Source: Gemmatimonadota bacterium
Lineage (GTDB): Bacteria; Gemmatimonadota; Gemmatimonadetes; Gemmatimonadales; Gemmatimonadaceae
Assembly (NCBI GenBank): GCA_021324775.1
Contig: JAJPIM010000002.1
Coordinates: 1-64,000 of the forward strand
DNA length: 64,000 nucleotides
Reading direction: 5' to 3'
Shown: positions 1 to 64,000 of the stretch, one piece after another
How positions within the stretch are numbered: position 1 is the first letter of the stretch
Layout: every line of letters begins with the position of its first letter
Position numbers and translations under genes: made by a program
Notes under the pieces: generated by a model
The model's database searches: none
What the model was told of the DNA's origin: nothing
The model's input: only the letters and a program-made list of their open reading frames with translations

Positions 1-15
1 CGCCGGCCGGAGTAA
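1..15 (+). CDS. 3' tail of an upstream gene (partial)
   Basis: The first five codons end in TAA and read R-R-P-E-stop, nine bases ahead of the coaBC GTG. That close spacing would fit the last codons of an upstream operon member. Related genomes often have rpoZ (omega subunit) before coaBC, but nothing in four residues can identify the product, and the frame could be chance. Confidence 0.25.
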   Translation, partial: RRPE

Positions 16-23
16 CAGCCGGG

Positions 24-1229
24 GTGCGCCCCTACGCCCACCGCCGGATCGTTCTCGGCGTCACCGGCGGCATCGCGAGCTACAAGGCGGCGTGGCTCGC
101 CCGGCTGTTGGCCAAAGCAGGGGCTGACGTCGACGTCGTGATGACGGCTGCGGCGCAGGAGTTCGTCACAGCCGTGACATTCGAAGCACTGACTGGCCGC
201 CCGGTGCACACCGCGTTGGTCGCGGGGGGGCACGCACTCGACCACATCGCGCTCGCCCGGTCGGCCCACGCGATCGTGGTCGCGCCGGCCACCGCGGATT
301 TCATGGCGCGCGCCGCGCACGGTCACGCCAACGATCTGCTGAGTGCGTGCCTGCTGGCGGCCGACGCCCCGGTCCTTCTCGTGCCCGCGATGAACGATCG
401 CATGTGGGCCCACCGGCAGACCATTCGCAACGCTGCCCATCTCCGCGAACTGGGCTACCACGTACTGGATCCGGATTCGGGCGCGCTGGCGGCGGGCGAG
501 GGCAGCGGGCCGGGCCGGATGCCAGAACCCGAAACGATCTTCGCGCACGTCGGCCGGCTCCTCGACGCCGATGGGCTGCTGCGCGGGCGCCGCGTCGTCG
601 TGACCGCCGGTGGGACGCGCGAGCCGATCGATCCGGTGCGGTTCGTGTCCAACCGGAGCAGCGGCAAGATGGGCGTCGCGATTGCCAGCGCCGCGTGGCG
701 CCGCGGTGCGGACGTCACGCTCATTGCGGGACCGCTCGCCGTCTCGGCACCCGTCGGCCCGGCGATCATCGCTGTCGAGACGACCGTCGCGATGCGCGAC
801 GCCGTCGCGGCTCACCTGCCGGGTGCCGACGTGCTCGTGATGGCTGCGGCGCCTGCCGACTTCCGGCCGGCCGCAGTTGCCGAGCAGAAGATCAAGAAGG
901 ACAGTCTCGTCAGCGAGATCGCGGTAGTCCCCACGGACGACGTGCTGCTCACGACCCGCGATCTTCGGCCGGCCCACGCGATCGTCGTCGGATTCGCCCT
1001 CGAGACCGAGCGGGCGCTCGCTGGCGGCCGCGACAAGCTGCGGCGCAAAGCGCTCGACCTCGTTGTCGTGAACGACGCGACCGAGCCCGGGGCCGGTTTC
1101 GCGACGGATACCAATCGCGTCACGTTCCTCGTGGGCGAGAACGAGCCGGAAGAACTCCCATTGCTCGGCAAGACGGAGGTCGCGGACGCCATTCTCGATC
1201 GGGTCGAGGGGCTGATGCGTGGACGGTAA
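24..1229 (+). CDS. coaBC: Bifunctional phosphopantothenoylcysteine decarboxylase / phosphopantothenate-cysteine ligase
   Basis: Catalyses two successive steps of coenzyme A synthesis: joining cysteine to 4'-phosphopantothenate, then FMN-dependent decarboxylation to 4'-phosphopantetheine. The 401 residues match the usual length. The N-terminal flavoprotein half opens with VTGGIASYKA and carries the PAMNDRMW substrate-recognition motif. The ligase half begins near residue 190 with TAGGTREPIDPVRF and SNRSSGKMG, and keeps the lysine-rich QKIKKD stretch typical of CoaB. The start is GTG; no in-window alternative lies upstream. The 3' end overlaps the next gene by 11 bases, so the two are probably co-translated. 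Identity is secure. Confidence 0.97.
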   Translation: MRPYAHRRIVLGVTGGIASYKAAWLARLLAKAGADVDVVMTAAAQEFVTAVTFEALTGRPVHTALVAGGHALDHIALARSAHAIVVAPATADFMARAAHGHANDLLSACLLAADAPVLLVPAMNDRMWAHRQTIRNAAHLRELGYHVLDPDSGALAAGEGSGPGRMPEPETIFAHVGRLLDADGLLRGRRVVVTAGGTREPIDPVRFVSNRSSGKMGVAIASAAWRRGADVTLIAGPLAVSAPVGPAIIAVETTVAMRDAVAAHLPGADVLVMAAAPADFRPAAVAEQKIKKDSLVSEIAVVPTDDVLLTTRDLRPAHAIVVGFALETERALAGGRDKLRRKALDLVVVNDATEPGAGFATDTNRVTFLVGENEPEELPLLGKTEVADAILDRVEGLMRGR

Positions 1230-2256
1230 GGAGCGGCTGCGCCGGTATCTCGAGCAGCGGCGCGAGACGGGTGAGCGTGAGCTGGTGCTGGATGCGATGA
1301 CCGTGGACGACGTCATGCGGATCGTGGGCGCGCGCCCCGCCGCGCGCCCCGGCTCGGCCACGGCGCCGTCTCCCGTGTCCGCGCGCGATCCGCAGACGCG
1401 TCCGCCAGCGCGTCCGCCGGCCGAACCGGAGATCCCGGGTGTCGCGAGCGGGGATTGGCGGGCAGTGCTCGCCGCCGCGGATCGCGATGTGGCGATCCCT
1501 CGCATTACGGAGCCGGCTCCAGTGCAACCGCCCCCACGGTCTGCCGCTCGTCGGCCGGCATCGCCCCCCGCGCCCCCGCGACGCGATGCGATTGCCGCTG
1601 AAACCACGCCGGCCACTCCATCAGGCGGGGCGCTCTGGCCTGCCGGGATCGCCGTCGGTGAAGCGTCGCACGAGCTCTTCGGCGGGCCGCTGTCGGCCCA
1701 TCAGACGCTGGATGACCTGGCGCGCGTGATTGCGAAGTGTACGAGTTGCCCGCTGTACGGTACCGCGACCCATCCCGTGCCTGGCGAGGGCTCACCCGCC
1801 GCCCAACTGGTATGCGTGGGCGAGGCTCCGGGAGCGACCGAGGATGCGACTGGCCGCCCGTTCGTCGGGCCGGCCGGCAAACTGCTCGACAAGATCCTCG
1901 GCGCGATTCAGCTCGCTCGGGAGGACGCCTTCATCTGCAATGTGTTGAAGCACCGGCCGCCCGGGAACCGGAACCCACTCCCGTCCGAAGTCGCCGCGTG
2001 TAGCCCGTACCTCGTGCGGCAGCTCGAGCTGATCCGGCCCCGGGCTATCCTGGCCTTCGGGACCTTCGCGGCCCAGACGCTGCTCCAGACACCCCTGACA
2101 ATCGGTAAGTTGCGGGGTGCCGTGCACCGGTATTACGGTGTACCCCTCATCGTGACCTACCACCCGGCCGCGCTCCTCCGGAACCCGGCCTGGAAACGAC
2201 CGACCTGGGAAGATGTCCAGTACGCACGTCGTATCCTCGATGGCACCGGGCTCTGA
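1219..2256 (+). CDS. Uracil-DNA glycosylase, family 4-like, with long N-terminal extension
   Basis: Predicted base-excision repair enzyme that removes uracil from DNA. The catalytic domain occupies about residues 164-340. It has the family-4 motif GEAPGATED at 201-209, FVGPAGKLLDKIL after it, and YHPAALLRNP near 314. Iron-sulfur ligand candidates are C174, C177 and C261. The cysteine normally found in the KCRPP motif is histidine here (KHRPP, H245), with an extra cysteine at C240. The first ~160 residues are Ala/Pro/Arg-rich, look disordered, and are not part of the fold. GTG start inside coaBC; the 3' end overlaps dnaB. Superfamily assignment is solid. The exact family and whether a 4Fe-4S cluster is kept are less certain. 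Confidence 0.9.
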   Translation: MDGKERLRRYLEQRRETGERELVLDAMTVDDVMRIVGARPAARPGSATAPSPVSARDPQTRPPARPPAEPEIPGVASGDWRAVLAAADRDVAIPRITEPAPVQPPPRSAARRPASPPAPPRRDAIAAETTPATPSGGALWPAGIAVGEASHELFGGPLSAHQTLDDLARVIAKCTSCPLYGTATHPVPGEGSPAAQLVCVGEAPGATEDATGRPFVGPAGKLLDKILGAIQLAREDAFICNVLKHRPPGNRNPLPSEVAACSPYLVRQLELIRPRAILAFGTFAAQTLLQTPLTIGKLRGAVHRYYGVPLIVTYHPAALLRNPAWKRPTWEDVQYARRILDGTGL

Positions 2257-3643
2257 CCCGGACGACGGCCCGCTTCCGGAACGCGACCCGTACGGCGACC
2301 GCCGCCCCCCGTATTCGGAGGATGCCGAGCAGGCGGTCCTCGCGGCGATGATGATCGACACGGACGCCGTGATGCGGGCGTCCGAGATCCTCGACGACAC
2401 GATGTTCTATCGCGAAGCGCATCGGTGGCTGTTCCGGGGCATGCTGGCCCTCACCGAACGGCGCGACGTGGTCGATCCCCTGACACTGGCGGAGGAGCTG
2501 GCGCGGCGCGGGGAGCTCGAGGCGAGCGGCGGCCGCGATTACATCACGTTTCTGATCGATGCGGTCCCGACGGCGGCCAACGTCGAGTACCACGCCCGCA
2601 TCGTTCGCGAGAAGGCGCTCCTCCGGCGTCTCATCGAGGTCTCCACCGGCATCGTGTCCGAAGCCTTCGAGGGACACATCGCGGCGGCGGACCTGCTGGA
2701 TGAGGCGGAGCATCGGATCCTGCAGCTCGGCCAGATCCGCGGCGGCGTCGACTTCACGCGGATCAAGGAGCTCCTCTGGCCGACCATGGAGCGCATCGAG
2801 GCGCTGTCCAAGGGCGGCAAGCCCATCACCGGTGTGCCGAGCGGCTTCAGCGATCTCGATGATATCACCTCGGGCTTCCAGCCCTCCGATCTCGTGATCG
2901 TGGCTGCGCGCCCCGCCATGGGCAAGACTGCGTTCTGTCTCGGGCTCGCGCAGCATGCGGCGATCGAGCACAACATCCCGATCGCGCTCTTCTCGCTCGA
3001 GATGAGCAAGGAATCGCTGGTCCAGCGGCTCCTGACCAGTGAGGCGCGGATTGACGCCCAGCGTCTCCGCAAAGGCCTGCTGCGCGACGACGATTTCCCG
3101 CGGCTGGCGCGGGCGGCGGGCATCCTCAGCTCGGCTCCGATCTACATCGACGACAGCGCCGGAATCTCGCTGCTCGAGATGCGGTCGCGTGCGCGCCGGC
3201 TCAAGGTGGATTCCGGCGTCGGCATGATCATCGTCGACTATCTGCAACTGATTCAGGGACCCGCGCGATCCGAAAACCGGCAGCAGGAGATCAGCCAGAT
3301 CTCGCGATCGCTGAAGGCCCTGGCCAAGGAGCTTGTGGTGCCGGTGGTCGCGCTGTCGCAGCTCTCCCGTGCGCCGGAGCAGCGCACCGGCGAATCGAAG
3401 CGGCCGCAGCTCTCCGACCTTCGTGAGTCCGGCGCGATCGAGCAGGACGCCGATCTGGTCATGTTCATCTATCGGCCGGAGGTGTACGAAGGCCTCACCG
3501 ACAAGGACGGTAACTCCCTCGAAGGCCGGTCCGAGATCATCGTCGGCAAGCAGCGGAATGGGCCGACCGGCACGGTGAACCTGTACTTCCACAAGACGTA
3601 CACCCGCTTCGAGAGCTATACGGCGCGTAGCGCGGGACCGTAG
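2213..3643 (+). CDS. dnaB: Replicative DNA helicase DnaB
   Basis: Hexameric 5'-3' helicase that unwinds the replication fork and recruits primase. The 476 residues show an N-terminal helical domain (about 33-135), a linker, and a RecA-like motor. The Walker A motif ARPAMGKTAF sits at 232-241; further on are SLEMS, DYLQLI and the arginine-finger region near the C-terminus. No intein is present. ATG 2213 gives a 44-base overlap with the glycosylase gene; ATG 2240 (residue 10) is an alternative with a shorter overlap. The first ~30 residues are acidic/proline-rich and could be dispensable. A GC hairpin (3663-3682) follows the stop. Confidence 0.96.
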   Translation: MSSTHVVSSMAPGSDPDDGPLPERDPYGDRRPPYSEDAEQAVLAAMMIDTDAVMRASEILDDTMFYREAHRWLFRGMLALTERRDVVDPLTLAEELARRGELEASGGRDYITFLIDAVPTAANVEYHARIVREKALLRRLIEVSTGIVSEAFEGHIAAADLLDEAEHRILQLGQIRGGVDFTRIKELLWPTMERIEALSKGGKPITGVPSGFSDLDDITSGFQPSDLVIVAARPAMGKTAFCLGLAQHAAIEHNIPIALFSLEMSKESLVQRLLTSEARIDAQRLRKGLLRDDDFPRLARAAGILSSAPIYIDDSAGISLLEMRSRARRLKVDSGVGMIIVDYLQLIQGPARSENRQQEISQISRSLKALAKELVVPVVALSQLSRAPEQRTGESKRPQLSDLRESGAIEQDADLVMFIYRPEVYEGLTDKDGNSLEGRSEIIVGKQRNGPTGTVNLYFHKTYTRFESYTARSAGP

Positions 3644-3686
3644 CCCGGCTCGGGCCGCCGTCGCCCGCGTGGGCCGGCGGGCGCCG

Positions 3687-3692
3687 TATTAT
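3687..3692 (+). promoter_or_regulatory. Candidate leaderless -10 element for radA
   Basis: TATTAT lies 6 bases before the radA ATG (3699). That puts the expected transcription start on the start codon itself. No -35 box is visible and there is no Shine-Dalgarno sequence in between. Inferred from spacing only. Confidence 0.5.
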
Positions 3693-3698
3693 TTGACC

Positions 3699-5090
3699 AT
3701 GGCCAGGATCAAGACCGTGTATCGGTGCGCCGAATGCGGCGCCGAGCACGCGCGGTGGGGCGGGCGATGCGATGCCTGCGGCGAGTGGAACACGCTCGCC
3801 GAGGAGATCGCAGTGGCGGCGGCCGTGAAGCGCGGGAACGAGCGGCGTGCTGGCGGGCGTTCCGCGAGCAGGGCAGGCGGCGCGGCGCCCGCGACCCCGC
3901 GGCTGCGGGAGATCACGGGATCCGAGACCGAACGCTGGCGCACGGGACTGGGCGAGTTCGACTTCGTGCTCGGCGGCGGTGTCGTGCCGGGATCCATGGT
4001 TCTGCTCGGCGGGGAGCCAGGGGCCGGCAAATCCACGCTGCTGCTGCAGGTGGCGGCGCGCCTGCAATCCGGCGGTCACGCCGCGCTGTACGTATCGGGC
4101 GAGGAGTCGCCGCTTCAGGTGAAGCTCCGCGCGGAGCGGCTGGCCGATGCCGCCGGCGAAGTCGCGTTGTTGTGCGAGACCAACCTCGAGAGGATCCTGG
4201 CCGCGGCCGACGCCGTGCGGCCGCGGGCACTCGTCATCGACTCGATTCAGACGGTGTTCACCGGTGACCTCGAGGGCGCGCCCGGCAACGTCGGCCAGGT
4301 CCGCGAGTGCGCCGCCCGGCTCATGCGATACGCCAAGCAGTCCGGCACCACCGTGTTCGTCGTCGGCCACGTGACCAAGGGTGGCGGCATTGCTGGCCCC
4401 AAGACACTCGAGCACATCGTCGATACGGTGCTGTACTTCGAGGGCGAGACCGGCGTCGATCACCGGATACTCCGCGCGACAAAGAACCGATTCGGCGGCG
4501 TGGACGAGATCGGCGTGTTCCGCATGGCGCAGACCGGCCTGGTCCCGGTGGAAAACCCATCGGAGCTCTTTCTCGGCGACCGGCACCGGACGATCTCCGG
4601 GAGCGCCGTCACGGCGCTCCTCGAAGGGACGCGACCCGTTCTGATCGAGGTCCAGGCGCTGGCCGCCAAAGCCGGATTCGGCACGCCGCAGCGTGTGGCA
4701 ACCGGGTACGACAGCCGGCGGCTGGCGCTCCTGCTCGCGGTGCTCGACAAACGGGCCGAGATGTCCTTCGCGGCGCTCGATGTCTTTCTCAACGTCGTCG
4801 GTGGCGTCCGCTTGCACGAGCCCGGCGGCGACCTTGCGGTGACGGCGGCACTGGCATCGAGTGTGTTCGACCGGCCGGTTCCGTCCGATGCCGTGTTCAT
4901 CGGAGAGGTCGGGCTCGGCGGCGAGGTACGCCCCGTGTCGCAGATGGAGCGGCGGTTGCTCGAGGCGGCCAAGATGGGAATGACGACGGCCTATCTCGCC
5001 GATCGCGCGGTACCGCGGCGCCAGGTGGCCGAGATCCGGACCATCGGAGTGTCCACGCTGCACGCGCTGTTCGCGCAGCTTTTCATCTAG
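3699..5090 (+). CDS. radA: DNA repair/recombination ATPase RadA (Sms)
   Basis: RecA-like branch-migration ATPase that helps process recombination intermediates. From ATG 3699 it is 463 residues. A zinc finger is formed by C10, C13, C24 and C27; Walker A GEPGAGKS is at 105-112. The RadA signature KNRFG is present in the middle, followed by a C-terminal Lon-protease-like domain. An upstream in-frame GTG (3669) would add ten residues ahead of the conserved MARIKTVYRC start, so I prefer 3699. A TATTAT element six bases upstream suggests the gene has its own, possibly leaderless, promoter. Confidence 0.95.
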   Translation: MARIKTVYRCAECGAEHARWGGRCDACGEWNTLAEEIAVAAAVKRGNERRAGGRSASRAGGAAPATPRLREITGSETERWRTGLGEFDFVLGGGVVPGSMVLLGGEPGAGKSTLLLQVAARLQSGGHAALYVSGEESPLQVKLRAERLADAAGEVALLCETNLERILAAADAVRPRALVIDSIQTVFTGDLEGAPGNVGQVRECAARLMRYAKQSGTTVFVVGHVTKGGGIAGPKTLEHIVDTVLYFEGETGVDHRILRATKNRFGGVDEIGVFRMAQTGLVPVENPSELFLGDRHRTISGSAVTALLEGTRPVLIEVQALAAKAGFGTPQRVATGYDSRRLALLLAVLDKRAEMSFAALDVFLNVVGGVRLHEPGGDLAVTAALASSVFDRPVPSDAVFIGEVGLGGEVRPVSQMERRLLEAAKMGMTTAYLADRAVPRRQVAEIRTIGVSTLHALFAQLFI

Positions 5091-5110
5091 CATTCGATGC
5101 GCCGCCCTCG

Positions 5111-5863
5111 ATGAGCCACCAACCCGCGCATCCCGCGTCCCGGACGCTCCCGCTCGCTGGCGGAAACGCGGCCGCGTCAGCCGACGTCGGTGTCGTGCTG
5201 GTGGCCGGCGGCTCGGGCACGCGAACCGCTTCGTCCGAACTCAAGCAGTTTCGATGGGTTGCCGGCAAGCCGATGCTCCTCCACAGCGTGCAGCGGTTTC
5301 AGGCCCGGCCGGACGTCGCGATGGTCGTGTGCGTGCTACCGCGCTCGCACGTGGGCGATCCGCCGCCGTGGCTCTTTCAGTCGGACCTCGAGCGGCTCCT
5401 GATCTCGGTCGGCGGGCCGACGCGCCAGGCCTCGGTGGAAAACGGGCTGCAGGATCTTCCCGCGGGACTCGGGATCGTCGTCGTGCACGATGCGGCGCGG
5501 CCGCTCGTGTCGGACGCCACGATCGACGGGGTGATCGCCGCCGCACGCGGGGGCCGGGGCGCCGTGGCGGCGCTCCCGGTCGTCGATACCCTCAAGGAAG
5601 TCGGCGAGGATGGCCGGATCGTGCGCACCGTGGAACGGACCCGTCTCTGGCGGGCGCAGACGCCGCAAGCGTTTCCGCGCGACATGCTCGCCCGCGCGCA
5701 CGATGCAGCCAACCGCGACAAAGTGGTGGCGACCGACGATGCGGCCCTGTGCGAGCGGCTCGGCATCCCGGTGGTCGTGGTCCGCGGGAGCGAACGGGCG
5801 ATGAAGATCACCGACGAATCCGACTTCGCGCGCGCCGACGCACTGGCGGGATTGTCCGATTGA
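5111..5863 (+). CDS. ispD: 2-C-methyl-D-erythritol 4-phosphate cytidylyltransferase
   Basis: Third step of the MEP isoprenoid pathway: forms CDP-methylerythritol from CTP and MEP. The 250 residues include the nucleotide-binding glycine-rich loop VVLVAGGSGTRTAS followed by LKQF (usually PKQF), then HDAARPLVS and TPQAFPRD, all typical of IspD. The N-terminal ~25 residues are a variable extension. ATG 5111 lies about 20 bases after radA. The frame stays open far upstream inside radA, but that part matches nothing, so it is excluded. The partner ispF is found separately at 53530. Confidence 0.93.
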   Translation: MSHQPAHPASRTLPLAGGNAAASADVGVVLVAGGSGTRTASSELKQFRWVAGKPMLLHSVQRFQARPDVAMVVCVLPRSHVGDPPPWLFQSDLERLLISVGGPTRQASVENGLQDLPAGLGIVVVHDAARPLVSDATIDGVIAAARGGRGAVAALPVVDTLKEVGEDGRIVRTVERTRLWRAQTPQAFPRDMLARAHDAANRDKVVATDDAALCERLGIPVVVVRGSERAMKITDESDFARADALAGLSD

Positions 5864-5888
5864 CGACATCCGGCGAGAGCAGGCCGCG

Positions 5889-6614
5889 ATGACCGCGGAG
5901 CACGACCGCCGGACGCCGGCGGGAGGCCGCCCGGTGATCGCGGCGCCCAGTCCCGCGCGCGCGATTCCGTTCTGGTCGGCAGCGGAGATCGACGCGTCGA
6001 TCTCCGAGACACTCGCGCATGTCGGGCGGCATGGGGTCCTGGCATACCCGACCGAGACCGTCTATGGGTTCGGCGGAAGCGCGGACCAGGACGGTGTCGA
6101 CGCGCTCGTGCGTCTCAAGGGGCGGCCGCCGGGCAAGCCGTTTCTCCTGTTGATCGCCGGGAGCGAGATGATCGGGCGGCTTGGACTCCACCTGGCGGGC
6201 GCCGCGGCCGCGCTGGCCGCCCGCTTCTGGCCCGGGCCGTTGACACTGGTATTGCCCGGCGGAGAGCGGCGAGTGCCGGATCGTCTCCGCGGACCCGAGG
6301 GTGGTGTTGCCGTGCGATGGACGCCGCATCAGGGGCTGACGCGAATGATTCGCGCCTACGGCGAGCCGATCACCTCCACGAGCGCGAACCGTCCGGGGGT
6401 ACCGCCTGCGTCGTCCGCCGGAGAGATTGTAGCGCAGTGGGGCGACGCCATCGGTCGCGGCGTCCTGCGCGTGCTCGACGGCGGCCGCCTTGAAGCGTCC
6501 GCGCCGTCGACCGTGGTCGATTGTACCGGTCGCCGGATGCGAGTGATTCGTCCCGGCGCCATCTCGGCCGACGCCTTGCGTGACAGCGTCCCTGATCTCA
6601 TCGGTGACGCGTAG
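5889..6614 (+). CDS. tsaC: L-threonylcarbamoyladenylate synthase (TsaC/YrdC family)
   Basis: Makes threonylcarbamoyl-AMP from threonine, bicarbonate and ATP, the first step of the t6A37 modification of ANN-decoding tRNAs. The 241 residues carry YPTETVYGFG, KGRPPGKPF, WPGPLTLVLP and TSTSANRPG, the full YrdC motif set. The protein ends soon after the YrdC domain, so it lacks the extra C-terminal domain of Sua5. ATG 5889 lies 25 bases after ispD. Assignment is firm; the choice between the names tsaC and sua5 rests on length. Confidence 0.93.
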   Translation: MTAEHDRRTPAGGRPVIAAPSPARAIPFWSAAEIDASISETLAHVGRHGVLAYPTETVYGFGGSADQDGVDALVRLKGRPPGKPFLLLIAGSEMIGRLGLHLAGAAAALAARFWPGPLTLVLPGGERRVPDRLRGPEGGVAVRWTPHQGLTRMIRAYGEPITSTSANRPGVPPASSAGEIVAQWGDAIGRGVLRVLDGGRLEASAPSTVVDCTGRRMRVIRPGAISADALRDSVPDLIGDA

Positions 6615-6622
6615 GACAGGCC

Positions 6623-7087
6623 ATGTTGATTCTCTTCGTGTGTACCGGGAATACCTGCCGCAGCCCGATCGCGGCGGCGATCGCGCGCCGGATCGCGCAC
6701 GACCGTGGACTCGCCCACCTTGACCTCAGCAGCGCCGGCACGAGCGCGGTGGACGGCCAGCCCGCGTCCGACGGCGCGCTGCTCGTCGGCATCGAGCGAC
6801 AGCTCGACCTCACCGAGCACCGGGCGCGGCAGCTCACACCGGAACTCGTCGACCAGGCCGATCTGATCCTGGCAATGGGACCGCATCATCTGGAACGGGT
6901 GGAAGCGCTGGGTGGTACGGGCAAAGCGTACCTCCTGACCGACTACGCCACGCGCAGCCACGATGGGCGCCCCGTGACGGATCCGTTCGGCGGCGATCTC
7001 GACGTCTATCGCGCGACGGTCGACGAGCTGGAAGGCGAAATTCAGCGCGCGGTTGACCGGCTGGCCACCGAGCGCGCCGCGAGTTGA
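6623..7087 (+). CDS. Low-molecular-weight protein tyrosine phosphatase
   Basis: Cysteine-dependent phosphatase of the LMW-PTP fold. The 154 residues begin with the P-loop FVCTGNTCRS (C7-x5-R13). The general-acid aspartate sits in VTDPFGG (D120-P121). The last residues overlap the TTG start of aroE by four bases (TTGA). Family members dephosphorylate tyrosine kinases of capsule export, arginine-phosphorylated proteins or small substrates. No cognate kinase lies nearby, so the substrate is unknown. Confidence 0.9.
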   Translation: MLILFVCTGNTCRSPIAAAIARRIAHDRGLAHLDLSSAGTSAVDGQPASDGALLVGIERQLDLTEHRARQLTPELVDQADLILAMGPHHLERVEALGGTGKAYLLTDYATRSHDGRPVTDPFGGDLDVYRATVDELEGEIQRAVDRLATERAAS

Positions 7088-7893
7088 GGCCGCGTCCCAC
7101 CCGGCTCGTTCTCCTGGGTCACCCGGTCTCGCACTCGCTGTCCCCAGTTTTTCAGAACGCGGCCCTTCGTGCGGCCGGAATCCCGCTGACCTACGAGGCG
7201 TGCGACGTCGCGCCGTCCGATCTGGAGACCTTGCTCGGTGGGCTGGTCCGCCAGGGTGCCGCAGGCAACGTCACCGCGCCGCACAAAGCGGCGGTCGCCG
7301 GCGCCTGTGCCCATCTGACGCCGGTCGCCCGCCAGGTGGGCGCCGTGAACACGTTCTGGACGGAGAACGGGGCACTCATCGGCGACAACACCGACGCCGA
7401 GGGATTTCACAACGCCGTCGTGCATCTCCGGGGTGCCACGCCGTCGCAGGCCACGATCGCATTGCTTGGCGCCGGCGGCGCCGCAGCCGCGGTGCTCGCG
7501 GCGGTCGCCGGCTGGGACAGGTGCACCGCTCGTGTGTGGAATCGCACTCCGGAGCGGGCGCGCTCTCTCTGCGCACGGTTCCCGGGTGTCGCGATCCCCG
7601 CCGATACGACGGCGAGCGCCACGGCCGGCGCCGCGCTGGTCGTTCACGCGACGACAGTGGGCGTGACCGGCGAGGCGGTCCCGATCGATCCGGACCTGCT
7701 TCCGGCGACTGCCGACGTGGTGGATCTCGTGTACCGCCGCGGCGAGACCGCGTGGGTCCGGCAGGCACGGGCACGCGGGCTCCGCGCGGTGGATGGGCTG
7801 CCGATGCTGATCGAGCAGGGCGCGCTGGCGTTCGAGCGGTGGTTCGGCGAGGCGCCGGATCGAGCCGCGATGTGGACCGCGCTCGCCGGCTGA
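7084..7893 (+). CDS. aroE: Shikimate dehydrogenase
   Basis: Reduces 3-dehydroshikimate to shikimate with NADPH in aromatic amino acid synthesis. The 269 residues have the substrate-binding SHSLSP motif near the N-terminus, catalytic lysine K68 in NVTAPHK, aspartate in GDNTD (about 104), and a Rossmann GAGGAAAAV loop near 127. The TTG start overlaps the phosphatase stop codon, indicating translational coupling. Its substrate pathway also supplies chorismate to the mqn genes further along the window. Confidence 0.94.
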   Translation: MRPRPTRLVLLGHPVSHSLSPVFQNAALRAAGIPLTYEACDVAPSDLETLLGGLVRQGAAGNVTAPHKAAVAGACAHLTPVARQVGAVNTFWTENGALIGDNTDAEGFHNAVVHLRGATPSQATIALLGAGGAAAAVLAAVAGWDRCTARVWNRTPERARSLCARFPGVAIPADTTASATAGAALVVHATTVGVTGEAVPIDPDLLPATADVVDLVYRRGETAWVRQARARGLRAVDGLPMLIEQGALAFERWFGEAPDRAAMWTALAG

Positions 7894-9332
<1,439 letters not shown>

Positions 9333-9345
9333 GGCGCGTCCGGCG

Positions 9346-10548
9346 GTGGCGCGCAAGGCATCCATACGCGACCTGAGCGACGCGCAACTGAAGGGGAAGC
9401 GGGCCCTCGTCCGCGTCGACTTCAATGTCCCGCTCGACGCCGATCTTCGGATCACCGACGACACACGGATCCGGGCCGCGCTGCCCACCATCCGTTTTCT
9501 CGCGGAGCGTGGCGCGAGTGTGATCCTCCTCTCGCATCTCGGGAGGCCGAAAGGGAAGCCGGTGGCCAAGGATTCGCTCGCGCCGGTCGCCCGCCATCTC
9601 GCGGAATTGCTGTCGTCGCCGGTTGGATTCAGCCAGACGACGGTCGGCGACGAGGCCGTCCGCCTGACCCGGGCCCTGCCGCCTGGCGACGTGCTGCTGC
9701 TCGAGAACACGCGGTTCCTGAGCGGCGAAGAGTCCAACGATCCCACCCTGGCGGCCGAACTCGCGGCACTGGGCGACGTCTTCGTCAACGATGCATTCGG
9801 CGCCGCACATCGCGCGCACGCGTCGACCGTAGGCGTGGCGCAATTCCTGCGCCCCGCGGTCGCCGGGTTTCTCATGGAGAAGGAGCTCGAGTATCTCGGA
9901 CGCGCCCTCGCGGAGCCGCGACGCCCCTTCGTCGCGATCCTTGGCGGCGCCAAGATCTCGGGCAAGATCGACGTCATCGCACAGCTCCTCCCCAAGGTCG
10001 ACGGGATGCTGATCGGGGGCGCGATGGCCTGCACGTTCTACCAGGCGATGGGTCTGGGCATCGGGAAATCGCTCGTCGAGCCCGATCGCGTCGGGATGGC
10101 CAAGGATCTGCTGGCGACGGCGGGTGCGCGGCTCACCTTGCCGCACGACGCGATGGTGGCGCCCTCGATCGATCAGCCAGCGCGCGCGCACGCCGTGCCG
10201 CGCGATCGGATCCCCGCGACGGAGGCGATGTACGACATCGGGCCGCGAACCGCTGAGTCGTACGCCCGCGCGATTGCGACCGCGAAGACCGTGATCTGGA
10301 ACGGACCCATGGGGGTGTTCGAATCGCCGCCGTTCGACGCGGGGACCATCGCCATCGCACGCGCCATGGCTGCGGCCACGGACCACGGGACGACCACGAT
10401 CGTCGGCGGGGGAGATTCGGCGGCCGCCGTGGCGCAGGCAGGGCTCGAATCGCGGATGAGCCATGTGTCGACCGGCGGCGGCGCGTCCCTCGAGTACCTC
10501 GAGGGGAAGACGCTTCCGGGCGTCGCCGCACTGGATGACGTGTCGTGA
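9346..10548 (+). CDS. pgk: Phosphoglycerate kinase
   Basis: Transfers phosphate from 1,3-bisphosphoglycerate to ADP. From GTG 9346 it is 400 residues, the usual size. The N-terminal signature is RVDFNVPLD, followed by SHLGRPKGK, and the C-terminal nucleotide-binding loop is GGGDSAAAV. The frame is open upstream through the small membrane gene, but conservation starts at [11 protein letters not shown], so GTG 9346 is chosen. Lies between the gapA-linked membrane gene and tpiA. Confidence 0.96.
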
Positions 10549-10587
10549 TGCCGGTCGTCCACGGTCTTCTGTGAGCCGGGCTCCGTG

Positions 10588-11367
10588 ATGCCATCCACCC
10601 CGTGGCCTCGGCCAGTGCTGGCGGCGAACTGGAAGATGAATCTCGGTCCGGCCGAAGCCCGGCAGTTCATGGCGGCGTACCTGGCCCAACCGCCGGCACG
10701 CCACGCGGGATCAATGATCATCTTTCCGCCCGCTGTGTCGCTGGTGGCGGCGCGAGACGCGGCGGCGGCACGTCCCGGCATCCAGTTCGGAGCCCAGAAC
10801 ATTTACTGGGAGGACAAGGGCGCGTTCACGGGCGAGATCTCGGCGCCGCTCGCGCGCGCTGCCGGCGCCACGTGCGTGCTGGTTGGCCACTCCGAGCGCC
10901 GCCACGTCTTCGGCGAGACCGATGAGGAGACCGGGCGCAAATGCGAAGCCGCCGCCCGAACGGGACTCACGCCTGTTCTCTGTGTCGGCGAGACGCTCGG
11001 CCAGCGCGAAGCCGGCGAGACCGAAACAGTCGTGCTCCGCCAGTTGCGCGCCGGGCTCGCCAGACTCACGCGCGAGCAGGTGGCCGGTGCGCTGCTCGCC
11101 TACGAGCCTGTCTGGGCGATCGGCACCGGCCGCACGGCCACACCCGCGGATGCCAGCACCACGCACGCCGCACTGCGCGTCGCCGTCGGCGTCATACTCG
11201 GCGATCCTCACCATGGGGTGCCGATCCTGTATGGCGGCAGCGTCAACCCCGGCAATGCCGCTGCACTTCTCGCGGCGCCCGGCGTCGACGGCCTTCTTGT
11301 GGGCGGCGCGAGTCTCGATCCCGCCTCGTGGGCCGCGATCGCTGCATCGGGCGAGCGGCCAGATTGA
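10588..11367 (+). CDS. tpiA: Triosephosphate isomerase
   Basis: Interconverts dihydroxyacetone phosphate and glyceraldehyde-3-phosphate. 259 residues. Catalytic lysine is in AANWKMN (K16), histidine in VGHSERR, and glutamate in AYEPVWAIGTG, followed by the phosphate-binding YGGSVNP loop. ATG 10588 is preferred over GTG 10585, one codon upstream. It begins 39 bases after pgk and belongs to the same cluster; secG follows, a common arrangement in bacteria. Confidence 0.96.
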   Translation: MPSTPWPRPVLAANWKMNLGPAEARQFMAAYLAQPPARHAGSMIIFPPAVSLVAARDAAAARPGIQFGAQNIYWEDKGAFTGEISAPLARAAGATCVLVGHSERRHVFGETDEETGRKCEAAARTGLTPVLCVGETLGQREAGETETVVLRQLRAGLARLTREQVAGALLAYEPVWAIGTGRTATPADASTTHAALRVAVGVILGDPHHGVPILYGGSVNPGNAAALLAAPGVDGLLVGGASLDPASWAAIAASGERPD

Positions 11368-11453
11368 CCGCCATCGTGCATCGGCGCGGCCTTGATCCAC
11401 GCTGTCATCACCGGCAAGTTTGATGACTGGGGATTTCTCACAATCTGCTGACA

Positions 11454-11924
11454 ATGTTTCAGAAGCTGCTCCTGACCCTGCTGATCATCGATAGTTTCGT
11501 GCTGGCCGCCGCCGTGCTCCTTCAGAGCGGCAAGGGCACCGGCATGGCCGCCAGCTTCGGCGGCGTGAGCTCCTCCCCCGACGCATTCATCGGGACGCGC
11601 CAGGCGGGTAACCTGCTCACCAAGATCGGCTGGTGGTCGGGCGGCATCTTTCTCGCGATCGCCCTGATGCTGCAGATCGCGTCGGCGCGCGCGCGTGTTC
11701 CGAAGTCGGTGCTGGACCAGGCAGTCACGCCACCGCCGGCGGCACCCGCCACTCCCGCCCCAGCCTCGGCGGCGCCCGCCCTTCCGTTCCAGCCGGCTCC
11801 GTCGGCTGCTCCTGGTGCGGCACCGGGTGCGGGGGCGCCTGCCACTCCGTCACCCGCGCCCGCGAAGAGCGCTCCCGCAGGGAGCGCTCCCGCAGGGCAG
11901 CCGGCACCGCAGTCGAAGCCATAG
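11454..11924 (+). CDS. secG: Protein-export membrane protein SecG with Pro/Ala-rich tail
   Basis: Auxiliary subunit of the SecYEG translocon. The first ~85 residues are a typical SecG: a hydrophobic helix (about 4-22), QSGKGTGMAASFGG, then a second helix (about 62-80). The remaining ~70 residues are almost only Pro, Ala, Ser and Gly and end in a short tandem repeat (SAPAG twice). SecG proteins are usually 75-110 residues, so the 156-residue length is due to this tail. A CACAAT hexamer nine bases upstream of the ATG could serve as a -10. Confidence 0.9.
   Translation: MFQKLLLTLLIIDSFVLAAAVLLQSGKGTGMAASFGGVSSSPDAFIGTRQAGNLLTKIGWWSGGIFLAIALMLQIASARARVPKSVLDQAVTPPPAAPATPAPASAAPALPFQPAPSAAPGAAPGAGAPATPSPAPAKSAPAGSAPAGQPAPQSKP
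11868..11897 (+). repeat. Two perfect 15-bp tandem copies in secG
   Basis: AGCGCTCCCGCAGGG occurs twice head to tail and encodes SAPAG-SAPAG within the low-complexity SecG tail. The unit is a multiple of three, so copy-number change would keep the frame. Confidence 0.9.
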
Positions 11925-12026
11925 ACGTGCGCCGCGGCCAGGAAACGAATCGGCTTCAACACGCCGCCCGCCGCGACCGTCCGGTTCCCACCTCTCATTC
12001 CGCGGCAACGTGATGGCGGTCTTGCA

Positions 12027-13193
12027 ATGGTAGACCGCTCGATGGAACCAGGGTTTCTCCTCCTCGAGGACGGAACCCTTTTTCGTGGCCGTATTCGCGC
12101 GGGATCAGCACCGCGGGCCGCCGAGGTCGTGTTCACGACCAACATGACCGGCTATCAGGAAGTCTTTACGGATCCGTCGTACGATGGCCAGATCGTAGTG
12201 CTGACCGCCCCGCAGATCGGCAACTACGGCATCAACCAGGAAGACCCCGAATCCGCGCGGCCGCAGATCGCGGGCGTCGTCGTGCGCGAGTTGTCGGCAT
12301 CGCATTCGAACTGGCGCGCGACCGGCTCACTCGACGCGTGGCTCGGCGAGGCACAAGTCCCAATTCTGACCGGCGTTGATACGAGGCGCCTCACGCGGCA
12401 TCTCAGGTCCGATGGCGTGATGCGCGGGGTGGTGATGCCGGGGACGGACGCCAGCGACACCGCACGAGCCGCGTTGGCGGCGTGCCCGGCGATGGAAGGA
12501 CTCGATCTCGCGTCCCGCGTCTCGACCCGACAGCCATACACATGGGGCGATCCCGGTGCGCCACGGCACGTGGTCGCGTACGACTACGGTATCAAGCGCA
12601 ATATCCTGCGACTCTTCGACAGCCACGGCTGCCGAGTCACCGTGGTGCCCGCGACCACACCGGCCGAGGCGGTCCTGGAGCGTCGCCCGGACGGGGTCTT
12701 CCTGTCGAACGGTCCGGGGGATCCCGCCGCGGTAGCGTACGCACCCCGGGCCGTGCGGGCGATCGCGCGAGCGGGCGTGCCCATTTTCGGGATCTGTCTC
12801 GGCCATCAACTGATCGGCCTGACATTCGGGGGCCAGACCGCCAAGATGCCGTTCGGCCACCATGGCGGAAATCATCCAGTGCGCGAGCTGGCCACCGGAA
12901 TCGTCTCCATCACGTCACAGAACCATGGTTTTGCGGTCGAGGGCACCGCGGACGGGATCCCGGGAGCACCCGGGCTCGCAGTTACACACCTCAACCTCAA
13001 CGACGGGACTGTGGAGGGGGTCCGCCACCGGGAGCTGCCGATCTTTGCGGTCCAGTATCACCCCGAGGCGGCCCCGGGCCCGCATGATGCCCGCCCTCTC
13101 TTCGACGTGTTCCTGGCCAGTATGGGCGCTACGGGCCGGGCCGGCGGGTCCGGAAGGGGTGCACTCCCTGAGGCGAGTGAGCCAAGCTCTTGA
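12027..13193 (+). CDS. carA: Carbamoyl-phosphate synthase small (glutaminase) subunit
   Basis: Hydrolyses glutamine and passes ammonia to CarB for carbamoyl phosphate synthesis (arginine and pyrimidines). 388 residues. The N-terminal CarA domain ([22 protein letters not shown]) is followed by a class I amidotransferase domain with nucleophile C257 in FGICLGHQ, and H345/E347 in YHPEA. ATG 12042 (residue 6) is a possible shorter start. The large subunit carB is not next to it and not in this window. A GC hairpin follows 38 bases after the stop, so carA appears to end its transcript. Confidence 0.96.
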
Positions 13194-13230
13194 CGCGTAA
13201 TAAGTAACGTCATAGCTTCGACGACGAGGT

Positions 13231-13253
13231 GGGGGCCGATCCGGCCCCCCTTT
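13231..13253 (+). terminator. Hairpin terminator after carA
   Basis: GGGGGCCG (13231-13238) pairs with CGGCCCCC (13242-13249) across a three-base loop. C and TTT follow. The stem is strong and the T-tract short, so it is probably an intrinsic terminator of modest efficiency separating carA from the HU gene. Confidence 0.6.
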
Positions 13254-13283
13254 GCACTAAGTCGAGTACCACGCACGCGTCCC

Positions 13284-13289
13284 TACGCT
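13284..13289 (+). promoter_or_regulatory. Possible -10 element for the HU-family gene
   Basis: TACGCT ends 11 bases before the ATG at 13301. It follows the carA terminator, where a new promoter is needed. The match is weak and there is no convincing -35. Confidence 0.3.
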
Positions 13290-13300
13290 GGGGTCCACAA

Positions 13301-13621
13301 ATGACCAAAGCCGACCTCGTCGAGCACGTCACGACCCAGATCGCGCGCACTGCGGGGCCCATGATCTCCAAGAAAGATTGTGCCCGCGTAGTGGACTCTT
13401 TTTTGGATGCGATCAAGGACGCGCTACGGGAGCAGCACAATATCGAGGTGCGAGGGTTCGGCACCTTCAAGATCCGCCAGCGCAAGACACGCATGGCGCG
13501 CAACCCACGCACTGGCGCTCCCGTGGAGGTTTCGGCCCGGCCCGTGCCGGTGTTCAAGCCCTCGAAGGAGTTGCGAGCGCTCGTCGCGCGCGTGCCGATC
13601 TCGGAGTTGTCCGAGGCGTAG
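13301..13621 (+). CDS. HU/IHF-family DNA-binding protein
   Basis: Small nucleoid protein that bends DNA. 106 residues from ATG 13301. It has the N-terminal helical dimerisation part (MTKADLVEHVT), the GFGTFKIRQRKTRMARNPRTG signature region (split here around GFGTF and ARNPRTG), and the VPVFKPSKEL segment that ends the fold. An in-frame upstream GTG adds 24 residues overlapping the terminator and is rejected. Whether it acts as HU or as an IHF-like subunit cannot be read from the sequence. Confidence 0.94.
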   Translation: MTKADLVEHVTTQIARTAGPMISKKDCARVVDSFLDAIKDALREQHNIEVRGFGTFKIRQRKTRMARNPRTGAPVEVSARPVPVFKPSKELRALVARVPISELSEA

Positions 13622-13631
13622 CCGTAGGGCT

Positions 13632-13645
13632 CGCCCTCGAGGGCG
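13632..13645 (+). terminator. Short palindrome between the HU gene and moaD
   Basis: CGCCCTCGAGGGCG is a perfect 14-base palindrome (stem CGCCC/GGGCG, loop TCGA) ten bases after the HU-gene stop. There is no T-tract, so it may be an mRNA 3'-end stabiliser or a weak, factor-dependent terminator. Confidence 0.35.
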
Positions 13646-13665
13646 TAAGCCTATGTGGGGCTCGG

Positions 13666-13929
13666 ATGTACATTTCGGGCGTGCCTCCCGCGACCGTCAC
13701 CGTCCTGCTTTTCGCATCGTACGCTGATGCGTTCGGCCGGCCGCGTGTGGAGGTACCGCTAGCCGCAAGAGCCACGGTTGCGGATCTGGTGACGCAACTC
13801 CGCGATGGGCATGCCGCCGACCTGCCCCCGCGTCCGCTCGTCGCCATCAACCAGGAATACGCCGCGTACGATCGCGTCATCGAAGCAGGGGACGAGATCG
13901 CCCTGATTCCCCCGGTGGCCGGCGGATGA
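13666..13929 (+). CDS. moaD: Molybdopterin synthase sulfur carrier MoaD
   Basis: Ubiquitin-fold sulfur carrier whose C-terminal thiocarboxylate donates sulfur to form molybdopterin dithiolene. 87 residues ending in the diagnostic VAGG; LLFASYADAFG and VAINQEY match MoaD. ATG 13666 is used; GTG 13681 would trim five residues. The stop overlaps moaE (ATGA), giving a coupled moaD-moaE-moaA unit. Confidence 0.9.
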   Translation: MYISGVPPATVTVLLFASYADAFGRPRVEVPLAARATVADLVTQLRDGHAADLPPRPLVAINQEYAAYDRVIEAGDEIALIPPVAGG

Positions 13930-14411
13930 CCGCCTCCCCGGGCAACGGACGGTGTCATGCCGCCTTGGTGGACCAGCCGATCGACACGGCCGGGTTGCTC
14001 CGCGCCGTGGCCGATCCGGGGGCGGGTGCCACCGCGCTGTTCCTCGGCACGGTCCGCAACGTGCACGAGGGGCGATCGGTCATGGGAATCGATTACCAGG
14101 CCTATGCTGCCATGGCGACCCGGCACCTGGCCGCGATCGTCGCGGAGGCCAGCCAGCGTTACGGCACCTGCGGGATCTCGGCCGAGCATCGTGTTGGGTA
14201 TCTTGCACTCGGCGAGATCAGCGTCGCGATTGCCGCGTCGCACGAGCGCCGCTCACCGGCATTTGCGGCGGCGCGGTACGTCATCGAGGAGATCAAACGG
14301 CGCCTGCCGATCTGGAAGCGCGAGCACTACGCCGATGGTACGCGGGAGTGGGTCGATCCGGTGAATGAGAGGACGATGGTCGTCTCCGCCCATGCGGAGG
14401 AGGTTCCATGA
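13926..14411 (+). CDS. moaE: Molybdopterin synthase catalytic subunit MoaE
   Basis: Catalytic partner of MoaD that converts cyclic pyranopterin monophosphate to molybdopterin. 161 residues with the conserved FLGTVRN, YQAYAAMA, EHRVGYLALGE and IKRRLPIWKREHY segments; the lysines of the last motif line the active site. It is coupled to both neighbours by ATGA overlaps. Confidence 0.95.
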   Translation: MTASPGNGRCHAALVDQPIDTAGLLRAVADPGAGATALFLGTVRNVHEGRSVMGIDYQAYAAMATRHLAAIVAEASQRYGTCGISAEHRVGYLALGEISVAIAASHERRSPAFAAARYVIEEIKRRLPIWKREHYADGTREWVDPVNERTMVVSAHAEEVP

Positions 14412-15412
14412 TTCCCACGGCGACTCCGGCCACGGAGGCGCTGCGCGATCAATTCGGGCGCCGGATCGAGTATCTCCGGATCTCGGTGACCGACCGCTGC
14501 AACTTCCGGTGTGTCTACTGTATGCCGCGCGAGGGGCTACCCTGGCTGCCGAAGGCCGAGATCCTCTCGTACGAGGAGATAGCGGAGGTCGTCCGCCAGT
14601 TGGCGCCGCTCGGATTGCGGCGGCTGCGCATCACCGGCGGTGAGCCCACGATCAGGCCCGAGTTGCCGCGGCTGGTGCAGATGCTGCGCGCGATTCCCGG
14701 GATCGAGGACATCGCGCTCTCGACCAATGGCGTCCGGCTTCCGCAGGTCGCCGGCTTGCTGCGAGAGGCGGGACTGGATCGGGTCAACATGAGCGCCGAC
14801 AGCCTGCGCGCGGAGCGCATCGTCTGGACCGCGCGGCGGGATCTCAAGTTCGATCCCATCCGATCCGCGCTCGCCGCCGAGGAGGCGGGATTGGCGCCGC
14901 TCAAGATCAACGTCGTCGTCATGCGGGGGATCAACGATGACGAGATCGAGGATTTCGCGCGGCTCACTCTCACTCATCCGTGGCACATCCGGTTCATCGA
15001 GTTGATGCCCGTCGGGGAAATGCGCGAGCTGACCTGGGATCATGTCGTTCCTTCCGACGAGATCGTGGCGCGCATCCGTGCGCTCGGCGAGTTGGCGCCA
15101 TCCGATGGCCCGGCGCGCGGCAATGGGCCTGCGGTGTACTACCGCCTCTCGGGTGCCAGTGGGACCGTGGGCGTGATCTCGCCCCTCACGCACACGTACT
15201 GCGCGGCGTGCAACCGCGTGCGCCTCACCGCGGACGGCCATCTGCGAACCTGCCTGTTCGGCGATCACATGGTCGATCTGCGCACGCCGCTGCGCGCGGG
15301 GATCCCGCTCGCGTCGTCGTTCCGTGCGGCGCTCGCCGGCAAGCCGCTCGAGCACAACCTGTTGCAGATGCGCGTTGGCGGACTGCGCGCGCTCTCGCAA
15401 GTTGGGGGCTGA
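14408..15412 (+). CDS. moaA: GTP 3',8-cyclase MoaA (radical SAM)
   Basis: First step of molybdenum cofactor synthesis: radical rearrangement of GTP. 334 residues. The N-terminal cluster motif is C31-x3-C35-x2-C38 in TDRCNFRCVYCMP. The C-terminal cluster uses C265, C268 and C282 (CAACNRVRLT, RTCLFGD). The protein ends in GG, as MoaA does. TGGEP and DSL-type SAM motifs are present. moaC is not in this window. ATGA overlap with moaE. Confidence 0.95.
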   Translation: MIPTATPATEALRDQFGRRIEYLRISVTDRCNFRCVYCMPREGLPWLPKAEILSYEEIAEVVRQLAPLGLRRLRITGGEPTIRPELPRLVQMLRAIPGIEDIALSTNGVRLPQVAGLLREAGLDRVNMSADSLRAERIVWTARRDLKFDPIRSALAAEEAGLAPLKINVVVMRGINDDEIEDFARLTLTHPWHIRFIELMPVGEMRELTWDHVVPSDEIVARIRALGELAPSDGPARGNGPAVYYRLSGASGTVGVISPLTHTYCAACNRVRLTADGHLRTCLFGDHMVDLRTPLRAGIPLASSFRAALAGKPLEHNLLQMRVGGLRALSQVGG

Positions 15413-16360
<948 letters not shown>

Positions 16361-16375
16361 CGGCACGGACCACCA

Positions 16376-17029
16376 ATGTGGTGGCTCAGCCTCTACCGGT
16401 CGACGATCGGGAAAAAAGTGATCATGGCAGTCACGGGACTGGTCATGGCCGGTTTCCTCGTGCTGCACATGGCGGGCAACCTGCAGGCCTTTGACGGGCC
16501 CGCCCGGATCAACGGTTACAGCGCATTCCTGCACGGAACGGGGGAGCTGCTCTGGCTGGTCCGGGTGGTGTTGTTGGTGGCGGTGGCGCTCCACATCGAT
16601 GCCGCCATCCAGCTGACCCGTATCGCGCGGGCCGCGAGGCCGCAGGACTACGCTGAGCGCCGCGTGCAGGTCTCGACCATCGCGTCGCGAAGCCTGCGCT
16701 GGGGCGGGGTCGTCCTCGCCGTGTTCATCGTGTTTCACATCCTGCACATGACCACCGGAACCGTGCACCCGTCGTTCACGCCGGGCGATGTGTACCACAA
16801 CCTCGTGGCGGGCTTCCGGGTCTGGCCGGTCGCGGTGTTCTACCTGGTCGCGATGGCGGCGCTCGGTCTTCACCTCTATCACGGCGTCTGGAGTTCCGCA
16901 CGGACCCTCGGGATCGTCCACCCGAATCCGCAACCGCTGCACCGGCCGGTGGCGGTCGTCGTGGCGGTCGTCGTGGCCGCCGGGTTCGCGCTCATCCCGA
17001 TCGCCGTGCTGGCCGGGTGGCTGCGGTGA
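16376..17029 (+). CDS. sdhC: Succinate dehydrogenase cytochrome b558-type membrane anchor
   Basis: Di-haem membrane anchor passing electrons from SdhAB to menaquinone. 217 residues with five predicted helices (roughly 15-35, 58-78, 100-122, 142-165 and 185-210). Candidate haem-ligand histidines are in VLHMAGN, VALHID, VFHILHM and GLHLYHG. This single-anchor b558 type normally goes with the gene order C-A-B, as seen here, and needs no sdhD. ATG 16376; it overlaps sdhA. Confidence 0.93.
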
Positions 17030-18954
17030 CGGGGCAGACGCGTGCCGTGAACGCCCGGGTTCCGCCGGGACCGCTCGAGACGAAATGGGAGCGGCACAAG
17101 TTCGACATGAAGCTGGTCAGTCCCGCCAACAAGCGGAAATACACGATCATAGTCGTCGGCACGGGTCTCGCTGGCGCGTCCGCGGCGGCGACGCTGAGTG
17201 AGCTCGGCTACCGCGTGATCGGCATCACGTATCACGACTCGCCCCGGCGAGCGCACAGCATCGCGGCGCAGGGTGGAATCAACGCCGCCAAGAATTATCC
17301 GAATGACGGTGATTCCATCTTCCGCCTCTTCTACGATACGATCAAGGGCGGCGACTTCCGCGCGCGCGAGGCCAACGTCTACCGGCTCGCCGAAGTCAGT
17401 GCCAACATCATCGACCAGTGCGTCGCGCAGGGCGTGCCGTTCGCGCGGGAATACGGTGGCCTCCTGGCCAACCGCTCGTTTGGCGGCGCGCAGGTCTCAC
17501 GCACCTTCTACGCACGTGGCCAGACCGGCCAGCAGCTCCTGCTCGGGGCGTATCAGGCCCTCGAACGCCAGATTGGGCGTGGCGCCGTGGACATGCATCC
17601 GCATATGGAGATGCTCGACCTCCTGGTGATCGATGGGCGGGCGCGCGGCATCGTCGCGCGCGACCTGATCACCGGACAGGTGCAGTCGTTCGTGGGAGAC
17701 GCGGTCGTGCTGGCGACCGGTGGATACGGCAACGTCTTCTATCTCTCGACGAACGCCCGCATGTCGAACGCGACAGCGATCTGGCGGGCGTACAAACGGG
17801 GCGCCGCACTCGCGAACCCCTGCTTTACGCAGATTCACCCGACCTGCATTCCGGTCAGCGGGGACTACCAGTCCAAGCTGACCTTGATGAGCGAGTCGCT
17901 CCGCAACGACGGCCGGGTGTGGGTACCGGCTCGCGGCGGCGATGCGCGTGCGCCGGGCGATATCCCGGAGGCCGAGCGCGATTACTATCTCGAGCGGAAG
18001 TACCCGGCGTTCGGCAATCTTGCGCCCCGCGATATCGCGTCTCGTGCCGCGAAGCAGGTCTGCGACGAGGGACGCGGTGTCGGGCCCGCGGGCCTCGGCG
18101 TGTATCTCGACTTCCGGGATGCGATCCAGCGCCTGGGGGCGGGAACCATCGCTGACCGCTACGGGAATCTCTTCGAGATGTACGAGCGGATCACCGACGA
18201 AGACCCGTACCGCGTGCCGATGCGGATCTATCCGGCGGTGCACTACACCATGGGCGGTCTGTGGGTGGATTACAACCTGATGAGCACCGTCCCCGGGCTG
18301 CACGTGATCGGCGAGGCGAACTTCTCGGATCATGGTGCGAACCGTCTCGGTGCCAGCGCGCTGATGCAGGGGCTCGCCGATGGGTACTTCATCCTGCCCT
18401 ACACCATCGGCGACTATCTCGCATCGGCCAAGCTGGCGCGTGTCGAGGCCAACGGCCCCGAGGTCCGTGCGATCGAGGCCGACGTCGCGCAGCGGACGCA
18501 GCGCCTGCTTGCGATCAAGGGGCGCCGTACCGTCGACGCGTTCCATCGCCAGCTCGGCCGCATCGTCTGGGAGAAGTGCGGCATGGCGCGCAATGACGCG
18601 GGGCTGCGGGAGGCGCTGGCCGAGATTCCGCAGCTTCGCGCCGAGTTCTGGGAGAACGTCGCCGTGCCGGGTACGGGCGAGTCGCTCAATCAGGCGCTGG
18701 AAAAGGCGGGACGCGTGGCGGACTTCCTGGAGCTGGCGGAGCTCATGTGCCTCGACGCGCTCCAACGCACGGAATCGTGTGGCGCGCATTTCAGGGAAGA
18801 GAGCCAGACCGCCGACGGCGAAGCGCTGCGCGACGACGAGCATTTCGCCTACGCGGCGGCATGGCAATACGCGGGAGAGGGCAATGCGCCTCTGGTGGCG
18901 AAGGAGCCGCTCGCCTTCGAGACGGTGCACCTCAGCCAGCGGAGCTACAAGTGA
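17026..18954 (+). CDS. sdhA: Succinate dehydrogenase/fumarate reductase flavoprotein subunit
   Basis: Oxidises succinate to fumarate on covalently bound FAD. 642 residues from GTG 17026, which overlaps the sdhC stop (GTGA); GTG 17017 is a less likely start. [10 protein letters not shown] binds FAD. The histidine in [14 protein letters not shown] is the covalent FAD site, and HPTCIPVSG and the NRLGASAL region complete the active site. The long form with extended C-terminus is typical of b558-linked enzymes. Confidence 0.96.
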
Positions 18955-19007
18955 GCGCCCCGAACCCCGAGTCGCCCCGGCGCGCCCCGCGCGGGCACAG
19001 GCGCTAG

Positions 19008-19781
19008 GTGGACTTCACGCTGCGCGTGTGGCGCCAGGCCGCGCCGGGAACGCCGGGGCGGTTCGTGGATTACCCGGCGCCCGGCATCAGTCCCGATGCC
19101 TCGTTCCTCGAGATGCTGGATGTCGTCAACGAACGCCTGATCGAGCAAGGGCACGAGCCGATCGCCTTCAGCCACGATTGCCGCGAGGGCATCTGCGGTT
19201 CATGCGCGATGATGATCGACGGCGTGGCGCACGGGCCCGTGGCCGGGGCGGCGGCGTGCCAGGTGCATATGCGGAGTTTCCGGACGGGCGCCCGGGTGAC
19301 GATCGAGCCGTGGCGCTCGGTCGCGTTCCCGGTAATCAAGGATCTCGTCACCGACCGGTCGGCGCTCGACCGGATCATCCAGGCGGGCGGGTTCATCACC
19401 GCGCCGACCGGCGGCGCGCGAGACGCCAATGAGATTCTCGTACCGAAGGATGCCGCGGACGCGGCGATGGACGCCGCCTCGTGCATTGGATGCGGGGCGT
19501 GTGTCGCCGCCTGCCCCAATGGCTCGGCCTCGCTGTTCACCGCCGCCAAACTGACGCACCTCGGATTGCTTCCGCAGGGACAGCCCGAACGCAGCCGGCG
19601 GACGCTTGGCATGGTCGCACAAATGGACCGCGAGCACTTCGGCCACTGCACGTTGTTCGGGGAATGCCAGGACGCGTGTCCGAAGCAGATCAGCATCGAC
19701 GCGATTGCGCGGATGAATCGCGACTACCTGCACGCGGTCATCACGGCCCGTCCGGAGCGCAGCGGGGGCGGCACCGGCTAG
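19008..19781 (+). CDS. sdhB: Succinate dehydrogenase iron-sulfur subunit
   Basis: Carries electrons from FAD to the membrane anchor. 257 residues. 2Fe-2S ligands C58, C63, C66 and C84 ([11 protein letters not shown]). Further clusters use C159, C162, C165 and C169 ([12 protein letters not shown]) and C214, C220 and C224 ([12 protein letters not shown]). GTG 19008 begins 53 bases after sdhA. The spacer contains a tiny frame overlapping the sdhA stop that looks non-functional. Last gene of mdh-sdhCAB; dcd converges from the other side. Confidence 0.95.
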
Positions 19782-19819
19782 CCATAGTACAAGGCCTGTC
19801 GTCGAGGGCGGCGGGCGGC

Positions 19820-19835
19820 GCCGTTCGGGAACGGC
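19820..19835. terminator. Hairpin between convergent sdhB and dcd
   Basis: GCCGTT/AACGGC with loop CGGG lies between the two converging genes. It is followed by a second possible pairing of GGCCAC (19833) with GTGGCC. Neither strand has a T-tract, so bidirectional termination is only a guess from position. Confidence 0.3.
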
Positions 19836-19883
19836 CACATTCCGGCCCCGCGCTCGTGGTGGCCGGCTCCTGACTAAGGCCGG

Positions 19884-20438
19884 TCAGAGCCTCGGTAGTG
19901 TGACGCCCTGCTGGCCCTGGTATTTCCCCTTCTTGTCCTTGTACGAGACCTCGGGCATCTCGTCGCCTTTGAAGAACAACACCTGCGCGATGCCTTCTTT
20001 GGCGTAGACGCGCGCGGGGAGCGGCGTGGTGTTGGAGATCTCCAGCGTCACGAAGCCCTCCCACTCCGGCTCGAACGGGGTGACGTTGACGATGAGGCCG
20101 CACCGGGCATACGTGGATTTCCCGACACAGATCGTCATCACGTCGCGGGGAATCCGGAAATATTCGACCGACCGGGCCAGCGCGAACGAGTTGGGCGGGA
20201 CCACGCACACCGGACCTTCCCACTCGACGAACGACTTGGGGTCGAAGTTCTTCGGATCGACGATCGAGTTCAACACATTGGTGAAGATCCGGAACTCCGA
20301 CGCGACTCGCATGTCGTATCCGTAGGAGCTCACGCCGTACGAGATGACTCCCTCACGGACCTGCCGGCCCTCGAACGGCTCGATCATTCGGTGTTCGGCC
20401 GCCATGCGCGTGATCCATCGGTCAGCTTGGATTCCCAT
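19884..20438 (-). CDS. dcd: dCTP deaminase
   Basis: Deaminates dCTP to dUTP as a source of dTTP precursors. 184 residues from the ATG at 20438. Contains [15 protein letters not shown], the signature [10 protein letters not shown], and [16 protein letters not shown] with the catalytic glutamate, then [10 protein letters not shown] longer frame starts 13 codons upstream but lacks conservation. It is the only supported gene on the - strand. A TACATT element eight bases upstream could give a leaderless mRNA. Confidence 0.96.
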
Positions 20439-20446
20439 GGGCGGCC

Positions 20447-20452
20447 AATGTA
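20447..20452 (-). promoter_or_regulatory. Candidate leaderless -10 element for dcd
   Basis: On the - strand TACATT ends eight bases before the dcd ATG, with no ribosome-binding site between. No -35 is evident. It sits in the 83-bp divergent spacer shared with the methyltransferase gene. Confidence 0.4.
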
Positions 20453-20521
20453 ACCGGACCGCGCCACTTCGCGCCACCGAGCCGCGCGAGCAACTCCGGC
20501 AGGCGCTGCGTACCTTACCTG

Positions 20522-21802
20522 ATGCGCTACGATCGGCGGCGTCATGCCGCGGCGTCCACGACGAGCTATGTCTTCGGCCAGTTGATCCCGTACATCGGGA
20601 ACAAGCGGAAGCTCCTCGATCTCATTGCGCAGGCGCTGGCGCAGACGGGGACTGACCCGCGGGGCGCCCGATTTCTGGATGCCATGGCCGGCAGCGGCGT
20701 TGTGTCGCGCTGGGCAAAGAAGGTGGGCTTCGAAGTCGTGTCCAACGACTGGGAGCCGTACGCCGCCGCCATCAACGGCTGCTACATCGCCTGCAATACG
20801 CCTCCGGTCTACGCGCGCCGCCGGTCGTACGACCAGGTCATCGCCGAGCTCAATGCGTTGCCGCCCGGCGATGGCTGGGTGACGCAGCACCTGTGTCCCC
20901 GCGACGACGCCAACCCGGATGTGGAGCATGAGCGCATGTTCTACATGCGGAAGAATGGCCGGCGGATCGACGCAATCCGGTCCCGGATCGCCGAGTGGGA
21001 CGCGGCGGGCGAGTTGTCCGAGGCGCAGCGCTGTTGCCTGCTCGCCCCGCTGCTCTACCAGGCGTGCTACACGAGCAACACCTCGGGTGTGTTCAAGGGG
21101 TTCCATCGTGGCTGGGGAGGCCAGACCCGCACGGCGCTCTCCCGCATCGCGTCCGGCCTGCGGGTCTCCCCGGCGGTGTTCTTCGACAACGGGCGCCACA
21201 ACCAGGTCTTCCGCACGGATGCCGCGGATCTCGCGGCATCGCCGCGCGCGCTCGGCGCCATCGACGTCGTGTATCTCGACCCCCCGTACAATCAGCATCC
21301 GTACGGATCGAACTATCACGTGCTCAACACGGTCACACTGTGGGACCACCCGCTCCTCGAGCCCACGATCACGCGGCGAGGAGACAAATCGGCGATTCGG
21401 CAGGACTGGCGAGCCCGCCGGAGTCCCTACAACCGGCCGGCCGAGGCACTGGTGGCGCACGAGCGCCTGCTGGCGGCGTTCGATGTCCCGTGGATCGCGA
21501 CGAGCTACAGCACCGATGGCAATATCGACCTCCTGGCACTGTTGCGTGCGACGGTCGAGCGGGGCGACACGAGCGTGTTTCTGCGATCCTACAAGCGCTA
21601 CCGTGTCAGCGCGCAGCGGCTCTCGACGCGTCCGGTGAACGTGGAATTCGTGCTGCTGACCCGGACCGGCGGGCGCCGGAGCCTCAGTCCCGAGGCGCTG
21701 GCGGCGCGGATTTGCGCCGCCGAGCGAGCGGCGCTGGCAGCACACGCGAAGTCGCATGCGAAGGCCCGCCGGGGTGCGTCACGCGTACTCCAGGGGGCGT
21801 GA
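20522..21802 (+). CDS. Orphan D12-class N6-adenine DNA methyltransferase
   Basis: Predicted SAM-dependent adenine methyltransferase. 426 residues in the alpha-class order: [11 protein letters not shown] (24-32), SAM-binding [12 protein letters not shown] (51-62), a ~190-residue insert likely holding the target-recognition domain, then catalytic DPPY at 253-256 followed by [14 protein letters not shown]. No restriction endonuclease or other modification gene is near. The target site cannot be read from sequence. The ATG is preceded by a weak TACCTT at 20511-20516. The C-terminal tail is Ala/Arg-rich. Codon use resembles neighbours, so recent transfer is not obvious. Confidence 0.88.
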
Positions 21803-21840
21803 TCCGGGGCAAAATCACTGGCGATGTCACGAGTGGGGGA

Positions 21841-21863
21841 GCGGGCCTTTCCTGTTGGCCCGC
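21841..21863 (+). terminator. Hairpin after the methyltransferase gene
   Basis: GCGGGCC (21841-21847) pairs perfectly with GGCCCGC (21857-21863) around a T-rich nine-base loop. It lies 38 bases after the stop. No T-tract follows, so termination efficiency is unclear. Confidence 0.4.
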
Positions 21864-21869
21864 CGTCAG

Positions 21870-21898
21870 TTGAATTCGATTTGTCCGCTCGGTAAGTT
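21870..21898 (+). promoter_or_regulatory. Promoter of the nuo operon
   Basis: TTGAAT (21870-21875), a 17-base spacer, then TAAGTT (21893-21898) form a good sigma70-type promoter. The predicted start is near 21905, leaving a leader of about 46 bases with GGAG 13 bases before the nuoA ATG. Confidence 0.6.
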
Positions 21899-21913
21899 GA
21901 CTCGGCTGAGCTA

Positions 21914-21927
21914 GTGAATTTTTTCAC
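21914..21927. promoter_or_regulatory. CRP/FNR-like palindromic operator before nuoA
   Basis: GTGA-ATTTTT-TCAC is a perfect dyad with the GTGA-N6-TCAC core used by many CRP/FNR-family regulators. It lies about 10 bases downstream of the predicted nuo transcription start, where bound protein would block transcription. No regulator gene is in the window; function is inferred. Confidence 0.45.
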
Positions 21928-21951
21928 GAACTCTGGAGTTACCCCCGCCTC

Positions 21952-22356
21952 ATGGCGAGCTCATACGTTCCGGTGCTGTTGTTGATCGCGTTCGTGGTCG
22001 CAAACGCGGCGTTGATCATCGGCCTGTCGCACCTGACCGTTCGCCAGCGCCCCACGCCCGAAAAGCAGACGCCCTACGAGTCCGGCATTCCGCCGCTCGG
22101 TGATGCCCGCGAGCGCTTTTCGGTCAAGTTCTACATGGTCGCGATGTTGTTCATCGTCTTCGACATCGAGACCGTATTCATGATTCCATGGGGCGTCGGA
22201 TACCGGCAGCTTTCCTGCGGCGTGCCACTCGCTGGGGGAAGCTGTCCCGCCGGGCATCTGGTCTGGTTCGGCCTCGGCGAGATGCTCGTGTTCATGGCGA
22301 TCCTGCTGGCTGGGTTCGTCTATGTCTGGAAGAAGGGGGCGCTGCAATGGGACTGA
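21952..22356 (+). CDS. nuoA: NADH-quinone oxidoreductase subunit A
   Basis: Membrane subunit at the hinge of complex I. 134 residues with three predicted helices. [20 protein letters not shown] and the following FDIETVF match the conserved quinone-channel loop of NuoA/ND3. First gene of a complete nuoA-N run on the + strand. The stop overlaps the nuoB start by ten bases. Confidence 0.95.
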
Positions 22357-22985
22357 CCACGCGGCCGGCCGGCGCACCGGGAAAGGTGGTGTCCTACGAG
22401 CCGCAGTCGAGCGAAGGCTGGGTCGCCACTAAACTCGATTTCCTCGTGAATTGGGGGCGGGCCAACTCCCTGTGGCCGATGCCGTTCGGCACGGCGTGCT
22501 GCGCGATCGAATTCATGGCCACGGCGGCAAGCAAGTTCGACCTCGCGCGCTTCGGGATGGAGCGAATGAGCTTCTCCCCGCGCCAGGCCGACGTGCTGAT
22601 CTGCGCGGGCCGAGTGCCGTTCAAGCTGGCACCGATCATCCGGCGGATCTGGCAACAGATGCCACAGCCCAAGTGGTGCATCTCCATGGGGGCCTGCGCC
22701 TCGTCAGGCGGTATGTTCGACAACTACGCGGTCGTCCAGGGCATCGACACGATCATCCCCGTGGACGTGTATGTGCCGGGCTGCCCACCGCGTCCCGAGG
22801 GGCTGCTGTACGGCATCCGGATGCTGCAGGAGAAGGTCATGCGCGAGCGCATGTCGGACACCGCGCGGCTGCGTCGCGAGATGGATCCCGATCCGTCGAG
22901 CCGCCTGTTCATCCCGCCGCCGGCGATCGACGAGCTGTCCGAGCCGTTCGGTAACTCGGTCAACCAGACACGGTCCGCGCTGTGA
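22347..22985 (+). CDS. nuoB: NADH-quinone oxidoreductase subunit B
   Basis: Carries cluster N2, which hands electrons to quinone. 212 residues from ATG 22347. The N2 ligands are the tandem C51-C52 (GTACCAIEF), C117 ([10 protein letters not shown]) and C146 (VPGCPPRPE). The frame is open upstream inside nuoA, but that part is not conserved. Overlaps nuoA by ten bases and nuoC by GTGA. Confidence 0.96.
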
Positions 22986-23707
22986 GTACCGGGCTGGAGC
23001 CGGCGTCCGAGACGCCGGCGCGCATCGTGTATCCGGGGAGCGCCGATCCGGGCGCCCCGCGTCCGGCGACGCCCACCGGCGTCCCGCATCATGGCGGTCC
23101 CGAGAACCCGAGCGCCGCGGCCCTTCGCGCCCGGTTCCCGGACGCTGTCCGCCGCGTTCAGGTCGTGTGGGGCGAGACCACCGTGGTCGTCGTGGGGGAG
23201 CGGGTGCTCGAGATCGTGCGGTGGCTCCATGACGAGCCGCTCCACCTCTACACGTACCTGTCGGACGTCACCGCGGTGGAGTTTCGTGATCCCGAAGAGC
23301 CGCTGGCCGTCGTCTGGCACCTGCGGTCGCTCGCATACCGCCGGTTCCTGCGGCTCAAAGCCGAGATCCCGCCGGGCGGGCCACTCGAGGCCGACAGTGT
23401 GTGGTCCGTGTTCAAGGGTGCCGATTGGCTCGAGCGCGAGTGCTATGACATGTTCGGCATTCGCTTCCGCGGACACCCCGACCTGCGGCGTATTCTCATG
23501 TGGGAGCAGTATCTCGAAGGATTCCCCCTGAGGAAGGACTTCCCGCTGCGCGGGCGTTTCAGCCGGGCGGAGCAGCTCCGGCAGGCGCTCGCCGCGAATC
23601 CCGAGGCCCGGTATTCGATGGAGGAGCTGTCGATCGCCGACGCCTTCGAGGACTTGCCACCGTCGATGCGCGCCCGCCTGCAGGGCGGCGAGCAGACGGG
23701 GGAGTAG
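22982..23707 (+). CDS. nuoC: NADH-quinone oxidoreductase subunit C
   Basis: Peripheral-arm 30-kDa subunit. 241 residues. The first ~45 residues are a variable Pro/Ala-rich extension. The conserved core includes [35 protein letters not shown] and [11 protein letters not shown], ending with [10 protein letters not shown]. The GTG start overlaps nuoB by four bases. It is separate from nuoD, not fused as in enterobacteria. Confidence 0.95.
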
Positions 23708-23713
23708 CCAGCC

Positions 23714-25024
23714 GTGGACAACACGCGCACGATCGACGTCGCGCTCTCGACGAGTGGGCTGGACGCGGAAGGCCGTCCCGTGCGGGTGCCCTTGGCGGTG
23801 GACCGCGCCGGCCATCCGGTGGCCGTCACCCCGCCGCAAGCGCTCGAGCCCGATCTGCAGGGCGAGCACATGCTGATCAACCTCGGCCCGCAGCATCCGG
23901 CGACACACGGCGTGCTGCGCCTCGTCCTCGAGCTCGATGGCGAGACGGTCGTCCGCTGCATCCCCCACATCGGGTATCTGCACTGCGGGTTCGAGAAGAT
24001 CGGCGAGTACCGCCAGTACAACCAGATCATCCCGTGGACCGACCGCGAGGACTATCTCAACTCCATCGGCAACAACGTCGCGTTCGCGCTGGGCGCCGAG
24101 CGGCTGTTCGGCATCGACATCACGCCGCGATGCACGGTGCTCCGGGTCATCGCGGCCGAACTGTCGCGGATCATCTCGCACCTGGTGTGGCTGGGGACGA
24201 CGTGCATCGACATCGGCGCGTTCACGCCGTTCCTCTGGGCGTTCCAGGAGCGGGAGAACGTGTACCGCCTGCTCGAGAATTGGGTCGGCGCCCGCCTCAC
24301 GACGTCGGCCACGCGCGTTGGCGGGATGGCGGCCGACATACCCGACGGCTGGATGGATCAACTGCGCGGATTCCTCAGCGAGTTCCCGCGGACGATCGAT
24401 GAGATCGACCGGATGCTCACGCGCAACGCGATCTGGGTCGGGCGGACGGTCGGGCTCGGCGCCATGTCGGCCGAGGATGCCGAGAACTACGGGTTATCCG
24501 GCCCGATGCTGCGGGCCTCCGGCGTCGCGTACGATGTCCGCAAGGATTTCCCCTACCTGGACTACGAGACCTATGACTTCGAGGTCCCGGTCGGCACGCG
24601 CGGCGACGTCTACGACCGGTTCCTCGTACGGATGGAGGAACTCCGCCAGTCGATCCGCATTCTCGAGCAGGCCGTGGTGCGCCTGCCGGACGGACCGGTC
24701 AACATCGACGACCCTCGCGTGATCCTTCCGCCGAAAACGAAAGCGATGAACGAAATGGAGTCGATGATTCACCATTTCAAGCAGGTAATGGAAGGACCGC
24801 GCCCGCCGATCGGCGAATCCTACGTCGCGGTCGAGAGCCCCAAGGGCGAGAAGGGCTACTACATGGTGTCCGACGGGACCGCGAAGCCCGTACGGTGGCG
24901 CATCCGGCCGCCGTCGTTCGTGAACCTGTCGGCGATTCCAAAACTCGTCGAGGGCCATCTGCTCTCGGACGTCATAGCCATCAACGCCAGCATCGACATC
25001 GTGATGGGAGAGATCGACCGGTGA
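23714..25024 (+). CDS. nuoD: NADH-quinone oxidoreductase subunit D
   Basis: 49-kDa subunit that forms the quinone pocket with NuoB. 436 residues. INLGPQHPATHGVLR holds the quinone-contacting histidine; HCGFEK, NSIGNN and IPDGW-type segments follow, and the protein ends in the conserved SIDIVMGEIDR. About 50 N-terminal residues are non-conserved. GTG 23714 is six bases after nuoC. The stop overlaps nuoE (GTGA). Confidence 0.96.
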   Translation: MDNTRTIDVALSTSGLDAEGRPVRVPLAVDRAGHPVAVTPPQALEPDLQGEHMLINLGPQHPATHGVLRLVLELDGETVVRCIPHIGYLHCGFEKIGEYRQYNQIIPWTDREDYLNSIGNNVAFALGAERLFGIDITPRCTVLRVIAAELSRIISHLVWLGTTCIDIGAFTPFLWAFQERENVYRLLENWVGARLTTSATRVGGMAADIPDGWMDQLRGFLSEFPRTIDEIDRMLTRNAIWVGRTVGLGAMSAEDAENYGLSGPMLRASGVAYDVRKDFPYLDYETYDFEVPVGTRGDVYDRFLVRMEELRQSIRILEQAVVRLPDGPVNIDDPRVILPPKTKAMNEMESMIHHFKQVMEGPRPPIGESYVAVESPKGEKGYYMVSDGTAKPVRWRIRPPSFVNLSAIPKLVEGHLLSDVIAINASIDIVMGEIDR

Positions 25025-25590
25025 GTGCACCCGCCGGAGGCCCGTCGGCCGGGCCGCGGCTCACGGCGCTCGATCGCGCGCCGCGCGCCGATGCGCACGA
25101 GCGGGACGAGAATTACCAGCCGGTGTTCGTGAATGCGCGCCGCAAGGAGCTCGACGAGCTGCTGACGAGGTATCCGACGAAGATGGCGGCGCTGCTGCCC
25201 GCCCTCTGGATCGTTCAGGAGGAACGTGGCTGGGTGAGCGAGCCGGCCATGGCGGAGGTGGCCGCGGTGCTCGGTCTCACGCCCGCCTACGTCAAGGGCG
25301 TCGTGACGTTCTACACGATGTATCACCAGCATCCGGTCGGGAAATACTTCGTGCAGGTGTGCACGACGTCGCCGTGCAACGTCTGTGGCGCCGAGGACGT
25401 CGTGCGCGCATTCCTCAAGCAGACCGGAGCCAGCGATCTCGGTGCGACCTCGCCGGACGGACGGTTCACGGTGATCGAGGTGGAGTGCCTGGGGGCGTGT
25501 GGCTTCGCGACTCCCGTGATGATCAACAACGAATTTCTGGAATCCGTCTCCGCCGATCGGGTGCCATCCATCGTCGGGGCGCTGAAATGA
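25021..25590 (+). CDS. nuoE: NADH-quinone oxidoreductase subunit E
   Basis: 24-kDa subunit holding 2Fe-2S cluster N1a. 189 residues from GTG 25021. Ligands are C114, C119, C156 and C160 (VCTTSPC, VECLGACG). The thioredoxin-like fold is preceded by a helical region with RYPTKMAALLPALW. The start overlaps nuoD by GTGA. The longer upstream frame lies inside nuoD and is excluded. Confidence 0.95.
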   Translation: MSAPAGGPSAGPRLTALDRAPRADAHERDENYQPVFVNARRKELDELLTRYPTKMAALLPALWIVQEERGWVSEPAMAEVAAVLGLTPAYVKGVVTFYTMYHQHPVGKYFVQVCTTSPCNVCGAEDVVRAFLKQTGASDLGATSPDGRFTVIEVECLGACGFATPVMINNEFLESVSADRVPSIVGALK

Positions 25591-25615
25591 TGCCCGGGAC
25601 GAGGCGCTGACCGTA

Positions 25616-26941
25616 ATGGGATTTCCGCAGAAATCGCATCCCCGCGAGACGACGGTGCTGTCGAAGCACTTCGGGGACCCCGACGCGCGCACGTTGGCCG
25701 GTTGGCGCAACCGGGGGGGATACCGGGCGCTCGAGCAGACGCTCGCGATGGAGCCGGCGGCTATCGTGCAGATGGTCAAGGAATCCGGTTTGCGCGGCCG
25801 CGGCGGTGCGGGCTTCCCGACCGGCGTCAAGTGGTCATTCATGAAGCCGGGCGACGGCAAGCCGCACTACCTGTGCTGCAACGCCGACGAATCCGAGCCG
25901 GGCACGTTCAAGGATCGCGAGATCATGCGCTGGACGCCGCACGCCCTGGTCGAGGGTTGCGCGATCGGAGCCTATGCGATCGGTGCCGAGACGGCGTACG
26001 TCTACATCCGGGGCGAGTTCACCGAGCCGCTCGAGCGGATGACGGAGGCCGTGCGTGAGGCGTATGCCGAGGGCATCCTCGGCAGGAACGCGCTCGGCTC
26101 CGGTAAGCGGATCGACGTGTACGTCCACAAGGGCGCGGGCGCGTATATCTGCGGTGAAGAGACGGCCCTCATGAACTCCCTCGAGGGGCGGCGCGGTAAT
26201 CCTCGCATCAAACCCCCGTTTCCGGCGACGGCCGGAGTGTTCGGCCAGCCCACGACGATCAATAACGTCGAGACGCTCGTCGCGGTCCCGCACATCATCA
26301 ACAACGGCGCCGAGTGGTACAAGGCGATGTGCCTGGGCAACGCGAAAAGCACCGGAACGAAGCTGTACTCCGTCTGCGGCAACGTGCGCCGGCCTGGCAA
26401 CTACGAAGTCGTCATGGGCTTTCCGTTCAAGGAGTTCCTGTACGACCTCTGTGGCGGGCCACCGGCCGGCCGGCGGTTCAAGGCGATCATCCCCGGGGGA
26501 TCCTCCGTCCCGATCCAGACGATCGCGGAGGCGGAAGCCACCGTCATGGACTACGAGGGCTTCGTCGCCTGCGGCACGATGCTGGGATCCGGCGGCGTGA
26601 TCTGCATCGACGACGCGCAGTGCATGGTCAAGCAGATCGCCCGGCTGGCGCGGTTCTACGCGCACGAGAGTTGTGCCCAGTGCACCCAGTGCCGCGAGGG
26701 CACGGCGTGGACCACCAAGATCATGGAGCGGATCGAAGCGGGGCAGGGCACGGCCGGCGACCTCGACACGCTGCTGGACATCGCGGACAACATGACCGCC
26801 AAGACCATCTGCGTGCTCAGCGACTCCTGCGCCGTGCCGGTCGTGTCCGGGATTCAGAAGTTCCGGGACGAATTCGAGGCGCATATCGTGCAGCACCGGT
26901 GTCCGTTCCGGCCCGCGACGGCCGCGGCGGTGGCGGCATGA
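25616..26941 (+). CDS. nuoF: NADH-quinone oxidoreductase subunit F
   Basis: NADH- and FMN-binding subunit where electrons enter complex I. 441 residues. GRGGAGFPTGVKW binds NADH; CCNADESEPGTFKDRE contacts FMN; cluster N3 ligands are C353, C356, C359 (SCAQCTQCREGT) and C399. ATG 25616, 25 bases after nuoE. Confidence 0.97.
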   Translation: MGFPQKSHPRETTVLSKHFGDPDARTLAGWRNRGGYRALEQTLAMEPAAIVQMVKESGLRGRGGAGFPTGVKWSFMKPGDGKPHYLCCNADESEPGTFKDREIMRWTPHALVEGCAIGAYAIGAETAYVYIRGEFTEPLERMTEAVREAYAEGILGRNALGSGKRIDVYVHKGAGAYICGEETALMNSLEGRRGNPRIKPPFPATAGVFGQPTTINNVETLVAVPHIINNGAEWYKAMCLGNAKSTGTKLYSVCGNVRRPGNYEVVMGFPFKEFLYDLCGGPPAGRRFKAIIPGGSSVPIQTIAEAEATVMDYEGFVACGTMLGSGGVICIDDAQCMVKQIARLARFYAHESCAQCTQCREGTAWTTKIMERIEAGQGTAGDLDTLLDIADNMTAKTICVLSDSCAVPVVSGIQKFRDEFEAHIVQHRCPFRPATAAAVAA

Positions 26942-26966
26942 TGGTGATGTGCATCCGGACGGTCCG

Positions 26967-28556
26967 ATGACCGAAGGCAAGATGATCTCGGTGACGATCG
27001 AGGGCCGCGCGGTCCAGGTCCCCGAAGGGACGTCGATGCTGGAAGCCGCGAAGGTCGCGGGCGTGCTGATCCCGCACTACTGCTATCACCCCGGGCTTCC
27101 GGTCGCCGGTGTGTGCCGGATGTGCCTCGTCGAGGTCGAGAAGTCGGCCAAGCTCGCCCCCGCGTGCGCCACGTCGGTCGCGGAAGGCCAGGTCATCCAT
27201 GTGCACTCCGATCCCGCTCGCGTGGCGCGGCAGGGCGTACTCGAGATGCTGCTGATCAACCATCCGCTCGACTGCCCGATCTGCGACCAGTCGGGGGAGT
27301 GCGAGCTGCAGGACTACACGTTCGCCGAAGGACGAAAGGATTCCCGCTACCGGGAAGCCAAGCGGTTCAACCCGGTGGAGGACTTCGGCGGCGACGTGGT
27401 GTACGTACCGAATCGGTGCATCCTCTGCACGCGCTGCGTGCGGTTCATGGAGGATGTGGCGCACGACCCCGTGCTCAACGTCAGCGAGCGCGGCGACCGC
27501 GCGGTCATCGGGAAGTTCGAAGGGCAGGATCTCACCCACCCCTGGGCCGGCAACGTCGTCGAGCTCTGTCCCGTCGGCGCACTCCTGTCGAAGGACTTCC
27601 TCAACAAGGCGCGTTCCTGGGACCTCGACCGCTCGGCCTCGATCTGCCCGAACTGCACGCAGGGCTGCAACACCGCGCTCGAGAGCCGCGACAACGTGGT
27701 GGTCCGGATGCGCCCCCGGCCGAACGAGGACGTCAACAAGTACTTCCTCTGCGACGAGGGGCGGCTGAACTACCGGTGGCTCAACCGCCGCGACCGGGTC
27801 GAGTTCCCGCACATCCGACGCGGTGATGCGCTCGCACCGGCCGGCTGGGATGAGGCGGTCGAGGCGGCAGCGGCGGCCCTTCGCGGGCGCCGGGTGCACG
27901 TGGTCGCGTCGCCCTCGCTCTCCAACGAGGTGCTCTTCCAGCTCGCGCAGGTGATCGCCCGCCTGGGAGGGACCGGGGTGTTTCGCGTGCGGCAGGGACC
28001 GGAGGCTCCGCTCGATGGCGTGCCCGGCCTGTCACTACGCGCCGACCGCGCCGCGAACGTACGAGGCGCCGAGCTGCTCGGCTTCCGGAGGACGGAGACA
28101 CCGCTCGCGGGATTGGCCAATGGGGATGCGCTGCTCGTCGCCGACGAAGAGCTCGCGGGCGCCGACGCGGCCTCCCTGGCCGCCGCGGCCGCCACCGCCG
28201 CCGCGGTAGTCGTGATCGGGACGACGCTCCCGTCGTGGGCGATGCGCGCCGCGGTCATGCTGCCGATCGCCAACATGGCGGAGGAGGAAGGCACGTTCAC
28301 CAACGTCGAGGGGCGCGTGCAGCGGTACCTGCAGGCCAAGGCGGCACCGGGACTGGCGCGGCCCGGCTACGCCGCAATGGGTGACCTGCTCACGGCGCTC
28401 GGCGACCAGACGGTCAACGTCGTCCCCAGTGACGTCTTCCGCGCACTCGCGGCCGCCCATGCGCCATTCGGTGGCATGACGTACGAAGGACTGGGGCTGC
28501 GAGGCGCGACCGTGTCGGCACAGGCGCAGCCAGCGGCGTTGGCGGCCGCGACGTGA
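26967..28556 (+). CDS. nuoG: NADH-quinone oxidoreductase subunit G (short form)
   Basis: 75-kDa-type subunit carrying several Fe-S clusters. 529 residues from ATG 26967. N1b ligands are C39, C50, C53 and C67. The HPLDCPICDQSGECELQD region and CILCTRCVRF hold further clusters, and CPNCTQGCN begins the molybdopterin-oxidoreductase-like part. That C-terminal part is only about 300 residues and Ala-rich, so the protein is shorter than the usual 680-900. GTG 26949 and ATG 26982 are alternative starts. Overlaps nuoH by GTGA. Confidence 0.93.
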   Translation: MTEGKMISVTIEGRAVQVPEGTSMLEAAKVAGVLIPHYCYHPGLPVAGVCRMCLVEVEKSAKLAPACATSVAEGQVIHVHSDPARVARQGVLEMLLINHPLDCPICDQSGECELQDYTFAEGRKDSRYREAKRFNPVEDFGGDVVYVPNRCILCTRCVRFMEDVAHDPVLNVSERGDRAVIGKFEGQDLTHPWAGNVVELCPVGALLSKDFLNKARSWDLDRSASICPNCTQGCNTALESRDNVVVRMRPRPNEDVNKYFLCDEGRLNYRWLNRRDRVEFPHIRRGDALAPAGWDEAVEAAAAALRGRRVHVVASPSLSNEVLFQLAQVIARLGGTGVFRVRQGPEAPLDGVPGLSLRADRAANVRGAELLGFRRTETPLAGLANGDALLVADEELAGADAASLAAAAATAAAVVVIGTTLPSWAMRAAVMLPIANMAEEEGTFTNVEGRVQRYLQAKAAPGLARPGYAAMGDLLTALGDQTVNVVPSDVFRALAAAHAPFGGMTYEGLGLRGATVSAQAQPAALAAAT

Positions 28557-29899
28557 TCGCGGCCATGCTGCTGCCGGCGTCGCTACCGCCCATGTTGCAG
28601 CGCATCGTCGATCCGCAGGCGCCGCCGGCCGACGTCGGGTTCTTCGGGCCGATCGGCGTCCCGCTGATCTATACGATCGTGAAACTGCTGATCGTGTTCA
28701 CGGTGTACATGGTCGGCGTCGCGCTGCTCACTCTGGCGGAACGGAAGATCTCGGCGTGGATACAGGACCGGCTGGGACCGAACCGCGTGATCAAGGGGTG
28801 GGGCCAGCCGCTCGCGGACGGCGTCAAGAATTTCATGAAGGAAGAGACGCTTCCGGACGCGGCCAACAAGCCGCTCTTCCTCCTCGCGCCCGCGATGGCA
28901 TTCATCCCCGCGCTGACCGTGTGGGCCGTCATACCATTCGCCGCACCGCTACCGCTCCGGTGGGGGCGGATGGACATGGTGCTGGCCGATCTGCCGATTG
29001 GATACCTGTACATCCTCGCCCTCGCGTCGCTCGGTGTATTCGGGGTCGTGCTCGCCGGGTGGGCGTCGAACAACAAGTACGCGCTGCTGGGCGGCCTGCG
29101 TTCGAGCGCGCAGATGGTGTCGTACGAGATCGCGATGGGCATGTCGACGGTTCCCATTCTGCTGCTGGCCGGCGATGTCTCGCTCAGCACGATCGTACGC
29201 CAGCAGGAGCAGAACGGCTGGTACGTCCTCACGCTGACCGTGGCCTGCTTCATCTTCATCGTCTCGGCGTTCGCGGAGACGAACCGGCTGCCCTTCGACC
29301 TTCCGGAGGCCGAGTCGGAACTCATCGCAGGCTATCATACCGAATACAGCGCGATGAAGTTCTCGCTCTTCTTCATTGCGGAATACGCCAACATGGTCAC
29401 CGCCAGCGCGCTCATGGCGACGCTGTTCTTCGGCGGATGGACGGTTCCGTTCTGGCACGCCGTCAACAACGCCCCGTGGGCGTGGTGGAAGACGGCGATC
29501 ACCCTGGGTGCCTTCCTCTTCAAGGTCCTGTTCTTCCTGTTCTTCTATATGTGGATCCGGTGGACGTTGCCCCGGTTCCGGTACGACCAACTGATGTCGC
29601 TCGGGTGGAAGATCCTGCTGCCGCTCACGATCGGGTATGTCGTGGTGATTGCGGGCGCGACGCTGGGGCTCGACGCCCTCGGCGTGCCGCGCACGCCGTG
29701 GCATGGGTGGCCGGTCTACAGCCTGTGCCTCCTGGCGCTCAACATCGGGCTTATCGGCCTCCTGTTCGTCGTCGCCGATCGCGGCCGGCTCATCAGTCCA
29801 GCGAGCGCGCGCGTCCGGGCCGCAGAGCTCGCACGGCTCCGGGCGGTACGGCAGCGCTCCACGCTGGCGCACGAGGCGACATCCGGGGCGGGGGATTGA
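28553..29899 (+). CDS. nuoH: NADH-quinone oxidoreductase subunit H
   Basis: Membrane subunit next to the quinone site. 448 residues with about eight or nine helices. The conserved loops GPNRVIKGWGQPLADGVK and ETNRLPFDLPEAESELIAGY, with HTEYSAMKF after the latter, are intact. A ~40-residue N-terminal stretch precedes the first helix. The GTG start overlaps nuoG. Confidence 0.95.
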   Translation: MIAAMLLPASLPPMLQRIVDPQAPPADVGFFGPIGVPLIYTIVKLLIVFTVYMVGVALLTLAERKISAWIQDRLGPNRVIKGWGQPLADGVKNFMKEETLPDAANKPLFLLAPAMAFIPALTVWAVIPFAAPLPLRWGRMDMVLADLPIGYLYILALASLGVFGVVLAGWASNNKYALLGGLRSSAQMVSYEIAMGMSTVPILLLAGDVSLSTIVRQQEQNGWYVLTLTVACFIFIVSAFAETNRLPFDLPEAESELIAGYHTEYSAMKFSLFFIAEYANMVTASALMATLFFGGWTVPFWHAVNNAPWAWWKTAITLGAFLFKVLFFLFFYMWIRWTLPRFRYDQLMSLGWKILLPLTIGYVVVIAGATLGLDALGVPRTPWHGWPVYSLCLLALNIGLIGLLFVVADRGRLISPASARVRAAELARLRAVRQRSTLAHEATSGAGD

Positions 29900-29942
29900 T
29901 GCCGCCGCTCCAGCGTTTCCCATTCGTGGAGTCGAGGTCCTG

Positions 29943-30440
29943 ATGCCGATCGGTGTCAAAGTGCTGGCCCGTCCAATCGACGAGGTGAGCTACGTGCGCG
30001 CGGCCGTGAAGGGGATGGCCCTCACCTTCAAGCACCTGATCAACCCGCACAAGGTGACGGTGCAGTACCCGGAGCACCGGGACCCGCTGTCTCCTCGCTG
30101 GCGCGGTACGCATCGCATGCTGACGACCGAGGACGGCACCGCCAAGTGCGTTGCGTGCGGGCTCTGTCCGGCCGTCTGCCCGGCAAACTGCATCAAGTTA
30201 GTCCCCGGCGAGGACGAAAACGGGAACCGGTACCCGCTGGTGTTCGAGATTGACGAGTTCCGCTGCATCTTCTGCGGGTATTGCCAGGAAGTGTGCCCCG
30301 AAGAGGCAATCCACGTCGGGCGCCACTACGAGAACTCCGAATACAGCCGCGACGGATTCGTGTACGATCTCGAGCGTCTGATGGCCCAGACGCACCCGGT
30401 CTGCGAGATGTGGGACCCTGCGGACCCCAAGGGCGAGTGA
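29943..30440 (+). CDS. nuoI: NADH-quinone oxidoreductase subunit I
   Basis: Ferredoxin-like subunit with clusters N6a and N6b. 165 residues from ATG 29943. Ligand sets are C69, C72, C75, C79 (CVACGLCPAVCP) and C108, C111, C114, C118 (CIFCGYCQEVCP). It starts 43 bases after nuoH; the upstream open frame is a shadow of nuoH. Confidence 0.96.
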   Translation: MPIGVKVLARPIDEVSYVRAAVKGMALTFKHLINPHKVTVQYPEHRDPLSPRWRGTHRMLTTEDGTAKCVACGLCPAVCPANCIKLVPGEDENGNRYPLVFEIDEFRCIFCGYCQEVCPEEAIHVGRHYENSEYSRDGFVYDLERLMAQTHPVCEMWDPADPKGE

Positions 30441-30498
30441 TGCACCGCTCGGCTCCCGTGCTGGCCCGGATCCTGACGCGGGCGCGGACGCACTGCCC

Positions 30499-31095
30499 AT
30501 GACGCTCTTCTATCACTTCTGCTTCTACCTCTTCGGGCTGGTGGCAGTGGCCTCGGCGTGCGTGTTCGTGACCCGAAAGAGTCCGGTCGCGGCCGCCCTC
30601 TGGCTCGTGAACGTGCTGTTCTGCATCGCCGCGCTGTTCGTGCTGCTGGATGCGCAGTTCATCGGTGCGATCCAGGTGCTGGTCTATGCCGGCGCGATCA
30701 TGGTCGTGTTTCTCTTCGTGATCATGTTGCTCAACCTGGGCGAACCGGCCCGGATCGCCGACGCACGGGGCACCCTGTGGTACATCGGGGCGGGAGGTCT
30801 CGCCATCGTCGTGCTCGCGGCGATGATGGTGCGGCTGCCGCATCCGCTGCCCATAGAGACGTTCAGGATCGCGGCCGACTCACTGGTGACTGAAGCGCGG
30901 GCAACAGGCGCCGTGGCGCCGGTGGCCGTCCCGCTCTTCACGGAATACCTGCTGGCATTCGAGGTGACCAGCGTCCTCCTGCTGGCCGCGGTGGTTGGAG
31001 CGGTCGTGCTGGGCCGCAAGCGGAACGAGAGCGATGCGGGGCCGGCATCCCAGCCGGGGACCGCCGGAACCGGAACGGCCGCGCATGCTCGCTGA
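30499..31095 (+). CDS. nuoJ: NADH-quinone oxidoreductase subunit J
   Basis: Membrane subunit with five predicted helices. 198 residues. The third helix region [20 protein letters not shown] contains the characteristic pi-bulge sequence of ND6/NuoJ. The C-terminal ~30 residues are polar and variable. It starts 58 bases after nuoI; that spacer shows no gene of its own. Overlaps nuoK by 11 bases. Confidence 0.94.
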
Positions 31096-31378
31096 CGCGC
31101 TCTTCTTCTCGGCGGTCCTGTTCGCCATCGGCGTCGTGGGCGTGCTCACCCGGCGCAACGCGATCATCATATTCATGTCCGTCGAGCTCATGCTCAACGC
31201 GGTGAACCTGACGTTCGTTGCATTCGCGCAGGTCTACGGCTACGCGGGGCAGGTGTTCGTGGTGTTCGTCATGACGGTCGCGGCGGCTGAAGCCGCGGTC
31301 GGCCTGGCGATCATCATATCGATCTTCCGGCACCGGCACACGGTCAATCTCACCGACATCAATCTCCTGAAAGGCTGA
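31085..31378 (+). CDS. nuoK: NADH-quinone oxidoreductase subunit K
   Basis: Small three-helix subunit. 97 residues. The buried glutamates of the proton path are present in [13 protein letters not shown] and [12 protein letters not shown]. The start lies inside the end of nuoJ, and the stop overlaps the nuoL start (TGATG). Confidence 0.96.
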
Positions 31379-33600
31379 TGCTCTTCCAGACCGCGGCGGC
31401 AGTCGCTGGCGGCGCTGCGCCGCACCCGTTGAGCGGCACGGCCGCCGACTGGGTGTGGGCGCTCCCGCTCCTGCCGTTGCTCGGCTTCGTCCTCAACGGG
31501 GCACTGGCGATCTTCGGATCGGCCAAGGCCGGGCCGGCCGATCCATCAGCCGGCAGCCACGACGGACCGGATGCGGCGCACGGCGTGCCTGGCGGAAACG
31601 GCCAGGATGACGGCGCGCATGCCGATGCGGCACATGCGGTACCGTCGCAACGCCACCCCTACGCTTGGCTCGTGAGTGTGATTGGGCCGCTTGTGGTGAT
31701 CGCGGCCTTCGCACTCGCGTGCATGATTTGTGTGGCCATGATTGCCGCGCAGCCCACTACACCCTTCATTCAGCGGTACTTCTCGTGGATGCCGGTGGGG
31801 GATCTCTCGATCGACGCGGCGTTTCAACTGGACCAGTTGTCGATGGTGATCGTCCTCGTGATCACCGGCGTGGGCGCCCTCATTCACATCTTCAGCGTCG
31901 GCTACATGCGCGACGACCCGGGCTACCCGCGGTACTTCTCGTATCTCAACCTGTTCGTGTTCTTCATGCTGGTGCTGGTCCTGGGCGCCAACCTCCCGGT
32001 GACGTTCGTCGGGTGGGAGGGCGTCGGGCTCTGCTCCTACCTGCTCATCGGATTCTGGTTCTCCGATCGCGCGAACGCCGACGCGGGCAAGAAGGCGTTC
32101 ATCGCCAATCGCGTCGGGGATTTCGGATTCATGATCGCGATGTTCCTGCTGTTCGCGAACATCGGCACACTGCAGTACACGGAGATCGCCGCGGCGGCTC
32201 CAGCGGCACTCCCGGCTGGCGGCGCACTCGTCACCACGGTCTGTCTCTTTCTGCTGCTGGGATGCACCGGCAAGAGCGCGCAGATCCCGCTCTACGTCTG
32301 GCTCCCCGATGCGATGGCCGGCCCGACGCCGGTCTCCGCGCTGATCCACGCCGCGACGATGGTCACGGCGGGCGTGTACCTGGTCGTCCGGACCTCGATG
32401 CTGTTCTCGATCGCACCAGCCGCGAGTCTCACCGTCTGCGTGATCGGCGCGGTCACCGCGTTGTTCGCGGCGACGATCGGACTCAAGCAGTGGGACATCA
32501 AGAAGGTGCTGGCCTACTCGACCATCTCCCAACTCGGGTTCATGTTCGTGGCGGTCGGGGCGGGGGCGTACGTCGCGGGGATCTTCCATCTCGTGACCCA
32601 CGCCTTCTTCAAGGCGCTGCTCTTCCTCGGTGCGGGCTCGGTGATCTACGCGATGCACGCGGCGTATCACGAGACGCATTCGCACGAGGATGCGCAGGAC
32701 ATGCGTAACATGGGCGGTTTGCGGACCGCCATGCCGGTCACCTGGATCCTGATGTGGATCGCGACGCTCGCCATTGCGGGCGTGCCGCTGTTCGCCGGGT
32801 TCTTCTCCAAGGACGAGATCCTTGGCACCGTGTTCGCTCGTGCACAGGGCTCGGCGCTCAGCGACGCGAGCTGGCTGGGCATCCCTGGCGGGGCGCTGTT
32901 GTACGGCGTCTACGGCATCTGTCTGGTGGCGGCGTTCCTCACCGCCGTGTACATGACGCGGCTCATGCTCTACACGTTCCACGGTCCCAACCGGACCGGC
33001 GACGCCGAACACTCGCTTCTGCGCGAAGCGCCGGCGGTGATGACGCTGCCACTCGTCGTCCTCGGCGTCCTCAGCGCGGCCGGCGGTTTCCTCAACGACC
33101 CATCGTTCCTGCCGATCGCGCCGGCCGATATGCTGGGCCGCTGGCTCGAGCCCGTCGTGGGGCCGGCGACCCAACAGATCACTCGCGGCGGCCCCGCGGA
33201 GGCCGATCCCCGCCTGAGTGCGATCCTCGCGACCGTGGCCTCCGTGGTGGCCCTGGCCGGTATCCTCGTCGCGCTCCTTCGCCTCAAGCCTGCGGCGCTG
33301 CGCCCGGCGCGCGAGCCGCAACCGGCCGAGAGCAAGGTCGAGTCGTTGCTCTCGCACAAGTACTATGTGGACGAGGCCTATGATCGCGCGATCGTCACGC
33401 CAACGGTCGTCTTCTCTCGCAACATCCTGTGGCGCGGCGTGGACGGTCTCATCGATGGTCTCGTCAATCTCACCGCCCTCATCTCGCGGTGGCTCGGGGA
33501 CTCCGGCTCCGCGGCGCAGACCGGCGAGACCGGGACGTACGCGTGGGCGCTCGTGCTCGGCGTCGTGATCGTGCTCGGCACCGTCGCCCTCCGGATCTGA
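31378..33600 (+). CDS. nuoL: NADH-quinone oxidoreductase subunit L
   Basis: Distal antiporter-like proton channel with the long lateral helix. 740 residues. GWEGVGLCSYLLIGFWF has the key glutamate; KSAQIPLYVWLPDAMAGPTPVSALIH has the central lysine and histidine segment; further channel motifs follow to a C-terminal helix. Residues about 50-95 form an unusual His/Asp/Gly-rich hydrophilic loop between the first two helices. Confidence 0.96.
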   Translation: MLFQTAAAVAGGAAPHPLSGTAADWVWALPLLPLLGFVLNGALAIFGSAKAGPADPSAGSHDGPDAAHGVPGGNGQDDGAHADAAHAVPSQRHPYAWLVSVIGPLVVIAAFALACMICVAMIAAQPTTPFIQRYFSWMPVGDLSIDAAFQLDQLSMVIVLVITGVGALIHIFSVGYMRDDPGYPRYFSYLNLFVFFMLVLVLGANLPVTFVGWEGVGLCSYLLIGFWFSDRANADAGKKAFIANRVGDFGFMIAMFLLFANIGTLQYTEIAAAAPAALPAGGALVTTVCLFLLLGCTGKSAQIPLYVWLPDAMAGPTPVSALIHAATMVTAGVYLVVRTSMLFSIAPAASLTVCVIGAVTALFAATIGLKQWDIKKVLAYSTISQLGFMFVAVGAGAYVAGIFHLVTHAFFKALLFLGAGSVIYAMHAAYHETHSHEDAQDMRNMGGLRTAMPVTWILMWIATLAIAGVPLFAGFFSKDEILGTVFARAQGSALSDASWLGIPGGALLYGVYGICLVAAFLTAVYMTRLMLYTFHGPNRTGDAEHSLLREAPAVMTLPLVVLGVLSAAGGFLNDPSFLPIAPADMLGRWLEPVVGPATQQITRGGPAEADPRLSAILATVASVVALAGILVALLRLKPAALRPAREPQPAESKVESLLSHKYYVDEAYDRAIVTPTVVFSRNILWRGVDGLIDGLVNLTALISRWLGDSGSAAQTGETGTYAWALVLGVVIVLGTVALRI

Positions 33601-33603
33601 CCG

Positions 33604-35238
33604 ATGCGCGAACTCTTGCTGTCGGCCGGATACGACCACTGGATCCTGACGGTGCTGCTGGTCGTTCCGGTGCTCGGCGCGCTGGTGGTATGGATCGGGG
33701 CGTCGGCTCTGGAGTCCGGTGGCGGCACCGATGCGGCTGGAACGCCTCCAGGCACCGCCGCCGCCGCGCGATTCGCGCGCTGGGTCGCGCTGCTGACGTT
33801 TGTCGCGGAGTTCGTGCTGTCGGTCGGGCTCTGGTGGAGCTTCGATCCGTCGATCGATGGCTGGCAGTCGCTGATCTCGGTCCCGTGGATCACGACCTGG
33901 CGGGTGAACTACACGCTCGGGGTTGACGGTATCGCGGTCGTCCTGATCCTCCTGACCACGTTGTTGATGCCCCTGACGGTGATGGGGAGCTGGACGAGCG
34001 TGCGCGAGAAGGTCCCGACCTTTTACGCCCTCATGCTCATCCTCACGACGGGTATGATCGGCGTGTTCGTGTCGCTCGATCTGTTCCTGTTCTACGTGAT
34101 GTGGGAGGTCATGCTGGTGCCGATGTACTTCATCATTGGCATCTGGGGCGGCGAGCGGCGGATCTACGCCAGCATCAAGTTCTTCATCTACACGATGATC
34201 GGATCCTTCCTGATGTTGGTGGCGATCCTGTACGTCGGCTTCCACGTCGGCGGTACGGCGGCGGGGCAGGCCCCCGATTTCAGCTACCCGGATCTGCTGG
34301 CGCGGCTGCGGGTCACGCCGATCGCCGCCCGCTGGCTGTTCGGCGCGTTCTTCCTGGCGTTCGCGATCAAGGTGCCGATGTTCCCGTTCCACACGTGGCT
34401 TCCCGATGCGCACGTGGAGGCCCCGACGGCGGGCTCGGTCATCCTGGCCGGCATCATGTTGAAGATGGGCACGTTCGGATTCCTGCGGTTCGCCGCGCCG
34501 CTGTTTCCCTCGGCTGCCCTCGATCCGGGGATCCGCGCGATCATTCTGGGCCTGGCGGTCACGGGCGTGCTCTACGGCGCACTGGTCGCGCTCGTCCAGC
34601 CCGACTTCAAGAAGCTCGTGGCCTATTCATCGGTCAGCCATCTGGGCTTCGTGATGCTGGGCATCTTCGCGTTCACGCAGCAGAGCGTCCAGGGCGCCAT
34701 TCTCGTCATGCTGAACCATGGCATCTCGACCGGAGCGCTGTTCCTCCTCATCGGCATGATCTACGAGCGGACGCACACCCGGCAGATCAGCGATTACGGC
34801 GGGATCGCGCGAGTCGTGCCGCTCTTCTCGACGCTGCTCACATTCGTCGCACTGTCGAGCATCGGCCTGCCTGGAACGAACGGCTTCGTGGGCGAGTTCC
34901 TCGTCCTCATCGGATCGTTCCGGACCGTTCCCTACCACGCGATGCTGGCGACCGTGGGCGTGATCTTCGCCGCGGCGTATCTGCTGTGGGCAATTCAGCG
35001 GATCCTCTTCAACAGCCTCGACAAGCCCCGCAACGCCGCGCTCCGCGACCTCAACTGGCGCGAGCTCGCGCTGATGGCCCCGCTGGTGGCGTGTATCATC
35101 TGGCTCGGGGTCTACCCGGCGCCGATTCTGCGGCGGACGGACCATGCGGCGGCGGCGTTCGTGCAGGAGGTCGAGCACGGGAGCGGGACGCAGCGGCCAT
35201 CGAGCAGAGTCGCGTATGCCCCGGGGGCGCGGCCGTGA
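33604..35238 (+). CDS. nuoM: NADH-quinone oxidoreductase subunit M
   Basis: Antiporter-like proton channel. 544 residues. MWEVMLVPMYFIIGIWGG carries the key glutamate; FAIKVPMFPFHTWLPDAH the central lysine; ASIKFFIYT and SSVSHLGFVMLG are conserved. ATG 33604, three bases after nuoL. The C-terminal ~30 residues are polar and variable. Overlaps nuoN by GTGA. Confidence 0.96.
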   Translation: MRELLLSAGYDHWILTVLLVVPVLGALVVWIGASALESGGGTDAAGTPPGTAAAARFARWVALLTFVAEFVLSVGLWWSFDPSIDGWQSLISVPWITTWRVNYTLGVDGIAVVLILLTTLLMPLTVMGSWTSVREKVPTFYALMLILTTGMIGVFVSLDLFLFYVMWEVMLVPMYFIIGIWGGERRIYASIKFFIYTMIGSFLMLVAILYVGFHVGGTAAGQAPDFSYPDLLARLRVTPIAARWLFGAFFLAFAIKVPMFPFHTWLPDAHVEAPTAGSVILAGIMLKMGTFGFLRFAAPLFPSAALDPGIRAIILGLAVTGVLYGALVALVQPDFKKLVAYSSVSHLGFVMLGIFAFTQQSVQGAILVMLNHGISTGALFLLIGMIYERTHTRQISDYGGIARVVPLFSTLLTFVALSSIGLPGTNGFVGEFLVLIGSFRTVPYHAMLATVGVIFAAAYLLWAIQRILFNSLDKPRNAALRDLNWRELALMAPLVACIIWLGVYPAPILRRTDHAAAAFVQEVEHGSGTQRPSSRVAYAPGARP

Positions 35239-36872
35239 GCGGCGGCAGCGTGCACCAGGCACTCAGCGTGGCGGTGAGTCAGGCCGTGCCGTTGCCGGGA
35301 AGCCCGGCCGCGGTCGCGCCGACCTTTGATCTGCATATCCCGTCGCAACTCACGCTGGCTCTCGGTCCGGACATCGTGCTGTTCGTCGGGACCACAGTCC
35401 TGATGCTGTGGGCCGCGTGGCGGCCTGACAGCCGCGAGCATCAGAGCAACGTCGGCCGGGCAAGCCTCGCGCTCGTCTTCGTGACGATGGCGGCCGTCGT
35501 GGGGTACGATCTGGCGCATGTGACGGCCGGCCCCGGCGTGATTGCCGTCGACGCATTCCGGTGGGCCTCCGACCTCATCTTCCTGGCGGCGTCCGCGGGC
35601 ACGATCGCGCTGAGTATCGACTACAACGCCCGCGAAGGGATTTTGGCGGCCGAATCGCACGTGATGGTTCTGTTCGCGACCTCGGGGATGATGCTGCTCG
35701 CTGCCGGCCGCGACCTCATGATCATCTTCCTCGGCATCGAGCTGATGTCGGTGGCCGTGTACATACTCGCCGGATTCAACCGGCGGAGCGCGCGGTCGGC
35801 CGAAGGGGCGCTCAAGTACTTCCTCCTGGGCGCATTCTCGACGGGGTTTCTCCTTTACGGCATTGCCCTCATCTACGGCGCCACCGGCTCCACGAACCTG
35901 ACCGTGATCGGGGATCGCATTCATTTGTACTCCCTGGCCGGCACGCCGCTGGTCACGGTGGGCGTGGCGCTCATCCTCGTCGGGTTCGCGTTCAAGATTG
36001 CGGCCGTGCCATTCCACATGTGGGCGCCCGACGTCTACGAGGGCGCACCGACCCCGATCACCGGTTTCATGGCAGCCGCGGTCAAGGCGGCGGCCTTCGC
36101 CGCCTTCCTGCGCGTCTGGCTCGAGGCATTCGGGGATGTCGTGTACCAGTGGCACGACGCGATGTGGTTCCTCGCGATCCTCACGATGCTCGCCGGCAAC
36201 GTGGTCGCACTGGTCCAGCGCAACATCAAGCGCATGCTGGCGTATTCGAGCATCGCCCAGGCAGGGTACGTCCTCGTCGGTGTCGTGGCCGGAACGACTC
36301 TTGGCGCATCGGCGTTCCTGTTCTTTCTGGCCGCCTACACGCTTGCCACGCTGGGCGCATTTGCGGTGATCGTGGCGCTCGGTGACGCCGGAGAGACGCA
36401 GCTCGACATCGGCGACTACGCGGGGTTGTGGACGACGCGCCCCTGGCTCGCCGCCGCGATGACCGCGTGCATGCTGTCGCTGCTCGGCTTCCCCATCTTC
36501 GGCGGCATCGGCTTCCTCGCCAAGTGGTACATGCTGCAGGCCGCGCTCGAAGCCAGCTATTTCGGTGACGCGAAACCGCAGGTCGAGCTTGCGGTGATGA
36601 TCGTCGTCACGAGCGTGATCTCCGCGGGATACTATCTGCGACTCGTCACCATCATGTTCATGCGTCCCGTCCGTGCCGATGGGGGCGCTGCCGGCAATGC
36701 GGCCCCACGGGCCGGCCACTTGACCCAGTGGGTCGTCGGGGTCAGCGTCGCGCTGCTGCTGGCGCTGGGGCTGGCGCCGGCGTATCTGGTCAGTTGGACC
36801 GCCAAGAGCGCACCCGTCATCGCCAACCGGCCCACCTACCTGCTCCCGTCGAGCGCGATCCCGCCTCGATGA
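35235..36872 (+). CDS. nuoN: NADH-quinone oxidoreductase subunit N
   Basis: Third antiporter-like channel. 545 residues from GTG 35235. LGIELMSVAVYILAGF has the key glutamate; FKIAAVPFHMWAPDVYEGAP the central lysine; YSSIAQAGYVLVG is conserved. The open frame extends more than 1 kb upstream within nuoM but is a shadow there. The last nuo gene; 37 bases later a GGAGGGGA-type ribosome-binding site begins the next gene. Confidence 0.96.
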   Translation: MSGGSVHQALSVAVSQAVPLPGSPAAVAPTFDLHIPSQLTLALGPDIVLFVGTTVLMLWAAWRPDSREHQSNVGRASLALVFVTMAAVVGYDLAHVTAGPGVIAVDAFRWASDLIFLAASAGTIALSIDYNAREGILAAESHVMVLFATSGMMLLAAGRDLMIIFLGIELMSVAVYILAGFNRRSARSAEGALKYFLLGAFSTGFLLYGIALIYGATGSTNLTVIGDRIHLYSLAGTPLVTVGVALILVGFAFKIAAVPFHMWAPDVYEGAPTPITGFMAAAVKAAAFAAFLRVWLEAFGDVVYQWHDAMWFLAILTMLAGNVVALVQRNIKRMLAYSSIAQAGYVLVGVVAGTTLGASAFLFFLAAYTLATLGAFAVIVALGDAGETQLDIGDYAGLWTTRPWLAAAMTACMLSLLGFPIFGGIGFLAKWYMLQAALEASYFGDAKPQVELAVMIVVTSVISAGYYLRLVTIMFMRPVRADGGAAGNAAPRAGHLTQWVVGVSVALLLALGLAPAYLVSWTAKSAPVIANRPTYLLPSSAIPPR

Positions 36873-36909
36873 CCGGCGCCCGCGAGGCGGCGAGGGGAGG
36901 GGACAGATA

Positions 36910-38274
36910 GTGATTGCCGCGGGAATCTTTCGCCAATACGACGTCCGGGGGATCGTCGGCCGTGACCTCACCCCCGGGGTGGCGCGTTCCATCGGGCAGG
37001 GGTTTGCGGCCCTGCTGTCGGCGCGTGGTATCGGCGGCGCGGTGGCCGTTGGCCGAGACAACCGGCCGAGCGGGGGTGCACTCCGGGACGCGATGGTCGA
37101 GGGTCTCACCGGCTGCGGCGTGAACGTCGTCGACGTGGGCGTCGTGCCGACTCCGCTGCTCTACTGGGCGCTCAATCACGAGCCAGTCGTGGCGGGCATC
37201 CAGATCACCGGCTCTCACAATCCGCCCGAATACAACGGGTTCAAGCTGTGCGTCGGGACCGATTCCCTGCACGGCGACGGCATTCAGACGCTCCGCGAGA
37301 TCATCGAGCGCGGCGAGTTCCCAGAGGGGCACGGAACCGTGCGATCGGTGGAGATCATCGACCGCTATACCGACGACGTGGTCGTCCGCACCGGGCCGCT
37401 CGCTCGCCGGCTCCGAGTCGTTTTCGACTGCGGGAACGGCGCGGGGTCACTGGTCGCGGGCAAGCTGTTCGGCCGGCTCGGACTCGACGCGTCGTACCTC
37501 TTCTGCGAGAGCGACGGGACGTTTCCCAATCATCACCCCGATCCGACGGTCCTCGAGAATCTTCAGGACCTCATGACTGCCGTCCAAAGCCGTGGCGCCG
37601 ATCTCGGGATCGCCTTCGATGGAGACGCCGACCGGATCGGCGTCGTGGACGCCACCGGCGCGGTCGTGTGGGGCGACCACATCCTCATCCTGTACGCGCG
37701 GGACGTGCTCTCGCGTACCGGGGCGGGGCAGCCCATCATTTTCGATGTCAAGTGCTCGCAGGCATTACCCGCGGCGATCGCGGCGGCCGGCGGAGAGCCG
37801 GTCATGTGGAAGACGGGGCATTCCCTGATCAAGGACAAGATGAAGAACATGCACGCGCCGGTGGCCGGCGAGATGTCCGGACACATGTTCTTCACCGAGG
37901 GGTTCTACGGGCACGACGACGCGCTCTATGGCGCGGCCCGGTTGCTCCGGATCGTCGCCGCGGCGAACCGGCCGATCGCCGCGATGCTGGATGACGTCCC
38001 GAAGTTCGTCTCCACGCCGGAGCTCAGGGTGGAGTGTCCGGACGACCGGAAATTCGCGATCGTGGATGCCGCGGCCGCGCATTTCGGGCCGAGGCACGAG
38101 GTAATCGCGGTCGATGGCGTGCGCGTGCTGTACGGCGATGGCTGGGGACTGCTGCGCGCCTCGAATACGCAGCCGGTGCTCGTGCTGCGCTTCGAGGCGC
38201 GAACCGCGGAGCGGCTTGCGGCGATCCGCGCGGACATGGAAGGGTGGCTACTCTCGCAGGGCGTTCGCGCGTAG
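36910..38274 (+). CDS. Phosphomannomutase/phosphoglucomutase (alpha-D-phosphohexomutase)
   Basis: Interconverts hexose 1- and 6-phosphates for sugar nucleotides and envelope glycans. 454 residues in four domains. Phosphoserine S102 is in TGSHNPPEYNG, Mg2+ aspartates are D237, D239 and D241 in FDGDADR, and GEMSGHMFF binds the sugar. GTG start after a clear GAGGGGA ribosome-binding site. Most like the dual-specificity AlgC/ManB type, but substrate preference cannot be read. A small GGGCC/GGCCC hairpin follows the stop. Confidence 0.93.
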   Translation: MIAAGIFRQYDVRGIVGRDLTPGVARSIGQGFAALLSARGIGGAVAVGRDNRPSGGALRDAMVEGLTGCGVNVVDVGVVPTPLLYWALNHEPVVAGIQITGSHNPPEYNGFKLCVGTDSLHGDGIQTLREIIERGEFPEGHGTVRSVEIIDRYTDDVVVRTGPLARRLRVVFDCGNGAGSLVAGKLFGRLGLDASYLFCESDGTFPNHHPDPTVLENLQDLMTAVQSRGADLGIAFDGDADRIGVVDATGAVVWGDHILILYARDVLSRTGAGQPIIFDVKCSQALPAAIAAAGGEPVMWKTGHSLIKDKMKNMHAPVAGEMSGHMFFTEGFYGHDDALYGAARLLRIVAAANRPIAAMLDDVPKFVSTPELRVECPDDRKFAIVDAAAAHFGPRHEVIAVDGVRVLYGDGWGLLRASNTQPVLVLRFEARTAERLAAIRADMEGWLLSQGVRA

Positions 38275-38338
38275 CCGGGCCCTCCGGCCCAGCATGGCCC
38301 GGGGCGCGTCTCGGACGCACGTTGCCAGGCCAGTCACA

Positions 38339-40924
38339 ATGAGACGACCGCGCCGAGTCGTATTCGTGGCAATCGGGGCCGTGGCAGCGGTGCTCCTCGC
38401 GGGCCGCGTGCTCTCGGGGCTGTACGTCGACTACCAGTGGTACGCCGGCATGCGCGCGACGACAGTGTGGCGGGCGCGGATGAGCAACCTCGTCCTCCTC
38501 ACTGGTGCGACGGCGCTGGTCATCACGGTGTTCGTCTTCGGCAACCTCTACGCGGTACGCCGGTCGATCGTCTCCGTCGTTTTTCCGCGGCGCATGGGCA
38601 ATCTCGAGATCGGGGAGGAAGTACCTGCCCGGTACCTGACGATGGTGACGGTGCTGTCATCGGTGGCCCTGGGAATCCTTCTCGCGCTCCCGCCAGAGCC
38701 GTGGGTCGAGCTGGCCGCAGCGCGCTACGGCATGCCGTTCGGAGAATTCGACCCCTACTTCCAGATGGATCTCGGGTTCTTCGTCTACTGGCTGCCGCTC
38801 GAGACCGCGCTCTACGTGCGCGCGCTCCTCGTGCTGGTGGTCACGGTGCTTGTGGTGATCGTCCTGTATTTCGCCGTCACGCCGAGCCTGCGGTGGGACC
38901 GCACGAGATTCCGGATCACGTCGCACGTGCGGCGGCACGCGGCGGCGCTGACGCCGTTCATCTTCGCGGTCGTGGCCTGGATGTACCGGCTCGATGCGTT
39001 CGGCGTGTTGAACCATGGCAGCGCCGCCAACGGTGCGTTCACCTACGCGGATCACCATTTCATGATTCCGGCCGACCGGACGCTCGCGCTGCTCACACTG
39101 GCCGCGGGCTTCGTCGCCGCGTTCACGCTCTGGCGTGGCCAGTTGCGCAGTACGGCCGCCGTGGCCGGGGCATCGCTGCTGGTGCCGCTCGTCGTATTTC
39201 AGGGGGCGCCGATCTGGATGCGGCGCGGCGCAGATGCGGCCGATCGGGCCGTGCGCGAGCAACCCTACGGGGTCATTCGTGTGCAGGCGACGCGCGCGGC
39301 ATACGCGGTCCGCTCGGTCACATCATCACCGCTCGAGCCCGCGGGCGGCGCCGGACGCCTCGCCTCGACGTCGGATCTCGCGGCCGCCGTATCGCTATGG
39401 GATCCCGCCGCCCTCTCGCTCGCGCTGCAGCGGTCGGTACACCGGGGTACGATCGTCGAAGGGATCGGGTGGCAGCCGGCGGCGTCGGGGCTCATCGCCC
39501 TGGCCGTGGAGCGCGGTGGCGATGCGGCCACGAGCGAGGGCCCATCTCCCGGCACAGCCGGCGGCACCCTGGTGGCAGTCGCGGCCACCGTCCCCGGCGA
39601 CCGGGGCGCGCCCCTGCGCGGTGCCCTCGCGGGCCACGCGGGCGGCGATGATCTGCCGATCCCGCCCGTGCTCGTCTATGCCGGCGCCACCGAACCGCTC
39701 GTCGTCGCCGACTCACTCGACCGCATCGTGGCGCCGCGCATCGACGGTCTGGGCGCGCGCATCGCGCAGGCGTGGAGCGCGCAGCGCCTCAATCTGCTGG
39801 GCGCCGACCTGCCGGAGCCGCACCCGAAGCTGCTTGCCAGACGGGACGTCCTTGATCGAGTGCGATCTCTGGTGCCGTTCTTCACGCAGGGTTCGTCCGT
39901 GTGGCCGGTCCTGATGGCGGATTCGCTGTATTGGGCCCTCGACCTGTACTCGTCGGTCCCCGACACGTATCCGCTGAGCCAGCATTTCATCATTGCGGGC
40001 GAAGAGCGCAGCTACTTCCAACACGCGGCCACGGCGTTCGTGCACGCGTACACCGGCCGCATCCTTCTCGTGGCCGACTCGGCGCGCGATCCGATCGCCG
40101 AGACGTGGGTGCAGCGGTTTCCGCAGTTGTTCGTTCCGTGGTCGGCGGTGCCGCAGGCGCTGGTGTCGCAGACACCGCCGGAGGTCGACGGCGGCCTGGC
40201 CGCAGCCGCCGGTTTCGCGGCGTCCGGTGCGTTCCTGGGCGCGCCTCCCGGCGATCGGGCGCTGGCTGCCGAGCGCGTCGAGACGGCTGACAACGCCGAT
40301 ACGGTGCTTGGCACCGGCCAGCCCCCATGCGTCGCGCTGCGCTTCCCCGAAGGGGTGTCGTGCACGTGGTCCGTTCCACTCGTCGATGCGCGCGACCGTG
40401 TGACCGGTGTCGTCATGGCGACCGGCGGTGAACGACGACGGATGCTCTGGGTGCCGCTCGACTCCACGGCGCCGCGGTGGCCGTCGGCGCTCGACCGCCT
40501 GCAGCGGGCGGCGGATTCAGGGGCCACGCGGCGCGAAGGGCCGGCCGCGCGAGGGCGCGTCCGCAGCGTCGTGGTTGGCACCCATCTCGCGCTGGTGCAG
40601 CCTGATTACGCCTGGCGGTCGGACGATGCGCCGTTACTCACAGGCGTCACGGTCGCGCTCGGAGACACGGCCCACGCCGGCGAGACGATCGCTCTGGCGC
40701 TCGGCTTGGCGGACACGGTACCGGCGGCGGGAGGGCGTGCATCCGCGGGTCCCGGGACCGCGGATCAGTTTCGCGCGCGGGTCGAGGCGCTCTACGACAC
40801 GATGCAATCCGCATTGCGACGCGGGGACCTCACCGCCTTCGGGGTGGCGTTCGGCGCGCTCGGCCGGCTCCTTGGCCATCCGCCCGATGCACACGCTCCC
40901 ACCCCGCCGGGGACAACGAGATGA
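38339..40924 (+). CDS. UPF0182 family membrane protein
   Basis: Large integral membrane protein of unknown function. 861 residues from ATG 38339. About seven hydrophobic helices lie in the first 310 residues (first one RVVFVAIGAVAAVLLAG). A big soluble, probably periplasmic region follows. Internal features such as YVDYQWYAGM near the N-terminus, SSVPDTYPLSQHF, and a final helical segment match UPF0182/COG1615. An upstream in-frame ATG (38294) is possible but adds non-conserved residues. It overlaps the carbamate kinase gene by ATGA, so both are co-translated. Confidence 0.85.
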   Translation: MRRPRRVVFVAIGAVAAVLLAGRVLSGLYVDYQWYAGMRATTVWRARMSNLVLLTGATALVITVFVFGNLYAVRRSIVSVVFPRRMGNLEIGEEVPARYLTMVTVLSSVALGILLALPPEPWVELAAARYGMPFGEFDPYFQMDLGFFVYWLPLETALYVRALLVLVVTVLVVIVLYFAVTPSLRWDRTRFRITSHVRRHAAALTPFIFAVVAWMYRLDAFGVLNHGSAANGAFTYADHHFMIPADRTLALLTLAAGFVAAFTLWRGQLRSTAAVAGASLLVPLVVFQGAPIWMRRGADAADRAVREQPYGVIRVQATRAAYAVRSVTSSPLEPAGGAGRLASTSDLAAAVSLWDPAALSLALQRSVHRGTIVEGIGWQPAASGLIALAVERGGDAATSEGPSPGTAGGTLVAVAATVPGDRGAPLRGALAGHAGGDDLPIPPVLVYAGATEPLVVADSLDRIVAPRIDGLGARIAQAWSAQRLNLLGADLPEPHPKLLARRDVLDRVRSLVPFFTQGSSVWPVLMADSLYWALDLYSSVPDTYPLSQHFIIAGEERSYFQHAATAFVHAYTGRILLVADSARDPIAETWVQRFPQLFVPWSAVPQALVSQTPPEVDGGLAAAAGFAASGAFLGAPPGDRALAAERVETADNADTVLGTGQPPCVALRFPEGVSCTWSVPLVDARDRVTGVVMATGGERRRMLWVPLDSTAPRWPSALDRLQRAADSGATRREGPAARGRVRSVVVGTHLALVQPDYAWRSDDAPLLTGVTVALGDTAHAGETIALALGLADTVPAAGGRASAGPGTADQFRARVEALYDTMQSALRRGDLTAFGVAFGALGRLLGHPPDAHAPTPPGTTR

Positions 40925-41916
40925 CCGGTCCGCGGCGCCGGGTGTCGGGGGGAGGCGGCCGCCGCGCAGTCGAGACGCGCCGCACGGCGGTCGTCGCGCT
41001 CGGCGGCAACGCGCTGGCCCCCAGCGACGAGCGGTCCACGATCGCCGACCAGTTTCGCCACACGCGGCAGAGTCTTGCGCCGGTGGTCGACCTCGTGGTG
41101 GGGGGCTGGAACGTGTGTGTCGTGCACGGCAACGGCCCGCAGGTCGGTGACGAGTTGCTGCGCAACGAGCTGTCGCGGAATGAGACCGCGCCGTTGCCGC
41201 TCGGCGTGTTGGTGGCGGCTACCGCGGGGTGGATCGGCTACATGATCCAGCAGTCACTCGAGAATGCGTTGCGCCACGCCGGCAGCGGCCGCGACGTCGT
41301 CACCGTCATCACGCAGGTGCAGGTCGCGCGGGACGATCCCGCGTTGCGAAACCCACTGAAGTTCATCGGACACGAGCTGACGTCCGAGCGCGCGGATGCC
41401 CTCCGGGCCGAGGGGCAGGTGGTGAAAGCGGATGCGCGGGGCAGGCAGCGGCGCGTCGTGGGCAGCCCGCCGCCAATCGCGATTCACGAGGAGGCCATCA
41501 TCAAGGCACTCGTGAAGCGCGGGACGGTGGTGATCGCGTGCGGGGGAGGCGGCGCGCCCGTCTATCTCGACGAACGCCTGGGATGGGAGGGGGTGGACGC
41601 GGTCATCGACAAGGATCTGGCGGCCGCCGTTCTCGCGCGCGACCTGGGCGCGGCGCTCCTGCTGGTATTGACCGACGTGGATGCCGTATACGCGCATTGG
41701 GGCACCCCGGCGCAGCGGCCCCTGGACCGGCTATCGATCGCGGAGGCCGAGGCGCTGGACCGTGAAGCCGCGTTTGGAGAGGGCAGCATGGCCCCGAAGG
41801 TGCGGGCGGCGATCGATTTCGTGCGCCGCACCGGCGGACGCGCCATCATTACGTCGCTCGCACGCGGACAGGCTGCGGTCCGCGGGGTAGCGGGTACGAC
41901 ATTGACAGCCGACTAG
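40921..41916 (+). CDS. arcC: Carbamate kinase
   Basis: Amino acid kinase-fold enzyme that interconverts carbamoyl phosphate plus ADP with carbamate plus ATP. 331 residues. VALGGNALAP, VHGNGPQVGD, ACGGGGAPVY, GVDAVIDKDLAA and TDVDAVY follow the carbamate kinase pattern. About 20 Arg/Gly-rich residues precede the fold. Arginine deiminase and ornithine carbamoyltransferase genes are absent nearby, so its usual catabolic role is not supported by context. ATGA overlap with UPF0182; sucC begins 13 bases later. Confidence 0.9.
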   Translation: MTGPRRRVSGGGGRRAVETRRTAVVALGGNALAPSDERSTIADQFRHTRQSLAPVVDLVVGGWNVCVVHGNGPQVGDELLRNELSRNETAPLPLGVLVAATAGWIGYMIQQSLENALRHAGSGRDVVTVITQVQVARDDPALRNPLKFIGHELTSERADALRAEGQVVKADARGRQRRVVGSPPPIAIHEEAIIKALVKRGTVVIACGGGGAPVYLDERLGWEGVDAVIDKDLAAAVLARDLGAALLLVLTDVDAVYAHWGTPAQRPLDRLSIAEAEALDREAAFGEGSMAPKVRAAIDFVRRTGGRAIITSLARGQAAVRGVAGTTLTAD

Positions 41917-41928
41917 AGGGCATTCCGG

Positions 41929-43074
41929 GTGAATATCCACGAATACCAGGCAAAGGACATCCTCCGCCGGGCCGGCGTTCCAGTGCAACCGGGCGAAGTC
42001 GCCGAGACGGCGGCAGCGGCTGAGGCCATTGCTGCGCGATACGGCACTGCTGTCGTGATCAAGGCGCAAGTGCACGCCGGCGGGCGGGGGAAAGCGGGGG
42101 GCGTCAAACTCGCCAAGACGCCCGCTGAGGCGCGCGCGCACGCCGAGCGCATTCTGGGCATGTCGATCAAGGGGCTCGTCGTGCAGCGGGTGCTGGTCGC
42201 GCAGGCAGCGGAGATCGCCTCGGAGTCCTACGTCGGGATCATCGTGGACCGCGTGTCGAAGCGTCCGGTCGTAATGGTCAGTCCGGCGGGCGGCATCGAC
42301 ATCGAGGAGGTAGCGGCGACGACACCGGAGCGAATCAAGCGCGTGGCGGTCGATCCGCGTTACGGCCTGCAGCCTTTCGAGGCGATGCAGTGCGGATTTT
42401 TCCTGTATCGGGATCTCCATCGTGCGCGCGCGGCTGCGCGCATCCTCCGCCAGTTGTACGAGGCGTTCATGGAGTCGGGCGCGTCGCTCGCCGAGATCAA
42501 CCCGCTGGTCTCGACGCCTGCGAACGAGCTGGTCGCGGTGGATGCGAAGATCTCGATCGATGACAACGAGCTGGATCGCCACCCCGATCTGGCCGCGCTG
42601 CGCGACGAGACCGCGGAAGCGCCGAGCGAAACCGACGCTCGCAAGGCCAACCTCACCTTCATCAAGCTCGAGGGGAACGTCGGCTGCGTCGTCAACGGCG
42701 CAGGCCTCGCGATGGCGACGATGGACCTCGTCAAGTATTACGGCGGCGAGCCCGCGAACTTCCTGGATATCGGCGGCTCGTCGAACCCCGAAAAGGTGAT
42801 CAATGCGCTCAGGATCATTACCAGCGACCCGCAGGTCCGGGTGATTCTCTTCAACATCTTCGGGGGCATCACGCGTACCGATGACGTGGCCAACGGGATC
42901 GTGACCGCCATTCGCCAGCATCCGCTGCGCGTCCCGCTCGTGATCCGGTTGACCGGGACCAACGAGCACGAGGCGGTGCGCATTCTGGCGAGCGCCGGGC
43001 TGTCGGCGATGACGGATATGGACGAAGCGGTGCGCGCCGCGGTTGCCCAGGTCGGTGCGGAGACGGCCGCATGA
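41929..43074 (+). CDS. sucC: Succinyl-CoA synthetase beta subunit
   Basis: Nucleotide-grasp subunit of the TCA-cycle enzyme that makes ATP or GTP from succinyl-CoA. 381 residues. [19 protein letters not shown] opens the ATP-grasp domain, [15 protein letters not shown] follows, and FFNIFGGI-type IFGGITRTD near 305 binds the partner helix. GTG start. Overlaps sucD by ATGA. Confidence 0.96.
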
Positions 43075-43982
43075 GCATCTTCATCGACGCGAACACGCGC
43101 CTGATGGTGCAGGGCATCACGGGACGGGACGGATCGTTCCACACGCGCCAGATGCTGGTGTACGGCACGGCCGTGGTGGCCGGCGTCACGCCGGGCAAGG
43201 GCGGCCAGACGTTCGGGGACGCGGCGGCCGGCGCGCCGCCCGTGCCCATCTTCAACACGGTCGCGGACGCGGCCGAGGCCACGGGCGCCAACGTCACCGT
43301 GATCTATGTCCCGCCGCTGTTCGCCGCGGACGCCATCATGGAGGCGGCGGCTGCGGGGATTCCCCTCATCGTGTGCATCACCGAAGGCGTGCCCGTCCTC
43401 GACATGACGCGGGTCTACCCGTTCGTTCAGGATCACGGCGCGCGGCTGATCGGACCGAACTGCCCGGGGCTCATTTCGCCGGGCGTGTGCAAAGTCGGCA
43501 TCATCCCCGGACGGATCTGCATCCCGGGACCTGTGGGACTCGTGAGCCGGTCCGGCACCCTGACCTACGAGCTTGTCGATCAGTTGACGCGCGCGGGATT
43601 CGGGCAGACGACCTGCGTGGGAATCGGCGGAGACCCGATCAACGGCACGAACTTCATCGACTGCCTGTCGGCCTTCGAGGCAGACCCGGCGACCACCGCG
43701 GTGGTCATGATCGGTGAGATCGGCGGAACCGACGAGCAGGATGCGGCACGCTACGTGAGCATGCACATGTCGAAGCCCGTCGTGGGCTTCATCGCGGGGC
43801 GCACCGCGCCGCCGGGCCGGCGGATGGGGCATGCCGGCGCGATCATATCGGGTGCAACCGGCACCGCCGCCGAAAAGGTTCACGCTCTCGTTGAGTCCGG
43901 CATCCCTGTCGGCGACCGTCCGGTCGACGTCGTGAGTCTGCTTCGGGACCGGATGCCCGCGGCGCAGCGGAGCGCGGGGTGA
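43071..43982 (+). CDS. sucD: Succinyl-CoA synthetase alpha subunit
   Basis: CoA-binding subunit with the phosphohistidine. 303 residues. The CoA site includes VQGITGRDG and GVTPGKGGQ; the catalytic histidine is H254 in GHAGAIISG. It overlaps sucC (ATGA) at one end and the EIIA-CBS gene (GTGA) at the other. Confidence 0.97.
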
Positions 43983-44878
43983 ACCTCGCCGATTTCCTGC
44001 TGCCGGACCGTACGGTCGTCGCGCTCGAATCCGAGACGGTCGACGGCGCGGCGCGCATCCTCCGCGACCGGCTGGTGGCGGCCGGGGTAGTGAGCGATCC
44101 CGACAAGCTCCGCCGCCGGATGAACGAGGAGCGCCCGGAGGATCTCGTCGCGATGGGAGATCGGGCGTTCCTGCTGCATTGCCGCACCGATGCGGCCGCC
44201 ACGCTGTGCGTGGCGCTCGGTACAGCGCGGCGTCCCATGTGCCGGGAGCTGGCGGATGGCGGGCACCAGTGTGCCCGGGTGCTCCTGCTGATCGTCGCGC
44301 CGCCACGATTCGCTGCGCGGTACCTGCAGGTCGTGGGGGCGTTCGCCCGGTTCCTGTCCACGGCGGAGCAGGTCGATCGCGTCCTGGCCCAGCAGACGGC
44401 GCTCGATCTCGTTTCGATGCCCGAGTGGCGGGAGTACGCCCTCCCCGCGCAGCTCACGGTGCAGGAAGTCATGAGCGAGCGGCCCCACGTCACTCGCGCG
44501 GACGCCCCGCTCCGCGAAGCCACACGCGACATGGTCCGGTCACGGGTCGCCGCCCTCCCCGTGGTCGACGATGAGGACCGCCTGGTGGGGATGCTGTCGG
44601 AGCGTGAGGTCATCCGGGATCTCGTGTCGACCTACCTGCAACGCGCCATGCTGGGCGGATCGATTCGCGCGGTCGGGGTGGGGGGTAAGGACGCCCGCCG
44701 CACCGTTCGCGACGTGATGACCCGGCAGGTCCTCTGTGTATCCCCGGATCAGCCGTTGGCGGAGGTGGCGTCGCTCATGGTCAACAAGGACACGGGGCGG
44801 GTCCCGGTCGTACGCGAGGGGCGCGTGGTGGGATTCCTCACACGCGGCGACATCGTGCGTAAATTGATCGGCTCCTGA
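43979..44878 (+). CDS. PTS EIIA-like domain fused to a CBS pair
   Basis: A 299-residue cytoplasmic protein with two parts. Residues about 1-150 resemble a PTS EIIA type-2/nitrogen domain, with a candidate phosphohistidine H67 in AFLLHCRTD, preceded by DLVAMG and followed by [10 protein letters not shown]. Residues about 158-299 form two CBS motifs (VQEVMSERP to SEREVIRDL and VRDVMTRQV to RGDIVRKLI), which usually bind adenine nucleotides. It is coupled to sucD by GTGA. Likely an energy- or phosphorelay-sensing regulator, but no EI, HPr or partner is in the window. Domain calls are good, function is inferred. Confidence 0.75.
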
Positions 44879-44880
44879 CC

Positions 44881-44919
44881 CGCGACGGATCCGCCCAGCA
44901 TCCCGTTCGGGCCGTCGCG
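44881..44919 (+). terminator. Nested hairpin between the EIIA-CBS gene and ndk
   Basis: CGCGACGG (44881-44888) pairs with CCGTCGCG (44912-44919), and an inner CCCG-TT-CGGG stem (44902-44911) fills much of the loop. TT follows directly, but there is no long T-tract. Position just after a stop and before ndk suggests termination or 3'-end protection. Confidence 0.45.
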
Positions 44920-44947
44920 TTCCACTGTTCCGATAACCGTGCAATCC

Positions 44948-45376
44948 ATGGCTTCTGATCGTACGCTCGCCATCATCAAGCCCGACGCCTTTGGCCGGGC
45001 CCTGGCGGGCCAAGTGCTGGCTCACCTCGAGCACGCCGGATTTCGTCTGGTGAGTGCCCGTGTGCTGCACCTGACCGACGCGCAAGCGCGCGAGTTCTAC
45101 GCCGTGCACCGGGAGCGGCCGTTCTATGGCTCGCTGGTATCGTTCATGACATCGGGACCATGCATGCCGCTCGTCCTGGCCCGCGCCGACGCAGTGGCGA
45201 CGCTCCGGAAGGTGATTGGCGCGACGGATCCGCGGGAGGCGGAACCTGGCACGGTCCGGAAGCTGTTCGCGGAGTCCAAGGAGCGGAACGCGATCCACGC
45301 CTCGGACTCCGACACCAATGCCGAGCGGGAGCAGGCGTTCTTTTTCGCCGAGACCGAGCGCCTCCGCACCCTGTGA
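44948..45376 (+). CDS. ndk: Nucleoside diphosphate kinase
   Basis: Balances nucleoside triphosphate pools through a phosphohistidine. 142 residues from ATG 44948 (GTG 44939 is an alternative). It begins with RTLAIIKPDAF, has the active-site histidine in NAIHASDSD, and ends shortly after FFFAETE. A short ACCCC/GGGGT hairpin (45376-45391) overlaps its stop, ahead of the next promoter. It sits near sucCD, which makes the phosphoanhydride it can redistribute. Confidence 0.96.
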   Translation: MASDRTLAIIKPDAFGRALAGQVLAHLEHAGFRLVSARVLHLTDAQAREFYAVHRERPFYGSLVSFMTSGPCMPLVLARADAVATLRKVIGATDPREAEPGTVRKLFAESKERNAIHASDSDTNAEREQAFFFAETERLRTL

Positions 45377-45420
45377 CCCCCTCTCAGGGGTGATGGCGTA
45401 ACTCCGCATGGCAACGAAAC

Positions 45421-45449
45421 TTGATTCACCTCTTGGCGAGGCCTAAATT
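45421..45449 (+). promoter_or_regulatory. Promoter of the DUF177-rpmF-fab operon
   Basis: TTGATT (45421-45426), a 17-base spacer and TAAATT (45444-45449) form a strong sigma70-type promoter. The -10 ends eight bases before ATG 45458, so the mRNA would start at or next to the start codon. Confidence 0.65.
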
Positions 45450-45457
45450 GCGTGTCT

Positions 45458-45988
45458 ATGCTGGCCTTCGACCTCCGGACTCTGGCTGCCTCGGCGGCGG
45501 CCGTGGATGGCGTCCTGGCGGCGAGCGATCCGATCTGGGAAGACGGCGATCGGCCGCCGGCCGGCGGCGTGCATGTGAGGGGCAGGCTGTCGGTAGCGGG
45601 TCCAGGCCGGTTCTATTTCAGCGGCGAAATCACGGGTGTGCTGCGCGATGAATGCCGCCGCTGTCTCACGCCCGTCGAGGTTCCCGTTTCGGAGCGGGTC
45701 CAATGGCTGTTCGCGGAGAGCGGCGTGGACGACGCGGATGACGATCCCGACGTGTACCTCTTCGACCACCGCGCTCGCGAGCTGGATATCCGGCCCGCGG
45801 CGCGGGAGCAGTGGCTGCTCAGTGCGCCGGCGTTCGTACAATGCCGGGAAGAATGTGCCGGTATTTGCCCGGCGTGTGGGGCCGATCTCAATGCGGGGCC
45901 CTGCGGTTGCCCGGCCCGCCAGGACGATCGGTGGGCGGCGTTGCGCGATGCCGGCGGGTCGCGAGGCGATACGCCAGGCACCACGTGA
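45458..45988 (+). CDS. DUF177 (YceD-like) protein
   Basis: A 176-residue protein of the DUF177 family, which usually lies just upstream of rpmF. In other bacteria it is linked to 23S rRNA maturation or accumulation; that role is by family only. Cysteines cluster in DECRRCL (about residue 65) and in CREECAGICPACGADL plus PCGC (130-155), suggesting metal binding. ATG 45458 is chosen over GTG 45452 because the promoter's -10 ends eight bases before it. Confidence 0.85.
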   Translation: MLAFDLRTLAASAAAVDGVLAASDPIWEDGDRPPAGGVHVRGRLSVAGPGRFYFSGEITGVLRDECRRCLTPVEVPVSERVQWLFAESGVDDADDDPDVYLFDHRARELDIRPAAREQWLLSAPAFVQCREECAGICPACGADLNAGPCGCPARQDDRWAALRDAGGSRGDTPGTT

Positions 45989-46039
45989 TCCGCTGATGTG
46001 CAGTTCCTTCGTTCTCTGAATCCCTCGACCAACTGACCC

Positions 46040-46222
46040 ATGGCCGTCCCGAAGCGCCGGACCTCGAAGCGAAAGAAGCGCGCGCGTAACACCCACAAGG
46101 TGGCGCCCAAGATCGTGCTCCAAGCCTGCCCCCGCTGCCAGAGCCCCAAGCGGCCGCATCACGTGTGCGAGGAGTGCGGGTATTACGCTGGCCAACAGCG
46201 GGTCACGGCTCGGGAAGCGTAG
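46040..46222 (+). CDS. rpmF: 50S ribosomal protein L32
   Basis: Small zinc-type ribosomal protein. 60 residues starting MAVPKRRTSKRKKRARNTH. Four cysteines in CPRCQSPKRPHHVCEECG form the zinc site. It lies between the DUF177 gene and plsX, a classic arrangement linking ribosome assembly with fatty acid synthesis. Confidence 0.98.
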   Translation: MAVPKRRTSKRKKRARNTHKVAPKIVLQACPRCQSPKRPHHVCEECGYYAGQQRVTAREA

Positions 46223-46224
46223 CC

Positions 46225-47241
46225 TTGGCGCGTATCGCGTTGGACGCCATGGGGGGCGACCACGCCCCCCGTGCGCCCGTAGCCGGTGCGTTGCTTGCGC
46301 TCGCGGAGCTCGGCACGGCACACGTCGTCCAGCTCGTGGGACGTACTGCGGTCGTGACCGGCCAACTCGACGCGCTGCTGTCGGATGAGTTGGCGCGTCT
46401 CGCACCGCTGCGGACGCGGATCGAGGTGGTCGAGGCGCCCGATGTGATTTCCATGTCCGACAAGCCGTCGGTGGCGGTGCGCGGCAAGCTCCAGAGCTCG
46501 ATGGTCATCGGGCTCCGGCTCCAGGCGGACGGCCGCTCCGATGCCTTCGTGTCCGCCGGCAACACCGGCGCGCAAATGGCGGCATCCAAGGACATTCTCT
46601 CGATGCACCCGGGACTTCGCCGTCCGGCGATCTGCACGGTCTTCCCGACCGCTCGCGAATCGGTCGTCGTCGTGGACAGCGGCGCCAACGTCGATTGCTC
46701 GGCCGAAGAGCTCGTGCAGTTCGCACGGCTCGGCGCCGTCTACGCCGAAGACATCCTGGGCCGCGAGCAGCCGTCGGTCGGCCTGCTCAGTATCGGCGAG
46801 GAAGCAGAGAAGGGGAACAAGGTCGTGAAGGAGGCGCATCAGTTGCTGCGATGCGCAGGGCTCAACTTTCAGGGCAATGTGGAAGGGCGCGACGTGCTGG
46901 CGGGCACGAGCGATCGCGGGCCGATCGATGTCGTCGTCTGTGATGGCTTCGTCGGCAACGTGCTACTCAAGTTCTACGAGGCGGTCGCGCCCATGATGCT
47001 CGCGATGCTCGTCGCCAACGGCTACGACGGCGACGCGCTCCGGACCGTGTTCGCACCACTCGACTATTCGGAGCGCGGCGGCGCGCCGTTGCTCGGCGTC
47101 CGGGGCGTCAGCATCATCTCCCACGGAAAGTCCAGCGCCCAGGCGATCAAGAACGCCATCAAGGTGGCGCTGCGCGCGGTCGAAACCCATCTGTCGGAGC
47201 ACATCGGGCGACGGTTGTCCGGTTCAGGCGCGTCGGCGTGA
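46225..47241 (+). CDS. plsX: Phosphate acyltransferase PlsX
   Basis: Converts acyl-ACP to acyl-phosphate for phospholipid synthesis. 338 residues from TTG 46225, two bases after rpmF. ALDAMGGDHAPRAPV is the N-terminal signature; SAGNTGAQMA, GANVDCSAEEL and GVSIISHGKSS are conserved. The in-frame ATG at 46249 would cut into the signature, so TTG is preferred. GTGA overlap with fabH. Confidence 0.94.
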   Translation: MARIALDAMGGDHAPRAPVAGALLALAELGTAHVVQLVGRTAVVTGQLDALLSDELARLAPLRTRIEVVEAPDVISMSDKPSVAVRGKLQSSMVIGLRLQADGRSDAFVSAGNTGAQMAASKDILSMHPGLRRPAICTVFPTARESVVVVDSGANVDCSAEELVQFARLGAVYAEDILGREQPSVGLLSIGEEAEKGNKVVKEAHQLLRCAGLNFQGNVEGRDVLAGTSDRGPIDVVVCDGFVGNVLLKFYEAVAPMMLAMLVANGYDGDALRTVFAPLDYSERGGAPLLGVRGVSIISHGKSSAQAIKNAIKVALRAVETHLSEHIGRRLSGSGASA

Positions 47242-48227
47242 AACGCCCGCTGGCGTATATCGCTGGCACGGGACGCGGTCTGCCGGCCGGCGTCATGACC
47301 AATCACGATTTCGCCGCGCTCGGGATCGAGACCACGCACGACTGGATCGTCGAGCGGTCGGGCATCCACGAGCGGCGCATCGCCCGCGACGGCGAGTCCA
47401 CATGCTCCATGGCCGTGGAAGCGGCGCGCAAGGCAATGGACCGCGCGTCGGTCACGCCGGGTGAGGTGGACGCGATCATCCTGAGCACGGCCTCGCCCGA
47501 CCGCCTGCTGCCCTCGACCGCCGTGGATGTCCAGGCCGCGCTCGGCGCCACGCGTGCGGCCGCGTTCGATCTGTCAGCCGCCTGCTCCGGGTGGCTGTAC
47601 GGGCTCACGGTCGCGGAAGGCCTGCTGACTGCGGGGTCGGCCGAGACCGTCGTGGTGATCGGCTCGGAGAAGATGAGCGCCATACTCGACTGGACCGACC
47701 GGTCGACCTGCGTGCTCTTCGGCGATGGCGCCGGGGCGGCGGTCGTCAAGCGTGCCAAGCAGCACCGCGGGATCCTGTCGTCATTCCTGCGGAGCGACGG
47801 CACCCTCGCCGATCTGCTGCATCGGCCGCACGGCGGGGCGCGCACGCCGCTGTCGGAGCAGGTGCTGCGCGATCGCACGCACTTCGTGAAGATGGCCGGC
47901 CGCGAGGTCTTCAAATACGCGGTGCGCTCGATGGCCGAAGCGGCCGACCGGGCACTCGATGGCGCGCGGCTTACCGGCCAGGACATCGATCTCCTGATCC
48001 CCCATCAGGCCAACGTCCGGATCATCGAAGCCACCGCCAAGCATGCCAACATCCCCATCGAGAAGGTATTCATCAATGTCGACCGCTATGGCAACACGTC
48101 ATCCGCGACGATTCCGATCGCGCTCGACGAAGCGATCGAATCCGGTCGCGTACACGAAGGCTCGACGGTGCTCTTCGTGACGTTCGGTGCGGGGTTCACG
48201 TGGGCCTCGATGGTGGTGCGGTTCTGA
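47238..48227 (+). CDS. fabH: 3-oxoacyl-ACP synthase III (FabH)
   Basis: Starts fatty acid chains by condensing acyl-CoA with malonyl-ACP. 329 residues. Catalytic triad C116 (SAACSGWLYGL), H256 (PHQANVRI) and N286 (YGNTSSATIP). GTG start overlaps plsX; fabD begins directly at the next base after the stop. Confidence 0.96.
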   Translation: MKRPLAYIAGTGRGLPAGVMTNHDFAALGIETTHDWIVERSGIHERRIARDGESTCSMAVEAARKAMDRASVTPGEVDAIILSTASPDRLLPSTAVDVQAALGATRAAAFDLSAACSGWLYGLTVAEGLLTAGSAETVVVIGSEKMSAILDWTDRSTCVLFGDGAGAAVVKRAKQHRGILSSFLRSDGTLADLLHRPHGGARTPLSEQVLRDRTHFVKMAGREVFKYAVRSMAEAADRALDGARLTGQDIDLLIPHQANVRIIEATAKHANIPIEKVFINVDRYGNTSSATIPIALDEAIESGRVHEGSTVLFVTFGAGFTWASMVVRF

Positions 48228-49166
48228 GTGGACGTGGTGCTGCTGTTCCCCGGCCAGGGATCGCAGAAGCCGGGCATGGGCCGCGACCTCGCCGCAGCCT
48301 CGGCGCCCGCGCGCGCCGTGTTCGAGGCGGTGGACGCGGCGATCGGGGCGCCCATCAGCCGGCTGTGTTTCGAGGGACCGGCGGATGAACTCACGATGAC
48401 CGACAATGCGCAGCCCGCCCTCTTCGCTCACGGGGCGGCGGTGTGGGCAGCCACGAGCGCCGCACTGGTGCCGCATGTGCGCGCCGCCGCGGGCCATTCA
48501 CTGGGCGAGTTCACGGCCTACAATTCGGCCGGCGCTCTCAGCGTCGGCGCGGGTGCGCGCCTCGTACGGCGCCGCGGTACGCTGATGCGCGAGGCGGGCG
48601 ACGCCAGGCCGGGTGCGATGGCGGCGATCCTGGGCGAACTCACCGTGCCCGTCGACGCGCTCTGCGCGCAGGCGTCCTCCGAGGCGGGGGAGGTGGTGCC
48701 CGCGAACTACAACTCGCCGGAGCAGACCGTCGTCTCCGGCGAAGTCGCCGGCGTCGAACGGGCGATGGCGCTCGCCCGGGAGCACGGGGCCAAGCGCGCG
48801 GTGCGGCTGCCGGTGAGCGGCGCGTTCCACTCTCCACTGATGCGCCCCTCCGCGCCGGGTCTGAGTGAAGCGCTCGCGTCGGCGAACCTGGGCGATCCCC
48901 GGATCCCCGTCTACGCCAACGTCGATGCCCTTCCGTGCACGACCGCGGCTGTCGCCCGCGACCGGCTGCTGCGGCAGTTGACCTCTCCCGTTCGCTGGGT
49001 CGACGTCGTGCGCGCGCTGGTGGGAGCCTATCCGTCGGCACTGTTCGTGGAGATGGGACCTGGGGCTGTGCTCACCGGTCTCACGAAACGGATCGCGCCC
49101 AGCGCCGCGACCGCGACCTGCGGGACGGCAAGCGACGTGGACCAATTGCTCAACCGGATGGCCTGA
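48228..49166 (+). CDS. fabD: Malonyl-CoA:ACP transacylase
   Basis: Loads malonyl groups onto ACP. 312 residues. LFPGQGSQKPGMG opens the fold; the active serine is S91 in GHSLGEF; the histidine is in SGAFHSPLM and the later glutamine-type loop VSGEVAGV is present. GTG start abuts fabH. The stop overlaps fabG (TGATG). Confidence 0.95.
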   Translation: MDVVLLFPGQGSQKPGMGRDLAAASAPARAVFEAVDAAIGAPISRLCFEGPADELTMTDNAQPALFAHGAAVWAATSAALVPHVRAAAGHSLGEFTAYNSAGALSVGAGARLVRRRGTLMREAGDARPGAMAAILGELTVPVDALCAQASSEAGEVVPANYNSPEQTVVSGEVAGVERAMALAREHGAKRAVRLPVSGAFHSPLMRPSAPGLSEALASANLGDPRIPVYANVDALPCTTAAVARDRLLRQLTSPVRWVDVVRALVGAYPSALFVEMGPGAVLTGLTKRIAPSAATATCGTASDVDQLLNRMA

Positions 49167-49903
49167 TGCGAATCGATCTGTCGGGGCGCGTGGCGCTGGT
49201 CACGGGCAGCACGCGGGGGATCGGCCACTCGATCGCGACCGCCCTTGCGGCGGCGGGTGCCTCGGTCGCGATCGCTGGCCGCGATCGCGCGCGGGCGGAC
49301 GAGGTTGCTGCCGCACTCGGCGGTACAGCGAAGGGGTTCGCGTGCGACGTCACCGATGTGGCGGCCGTCACGGCGCTGATCGAGGCGGTCGAATCGGCCT
49401 TCGGCTCACTGGACATCCTGGTCAACAATGCCGGTGTCACACGCGACAACATTCTGCCGCGCATGAAGGATGCGGAGTGGGACACGGTGATCGACGCCAA
49501 CCTGCGTTCGGCGTTTGCCACGACCCGGGCGGCATCCCGCGGCATGATGAAACGCCGCTGGGGACGCGTGATCAACATTTCCAGCATCGTGGGACTGGTC
49601 GGCAACAAGGGCCAGTCGAATTATGCGGCAAGCAAAGCGGGGCTGATCGGATTTACGAAGTCGGTGGCCAAGGAACTGGCCTCGCGCAACGTCCTGGCCA
49701 ACGTCGTGGCGCCTGGCTTCATCGAGACCGAAATGACCGCTCAGATGACGCCGGAAGCGCGCACGGTGCTGCAACGCCAGATCCCGCTGGAGCGATTGGG
49801 AACCCCGGCAGACGTCGCTTCGCTGGTGACGTTTCTCGCATCCGAGGCGGCTTCGTATATCACCGGCCAGGTCTTCGTCGTGGACGGCGGAATGGCGATG
49901 TAG
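49166..49903 (+). CDS. fabG: 3-oxoacyl-ACP reductase FabG
   Basis: NADPH-dependent reduction of 3-oxoacyl-ACP. 245 residues. TGSTRGIG binds cofactor, NNAG is present, and the catalytic set is S140, Y153 and K157 (SNYAASKAG). It ends with VVDGGMAM, as usual for FabG. ATG 49166. Confidence 0.96.
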   Translation: MRIDLSGRVALVTGSTRGIGHSIATALAAAGASVAIAGRDRARADEVAAALGGTAKGFACDVTDVAAVTALIEAVESAFGSLDILVNNAGVTRDNILPRMKDAEWDTVIDANLRSAFATTRAASRGMMKRRWGRVINISSIVGLVGNKGQSNYAASKAGLIGFTKSVAKELASRNVLANVVAPGFIETEMTAQMTPEARTVLQRQIPLERLGTPADVASLVTFLASEAASYITGQVFVVDGGMAM

Positions 49904-49977
49904 AGGTAGGCCCGGGTGGTGGCCTAACCTCCGGCCCCCGCTCTAGTTAAATTGGCGTGGACGACCGCTGTCGTGCC

Positions 49978-49983
49978 TACACT
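49978..49983 (+). promoter_or_regulatory. Possible internal promoter before acpP
   Basis: TACACT lies about 20 bases before the acpP ATG and is followed by a GAGGGG ribosome-binding site. A TTGGCG upstream is 20 bases away, too far for a standard -35. acpP mRNA is often abundant, so an extra promoter is plausible but unproven. Confidence 0.3.
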
Positions 49984-50002
49984 GGACCACACCGAGGGGT
50001 GC

Positions 50003-50242
50003 ATGTCAGATAACGCGGAGAAGGTGAAGGACATCATCGAGAAGGAGCTTGGCGTCGAGCGCGAGAAGCTCACGGATGATGCGAGCTTCATCGAGGATTT
50101 GGGGGCCGACAGCCTCGACATCGTCGAACTCGTCATGGAATTCGAGAAGGAGTTCAACATCGACATTCCGGACGAGGACGCCGAAAAGCTCAAGACGGTC
50201 GGCGACGCGATGGCGTACCTGAACCGCAAGATCGAAGCGTGA
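50003..50242 (+). CDS. acpP: Acyl carrier protein
   Basis: Carries growing acyl chains on phosphopantetheine. 79 acidic residues from ATG 50003. The modification site is S37 in [20 protein letters not shown] ribosome-binding site precedes the start. An upstream in-frame ATG would add 17 unrelated residues. fabF does not follow; the mqn genes come next. Confidence 0.97.
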
Positions 50243-50301
50243 GAGCGTCCCGGGCCCCGTCCTGCGGGTCTGCTCCCGTGTCCGCCGCGGTCCGTGGCTG
50301 G

Positions 50302-50320
50302 CGCGCGGACAGTCCGCGCG
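50302..50320. repeat. Perfect GC-rich inverted repeat between acpP and mqnE
   Basis: CGCGCGGAC and GTCCGCGCG flank a single A. As RNA it would fold into a very stable hairpin 60 bases after acpP and 22 bases before mqnE. It could be a terminator without T-tract, an attenuator or an operator. Confidence 0.5.
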
Positions 50321-50342
50321 GCGCGGGGTGAGGCGAGGCTGA

Positions 50343-51578
50343 GTGAGCAGTAGCGACAAGGTCTCCCCGGTGATCGACCGGGACCGGCTGTCGGACGCCG
50401 CGCTGCTGCCGATTGCCGACAAGGTCGAAGCGGGTGAGCGCCTGGGTGACGACGACGGCGTCACCCTGTTCCGCTCTCCCGATCTGCTGGGCGTCGGACT
50501 CATGGCCGATGCGGCCAACCGGTCCAGGCACGGCGATCGCGTGACGTTCGCCGCGAACCAGCACATCAATCCGACGAACGTGTGCATCCTGCGGAAGACG
50601 TGCGTCTTCTGCTCGTTCGCGCGGCTTCCCAAGGAGGAGGGCGCGTACCACTACACGCTCGATCAGGTCCTCGCGGAAGCCAGCGCAGCCGACCACGGCA
50701 TGACCCGTGAGTTCCACATCGTCGGTGGCCTCGACATGCACGCCGGGCTCGCGTACTACACGGAGATGTTTCAGGCGCTCAAGGCGCGCTACCCGCAGGT
50801 CCACATCAAGGCCCTGACGGCCGTGGAGCTGGCTCATATCGCCCGCATCGACAAGATGCCGGTCGCCAGCGTGCTGCGGGCACTGCGCGATGCCGGACTG
50901 GACACGCTGCCGGGGGGCGGAGCCGAAGTGTTCAGCCAGGCGGTTCGCGCGACCATTGCCGACCGCAAGCTCGCTGCCGAAGAATGGCTCGATGTCCACC
51001 GCACCGCCCACCAGCTCGGCATCCGCTCCAACTGCACGATGCTCTACGGGCATGTGGAGTCGCTCGAGGACCGCATCGCGCACCTGTCGATGCTCCGCAG
51101 CCTGCAGGACGAAACGGGCGGATTCCTCGCCTACATCCCGCTGGCGTATCACCCGGATCACAACGAGCTCGGTGCGACGCTCGGGCGCGAGGGGACGGCG
51201 ACCACGGGCTTCGACGACCTGCGCAACCTCGCGGTCGCGCGGCTCTACCTCGACAACATCGACCACGTCAAGACACACTGGATCATGGTGACGCCCTTCC
51301 TCTCGCAGACGGCGCTGGCCTTCGGCGTGGATGATCTCGAAGGCACCGTCGTGCGCGAGAAGATCTACCATGAGGCGGGTGCCCACACCGCACAGGGGAT
51401 GTCGCTCGACCAGATCCTCCGCCTCATCCGCGGGGCGAGGAAGGTTCCGGTCGAGAGAGATTCGTTCTATCAGGTCGTGCGTACGTTCGACCATCCTCCG
51501 GGAGACGGGCAGGGGGACGGGGAGACTCGTCGTCCAGCCCGGACGGCGGATGACGCGACGGTCGCGGCGGCGGCATAG
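50343..51578 (+). CDS. mqnE: Aminodeoxyfutalosine synthase MqnE (radical SAM)
   Basis: Second step of the futalosine menaquinone pathway: joins the MqnA product to SAM-derived adenosine. 411 residues of the MqnE/CofH family, with HINPTNVC, EFHIVGGLDM, LPGGGAEVF and SNCTMLYGH. The cluster cysteines are C81, C87 and C90, spaced C-x5-C-x2-C, not the usual C-x3-C-x2-C. GTG start; mqnA begins two bases after the stop. Role is well supported by mqnA and mqnC next door. Confidence 0.9.
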   Translation: MSSSDKVSPVIDRDRLSDAALLPIADKVEAGERLGDDDGVTLFRSPDLLGVGLMADAANRSRHGDRVTFAANQHINPTNVCILRKTCVFCSFARLPKEEGAYHYTLDQVLAEASAADHGMTREFHIVGGLDMHAGLAYYTEMFQALKARYPQVHIKALTAVELAHIARIDKMPVASVLRALRDAGLDTLPGGGAEVFSQAVRATIADRKLAAEEWLDVHRTAHQLGIRSNCTMLYGHVESLEDRIAHLSMLRSLQDETGGFLAYIPLAYHPDHNELGATLGREGTATTGFDDLRNLAVARLYLDNIDHVKTHWIMVTPFLSQTALAFGVDDLEGTVVREKIYHEAGAHTAQGMSLDQILRLIRGARKVPVERDSFYQVVRTFDHPPGDGQGDGETRRPARTADDATVAAAA

Positions 51579-51579
51579 T

Positions 51580-52431
51580 ATGGCGACCGCCGGACACGTG
51601 GTGCGGGTGGGACGGATCCCGTACGTCAACTGCTATCCGGTCTACGGCGCCATCGACCGCGGCATCGTGCCCCTCGAGGCCACTGTCGTCGATGGTGTCC
51701 CGACGGCGCTCAACCGCATGATGGCGGCCGGCAATCTCGATGTCAGCGTCGTCTCAGCGGTCGAGTACGCGCGCGACGCCGAGCGGTATCTCCTGCTCCC
51801 GGACCTCGCCATCTCGTGCGATGGGCCGGTTCAGAGCGTGATGCTGTTTGCAAAGCGGCCAGCCGAGGATCTCGGAGGACGGCGCGTGCTGGTGAGCCGG
51901 AGCTCGATGACGAGTGCGGCGCTGCTCGAGATGCTCTTCCGCCAGGTCTGGCGCTCCCGCCCCACCTTCGTCGCGGGGAACGCGGAGGTCAGCGACGTCG
52001 CGCGGTTCGCCGATGAGGAGCACGACGCACGGCTCGTGATCGGCGATGCGGCCCTGCTGCTGCGGGGACGCGACGACGACGAGCTGTATCCGTTCGCCTA
52101 CGACCTGGGCCTCGAATGGAAGCGATGGACCGGCCTCCCATTCGTGTTCGCCGTGTGGGTGGCGCAGCGCTCCGCCGCCGCAGTTGACGCCGTCCGCGTG
52201 CACGAGGGCCTGCTGGCCTCTCGCGACTGGGGCGTCGGACACCTCGAGCCCCTCGCGGAGCAGGCCGCGGCGGCGACCGGCGTCCCGCAGGCGACCTGCC
52301 TGGCCTATCTGTCTGGCCTGGATTACGGACTCTCCTACGGGCATCTCGCCGGACTGACGGAGTTCTACCGGCGGCTGGTCGTCGCCGGCCAGGTGCCGGA
52401 CGGCACACTCGCCTTCCTTCCCGCCGCGTGA
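51580..52431 (+). CDS. mqnA: Chorismate dehydratase MqnA
   Basis: First futalosine-pathway step: dehydrates chorismate to 3-enolpyruvylbenzoate. 283 residues of periplasmic-binding-protein-like fold. It opens with VGRIPYVNCYPVYGAID, then VVDGVPTALNRMMAAG and DVSVVSAVEYA; SRSSMTSAALL is the serine-rich ligand loop. ATG 51580. The stop overlaps the mqnC start (TGATG). Confidence 0.92.
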   Translation: MATAGHVVRVGRIPYVNCYPVYGAIDRGIVPLEATVVDGVPTALNRMMAAGNLDVSVVSAVEYARDAERYLLLPDLAISCDGPVQSVMLFAKRPAEDLGGRRVLVSRSSMTSAALLEMLFRQVWRSRPTFVAGNAEVSDVARFADEEHDARLVIGDAALLLRGRDDDELYPFAYDLGLEWKRWTGLPFVFAVWVAQRSAAAVDAVRVHEGLLASRDWGVGHLEPLAEQAAAATGVPQATCLAYLSGLDYGLSYGHLAGLTEFYRRLVVAGQVPDGTLAFLPAA

Positions 52432-53486
52432 TGCCGGGCGCCATGAGCGACATCCTCGACTTCTACACCGACGCGCCGCTGCTCGAACTGGGGGCGGAAG
52501 CCGACCGGGTACGGCGCGAGAAGCATCCCGACGACGTCGTCACGTTCATCGTCGACCGCAACATCAACTACACGAATGTGTGTGTGGCGGACTGCGGCTT
52601 CTGTGCCTTCTACCGTCGCCCGAAGCACCCGCAAGGCTACACGCTGTCCTACGAGCAGATCGGGCAGAAGATCGAGGAGACCAAAGCCCTCGGCGGCGTT
52701 CAGATCCTGATGCAGGGCGGGCACAACCCCTACATCAAGTTCGAGTGGTACTTGAACCTCCTGCGATACATTAAGGAGCACCACCCGATCCACATCCACG
52801 GCTTCAGCCCGAGCGAGATCGACTTCTTCGCCAAGCTGTATCGGATGGACGCCCGGACCGTGATCCGGGAGTTGCAGGCGGCCGGGCTCGATTCGGTCCC
52901 CGGCGGCGGCGGGGAGATCCTGGTGCAGCGGGTGCGCGACCTCGTGGCGAAGAAGAAAGCCGGCGCCGATCGCTGGCTGGAGATCATGGAGATCGCCCAC
53001 CAGGAGGGGATGAAGACCACGGTCACCATGATGTACGGGATCGGCGAGACGCTAGCCGAGCGGATCGAGCATCTCGAACGCGTGCGGGAGGTGCAATCGA
53101 GAACGGGCGGCTTCACCGCCTTCATCTGCTGGCCGCTGCAGCCCGAGAACACGCCCACGATGTCGCACCAGCCCAAGACCGATGCCGTCGAATACCTGCG
53201 GACCGTGGCCATCGCCCGGATCGTCCTCGACAACGTGCCGAACCTCCAGGCGAGCTGGGTGACCATGGGGCTCAAGATCGGCCAGGTGGCACTCCGATTC
53301 GGGTGCAACGACTTCGGCTCACTGATGATCGAGGAGAACGTGGTGTCGGCCGCAAACACGACGCACCGGACCACGATCGGTGAGCTGGACCGGCTGATCC
53401 GGGATGCGGGGTTCCGTCCCGCGAGGCGGCGCCAGGACTACTCCATCATCCCGGCGGATCATCCCGCGACGGCCAGCGCGGCGTAG
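52431..53486 (+). CDS. mqnC: Cyclic dehypoxanthinyl futalosine synthase MqnC (radical SAM)
   Basis: Cyclises dehypoxanthinyl futalosine. 351 residues. The cluster motif is the standard C51-x3-C55-x2-C58 in NYTNVCVADCGFCAF. LMQGGHNPYIKFEWY and SVPGGGGEIL are typical. Starts could be ATG 52431 or ATG 52443; GTG 52428 is also possible. mqnB and mqnD are not in the window. Confidence 0.93.
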   Translation: MPGAMSDILDFYTDAPLLELGAEADRVRREKHPDDVVTFIVDRNINYTNVCVADCGFCAFYRRPKHPQGYTLSYEQIGQKIEETKALGGVQILMQGGHNPYIKFEWYLNLLRYIKEHHPIHIHGFSPSEIDFFAKLYRMDARTVIRELQAAGLDSVPGGGGEILVQRVRDLVAKKKAGADRWLEIMEIAHQEGMKTTVTMMYGIGETLAERIEHLERVREVQSRTGGFTAFICWPLQPENTPTMSHQPKTDAVEYLRTVAIARIVLDNVPNLQASWVTMGLKIGQVALRFGCNDFGSLMIEENVVSAANTTHRTTIGELDRLIRDAGFRPARRRQDYSIIPADHPATASAA

Positions 53487-53529
53487 CGGCAGGCACGGCC
53501 ATGGGGCGAATCGCACGAGCGCGGCGCCC

Positions 53530-54027
53530 ATGACCGCGCGGGTCGGCATCGGTTACGACTCGCATCGGTTCGCGCCGGGCGGCCCGCTGATCCTCGGTGG
53601 CGTGCGGATCCCTTTCGACGCCCACCTCCACGGGCACTCCGACGGCGATGCGATCGCCCATGCGGTCACCGATGCGCTGCTGGGTGCCGCCGCGGCAGGC
53701 GACATTGGCGAGATGTTCTCCGACCAGGATCCCGCCAACCGCGGACGCGATTCGATGGTGATGCTCCGGGCCGCCGTCGCGCGGGTCCGCGCGCGGGGCT
53801 TTGCGCCACAGCAGGTCGACGTAGCCGTCGTGTCGGAGCAGCCGCGCATCGCGTCGCACCGGGACGCGATGCGGGCCGCGGTCGCGGCGGCGATCGGTGT
53901 GGCGGTGGATGCGGTCAGCATCAAGGGCAAGACCAACGAAGGGATGGGATGGATCGGGCGCGGCGAGGGACTCGCGTGCATGGCGGTGGCGACCGTGACC
54001 CCGCTCGCTTCTCCTCGGACCGGGTGA
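53530..54027 (+). CDS. ispF: 2-C-methyl-D-erythritol 2,4-cyclodiphosphate synthase
   Basis: Fifth MEP-pathway step. 165 residues. Zinc and substrate residues are in GIGYDSHRF and HGHSDGDAIAHA; KGKTNEGMGWIGRGEGL near the C-terminus is diagnostic. ATG 53530; the longer upstream frame is unconserved. It overlaps the recombinase gene by GTGA. Menaquinone side chains need this pathway, so its place after the mqn genes makes sense. Confidence 0.95.
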   Translation: MTARVGIGYDSHRFAPGGPLILGGVRIPFDAHLHGHSDGDAIAHAVTDALLGAAAAGDIGEMFSDQDPANRGRDSMVMLRAAVARVRARGFAPQQVDVAVVSEQPRIASHRDAMRAAVAAAIGVAVDAVSIKGKTNEGMGWIGRGEGLACMAVATVTPLASPRTG

Positions 54028-54980
54028 GCCACATGGGCGTCCCGGCGGCGGGGACGTCCGCAATCCCCGCGTGGCTGCCGGACGGCGCGGCGCGCGCGTT
54101 CCTGCTGGAGCCGTTCGCAGACTTTCTCGCCCTCGAGCGGAGTGCCTCGCGGCCAACACAGGACGCCTACGCGCGCGACATCGCCCGTTTCGTCGCCTAC
54201 GCGGCGACCAAGGGCGCGGCCGGGCCCGCCGCCGTTCCGGCCACATTGGTCCGGAATTATGTCTACCACCTCAAGGACCTCGGCCTTGCGCCCGCGTCGA
54301 TCCGGCGCAACGTGTCGGCCGTCCGCACCTACTATCGGTTTCTGCTGGGCGACGGGCATGTGGTCCGCGACCCCACGGAGCGCCTCGACCTGCCCAAGCG
54401 GTGGCGTACCCTGCCGGGTGTGCTCTCTGTCGATGAGGTTCAGCGCCTCCTCAGCGCGCCGTCTCTCAGCGACACGCTCGTCTTTCGCGACCGCGCCCTC
54501 CTGGAGCTCGCCTACGGCGCTGGGCTCCGCGTCTCGGAATGGATCACACTCGGCGTGCGCGATGTGATCTTCGCCGACGGACTGGTACGGGTGTTCGGCA
54601 AAGGCAGCAAGGAGCGGCTCGTCCCGATCGGACGCCCAGCCATCGCGGCCGTCGCCGTCTACCTCCGGGAGCTGCGCCCCAAGCTCGAACATGGAGGGGG
54701 GAAGGGTGCACTCCTCCTCAACGCACGCGGTACGCCGCTCTCCCGAATGGGCGCCTGGAAGGTCCTGCGGAAATACGTAACCGCGGCGGGGATCGGCACC
54801 CGCGTCACACCGCACACACTCAGGCACTCGTTCGCCACGCACTTGCTCGAGGGCGGCGCCGACCTGCGCGCCGTGCAGGACATGCTCGGGCACGCGGACA
54901 TCTCGACCACGCAAATCTACACGCACGTGGATCGCGAATACCTGCGAAGCGTCCACCGGCAGTTTCATCCTCGCGGTTGA
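54024..54980 (+). CDS. Tyrosine recombinase XerC/XerD family
   Basis: Resolves chromosome dimers at dif with its partner. 318 residues from GTG 54024 (ATG 54033 is an alternative). N-terminal SAM-like core-binding domain (about 28-112). Catalytic residues R169 (GLRVSE), K196 (GKGSKER), H264 and R267 (HTLRHSF), H290 and Y299 (IYTHV). Closest to XerD by eye, but C versus D cannot be fixed. No phage genes or attachment repeats surround it. GTGA overlap with ispF. Confidence 0.9.
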   Translation: MSHMGVPAAGTSAIPAWLPDGAARAFLLEPFADFLALERSASRPTQDAYARDIARFVAYAATKGAAGPAAVPATLVRNYVYHLKDLGLAPASIRRNVSAVRTYYRFLLGDGHVVRDPTERLDLPKRWRTLPGVLSVDEVQRLLSAPSLSDTLVFRDRALLELAYGAGLRVSEWITLGVRDVIFADGLVRVFGKGSKERLVPIGRPAIAAVAVYLRELRPKLEHGGGKGALLLNARGTPLSRMGAWKVLRKYVTAAGIGTRVTPHTLRHSFATHLLEGGADLRAVQDMLGHADISTTQIYTHVDREYLRSVHRQFHPRG

Positions 54981-54983
54981 TCG

Positions 54984-54989
54984 TATACT
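54984..54989 (+). promoter_or_regulatory. Candidate leaderless -10 element for trpG/pabA
   Basis: TATACT, a near-consensus -10, ends nine bases before the ATG at 54999 and directly follows the recombinase stop. No ribosome-binding site lies between. Confidence 0.5.
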
Positions 54990-54998
54990 GTCCACCGC

Positions 54999-55610
<612 letters not shown>

Positions 55611-55644
55611 TGCCGGGCGGCGGGAGCCGCTCTCGGGCGCAGCA

Positions 55645-56916
55645 TTGAGGTCCGGCGCCCGGCGGACCCTGGCTGTTGTTCGGGGGCGTTCAGGGAAGGG
55701 CCAGTCGCGCGCATGGCTCGCGACGGGGGCTCTCGTCCTTGCTGCGGCGTCCCGGGCCGCTGGCGCACAGGCGACCACGGCCCCGCCCGCGGACAGCGCG
55801 AGCCCCGGATCTCGCGGCCCGGCGACGTCCCTCGACTCACTACCGCCCACGAGCGTCGACCTGGGGGACGTCCTCTACCTGCCGGGTCTCTTTGGACTCC
55901 GCGTGCCGTTGTACGACCGGAGCGACGGAGTCTCCGTGCGATTCGGGCCGCGCCTCGCGTTGCCCGACGACCGGGTGCTGGTCGACGCGCTGGTCACGTA
56001 CCGGTCGAACCTCGGCCGATTCGATCCGTCCCTCAGGGGCAGCGTCAATCTCGACGAGCATCTGACGGTGCACGCGCTGGTCGCGCGAGAGACGTTGTCC
56101 AACGATGACTGGAACGCGCCCGACTTCACCAACTCGATCGGTACGCTCGTCGGCGGATCAGACGGCCGGAACTACTTTCGCGCCGACCGGGGCGAAGCAT
56201 CGCTCGAATGGCACGCCGAACGCCGCGACGAGACGGCAGGTGCGACGGCCTACACCGGCGTGCGCGACGAGTTCTCGGAGCCCATCGGTCCCGACAGTGG
56301 CTCGATGCACTCCGTCTGGAGCGTGTTCGACCGCGGAGACCGGGGCGGAATCCTGCGCCCGAATCCGTCAGTCCCGCGCGGACACATCGCGTCCGGCATT
56401 GCGGGCCTGACCGGGCACTGGGCGTCGCCCGAGGGAGTGTCCGCGGCGGCCAGGATCGGCCTCGAGGTCCCGTGGACATCGCCCGACGGCGCGCCGTTCG
56501 CGCAGATCACAGGCGACGCATCACTCGCGTTTCGCGCGTTCTTCGATCACACGTTCACCCTGTTCGCACACGCGCTCGCCACCGACGGCGCGACCGCGCC
56601 CGCCCAGCGGTTCTCCTATGTCGGCGGGACCTACACGATCCCGACGCTCTCGCTCCTGCAGCAGGGCGGAGGCCAGCTTCTGTGGGTGGAATCGATGTAC
56701 ATCGTCCCCGTCCACCCACTCACCCTGCCGTATGTGGGCGCGCCATCGATCGCCGTGCGGTACGTCATCGGAGGGGCTGGTGTCCACAGTCTCCCCGACC
56801 TCACCCAGAACGTCGGTCTCCGCCTGCAGTTGTTCGTCCTCCGGGTCGATGGTCTCATCGATCCCCTGACGCGGCACACGGTGATCGCGCTAAGCGGCGT
56901 GGCGCCGCAGCTCTGA
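55645..56916 (+). CDS. Predicted exported, beta-rich protein of unknown function
   Basis: A 423-residue protein I do not recognise. From TTG 55645 a basic N-region and the hydrophobic stretch AWLATGALVLAAA end in SRAAGAQ, a plausible signal peptide cut near residue 41. The mature part has many short alternating segments (for example VSVRFGPRLAL, HLTVHALVARE, ASLEWHAER) and no membrane helix, fitting an outer-membrane barrel or secreted beta protein. No good ATG/GTG exists nearby, so the start is uncertain. It stands alone between trpG and a repeat-containing spacer before kdsB. Confidence 0.6.
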   Translation: MRSGARRTLAVVRGRSGKGQSRAWLATGALVLAAASRAAGAQATTAPPADSASPGSRGPATSLDSLPPTSVDLGDVLYLPGLFGLRVPLYDRSDGVSVRFGPRLALPDDRVLVDALVTYRSNLGRFDPSLRGSVNLDEHLTVHALVARETLSNDDWNAPDFTNSIGTLVGGSDGRNYFRADRGEASLEWHAERRDETAGATAYTGVRDEFSEPIGPDSGSMHSVWSVFDRGDRGGILRPNPSVPRGHIASGIAGLTGHWASPEGVSAAARIGLEVPWTSPDGAPFAQITGDASLAFRAFFDHTFTLFAHALATDGATAPAQRFSYVGGTYTIPTLSLLQQGGGQLLWVESMYIVPVHPLTLPYVGAPSIAVRYVIGGAGVHSLPDLTQNVGLRLQLFVLRVDGLIDPLTRHTVIALSGVAPQL

Positions 56917-56946
56917 CGGCGTCCCAAGCAGTGCTCGGCAAACGGC

Positions 56947-57006
56947 GATCGCGATCCTGATCGCCATCCTGATGGCCATCCCGATCGCCATCCCGATCGG
57001 TGTCCG
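56947..57006. repeat. 12-bp tandem repeat upstream of kdsB
   Basis: Four consecutive units of consensus GATCGCCATCCY run from 56947 to 56994 (single-base variants in units 1 and 3), followed by a decayed fifth to 57006. It lies in the longest non-coding gap, just before the kdsB promoter. Read on the + strand it would give hydrophobic I-A-I-L/P repeats, but no proper start codon precedes it. Confidence 0.85.
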
Positions 57007-57014
57007 CGTTTCGT

Positions 57015-57043
57015 TTGATTTTTGATCCCGGCACGGGTACGTT
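57015..57043 (+). promoter_or_regulatory. Promoter of the kdsB-pyrG-kds-lpt operon
   Basis: TTGATT (57015-57020), a 17-base spacer and TACGTT (57038-57043) form a credible sigma70-type promoter. The transcript would begin near 57050, leaving an 80-base leader before the kdsB GTG. Confidence 0.5.
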
Positions 57044-57133
57044 GAATGGCGTGAATCTTGCTAACGCCCGGCCGCGACGGCTCCGGCCGCTCGTTGGCCG
57101 ATCGCCCTGTTCCACCCCGCGGACGGATCGCCG

Positions 57134-59628
<2,495 letters not shown>

Positions 59629-59631
59629 ACG

Positions 59632-60489
59632 GTGCCGCCCCCTCCGGCCCTGGCGTTCCCACCGGATGCGTTCTTTCTGATTGCGGGTCCGTGCGTCGTC
59701 GAGGATGACGCGCTCAACCTCCGCGTCGGAGAGCACCTGGCGCGGCTCGCCGAGCGGGTTCCAGGCGGCGTGATCTACAAGGCGAGCTTCGACAAGGCGA
59801 ACCGCTCCAACCCCGGTGCCCAGCGCGGCCCCGGTCTCGAGGCCGGACTCGCTGCGCTCCGGCGCGTGCACGAGGCCACGGGACTTCGCACGCTGACCGA
59901 CGTACACCACCCGGAGCAATGCGCCGTCGCGGCGGCGGCGGTCGACGTGCTGCAGATCCCCGCTTTTCTGTGCCGCCAGACGGATCTCCTGCTGGCGGCC
60001 GGCGCGACGGGCAGGCCGGTCAACGTCAAGAAGGGGCAGTGGATGCAGCCGGACGGGATGCGTGGGGCGGCGGCCAAGGTGCGTGAAGGTGCGGCCACCT
60101 GCCGTGCGGCCGCCCGGGGTGCCGCCGGTCGCGGCATGACCGATGTGGCCATCACCGAACGCGGCACGTTCTTCGGTTATGGTGACCTCGTGGTCGATAT
60201 GCGGTCCTTTCGGCTCCTGCGGGACGCCTGCGCGGCGCCAGTCATCTTCGATGCCACGCACAGCGTGCAGCGGCCCGGCCAGGGGATCGGCGGGTCGAGT
60301 GGCGGCGCCCGTGAACATATCCCCGCGCTCGCGCTGGCCGCCGTGGCCGCCGGCGCGCAGGGACTCTTCGTCGAGACACACCCCAATCCCGATCGCGCGC
60401 CGAGCGACGGCCCAAACATGCTGCCGCTCGCGGAGCTGGACCGCCTCGTGGACCGGGTCATCGATGTCTGGAACTCATGCCGCCGGTAA
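59632..60489 (+). CDS. kdsA: 3-deoxy-8-phosphooctulonate synthase (Kdo-8-P synthase)
   Basis: Condenses arabinose-5-phosphate with PEP. 285 residues. LIAGPCVVED holds the cysteine of the metal-dependent class (metal-free enzymes have asparagine there). KASFDKANRS, NVKKGQW, DATHSVQRPG and ETHPNPDRAPSDGPNMLP are diagnostic. GTG start three bases after pyrG. The end overlaps kdsC by 13 bases. Confidence 0.95.
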   Translation: MPPPPALAFPPDAFFLIAGPCVVEDDALNLRVGEHLARLAERVPGGVIYKASFDKANRSNPGAQRGPGLEAGLAALRRVHEATGLRTLTDVHHPEQCAVAAAAVDVLQIPAFLCRQTDLLLAAGATGRPVNVKKGQWMQPDGMRGAAAKVREGAATCRAAARGAAGRGMTDVAITERGTFFGYGDLVVDMRSFRLLRDACAAPVIFDATHSVQRPGQGIGGSSGGAREHIPALALAAVAAGAQGLFVETHPNPDRAPSDGPNMLPLAELDRLVDRVIDVWNSCRR

Positions 60490-61124
60490 GCGTGTCCGGC
60501 CTCACCCCCGCACTCGCCCGGCGGATCCGCCTCGTCGGCCTGGACGTCGATGGCGTCCTTACCGACGGCGGTATCTACCTGGGCGATGTCGCCGGCGCGC
60601 CGCTCGAGTTCAAGCGATACGACATCCAGGACGGACTCGGCGTCTTCTTCTTGCGGGAGGCGGGGCTGCTCGTGGCCATCGTCACCGGCCGAGTGTCGGA
60701 GAGCGTGCGCCTCCGGGCTCATGAGCTGCGCGCCGATGATCTGTACCAGGATGCGCAGGCGCGAAAGCTGCCTGGCCTGCTCCGTATTCTCGAACGGCGT
60801 GGGGTGTCGCTCGAGGAGACGGCGTTCGTCGGCGACGATTTCCCGGATCTGGCGATCATGCAGCAGGTCGGGCTTCCGGTCGCGGTCGGTAACGCCGTCG
60901 CCGATGTCCGTCGTGTCGCCACAGTCCAGCTCACCCAACCCGGCGGCCACGGTGCGGTGCGAGAGTTCGCGGAGCTGCTGCTCCGTGCGCGTGGCCAGTG
61001 GGAGGACGTCGTCGAGCGGTACGTCCGGGGCACGACGGTGGCGCCGCCGGAAGCCGAATCGGTCGGCCACCACCAGGCGCACGTGCTGGCCTCCGCGGCA
61101 CCCCCGGTGGGAGGAAGCACATGA
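60477..61124 (+). CDS. kdsC: 3-deoxy-D-manno-octulosonate 8-phosphate phosphatase
   Basis: HAD-family phosphatase that releases Kdo. 215 residues. Catalytic LDVDGVLTDGGIYLG, YDIQDGLGVF, VTGRVSESV and VGDDFPDL match KdsC. About 30 C-terminal residues exceed the usual length. The stop overlaps kdsD by ATGA. Confidence 0.94.
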   Translation: MPPVSVSGLTPALARRIRLVGLDVDGVLTDGGIYLGDVAGAPLEFKRYDIQDGLGVFFLREAGLLVAIVTGRVSESVRLRAHELRADDLYQDAQARKLPGLLRILERRGVSLEETAFVGDDFPDLAIMQQVGLPVAVGNAVADVRRVATVQLTQPGGHGAVREFAELLLRARGQWEDVVERYVRGTTVAPPEAESVGHHQAHVLASAAPPVGGST

Positions 61125-62149
61125 CGCATCCGCCTCCCAGCACGGCCAAGCGCAAGGCGGCGCCCGCGCCTGCGCCGGATGCGGCCAGGGTCGCCGAGAT
61201 CGTCGAACGGGGGCGCACGGTCATCCACGAAGAACGGCTCGCGCTCGAGCATGTCGAGCATCGGCTCGATGCGCGGTTCGCCGATGCCGTCTTCCTGATT
61301 GCCGCCTCGCGGGGCCGCGTCATTGTCGCGGGTGTCGGCAAGTCGGGACTGATCGGACGCAAGATCGCCGCGACGCTCACCTCCACCGGGACGCCTGCCA
61401 CCTTTCTCCATCCCGCGGACAGCGTACACGGGGACCTCGGCATCGTCGGCGCGGATGATGTCGCGATTCTCATCTCCAAGGGCGGAGAATCCGCGGAGCT
61501 TCTCGCGCTGCTGGAGCACTTGCAGCGGTTCGGCGTGCGCACGATCGCGATCACCGGGGCCCCGCAGTCCGCTGTGGGCCGCCACTGCGATGTGGTGCTC
61601 GACGCGAGCGTCGATGAGGAGGCCTGCCCGCACGACCTCGCGCCCACGACGAGCACGACCGCCGCGCTGGCTGTCGGCGATGCGCTCGCCGTCGCGCTCC
61701 TGCGCGAGAAGGGCTTCCGGCGCGAGGACTTCGCACGACTTCATCCCGGCGGCCTGCTCGGAAAGCGATTGCTCACGCGGGTCACCGACGTCATGCTGGC
61801 CGAGGATCTCCCGATCCTCCCCGGGACCGCGACGATGCTCGAAGCAGTCGTGCAGATGGCCGAGCGCCGGGGGACGGTGATGATCGTTGACGACGAGCGG
61901 CGGCTTCAGGGCGTGGTGACGGTCGGCGACATGATGCGGCTCCAGGAGCGCACGCCGGAGTGGCAGCACGTGCCGGTCGCCGACGTGATGACCCGGGCGC
62001 CGCGAACGACACGAGCGGACGAGTTGGGGAGCGCCGCGGTCTTCAAGATGCAGAGCAACGGCATCATGGCGCTCCCGGTCCTCGATGCCGGCGGCCGCGT
62101 GGATGGCATCGTGCACCTGCACGATCTGCTGCGGGCGGGGTCGGCGTGA
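61121..62149 (+). CDS. kdsD: Arabinose-5-phosphate isomerase
   Basis: Makes arabinose-5-phosphate from ribulose-5-phosphate for KdsA. 342 residues. SIS domain with GVGKSGLIGRKIAATLTSTG, HGDLG and SKGGES; then two CBS motifs (VTDVMLAEDLPIL, VADVMTRAPRTT). A GGAGGA ribosome-binding site precedes ATG 61121. About 20 Pro/Ala-rich residues lead the fold. Confidence 0.95.
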   Translation: MTHPPPSTAKRKAAPAPAPDAARVAEIVERGRTVIHEERLALEHVEHRLDARFADAVFLIAASRGRVIVAGVGKSGLIGRKIAATLTSTGTPATFLHPADSVHGDLGIVGADDVAILISKGGESAELLALLEHLQRFGVRTIAITGAPQSAVGRHCDVVLDASVDEEACPHDLAPTTSTTAALAVGDALAVALLREKGFRREDFARLHPGGLLGKRLLTRVTDVMLAEDLPILPGTATMLEAVVQMAERRGTVMIVDDERRLQGVVTVGDMMRLQERTPEWQHVPVADVMTRAPRTTRADELGSAAVFKMQSNGIMALPVLDAGGRVDGIVHLHDLLRAGSA

Positions 62150-62181
62150 TGTGTCCGCGGGGAGCCGGTACGGACATCGTC

Positions 62182-62955
62182 ATGCGACGGGTTCCCTGGG
62201 TCGCCGCCGCGGGGGCCGCCCTGCTCCTGGTGGCCGGCTGCCAGACCGGCACGACGCCGCCCGTCGCCGCGCGTGATCCACTGGCCGACTCCGCCGATCA
62301 GGTGTTCTACCACGCGAAATCGCGGCTCACGGACCACGGGGTCATGAAGTCCGAGCTGCACGCGGACACCGGTTATTTCTTCGATGACAATACGCGCATC
62401 GAGATGCGCGTGGACACGACGTATTTCTTCACGGCGACCGGCGCGCCCAACGCCGTTCTGACATCGCGAGAGGGGACGTACAACACCCGCACCGGGAACA
62501 TGGAAGCACGCGGCAACGTGATCGTCACCGGTGTCGATGGCCGGCGCCTCACCACGGCCCAGCTCCGGTACGCGCAGGCGCAAAACCAGATCAGCAGCGA
62601 TTCCCCGTTCGTGCTGACCGACACGACGAACCGGCAGACCACCGGTGTCGGGTTCACGTCCGACCCCGACATGAACAACGTGAAATGTCTCCGCCAGTGC
62701 GCTGGGACTGCAGGTGTCGTGAACCTGACCAGCACGGGACCAGATACGGCGCACCGGCCAGGATCGGCGGCCGCGCCGTCCGCCGGCACACCCGCGCGGT
62801 CGCCACAGCGGGGTCCACCGTCCTCGCAGGCAGGCGGAGCGATCCCTCCGTCGGCTGGGGTGCGGCCGGCTCCTGGTCGCCCCGGCGCCACGCCGCCGCC
62901 GAAAAGCGTCGTGCCCGCGAAGCCTGCACCGCCAGCGCCCCAGCAGGCGCCTTGA
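62182..62955 (+). CDS. lptC: LptC-like lipoprotein of LPS export
   Basis: Predicted component of the Lpt bridge that moves LPS across the periplasm. 257 residues from ATG 62182, which gives a neat lipoprotein signal with lipobox LVAGC (C20). Residues about 35-175 have LptC/OstA-type short beta repeats (VFYHAKSRLTDHGVMKSEL, GTYNTRTGNMEARGNV). The last ~75 residues are Pro/Ala/Gly-rich and unusual for LptC. ATG 62149 is a possible earlier start, but it spoils the signal. Family call rests on pattern and place in the kds cluster. Confidence 0.75.
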   Translation: MRRVPWVAAAGAALLLVAGCQTGTTPPVAARDPLADSADQVFYHAKSRLTDHGVMKSELHADTGYFFDDNTRIEMRVDTTYFFTATGAPNAVLTSREGTYNTRTGNMEARGNVIVTGVDGRRLTTAQLRYAQAQNQISSDSPFVLTDTTNRQTTGVGFTSDPDMNNVKCLRQCAGTAGVVNLTSTGPDTAHRPGSAAAPSAGTPARSPQRGPPSSQAGGAIPPSAGVRPAPGRPGATPPPKSVVPAKPAPPAPQQAP

Positions 62956-62961
62956 CCGGCC

Positions 62962-64000
62962 ATGCGATCCGCTCCGGCGTTCCGTCTCGTCCTTCGCGTC
63001 GTGCTGGCCGGTTCCAGCCTGGCCGCCGGCCTCTCGGCTGCGCCGCGGATGGTGCGCGCGCAGGAGGAAAACAAGCCGTGCGATCTCTACACGGACGCGA
63101 CCCCGACGAGCCACAGCAACTCCGTCAAGTTGCCCAGCGGGAAGTACAACACGTTCTTCGCGGGTGGAGTCATCGCGCATTGCCGCGGGCAGGGCAATAC
63201 GCTCACGTCGGACAGCGCCGAGTACTATGATGAGCAGCAATTGCTGTATCTCATCGGGCATGTCCACTATACGGAGCCCCGCGTCACCGTGGACTCGCAC
63301 CACATGACGTACTTCGTGAACGAAGGGCGGTTGGTGGCCGACACGGAGGTGTACGCCGTCATGTCATCGGGCACCACGATGCGAGGCCCTCACGCGGACT
63401 ACCTTCGCGTCATCCCGGGACTGCGCACGCGCGCCCAACTGACGGCCACCGGTCGCCCGCACATGCACCTGGTACAGAAGGATTCGGCGAGCTCGGCGCC
63501 CGACACGGCGGGCGTGGACGCCGACCGTGTGTTCATGGACGGCGACAGCCTCGTGTACGCGTCACGGCGCGTGATCATCAAGCGGACGGATCTGACGGCG
63601 ACGAGTGACTCCGCCTTCATGAACCAGTCGACGGGCTACGCGCGGCTGATTCTCGGCTCCCCAACGATCGTGGGTCATGACAAGGCGCATCCGTTCACCC
63701 TGAAGGGCGATCTGATCGACCTGTTCGCGGCGAATCACCAGTTGACCCGTGTGCTGGCGATGCAACACGGCGATGCATTGAGCAAGGACATGCACCTCAC
63801 CTCCGATACGATCGATCTGCGCTTCGACGCCAAGGTCCTGTCCCGCGCCTACGCGTGGGGCGAATCACGGGCGCGCGCGACCACGCCCGAGCGCGACATT
63901 CTGGCGGATTCGATCGACGTGATCATGCCGCAGCAGATCATCCATCAGGTGCGATCGATCGGTAAAGCGTATGCGACGAGCATTCCCGACTCCACGCACT
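62962..64000 (+). CDS. lptA: LptA/OstA-like LPS transport protein (3' end beyond window)
   Basis: Open to the end of the window, at least 346 residues. It starts MRSAPAFRLVLRVVLAGSS with a signal peptide cut near VRAQEE. The mature part has repeated OstA-type strands (YNTFFAGGVIAHCRGQGNTL, AEYYDEQQLLYLIGHVHY, TVDSHHMTYFVNEGRLVA). It is longer than a classic ~185-residue LptA, so it may be a larger OstA-domain protein. ATG six bases after lptC. Last visible member of the Kdo/LPS operon. Confidence 0.7.
   Translation, partial: MRSAPAFRLVLRVVLAGSSLAAGLSAAPRMVRAQEENKPCDLYTDATPTSHSNSVKLPSGKYNTFFAGGVIAHCRGQGNTLTSDSAEYYDEQQLLYLIGHVHYTEPRVTVDSHHMTYFVNEGRLVADTEVYAVMSSGTTMRGPHADYLRVIPGLRTRAQLTATGRPHMHLVQKDSASSAPDTAGVDADRVFMDGDSLVYASRRVIIKRTDLTATSDSAFMNQSTGYARLILGSPTIVGHDKAHPFTLKGDLIDLFAANHQLTRVLAMQHGDALSKDMHLTSDTIDLRFDAKVLSRAYAWGESRARATTPERDILADSIDVIMPQQIIHQVRSIGKAYATSIPDSTH

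Follow-up and report, generated by a model that had tools for sequence, protein, structure and literature searches.

We find that a perfect dyad just upstream of nuoA, GTGAATTTTTTCAC, at positions 21914-21927 of the window (the whole 64,000-nt stretch of DNA analyzed, which lies on G000:C36 of a 4.19-Mb genome), is very probably an operator at which Rex, a repressor that senses NADH/NAD+, acts on the nuo (complex I) operon. We put the probability of this reading, which is drawn from sequence, at roughly 0.88. The features that carry it were computed: conservation of the site, promoter geometry, co-occurrence with Rex, the presence of the same element before rex and act genes, and the retention of DNA-reading residues in the Rex protein. 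The initial annotation had described a perfect GTGA-ATTTTT-TCAC dyad, which we confirm, with exact 5-bp arms (GTGAA/TTCAC) around TTTT. It had also tied complex I to a redox signal, a link that the predicted Rex site supports. Its choice of a CRP/FNR protein as the regulator is not supported, as the inner A/T bases have the Rex form, the site follows Rex across genomes, and the element stands before rex itself.

The dyad ends 24 bp upstream of the nuoA start, in the 149-bp intergenic gap between a gene for a D12-class DNA methyltransferase (20522-21802; PF02086) and nuoA (21952-22356, plus strand), the first gene of the nuo operon. NuoA families were the only NCBIfam families matched by the nuoA product, each below its cut-off, and the remainder of the operon in the window, nuoB to nuoI (22347-30440, plus strand), was named by inspecting translations and not by family search. 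The gap also contains the promoter, with a -35 element TTGAAT at 21870-21875 and, after 17 bp, a -10 element TAAGTT at 21893-21898, both on the plus strand. These match the E. coli consensus at 4/6 and 3/6 positions, respectively, and an E. coli consensus scan of 21790-21960 found no promoter; by those rules, the earlier description of a "good" promoter was generous, although its placement of the two elements stands. Despite this poor fit, the promoter call holds for the phylum because 69 of the 78 site-bearing nuoA upstream regions have TTGnnn at the same place and TAnnTT 17 or 18 bp further on, ending 9 to 23 nt (most often 16) before the site. TTGnnn-N17/18-TAnnTT is the usual nuoA promoter form there, with TTGACA as the -35 element in 35 of the relatives and TTGAAT in 8, and it can be regarded as typical of the phylum. 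The -10 form TAnnTT upstream of nuoA (loci L008-L087) departs from TATAAT. Downstream of the -10 element comes the dyad, a position that predicts repression, as the initial annotation had argued. Separately, an inverted repeat, GCGGGCC-N9-GGCCCGC, lies at 21841-21863, in the stretch that separates the nuo promoter from the methyltransferase gene; it has no T run, and a terminator scan called none at this repeat.

Counts from the window alone leave room for the view that the dyad arose by chance and has no function. GTGA-N6-TCAC occurs twice against 0.90 expected, and TTGTGAA-N4-TTCACAA with up to three mismatches occurs once (with two) against 0.22 expected; neither is significant alone, and the genome holds 109 copies of GTGA-N6-TCAC. 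The stricter GTGAA-N4-TTCAC occurs once in the window (0.04 expected) and seven times genome-wide, with none for the reversed pattern. Chance is contradicted by conservation before nuoA. Among the 80 loci of the best NuoA relatives retained, all Gemmatimonadota by title save one titled just "bacterium," 77 carry GTGA-N6-TCAC within 150 bp upstream of nuoA, whereas nuo coding sequence further downstream has 5 sites in 183,346 bp. Two of the three remaining loci lack any site (L012 and L015), and the third (L014) has one base altered. When 200 bp upstream was considered and the window added, the site was found in 78 of 81, with GTGAA-N4-TTCAC kept in 75. Loss of the site from upstream of nuoA in relatives had been named as grounds for abandoning the idea of an operator, and the site is retained. 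A second set, which overlaps with the 80 loci and is not independent of them, gave the same picture: 69 nuoA upstream regions across 97 genomes contain GTGA-N6-TCAC, whereas none was found in the reversed sequences and block shuffling left 0.43 on average and at most 2, and the exact core GTGAA-N4-TTCAC precedes nuoA in 68 of the 97. We consequently reject a chance origin, to which we assign a negligible probability. As a separate matter, the genome-wide excess of GTGA-N6-TCAC (109, against 23 for the reversed pattern) is beyond what the few Rex-type sites explain.

What kind of regulator reads the site is suggested by its inner bases. The CRP operator consensus has GTGA-N6-TCAC spacing, and the HcpR-like motif is likewise TTGTGA-N6-TCACAA. 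The nuoA dyad contains this CRP core with the same spacing, which favors a member of the CRP/FNR family, whether classical CRP or HcpR-like, as the protein that binds the dyad and represses nuo. In contrast to the CRP operator, however, the nuoA sites have an almost invariant inner A and T: among 69 aligned sites, position 5 is A in 68 and position 10 is T in all 69, the search pattern having left both free, and two bases past the right arm there is an A in 65. The resulting consensus, GTGAA-N4-TTCAC, agrees with the one published for Rex operators, TTGTGAANNNNTTCACAA, given in passages of PMC5355995 and PMC5317091. In the window, the 18-bp predicted Rex-type operator TAGTGAATTTTTTCACGA (21912-21929, plus strand) contains the core GTGAA-TTTT-TTCAC (21914-21927, no strand assigned) without change and differs from TTGTGAA-N4-TTCACAA at two positions, both outer bases. 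A GTGA...TCAC dyad is easily taken for a CRP/FNR site if no attention is paid to its inner bases and to the regulators that co-occur with it.

The same alignment bears on the possibility that the dyad works at the RNA level, by folding into a hairpin in the leader of nuoA, and not as a protein-binding DNA site. Its place after the predicted start means that the dyad would be transcribed. Across the 69 sites, however, no compensatory change is seen: the core pairs never vary (for four of them, the search pattern is part of the reason), and just 14 of the 69 have a complementary pair at the next position outward; in addition, the element recurs before rex and actA. We reject the hairpin because its pairs show no compensatory change, and we hold it to be very improbable.

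Rex is widespread in the phylum, with PF06971 detected in 267 of 298 Gemmatimonadota genomes. Among the 97 genomes with nuoA, the site precedes it in 61 of 71 that have Rex and in 8 of 26 that do not (Fisher P = 4e-7). The first group combines 68 genomes with nuoA from a sample of one genome per genus (69 of 106 Rex-positive genera) with G000, G001, and G002; the second consists of those with a nuoA match among 31 Rex-negative genomes, 11 of which were identified by elimination, as numbers absent from the named genomes. Counted by genus, the site is found in 59 of 69 with Rex and 7 of 19 without (P = 6e-5). In family f5, all 16 genomes with Rex have the site and none of the 9 without Rex does, six of these nine being of one genus. 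Close relatives show the same pattern: in genera g62 and g86 of this family, one sampled genome has Rex and the site and another has neither, and in genus g10, G066 has Rex and an intact site, whereas G032 has no Rex and a site damaged at one base.

There are exceptions on both sides. Ten Rex-positive genomes lack the nuoA site, distributed over families f2 (3), f3 (3), f8 (1), f9 (1), and f11 (2). Eight Rex-negative assemblies keep it (G201, G230, G291, G056, G252, G215, G178, and G142), and of these G056 is rated 99% complete. Because G230, G291, and, weakly, G252 also carry a site before actA, the sequences suggest that in these genomes rex may simply be missing from the assembly. The weak match, that of G252, has a position weight matrix score under the 95% level of its shuffles, and the act region of G142 was covered over 340 bp.

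The site follows the distribution of CRP-type proteins less well than that of Rex. Of 80 genomes searched for the CRP-type helix-turn-helix domain PF13545, 64 have it above the cut-off, in agreement with the 16 genomes assigned as lacking it. A CRP/FNR-type domain is not present wherever the site is: seven Rex-positive genomes have the nuoA site and no over-cut-off PF13545, six of them with sub-cut-off matches and one (G223) with none. Outside f5, the Rex-positive genomes in this search had been preselected for the nuoA site, so that there only the existence of such genomes counts, and the contrast over all CRP-lacking genomes (site in 7/7 with Rex and 0/9 without) was set aside as a statistical test. 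For f5, all 16 sampled Rex-positive genomes were entered and were not chosen by site, and among the CRP-lacking genomes of this family the site is present in 4/4 with Rex and 0/8 without. Five other Rex-negative genomes (G032, G082, G051, G238, and G233) have CRP but no intact site. Against these observations, Rex-negative genomes have the site only where an over-cut-off CRP-type domain exists (8/13 versus 0/9), a pattern that could reflect family membership and assembly gaps.

The genome studied here has four PF13545 matches, and one of these CRP-family proteins (L088:1411-2145, G000:C32) has the recognition helix SRETVSR, which we take to resemble that of E. coli CRP. Because of this helix, it is possible that this protein binds the nuoA dyad to some extent, for example in vitro. 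Close to the 3' end of the gene for this CRP is another dyad, TTGTGATCCCCATCACAC (G000:C32:83754). True CRP sites in this genome may be of the form GTGAT...ATCAC. The four matches, the SRETVSR helix, and the genomic excess of GTGA-N6-TCAC noted above favor CRP/FNR. Given the inner A/T bases, the genomes cited above that have the site without CRP or CRP without the site, and the element before rex, we regard repression of nuo by a CRP/FNR protein as improbable, if less so than a hairpin.

Further indications for Rex come from other genes preceded by the same element. The element was found before rex in all 20 genomes, from four families, whose rex upstream regions were fetched from the better-scoring Rex matches listed and not at random; 17 have exact TTGTGAA-N4-TTCACAA and 3 have one mismatch. 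It also stands before rex in G021 and G006, making 22 of the 23 genomes examined overall, the sole exception being the genome studied here, before whose rex the element was not found. In this genome, an exact match with no mismatches, TTGTGAAAAAGTTCACAA, occurs ~40 bp before actA (L204:954-971 = G000:C21:32453-32470), the first gene of the Alternative Complex III operon. The operon was named by inspection, with Pfam support for a multihaem cytochrome, a molybdopterin/FeS subunit, and an NrfD-type subunit. In other Rex-positive genomes, the actA site was present in 15/18 of f1 (the family of this genome), 5/14 of f2, and 0/26 of f4-f7; in Rex-negative genomes it was present in 4/22 (3/7 in f1 and 1/4 in f2), and G238 has no detected Rex, yet carries the element before actA. 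Because Alternative Complex III itself was found in 80 of 80 genomes searched, only part of the order has it as a predicted Rex target.

Two more sites in the genome are of the Rex type. One lies between clpP and clpX (L092:1501-1514 = G000:C8:30949-30962) and was found in four genomes of two genera, G000, G001, G002, and G006 (loci L092, L211, L220, and L221). In G006 (L221) it falls within a longer GC-flanked hairpin directly after clpP, which could be a terminator. A tRNA near the site was considered and rejected, as ARAGORN found none in the four loci. The other, TTGTGAAAAATATCACAA, has one mismatch and precedes atpA, which encodes the ATP synthase alpha subunit, by ~90 bp in this genome (L329:1501-1518 = G000:C9:4875-4892). 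The remaining four exact 14-bp sites of the genome (on C17, C31, C34, and C40) have GC-rich centers and were judged to be coding.

The genome encodes one Rex, the single PF06971 match, of 250 aa. This protein scores above the NCBIfam equivalog cut-off (NF003992), matches both PF02629 and PF06971, and has relatives among solved Rex structures, which represent 8 distinct sequences; its gene adjoins one resembling ksgA, by inspection. In the Thermotoga Rex-DNA complex, as described in PMC8836258, twelve residues contact DNA, with Arg48, Lys49, Arg60, and Gly61 reading bases. Ten of the twelve are kept here, including all four base readers, and the two that are changed (Glu34 to Gln and Lys43 to Ser) contact phosphates.

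According to passages of PMC8836258 and PMC5355995, NAD+-bound Rex attaches to its operator and acts as a repressor, and NADH draws its DNA-binding domains toward each other and frees it from the DNA. We infer binding, the response to NADH, the direction of regulation, and the transcription start in the present case as follows. Rex-NAD+ would occupy 21912-21929, corresponding to about +8 to +25 for a transcription start ~7 nt past the -10 element, and would thereby keep RNA polymerase at the TTGAAT-N17-TAAGTT promoter from initiating or from elongating beyond an early stage. A rise in NADH would convert the repressor to Rex-NADH, which would leave the operator and allow complex I to be made, and complex I would then oxidize NADH again. 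Counting against Rex are the two outer mismatches of the nuoA site, the eight Rex-negative genomes that keep the site, the ten Rex-positive ones without it, the absence of the element before this genome's own rex, the two altered phosphate contacts, the actA site of G238, and the confinement of the nuoA site, among Rex-negative genomes, to those with a CRP-type domain.

Taken together, these sites allow a broader but tentative proposal, to which we give somewhat less than even odds: Gemmatimonadota Rex may control the aerobic chain as one unit, comprising nuo, act, possibly ATP synthase through the atpA site, and the unfoldase ClpX, so that the cell would adjust its oxidation of NADH and quinol, and its protein turnover, to the NADH/NAD+ ratio, with the nuo operator decaying upon loss of rex. 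Alternative Complex III, for which redox control is thus predicted, would be the less expected part. The Rex regulon passages of PMC5317091 make no mention of it as a Rex target, and our literature search, which left most subscription journals outside its reach, found no published link between Rex and Alternative Complex III and no study of a Gemmatimonadota Rex.

For a phylum that has been little studied, complex I thus gains a likely regulator and a likely signal, the NADH/NAD+ ratio. Rex control of nuo is already known from Streptomyces, and the Gemmatimonadota case would be a new example of a known switch. The Rex regulon reconstruction of Ravcheev (2012), as quoted in a passage of PMC5317091, gives the same general consensus, TTGTGAANNNNTTCACAA, and that source also describes, for Caldithrix, a Rex site preceding the operon that contains rex, like the rex sites found here. 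The closest parallel, in the sections of PMC5355995 on Streptomyces avermitilis, is the Rex operator of nuoA1-N1, which shares the target operon and a GTGA...TCAC dyad, the motif searched there being TTGTGAANNNNTTCACAA. Footprinted Rex sites of that organism include a TTCACGA end (atpI) and a TCGTGAA start (wblE), an outer-base variation like that of the Gemmatimonadota sites. The two systems differ in that the S. avermitilis nuoA1 site covers the -35 region, whereas the Gemmatimonadota site comes after the -10 element, and in that Rex binding has been shown in Streptomyces, a member of another phylum, whereas the site described here is a prediction.
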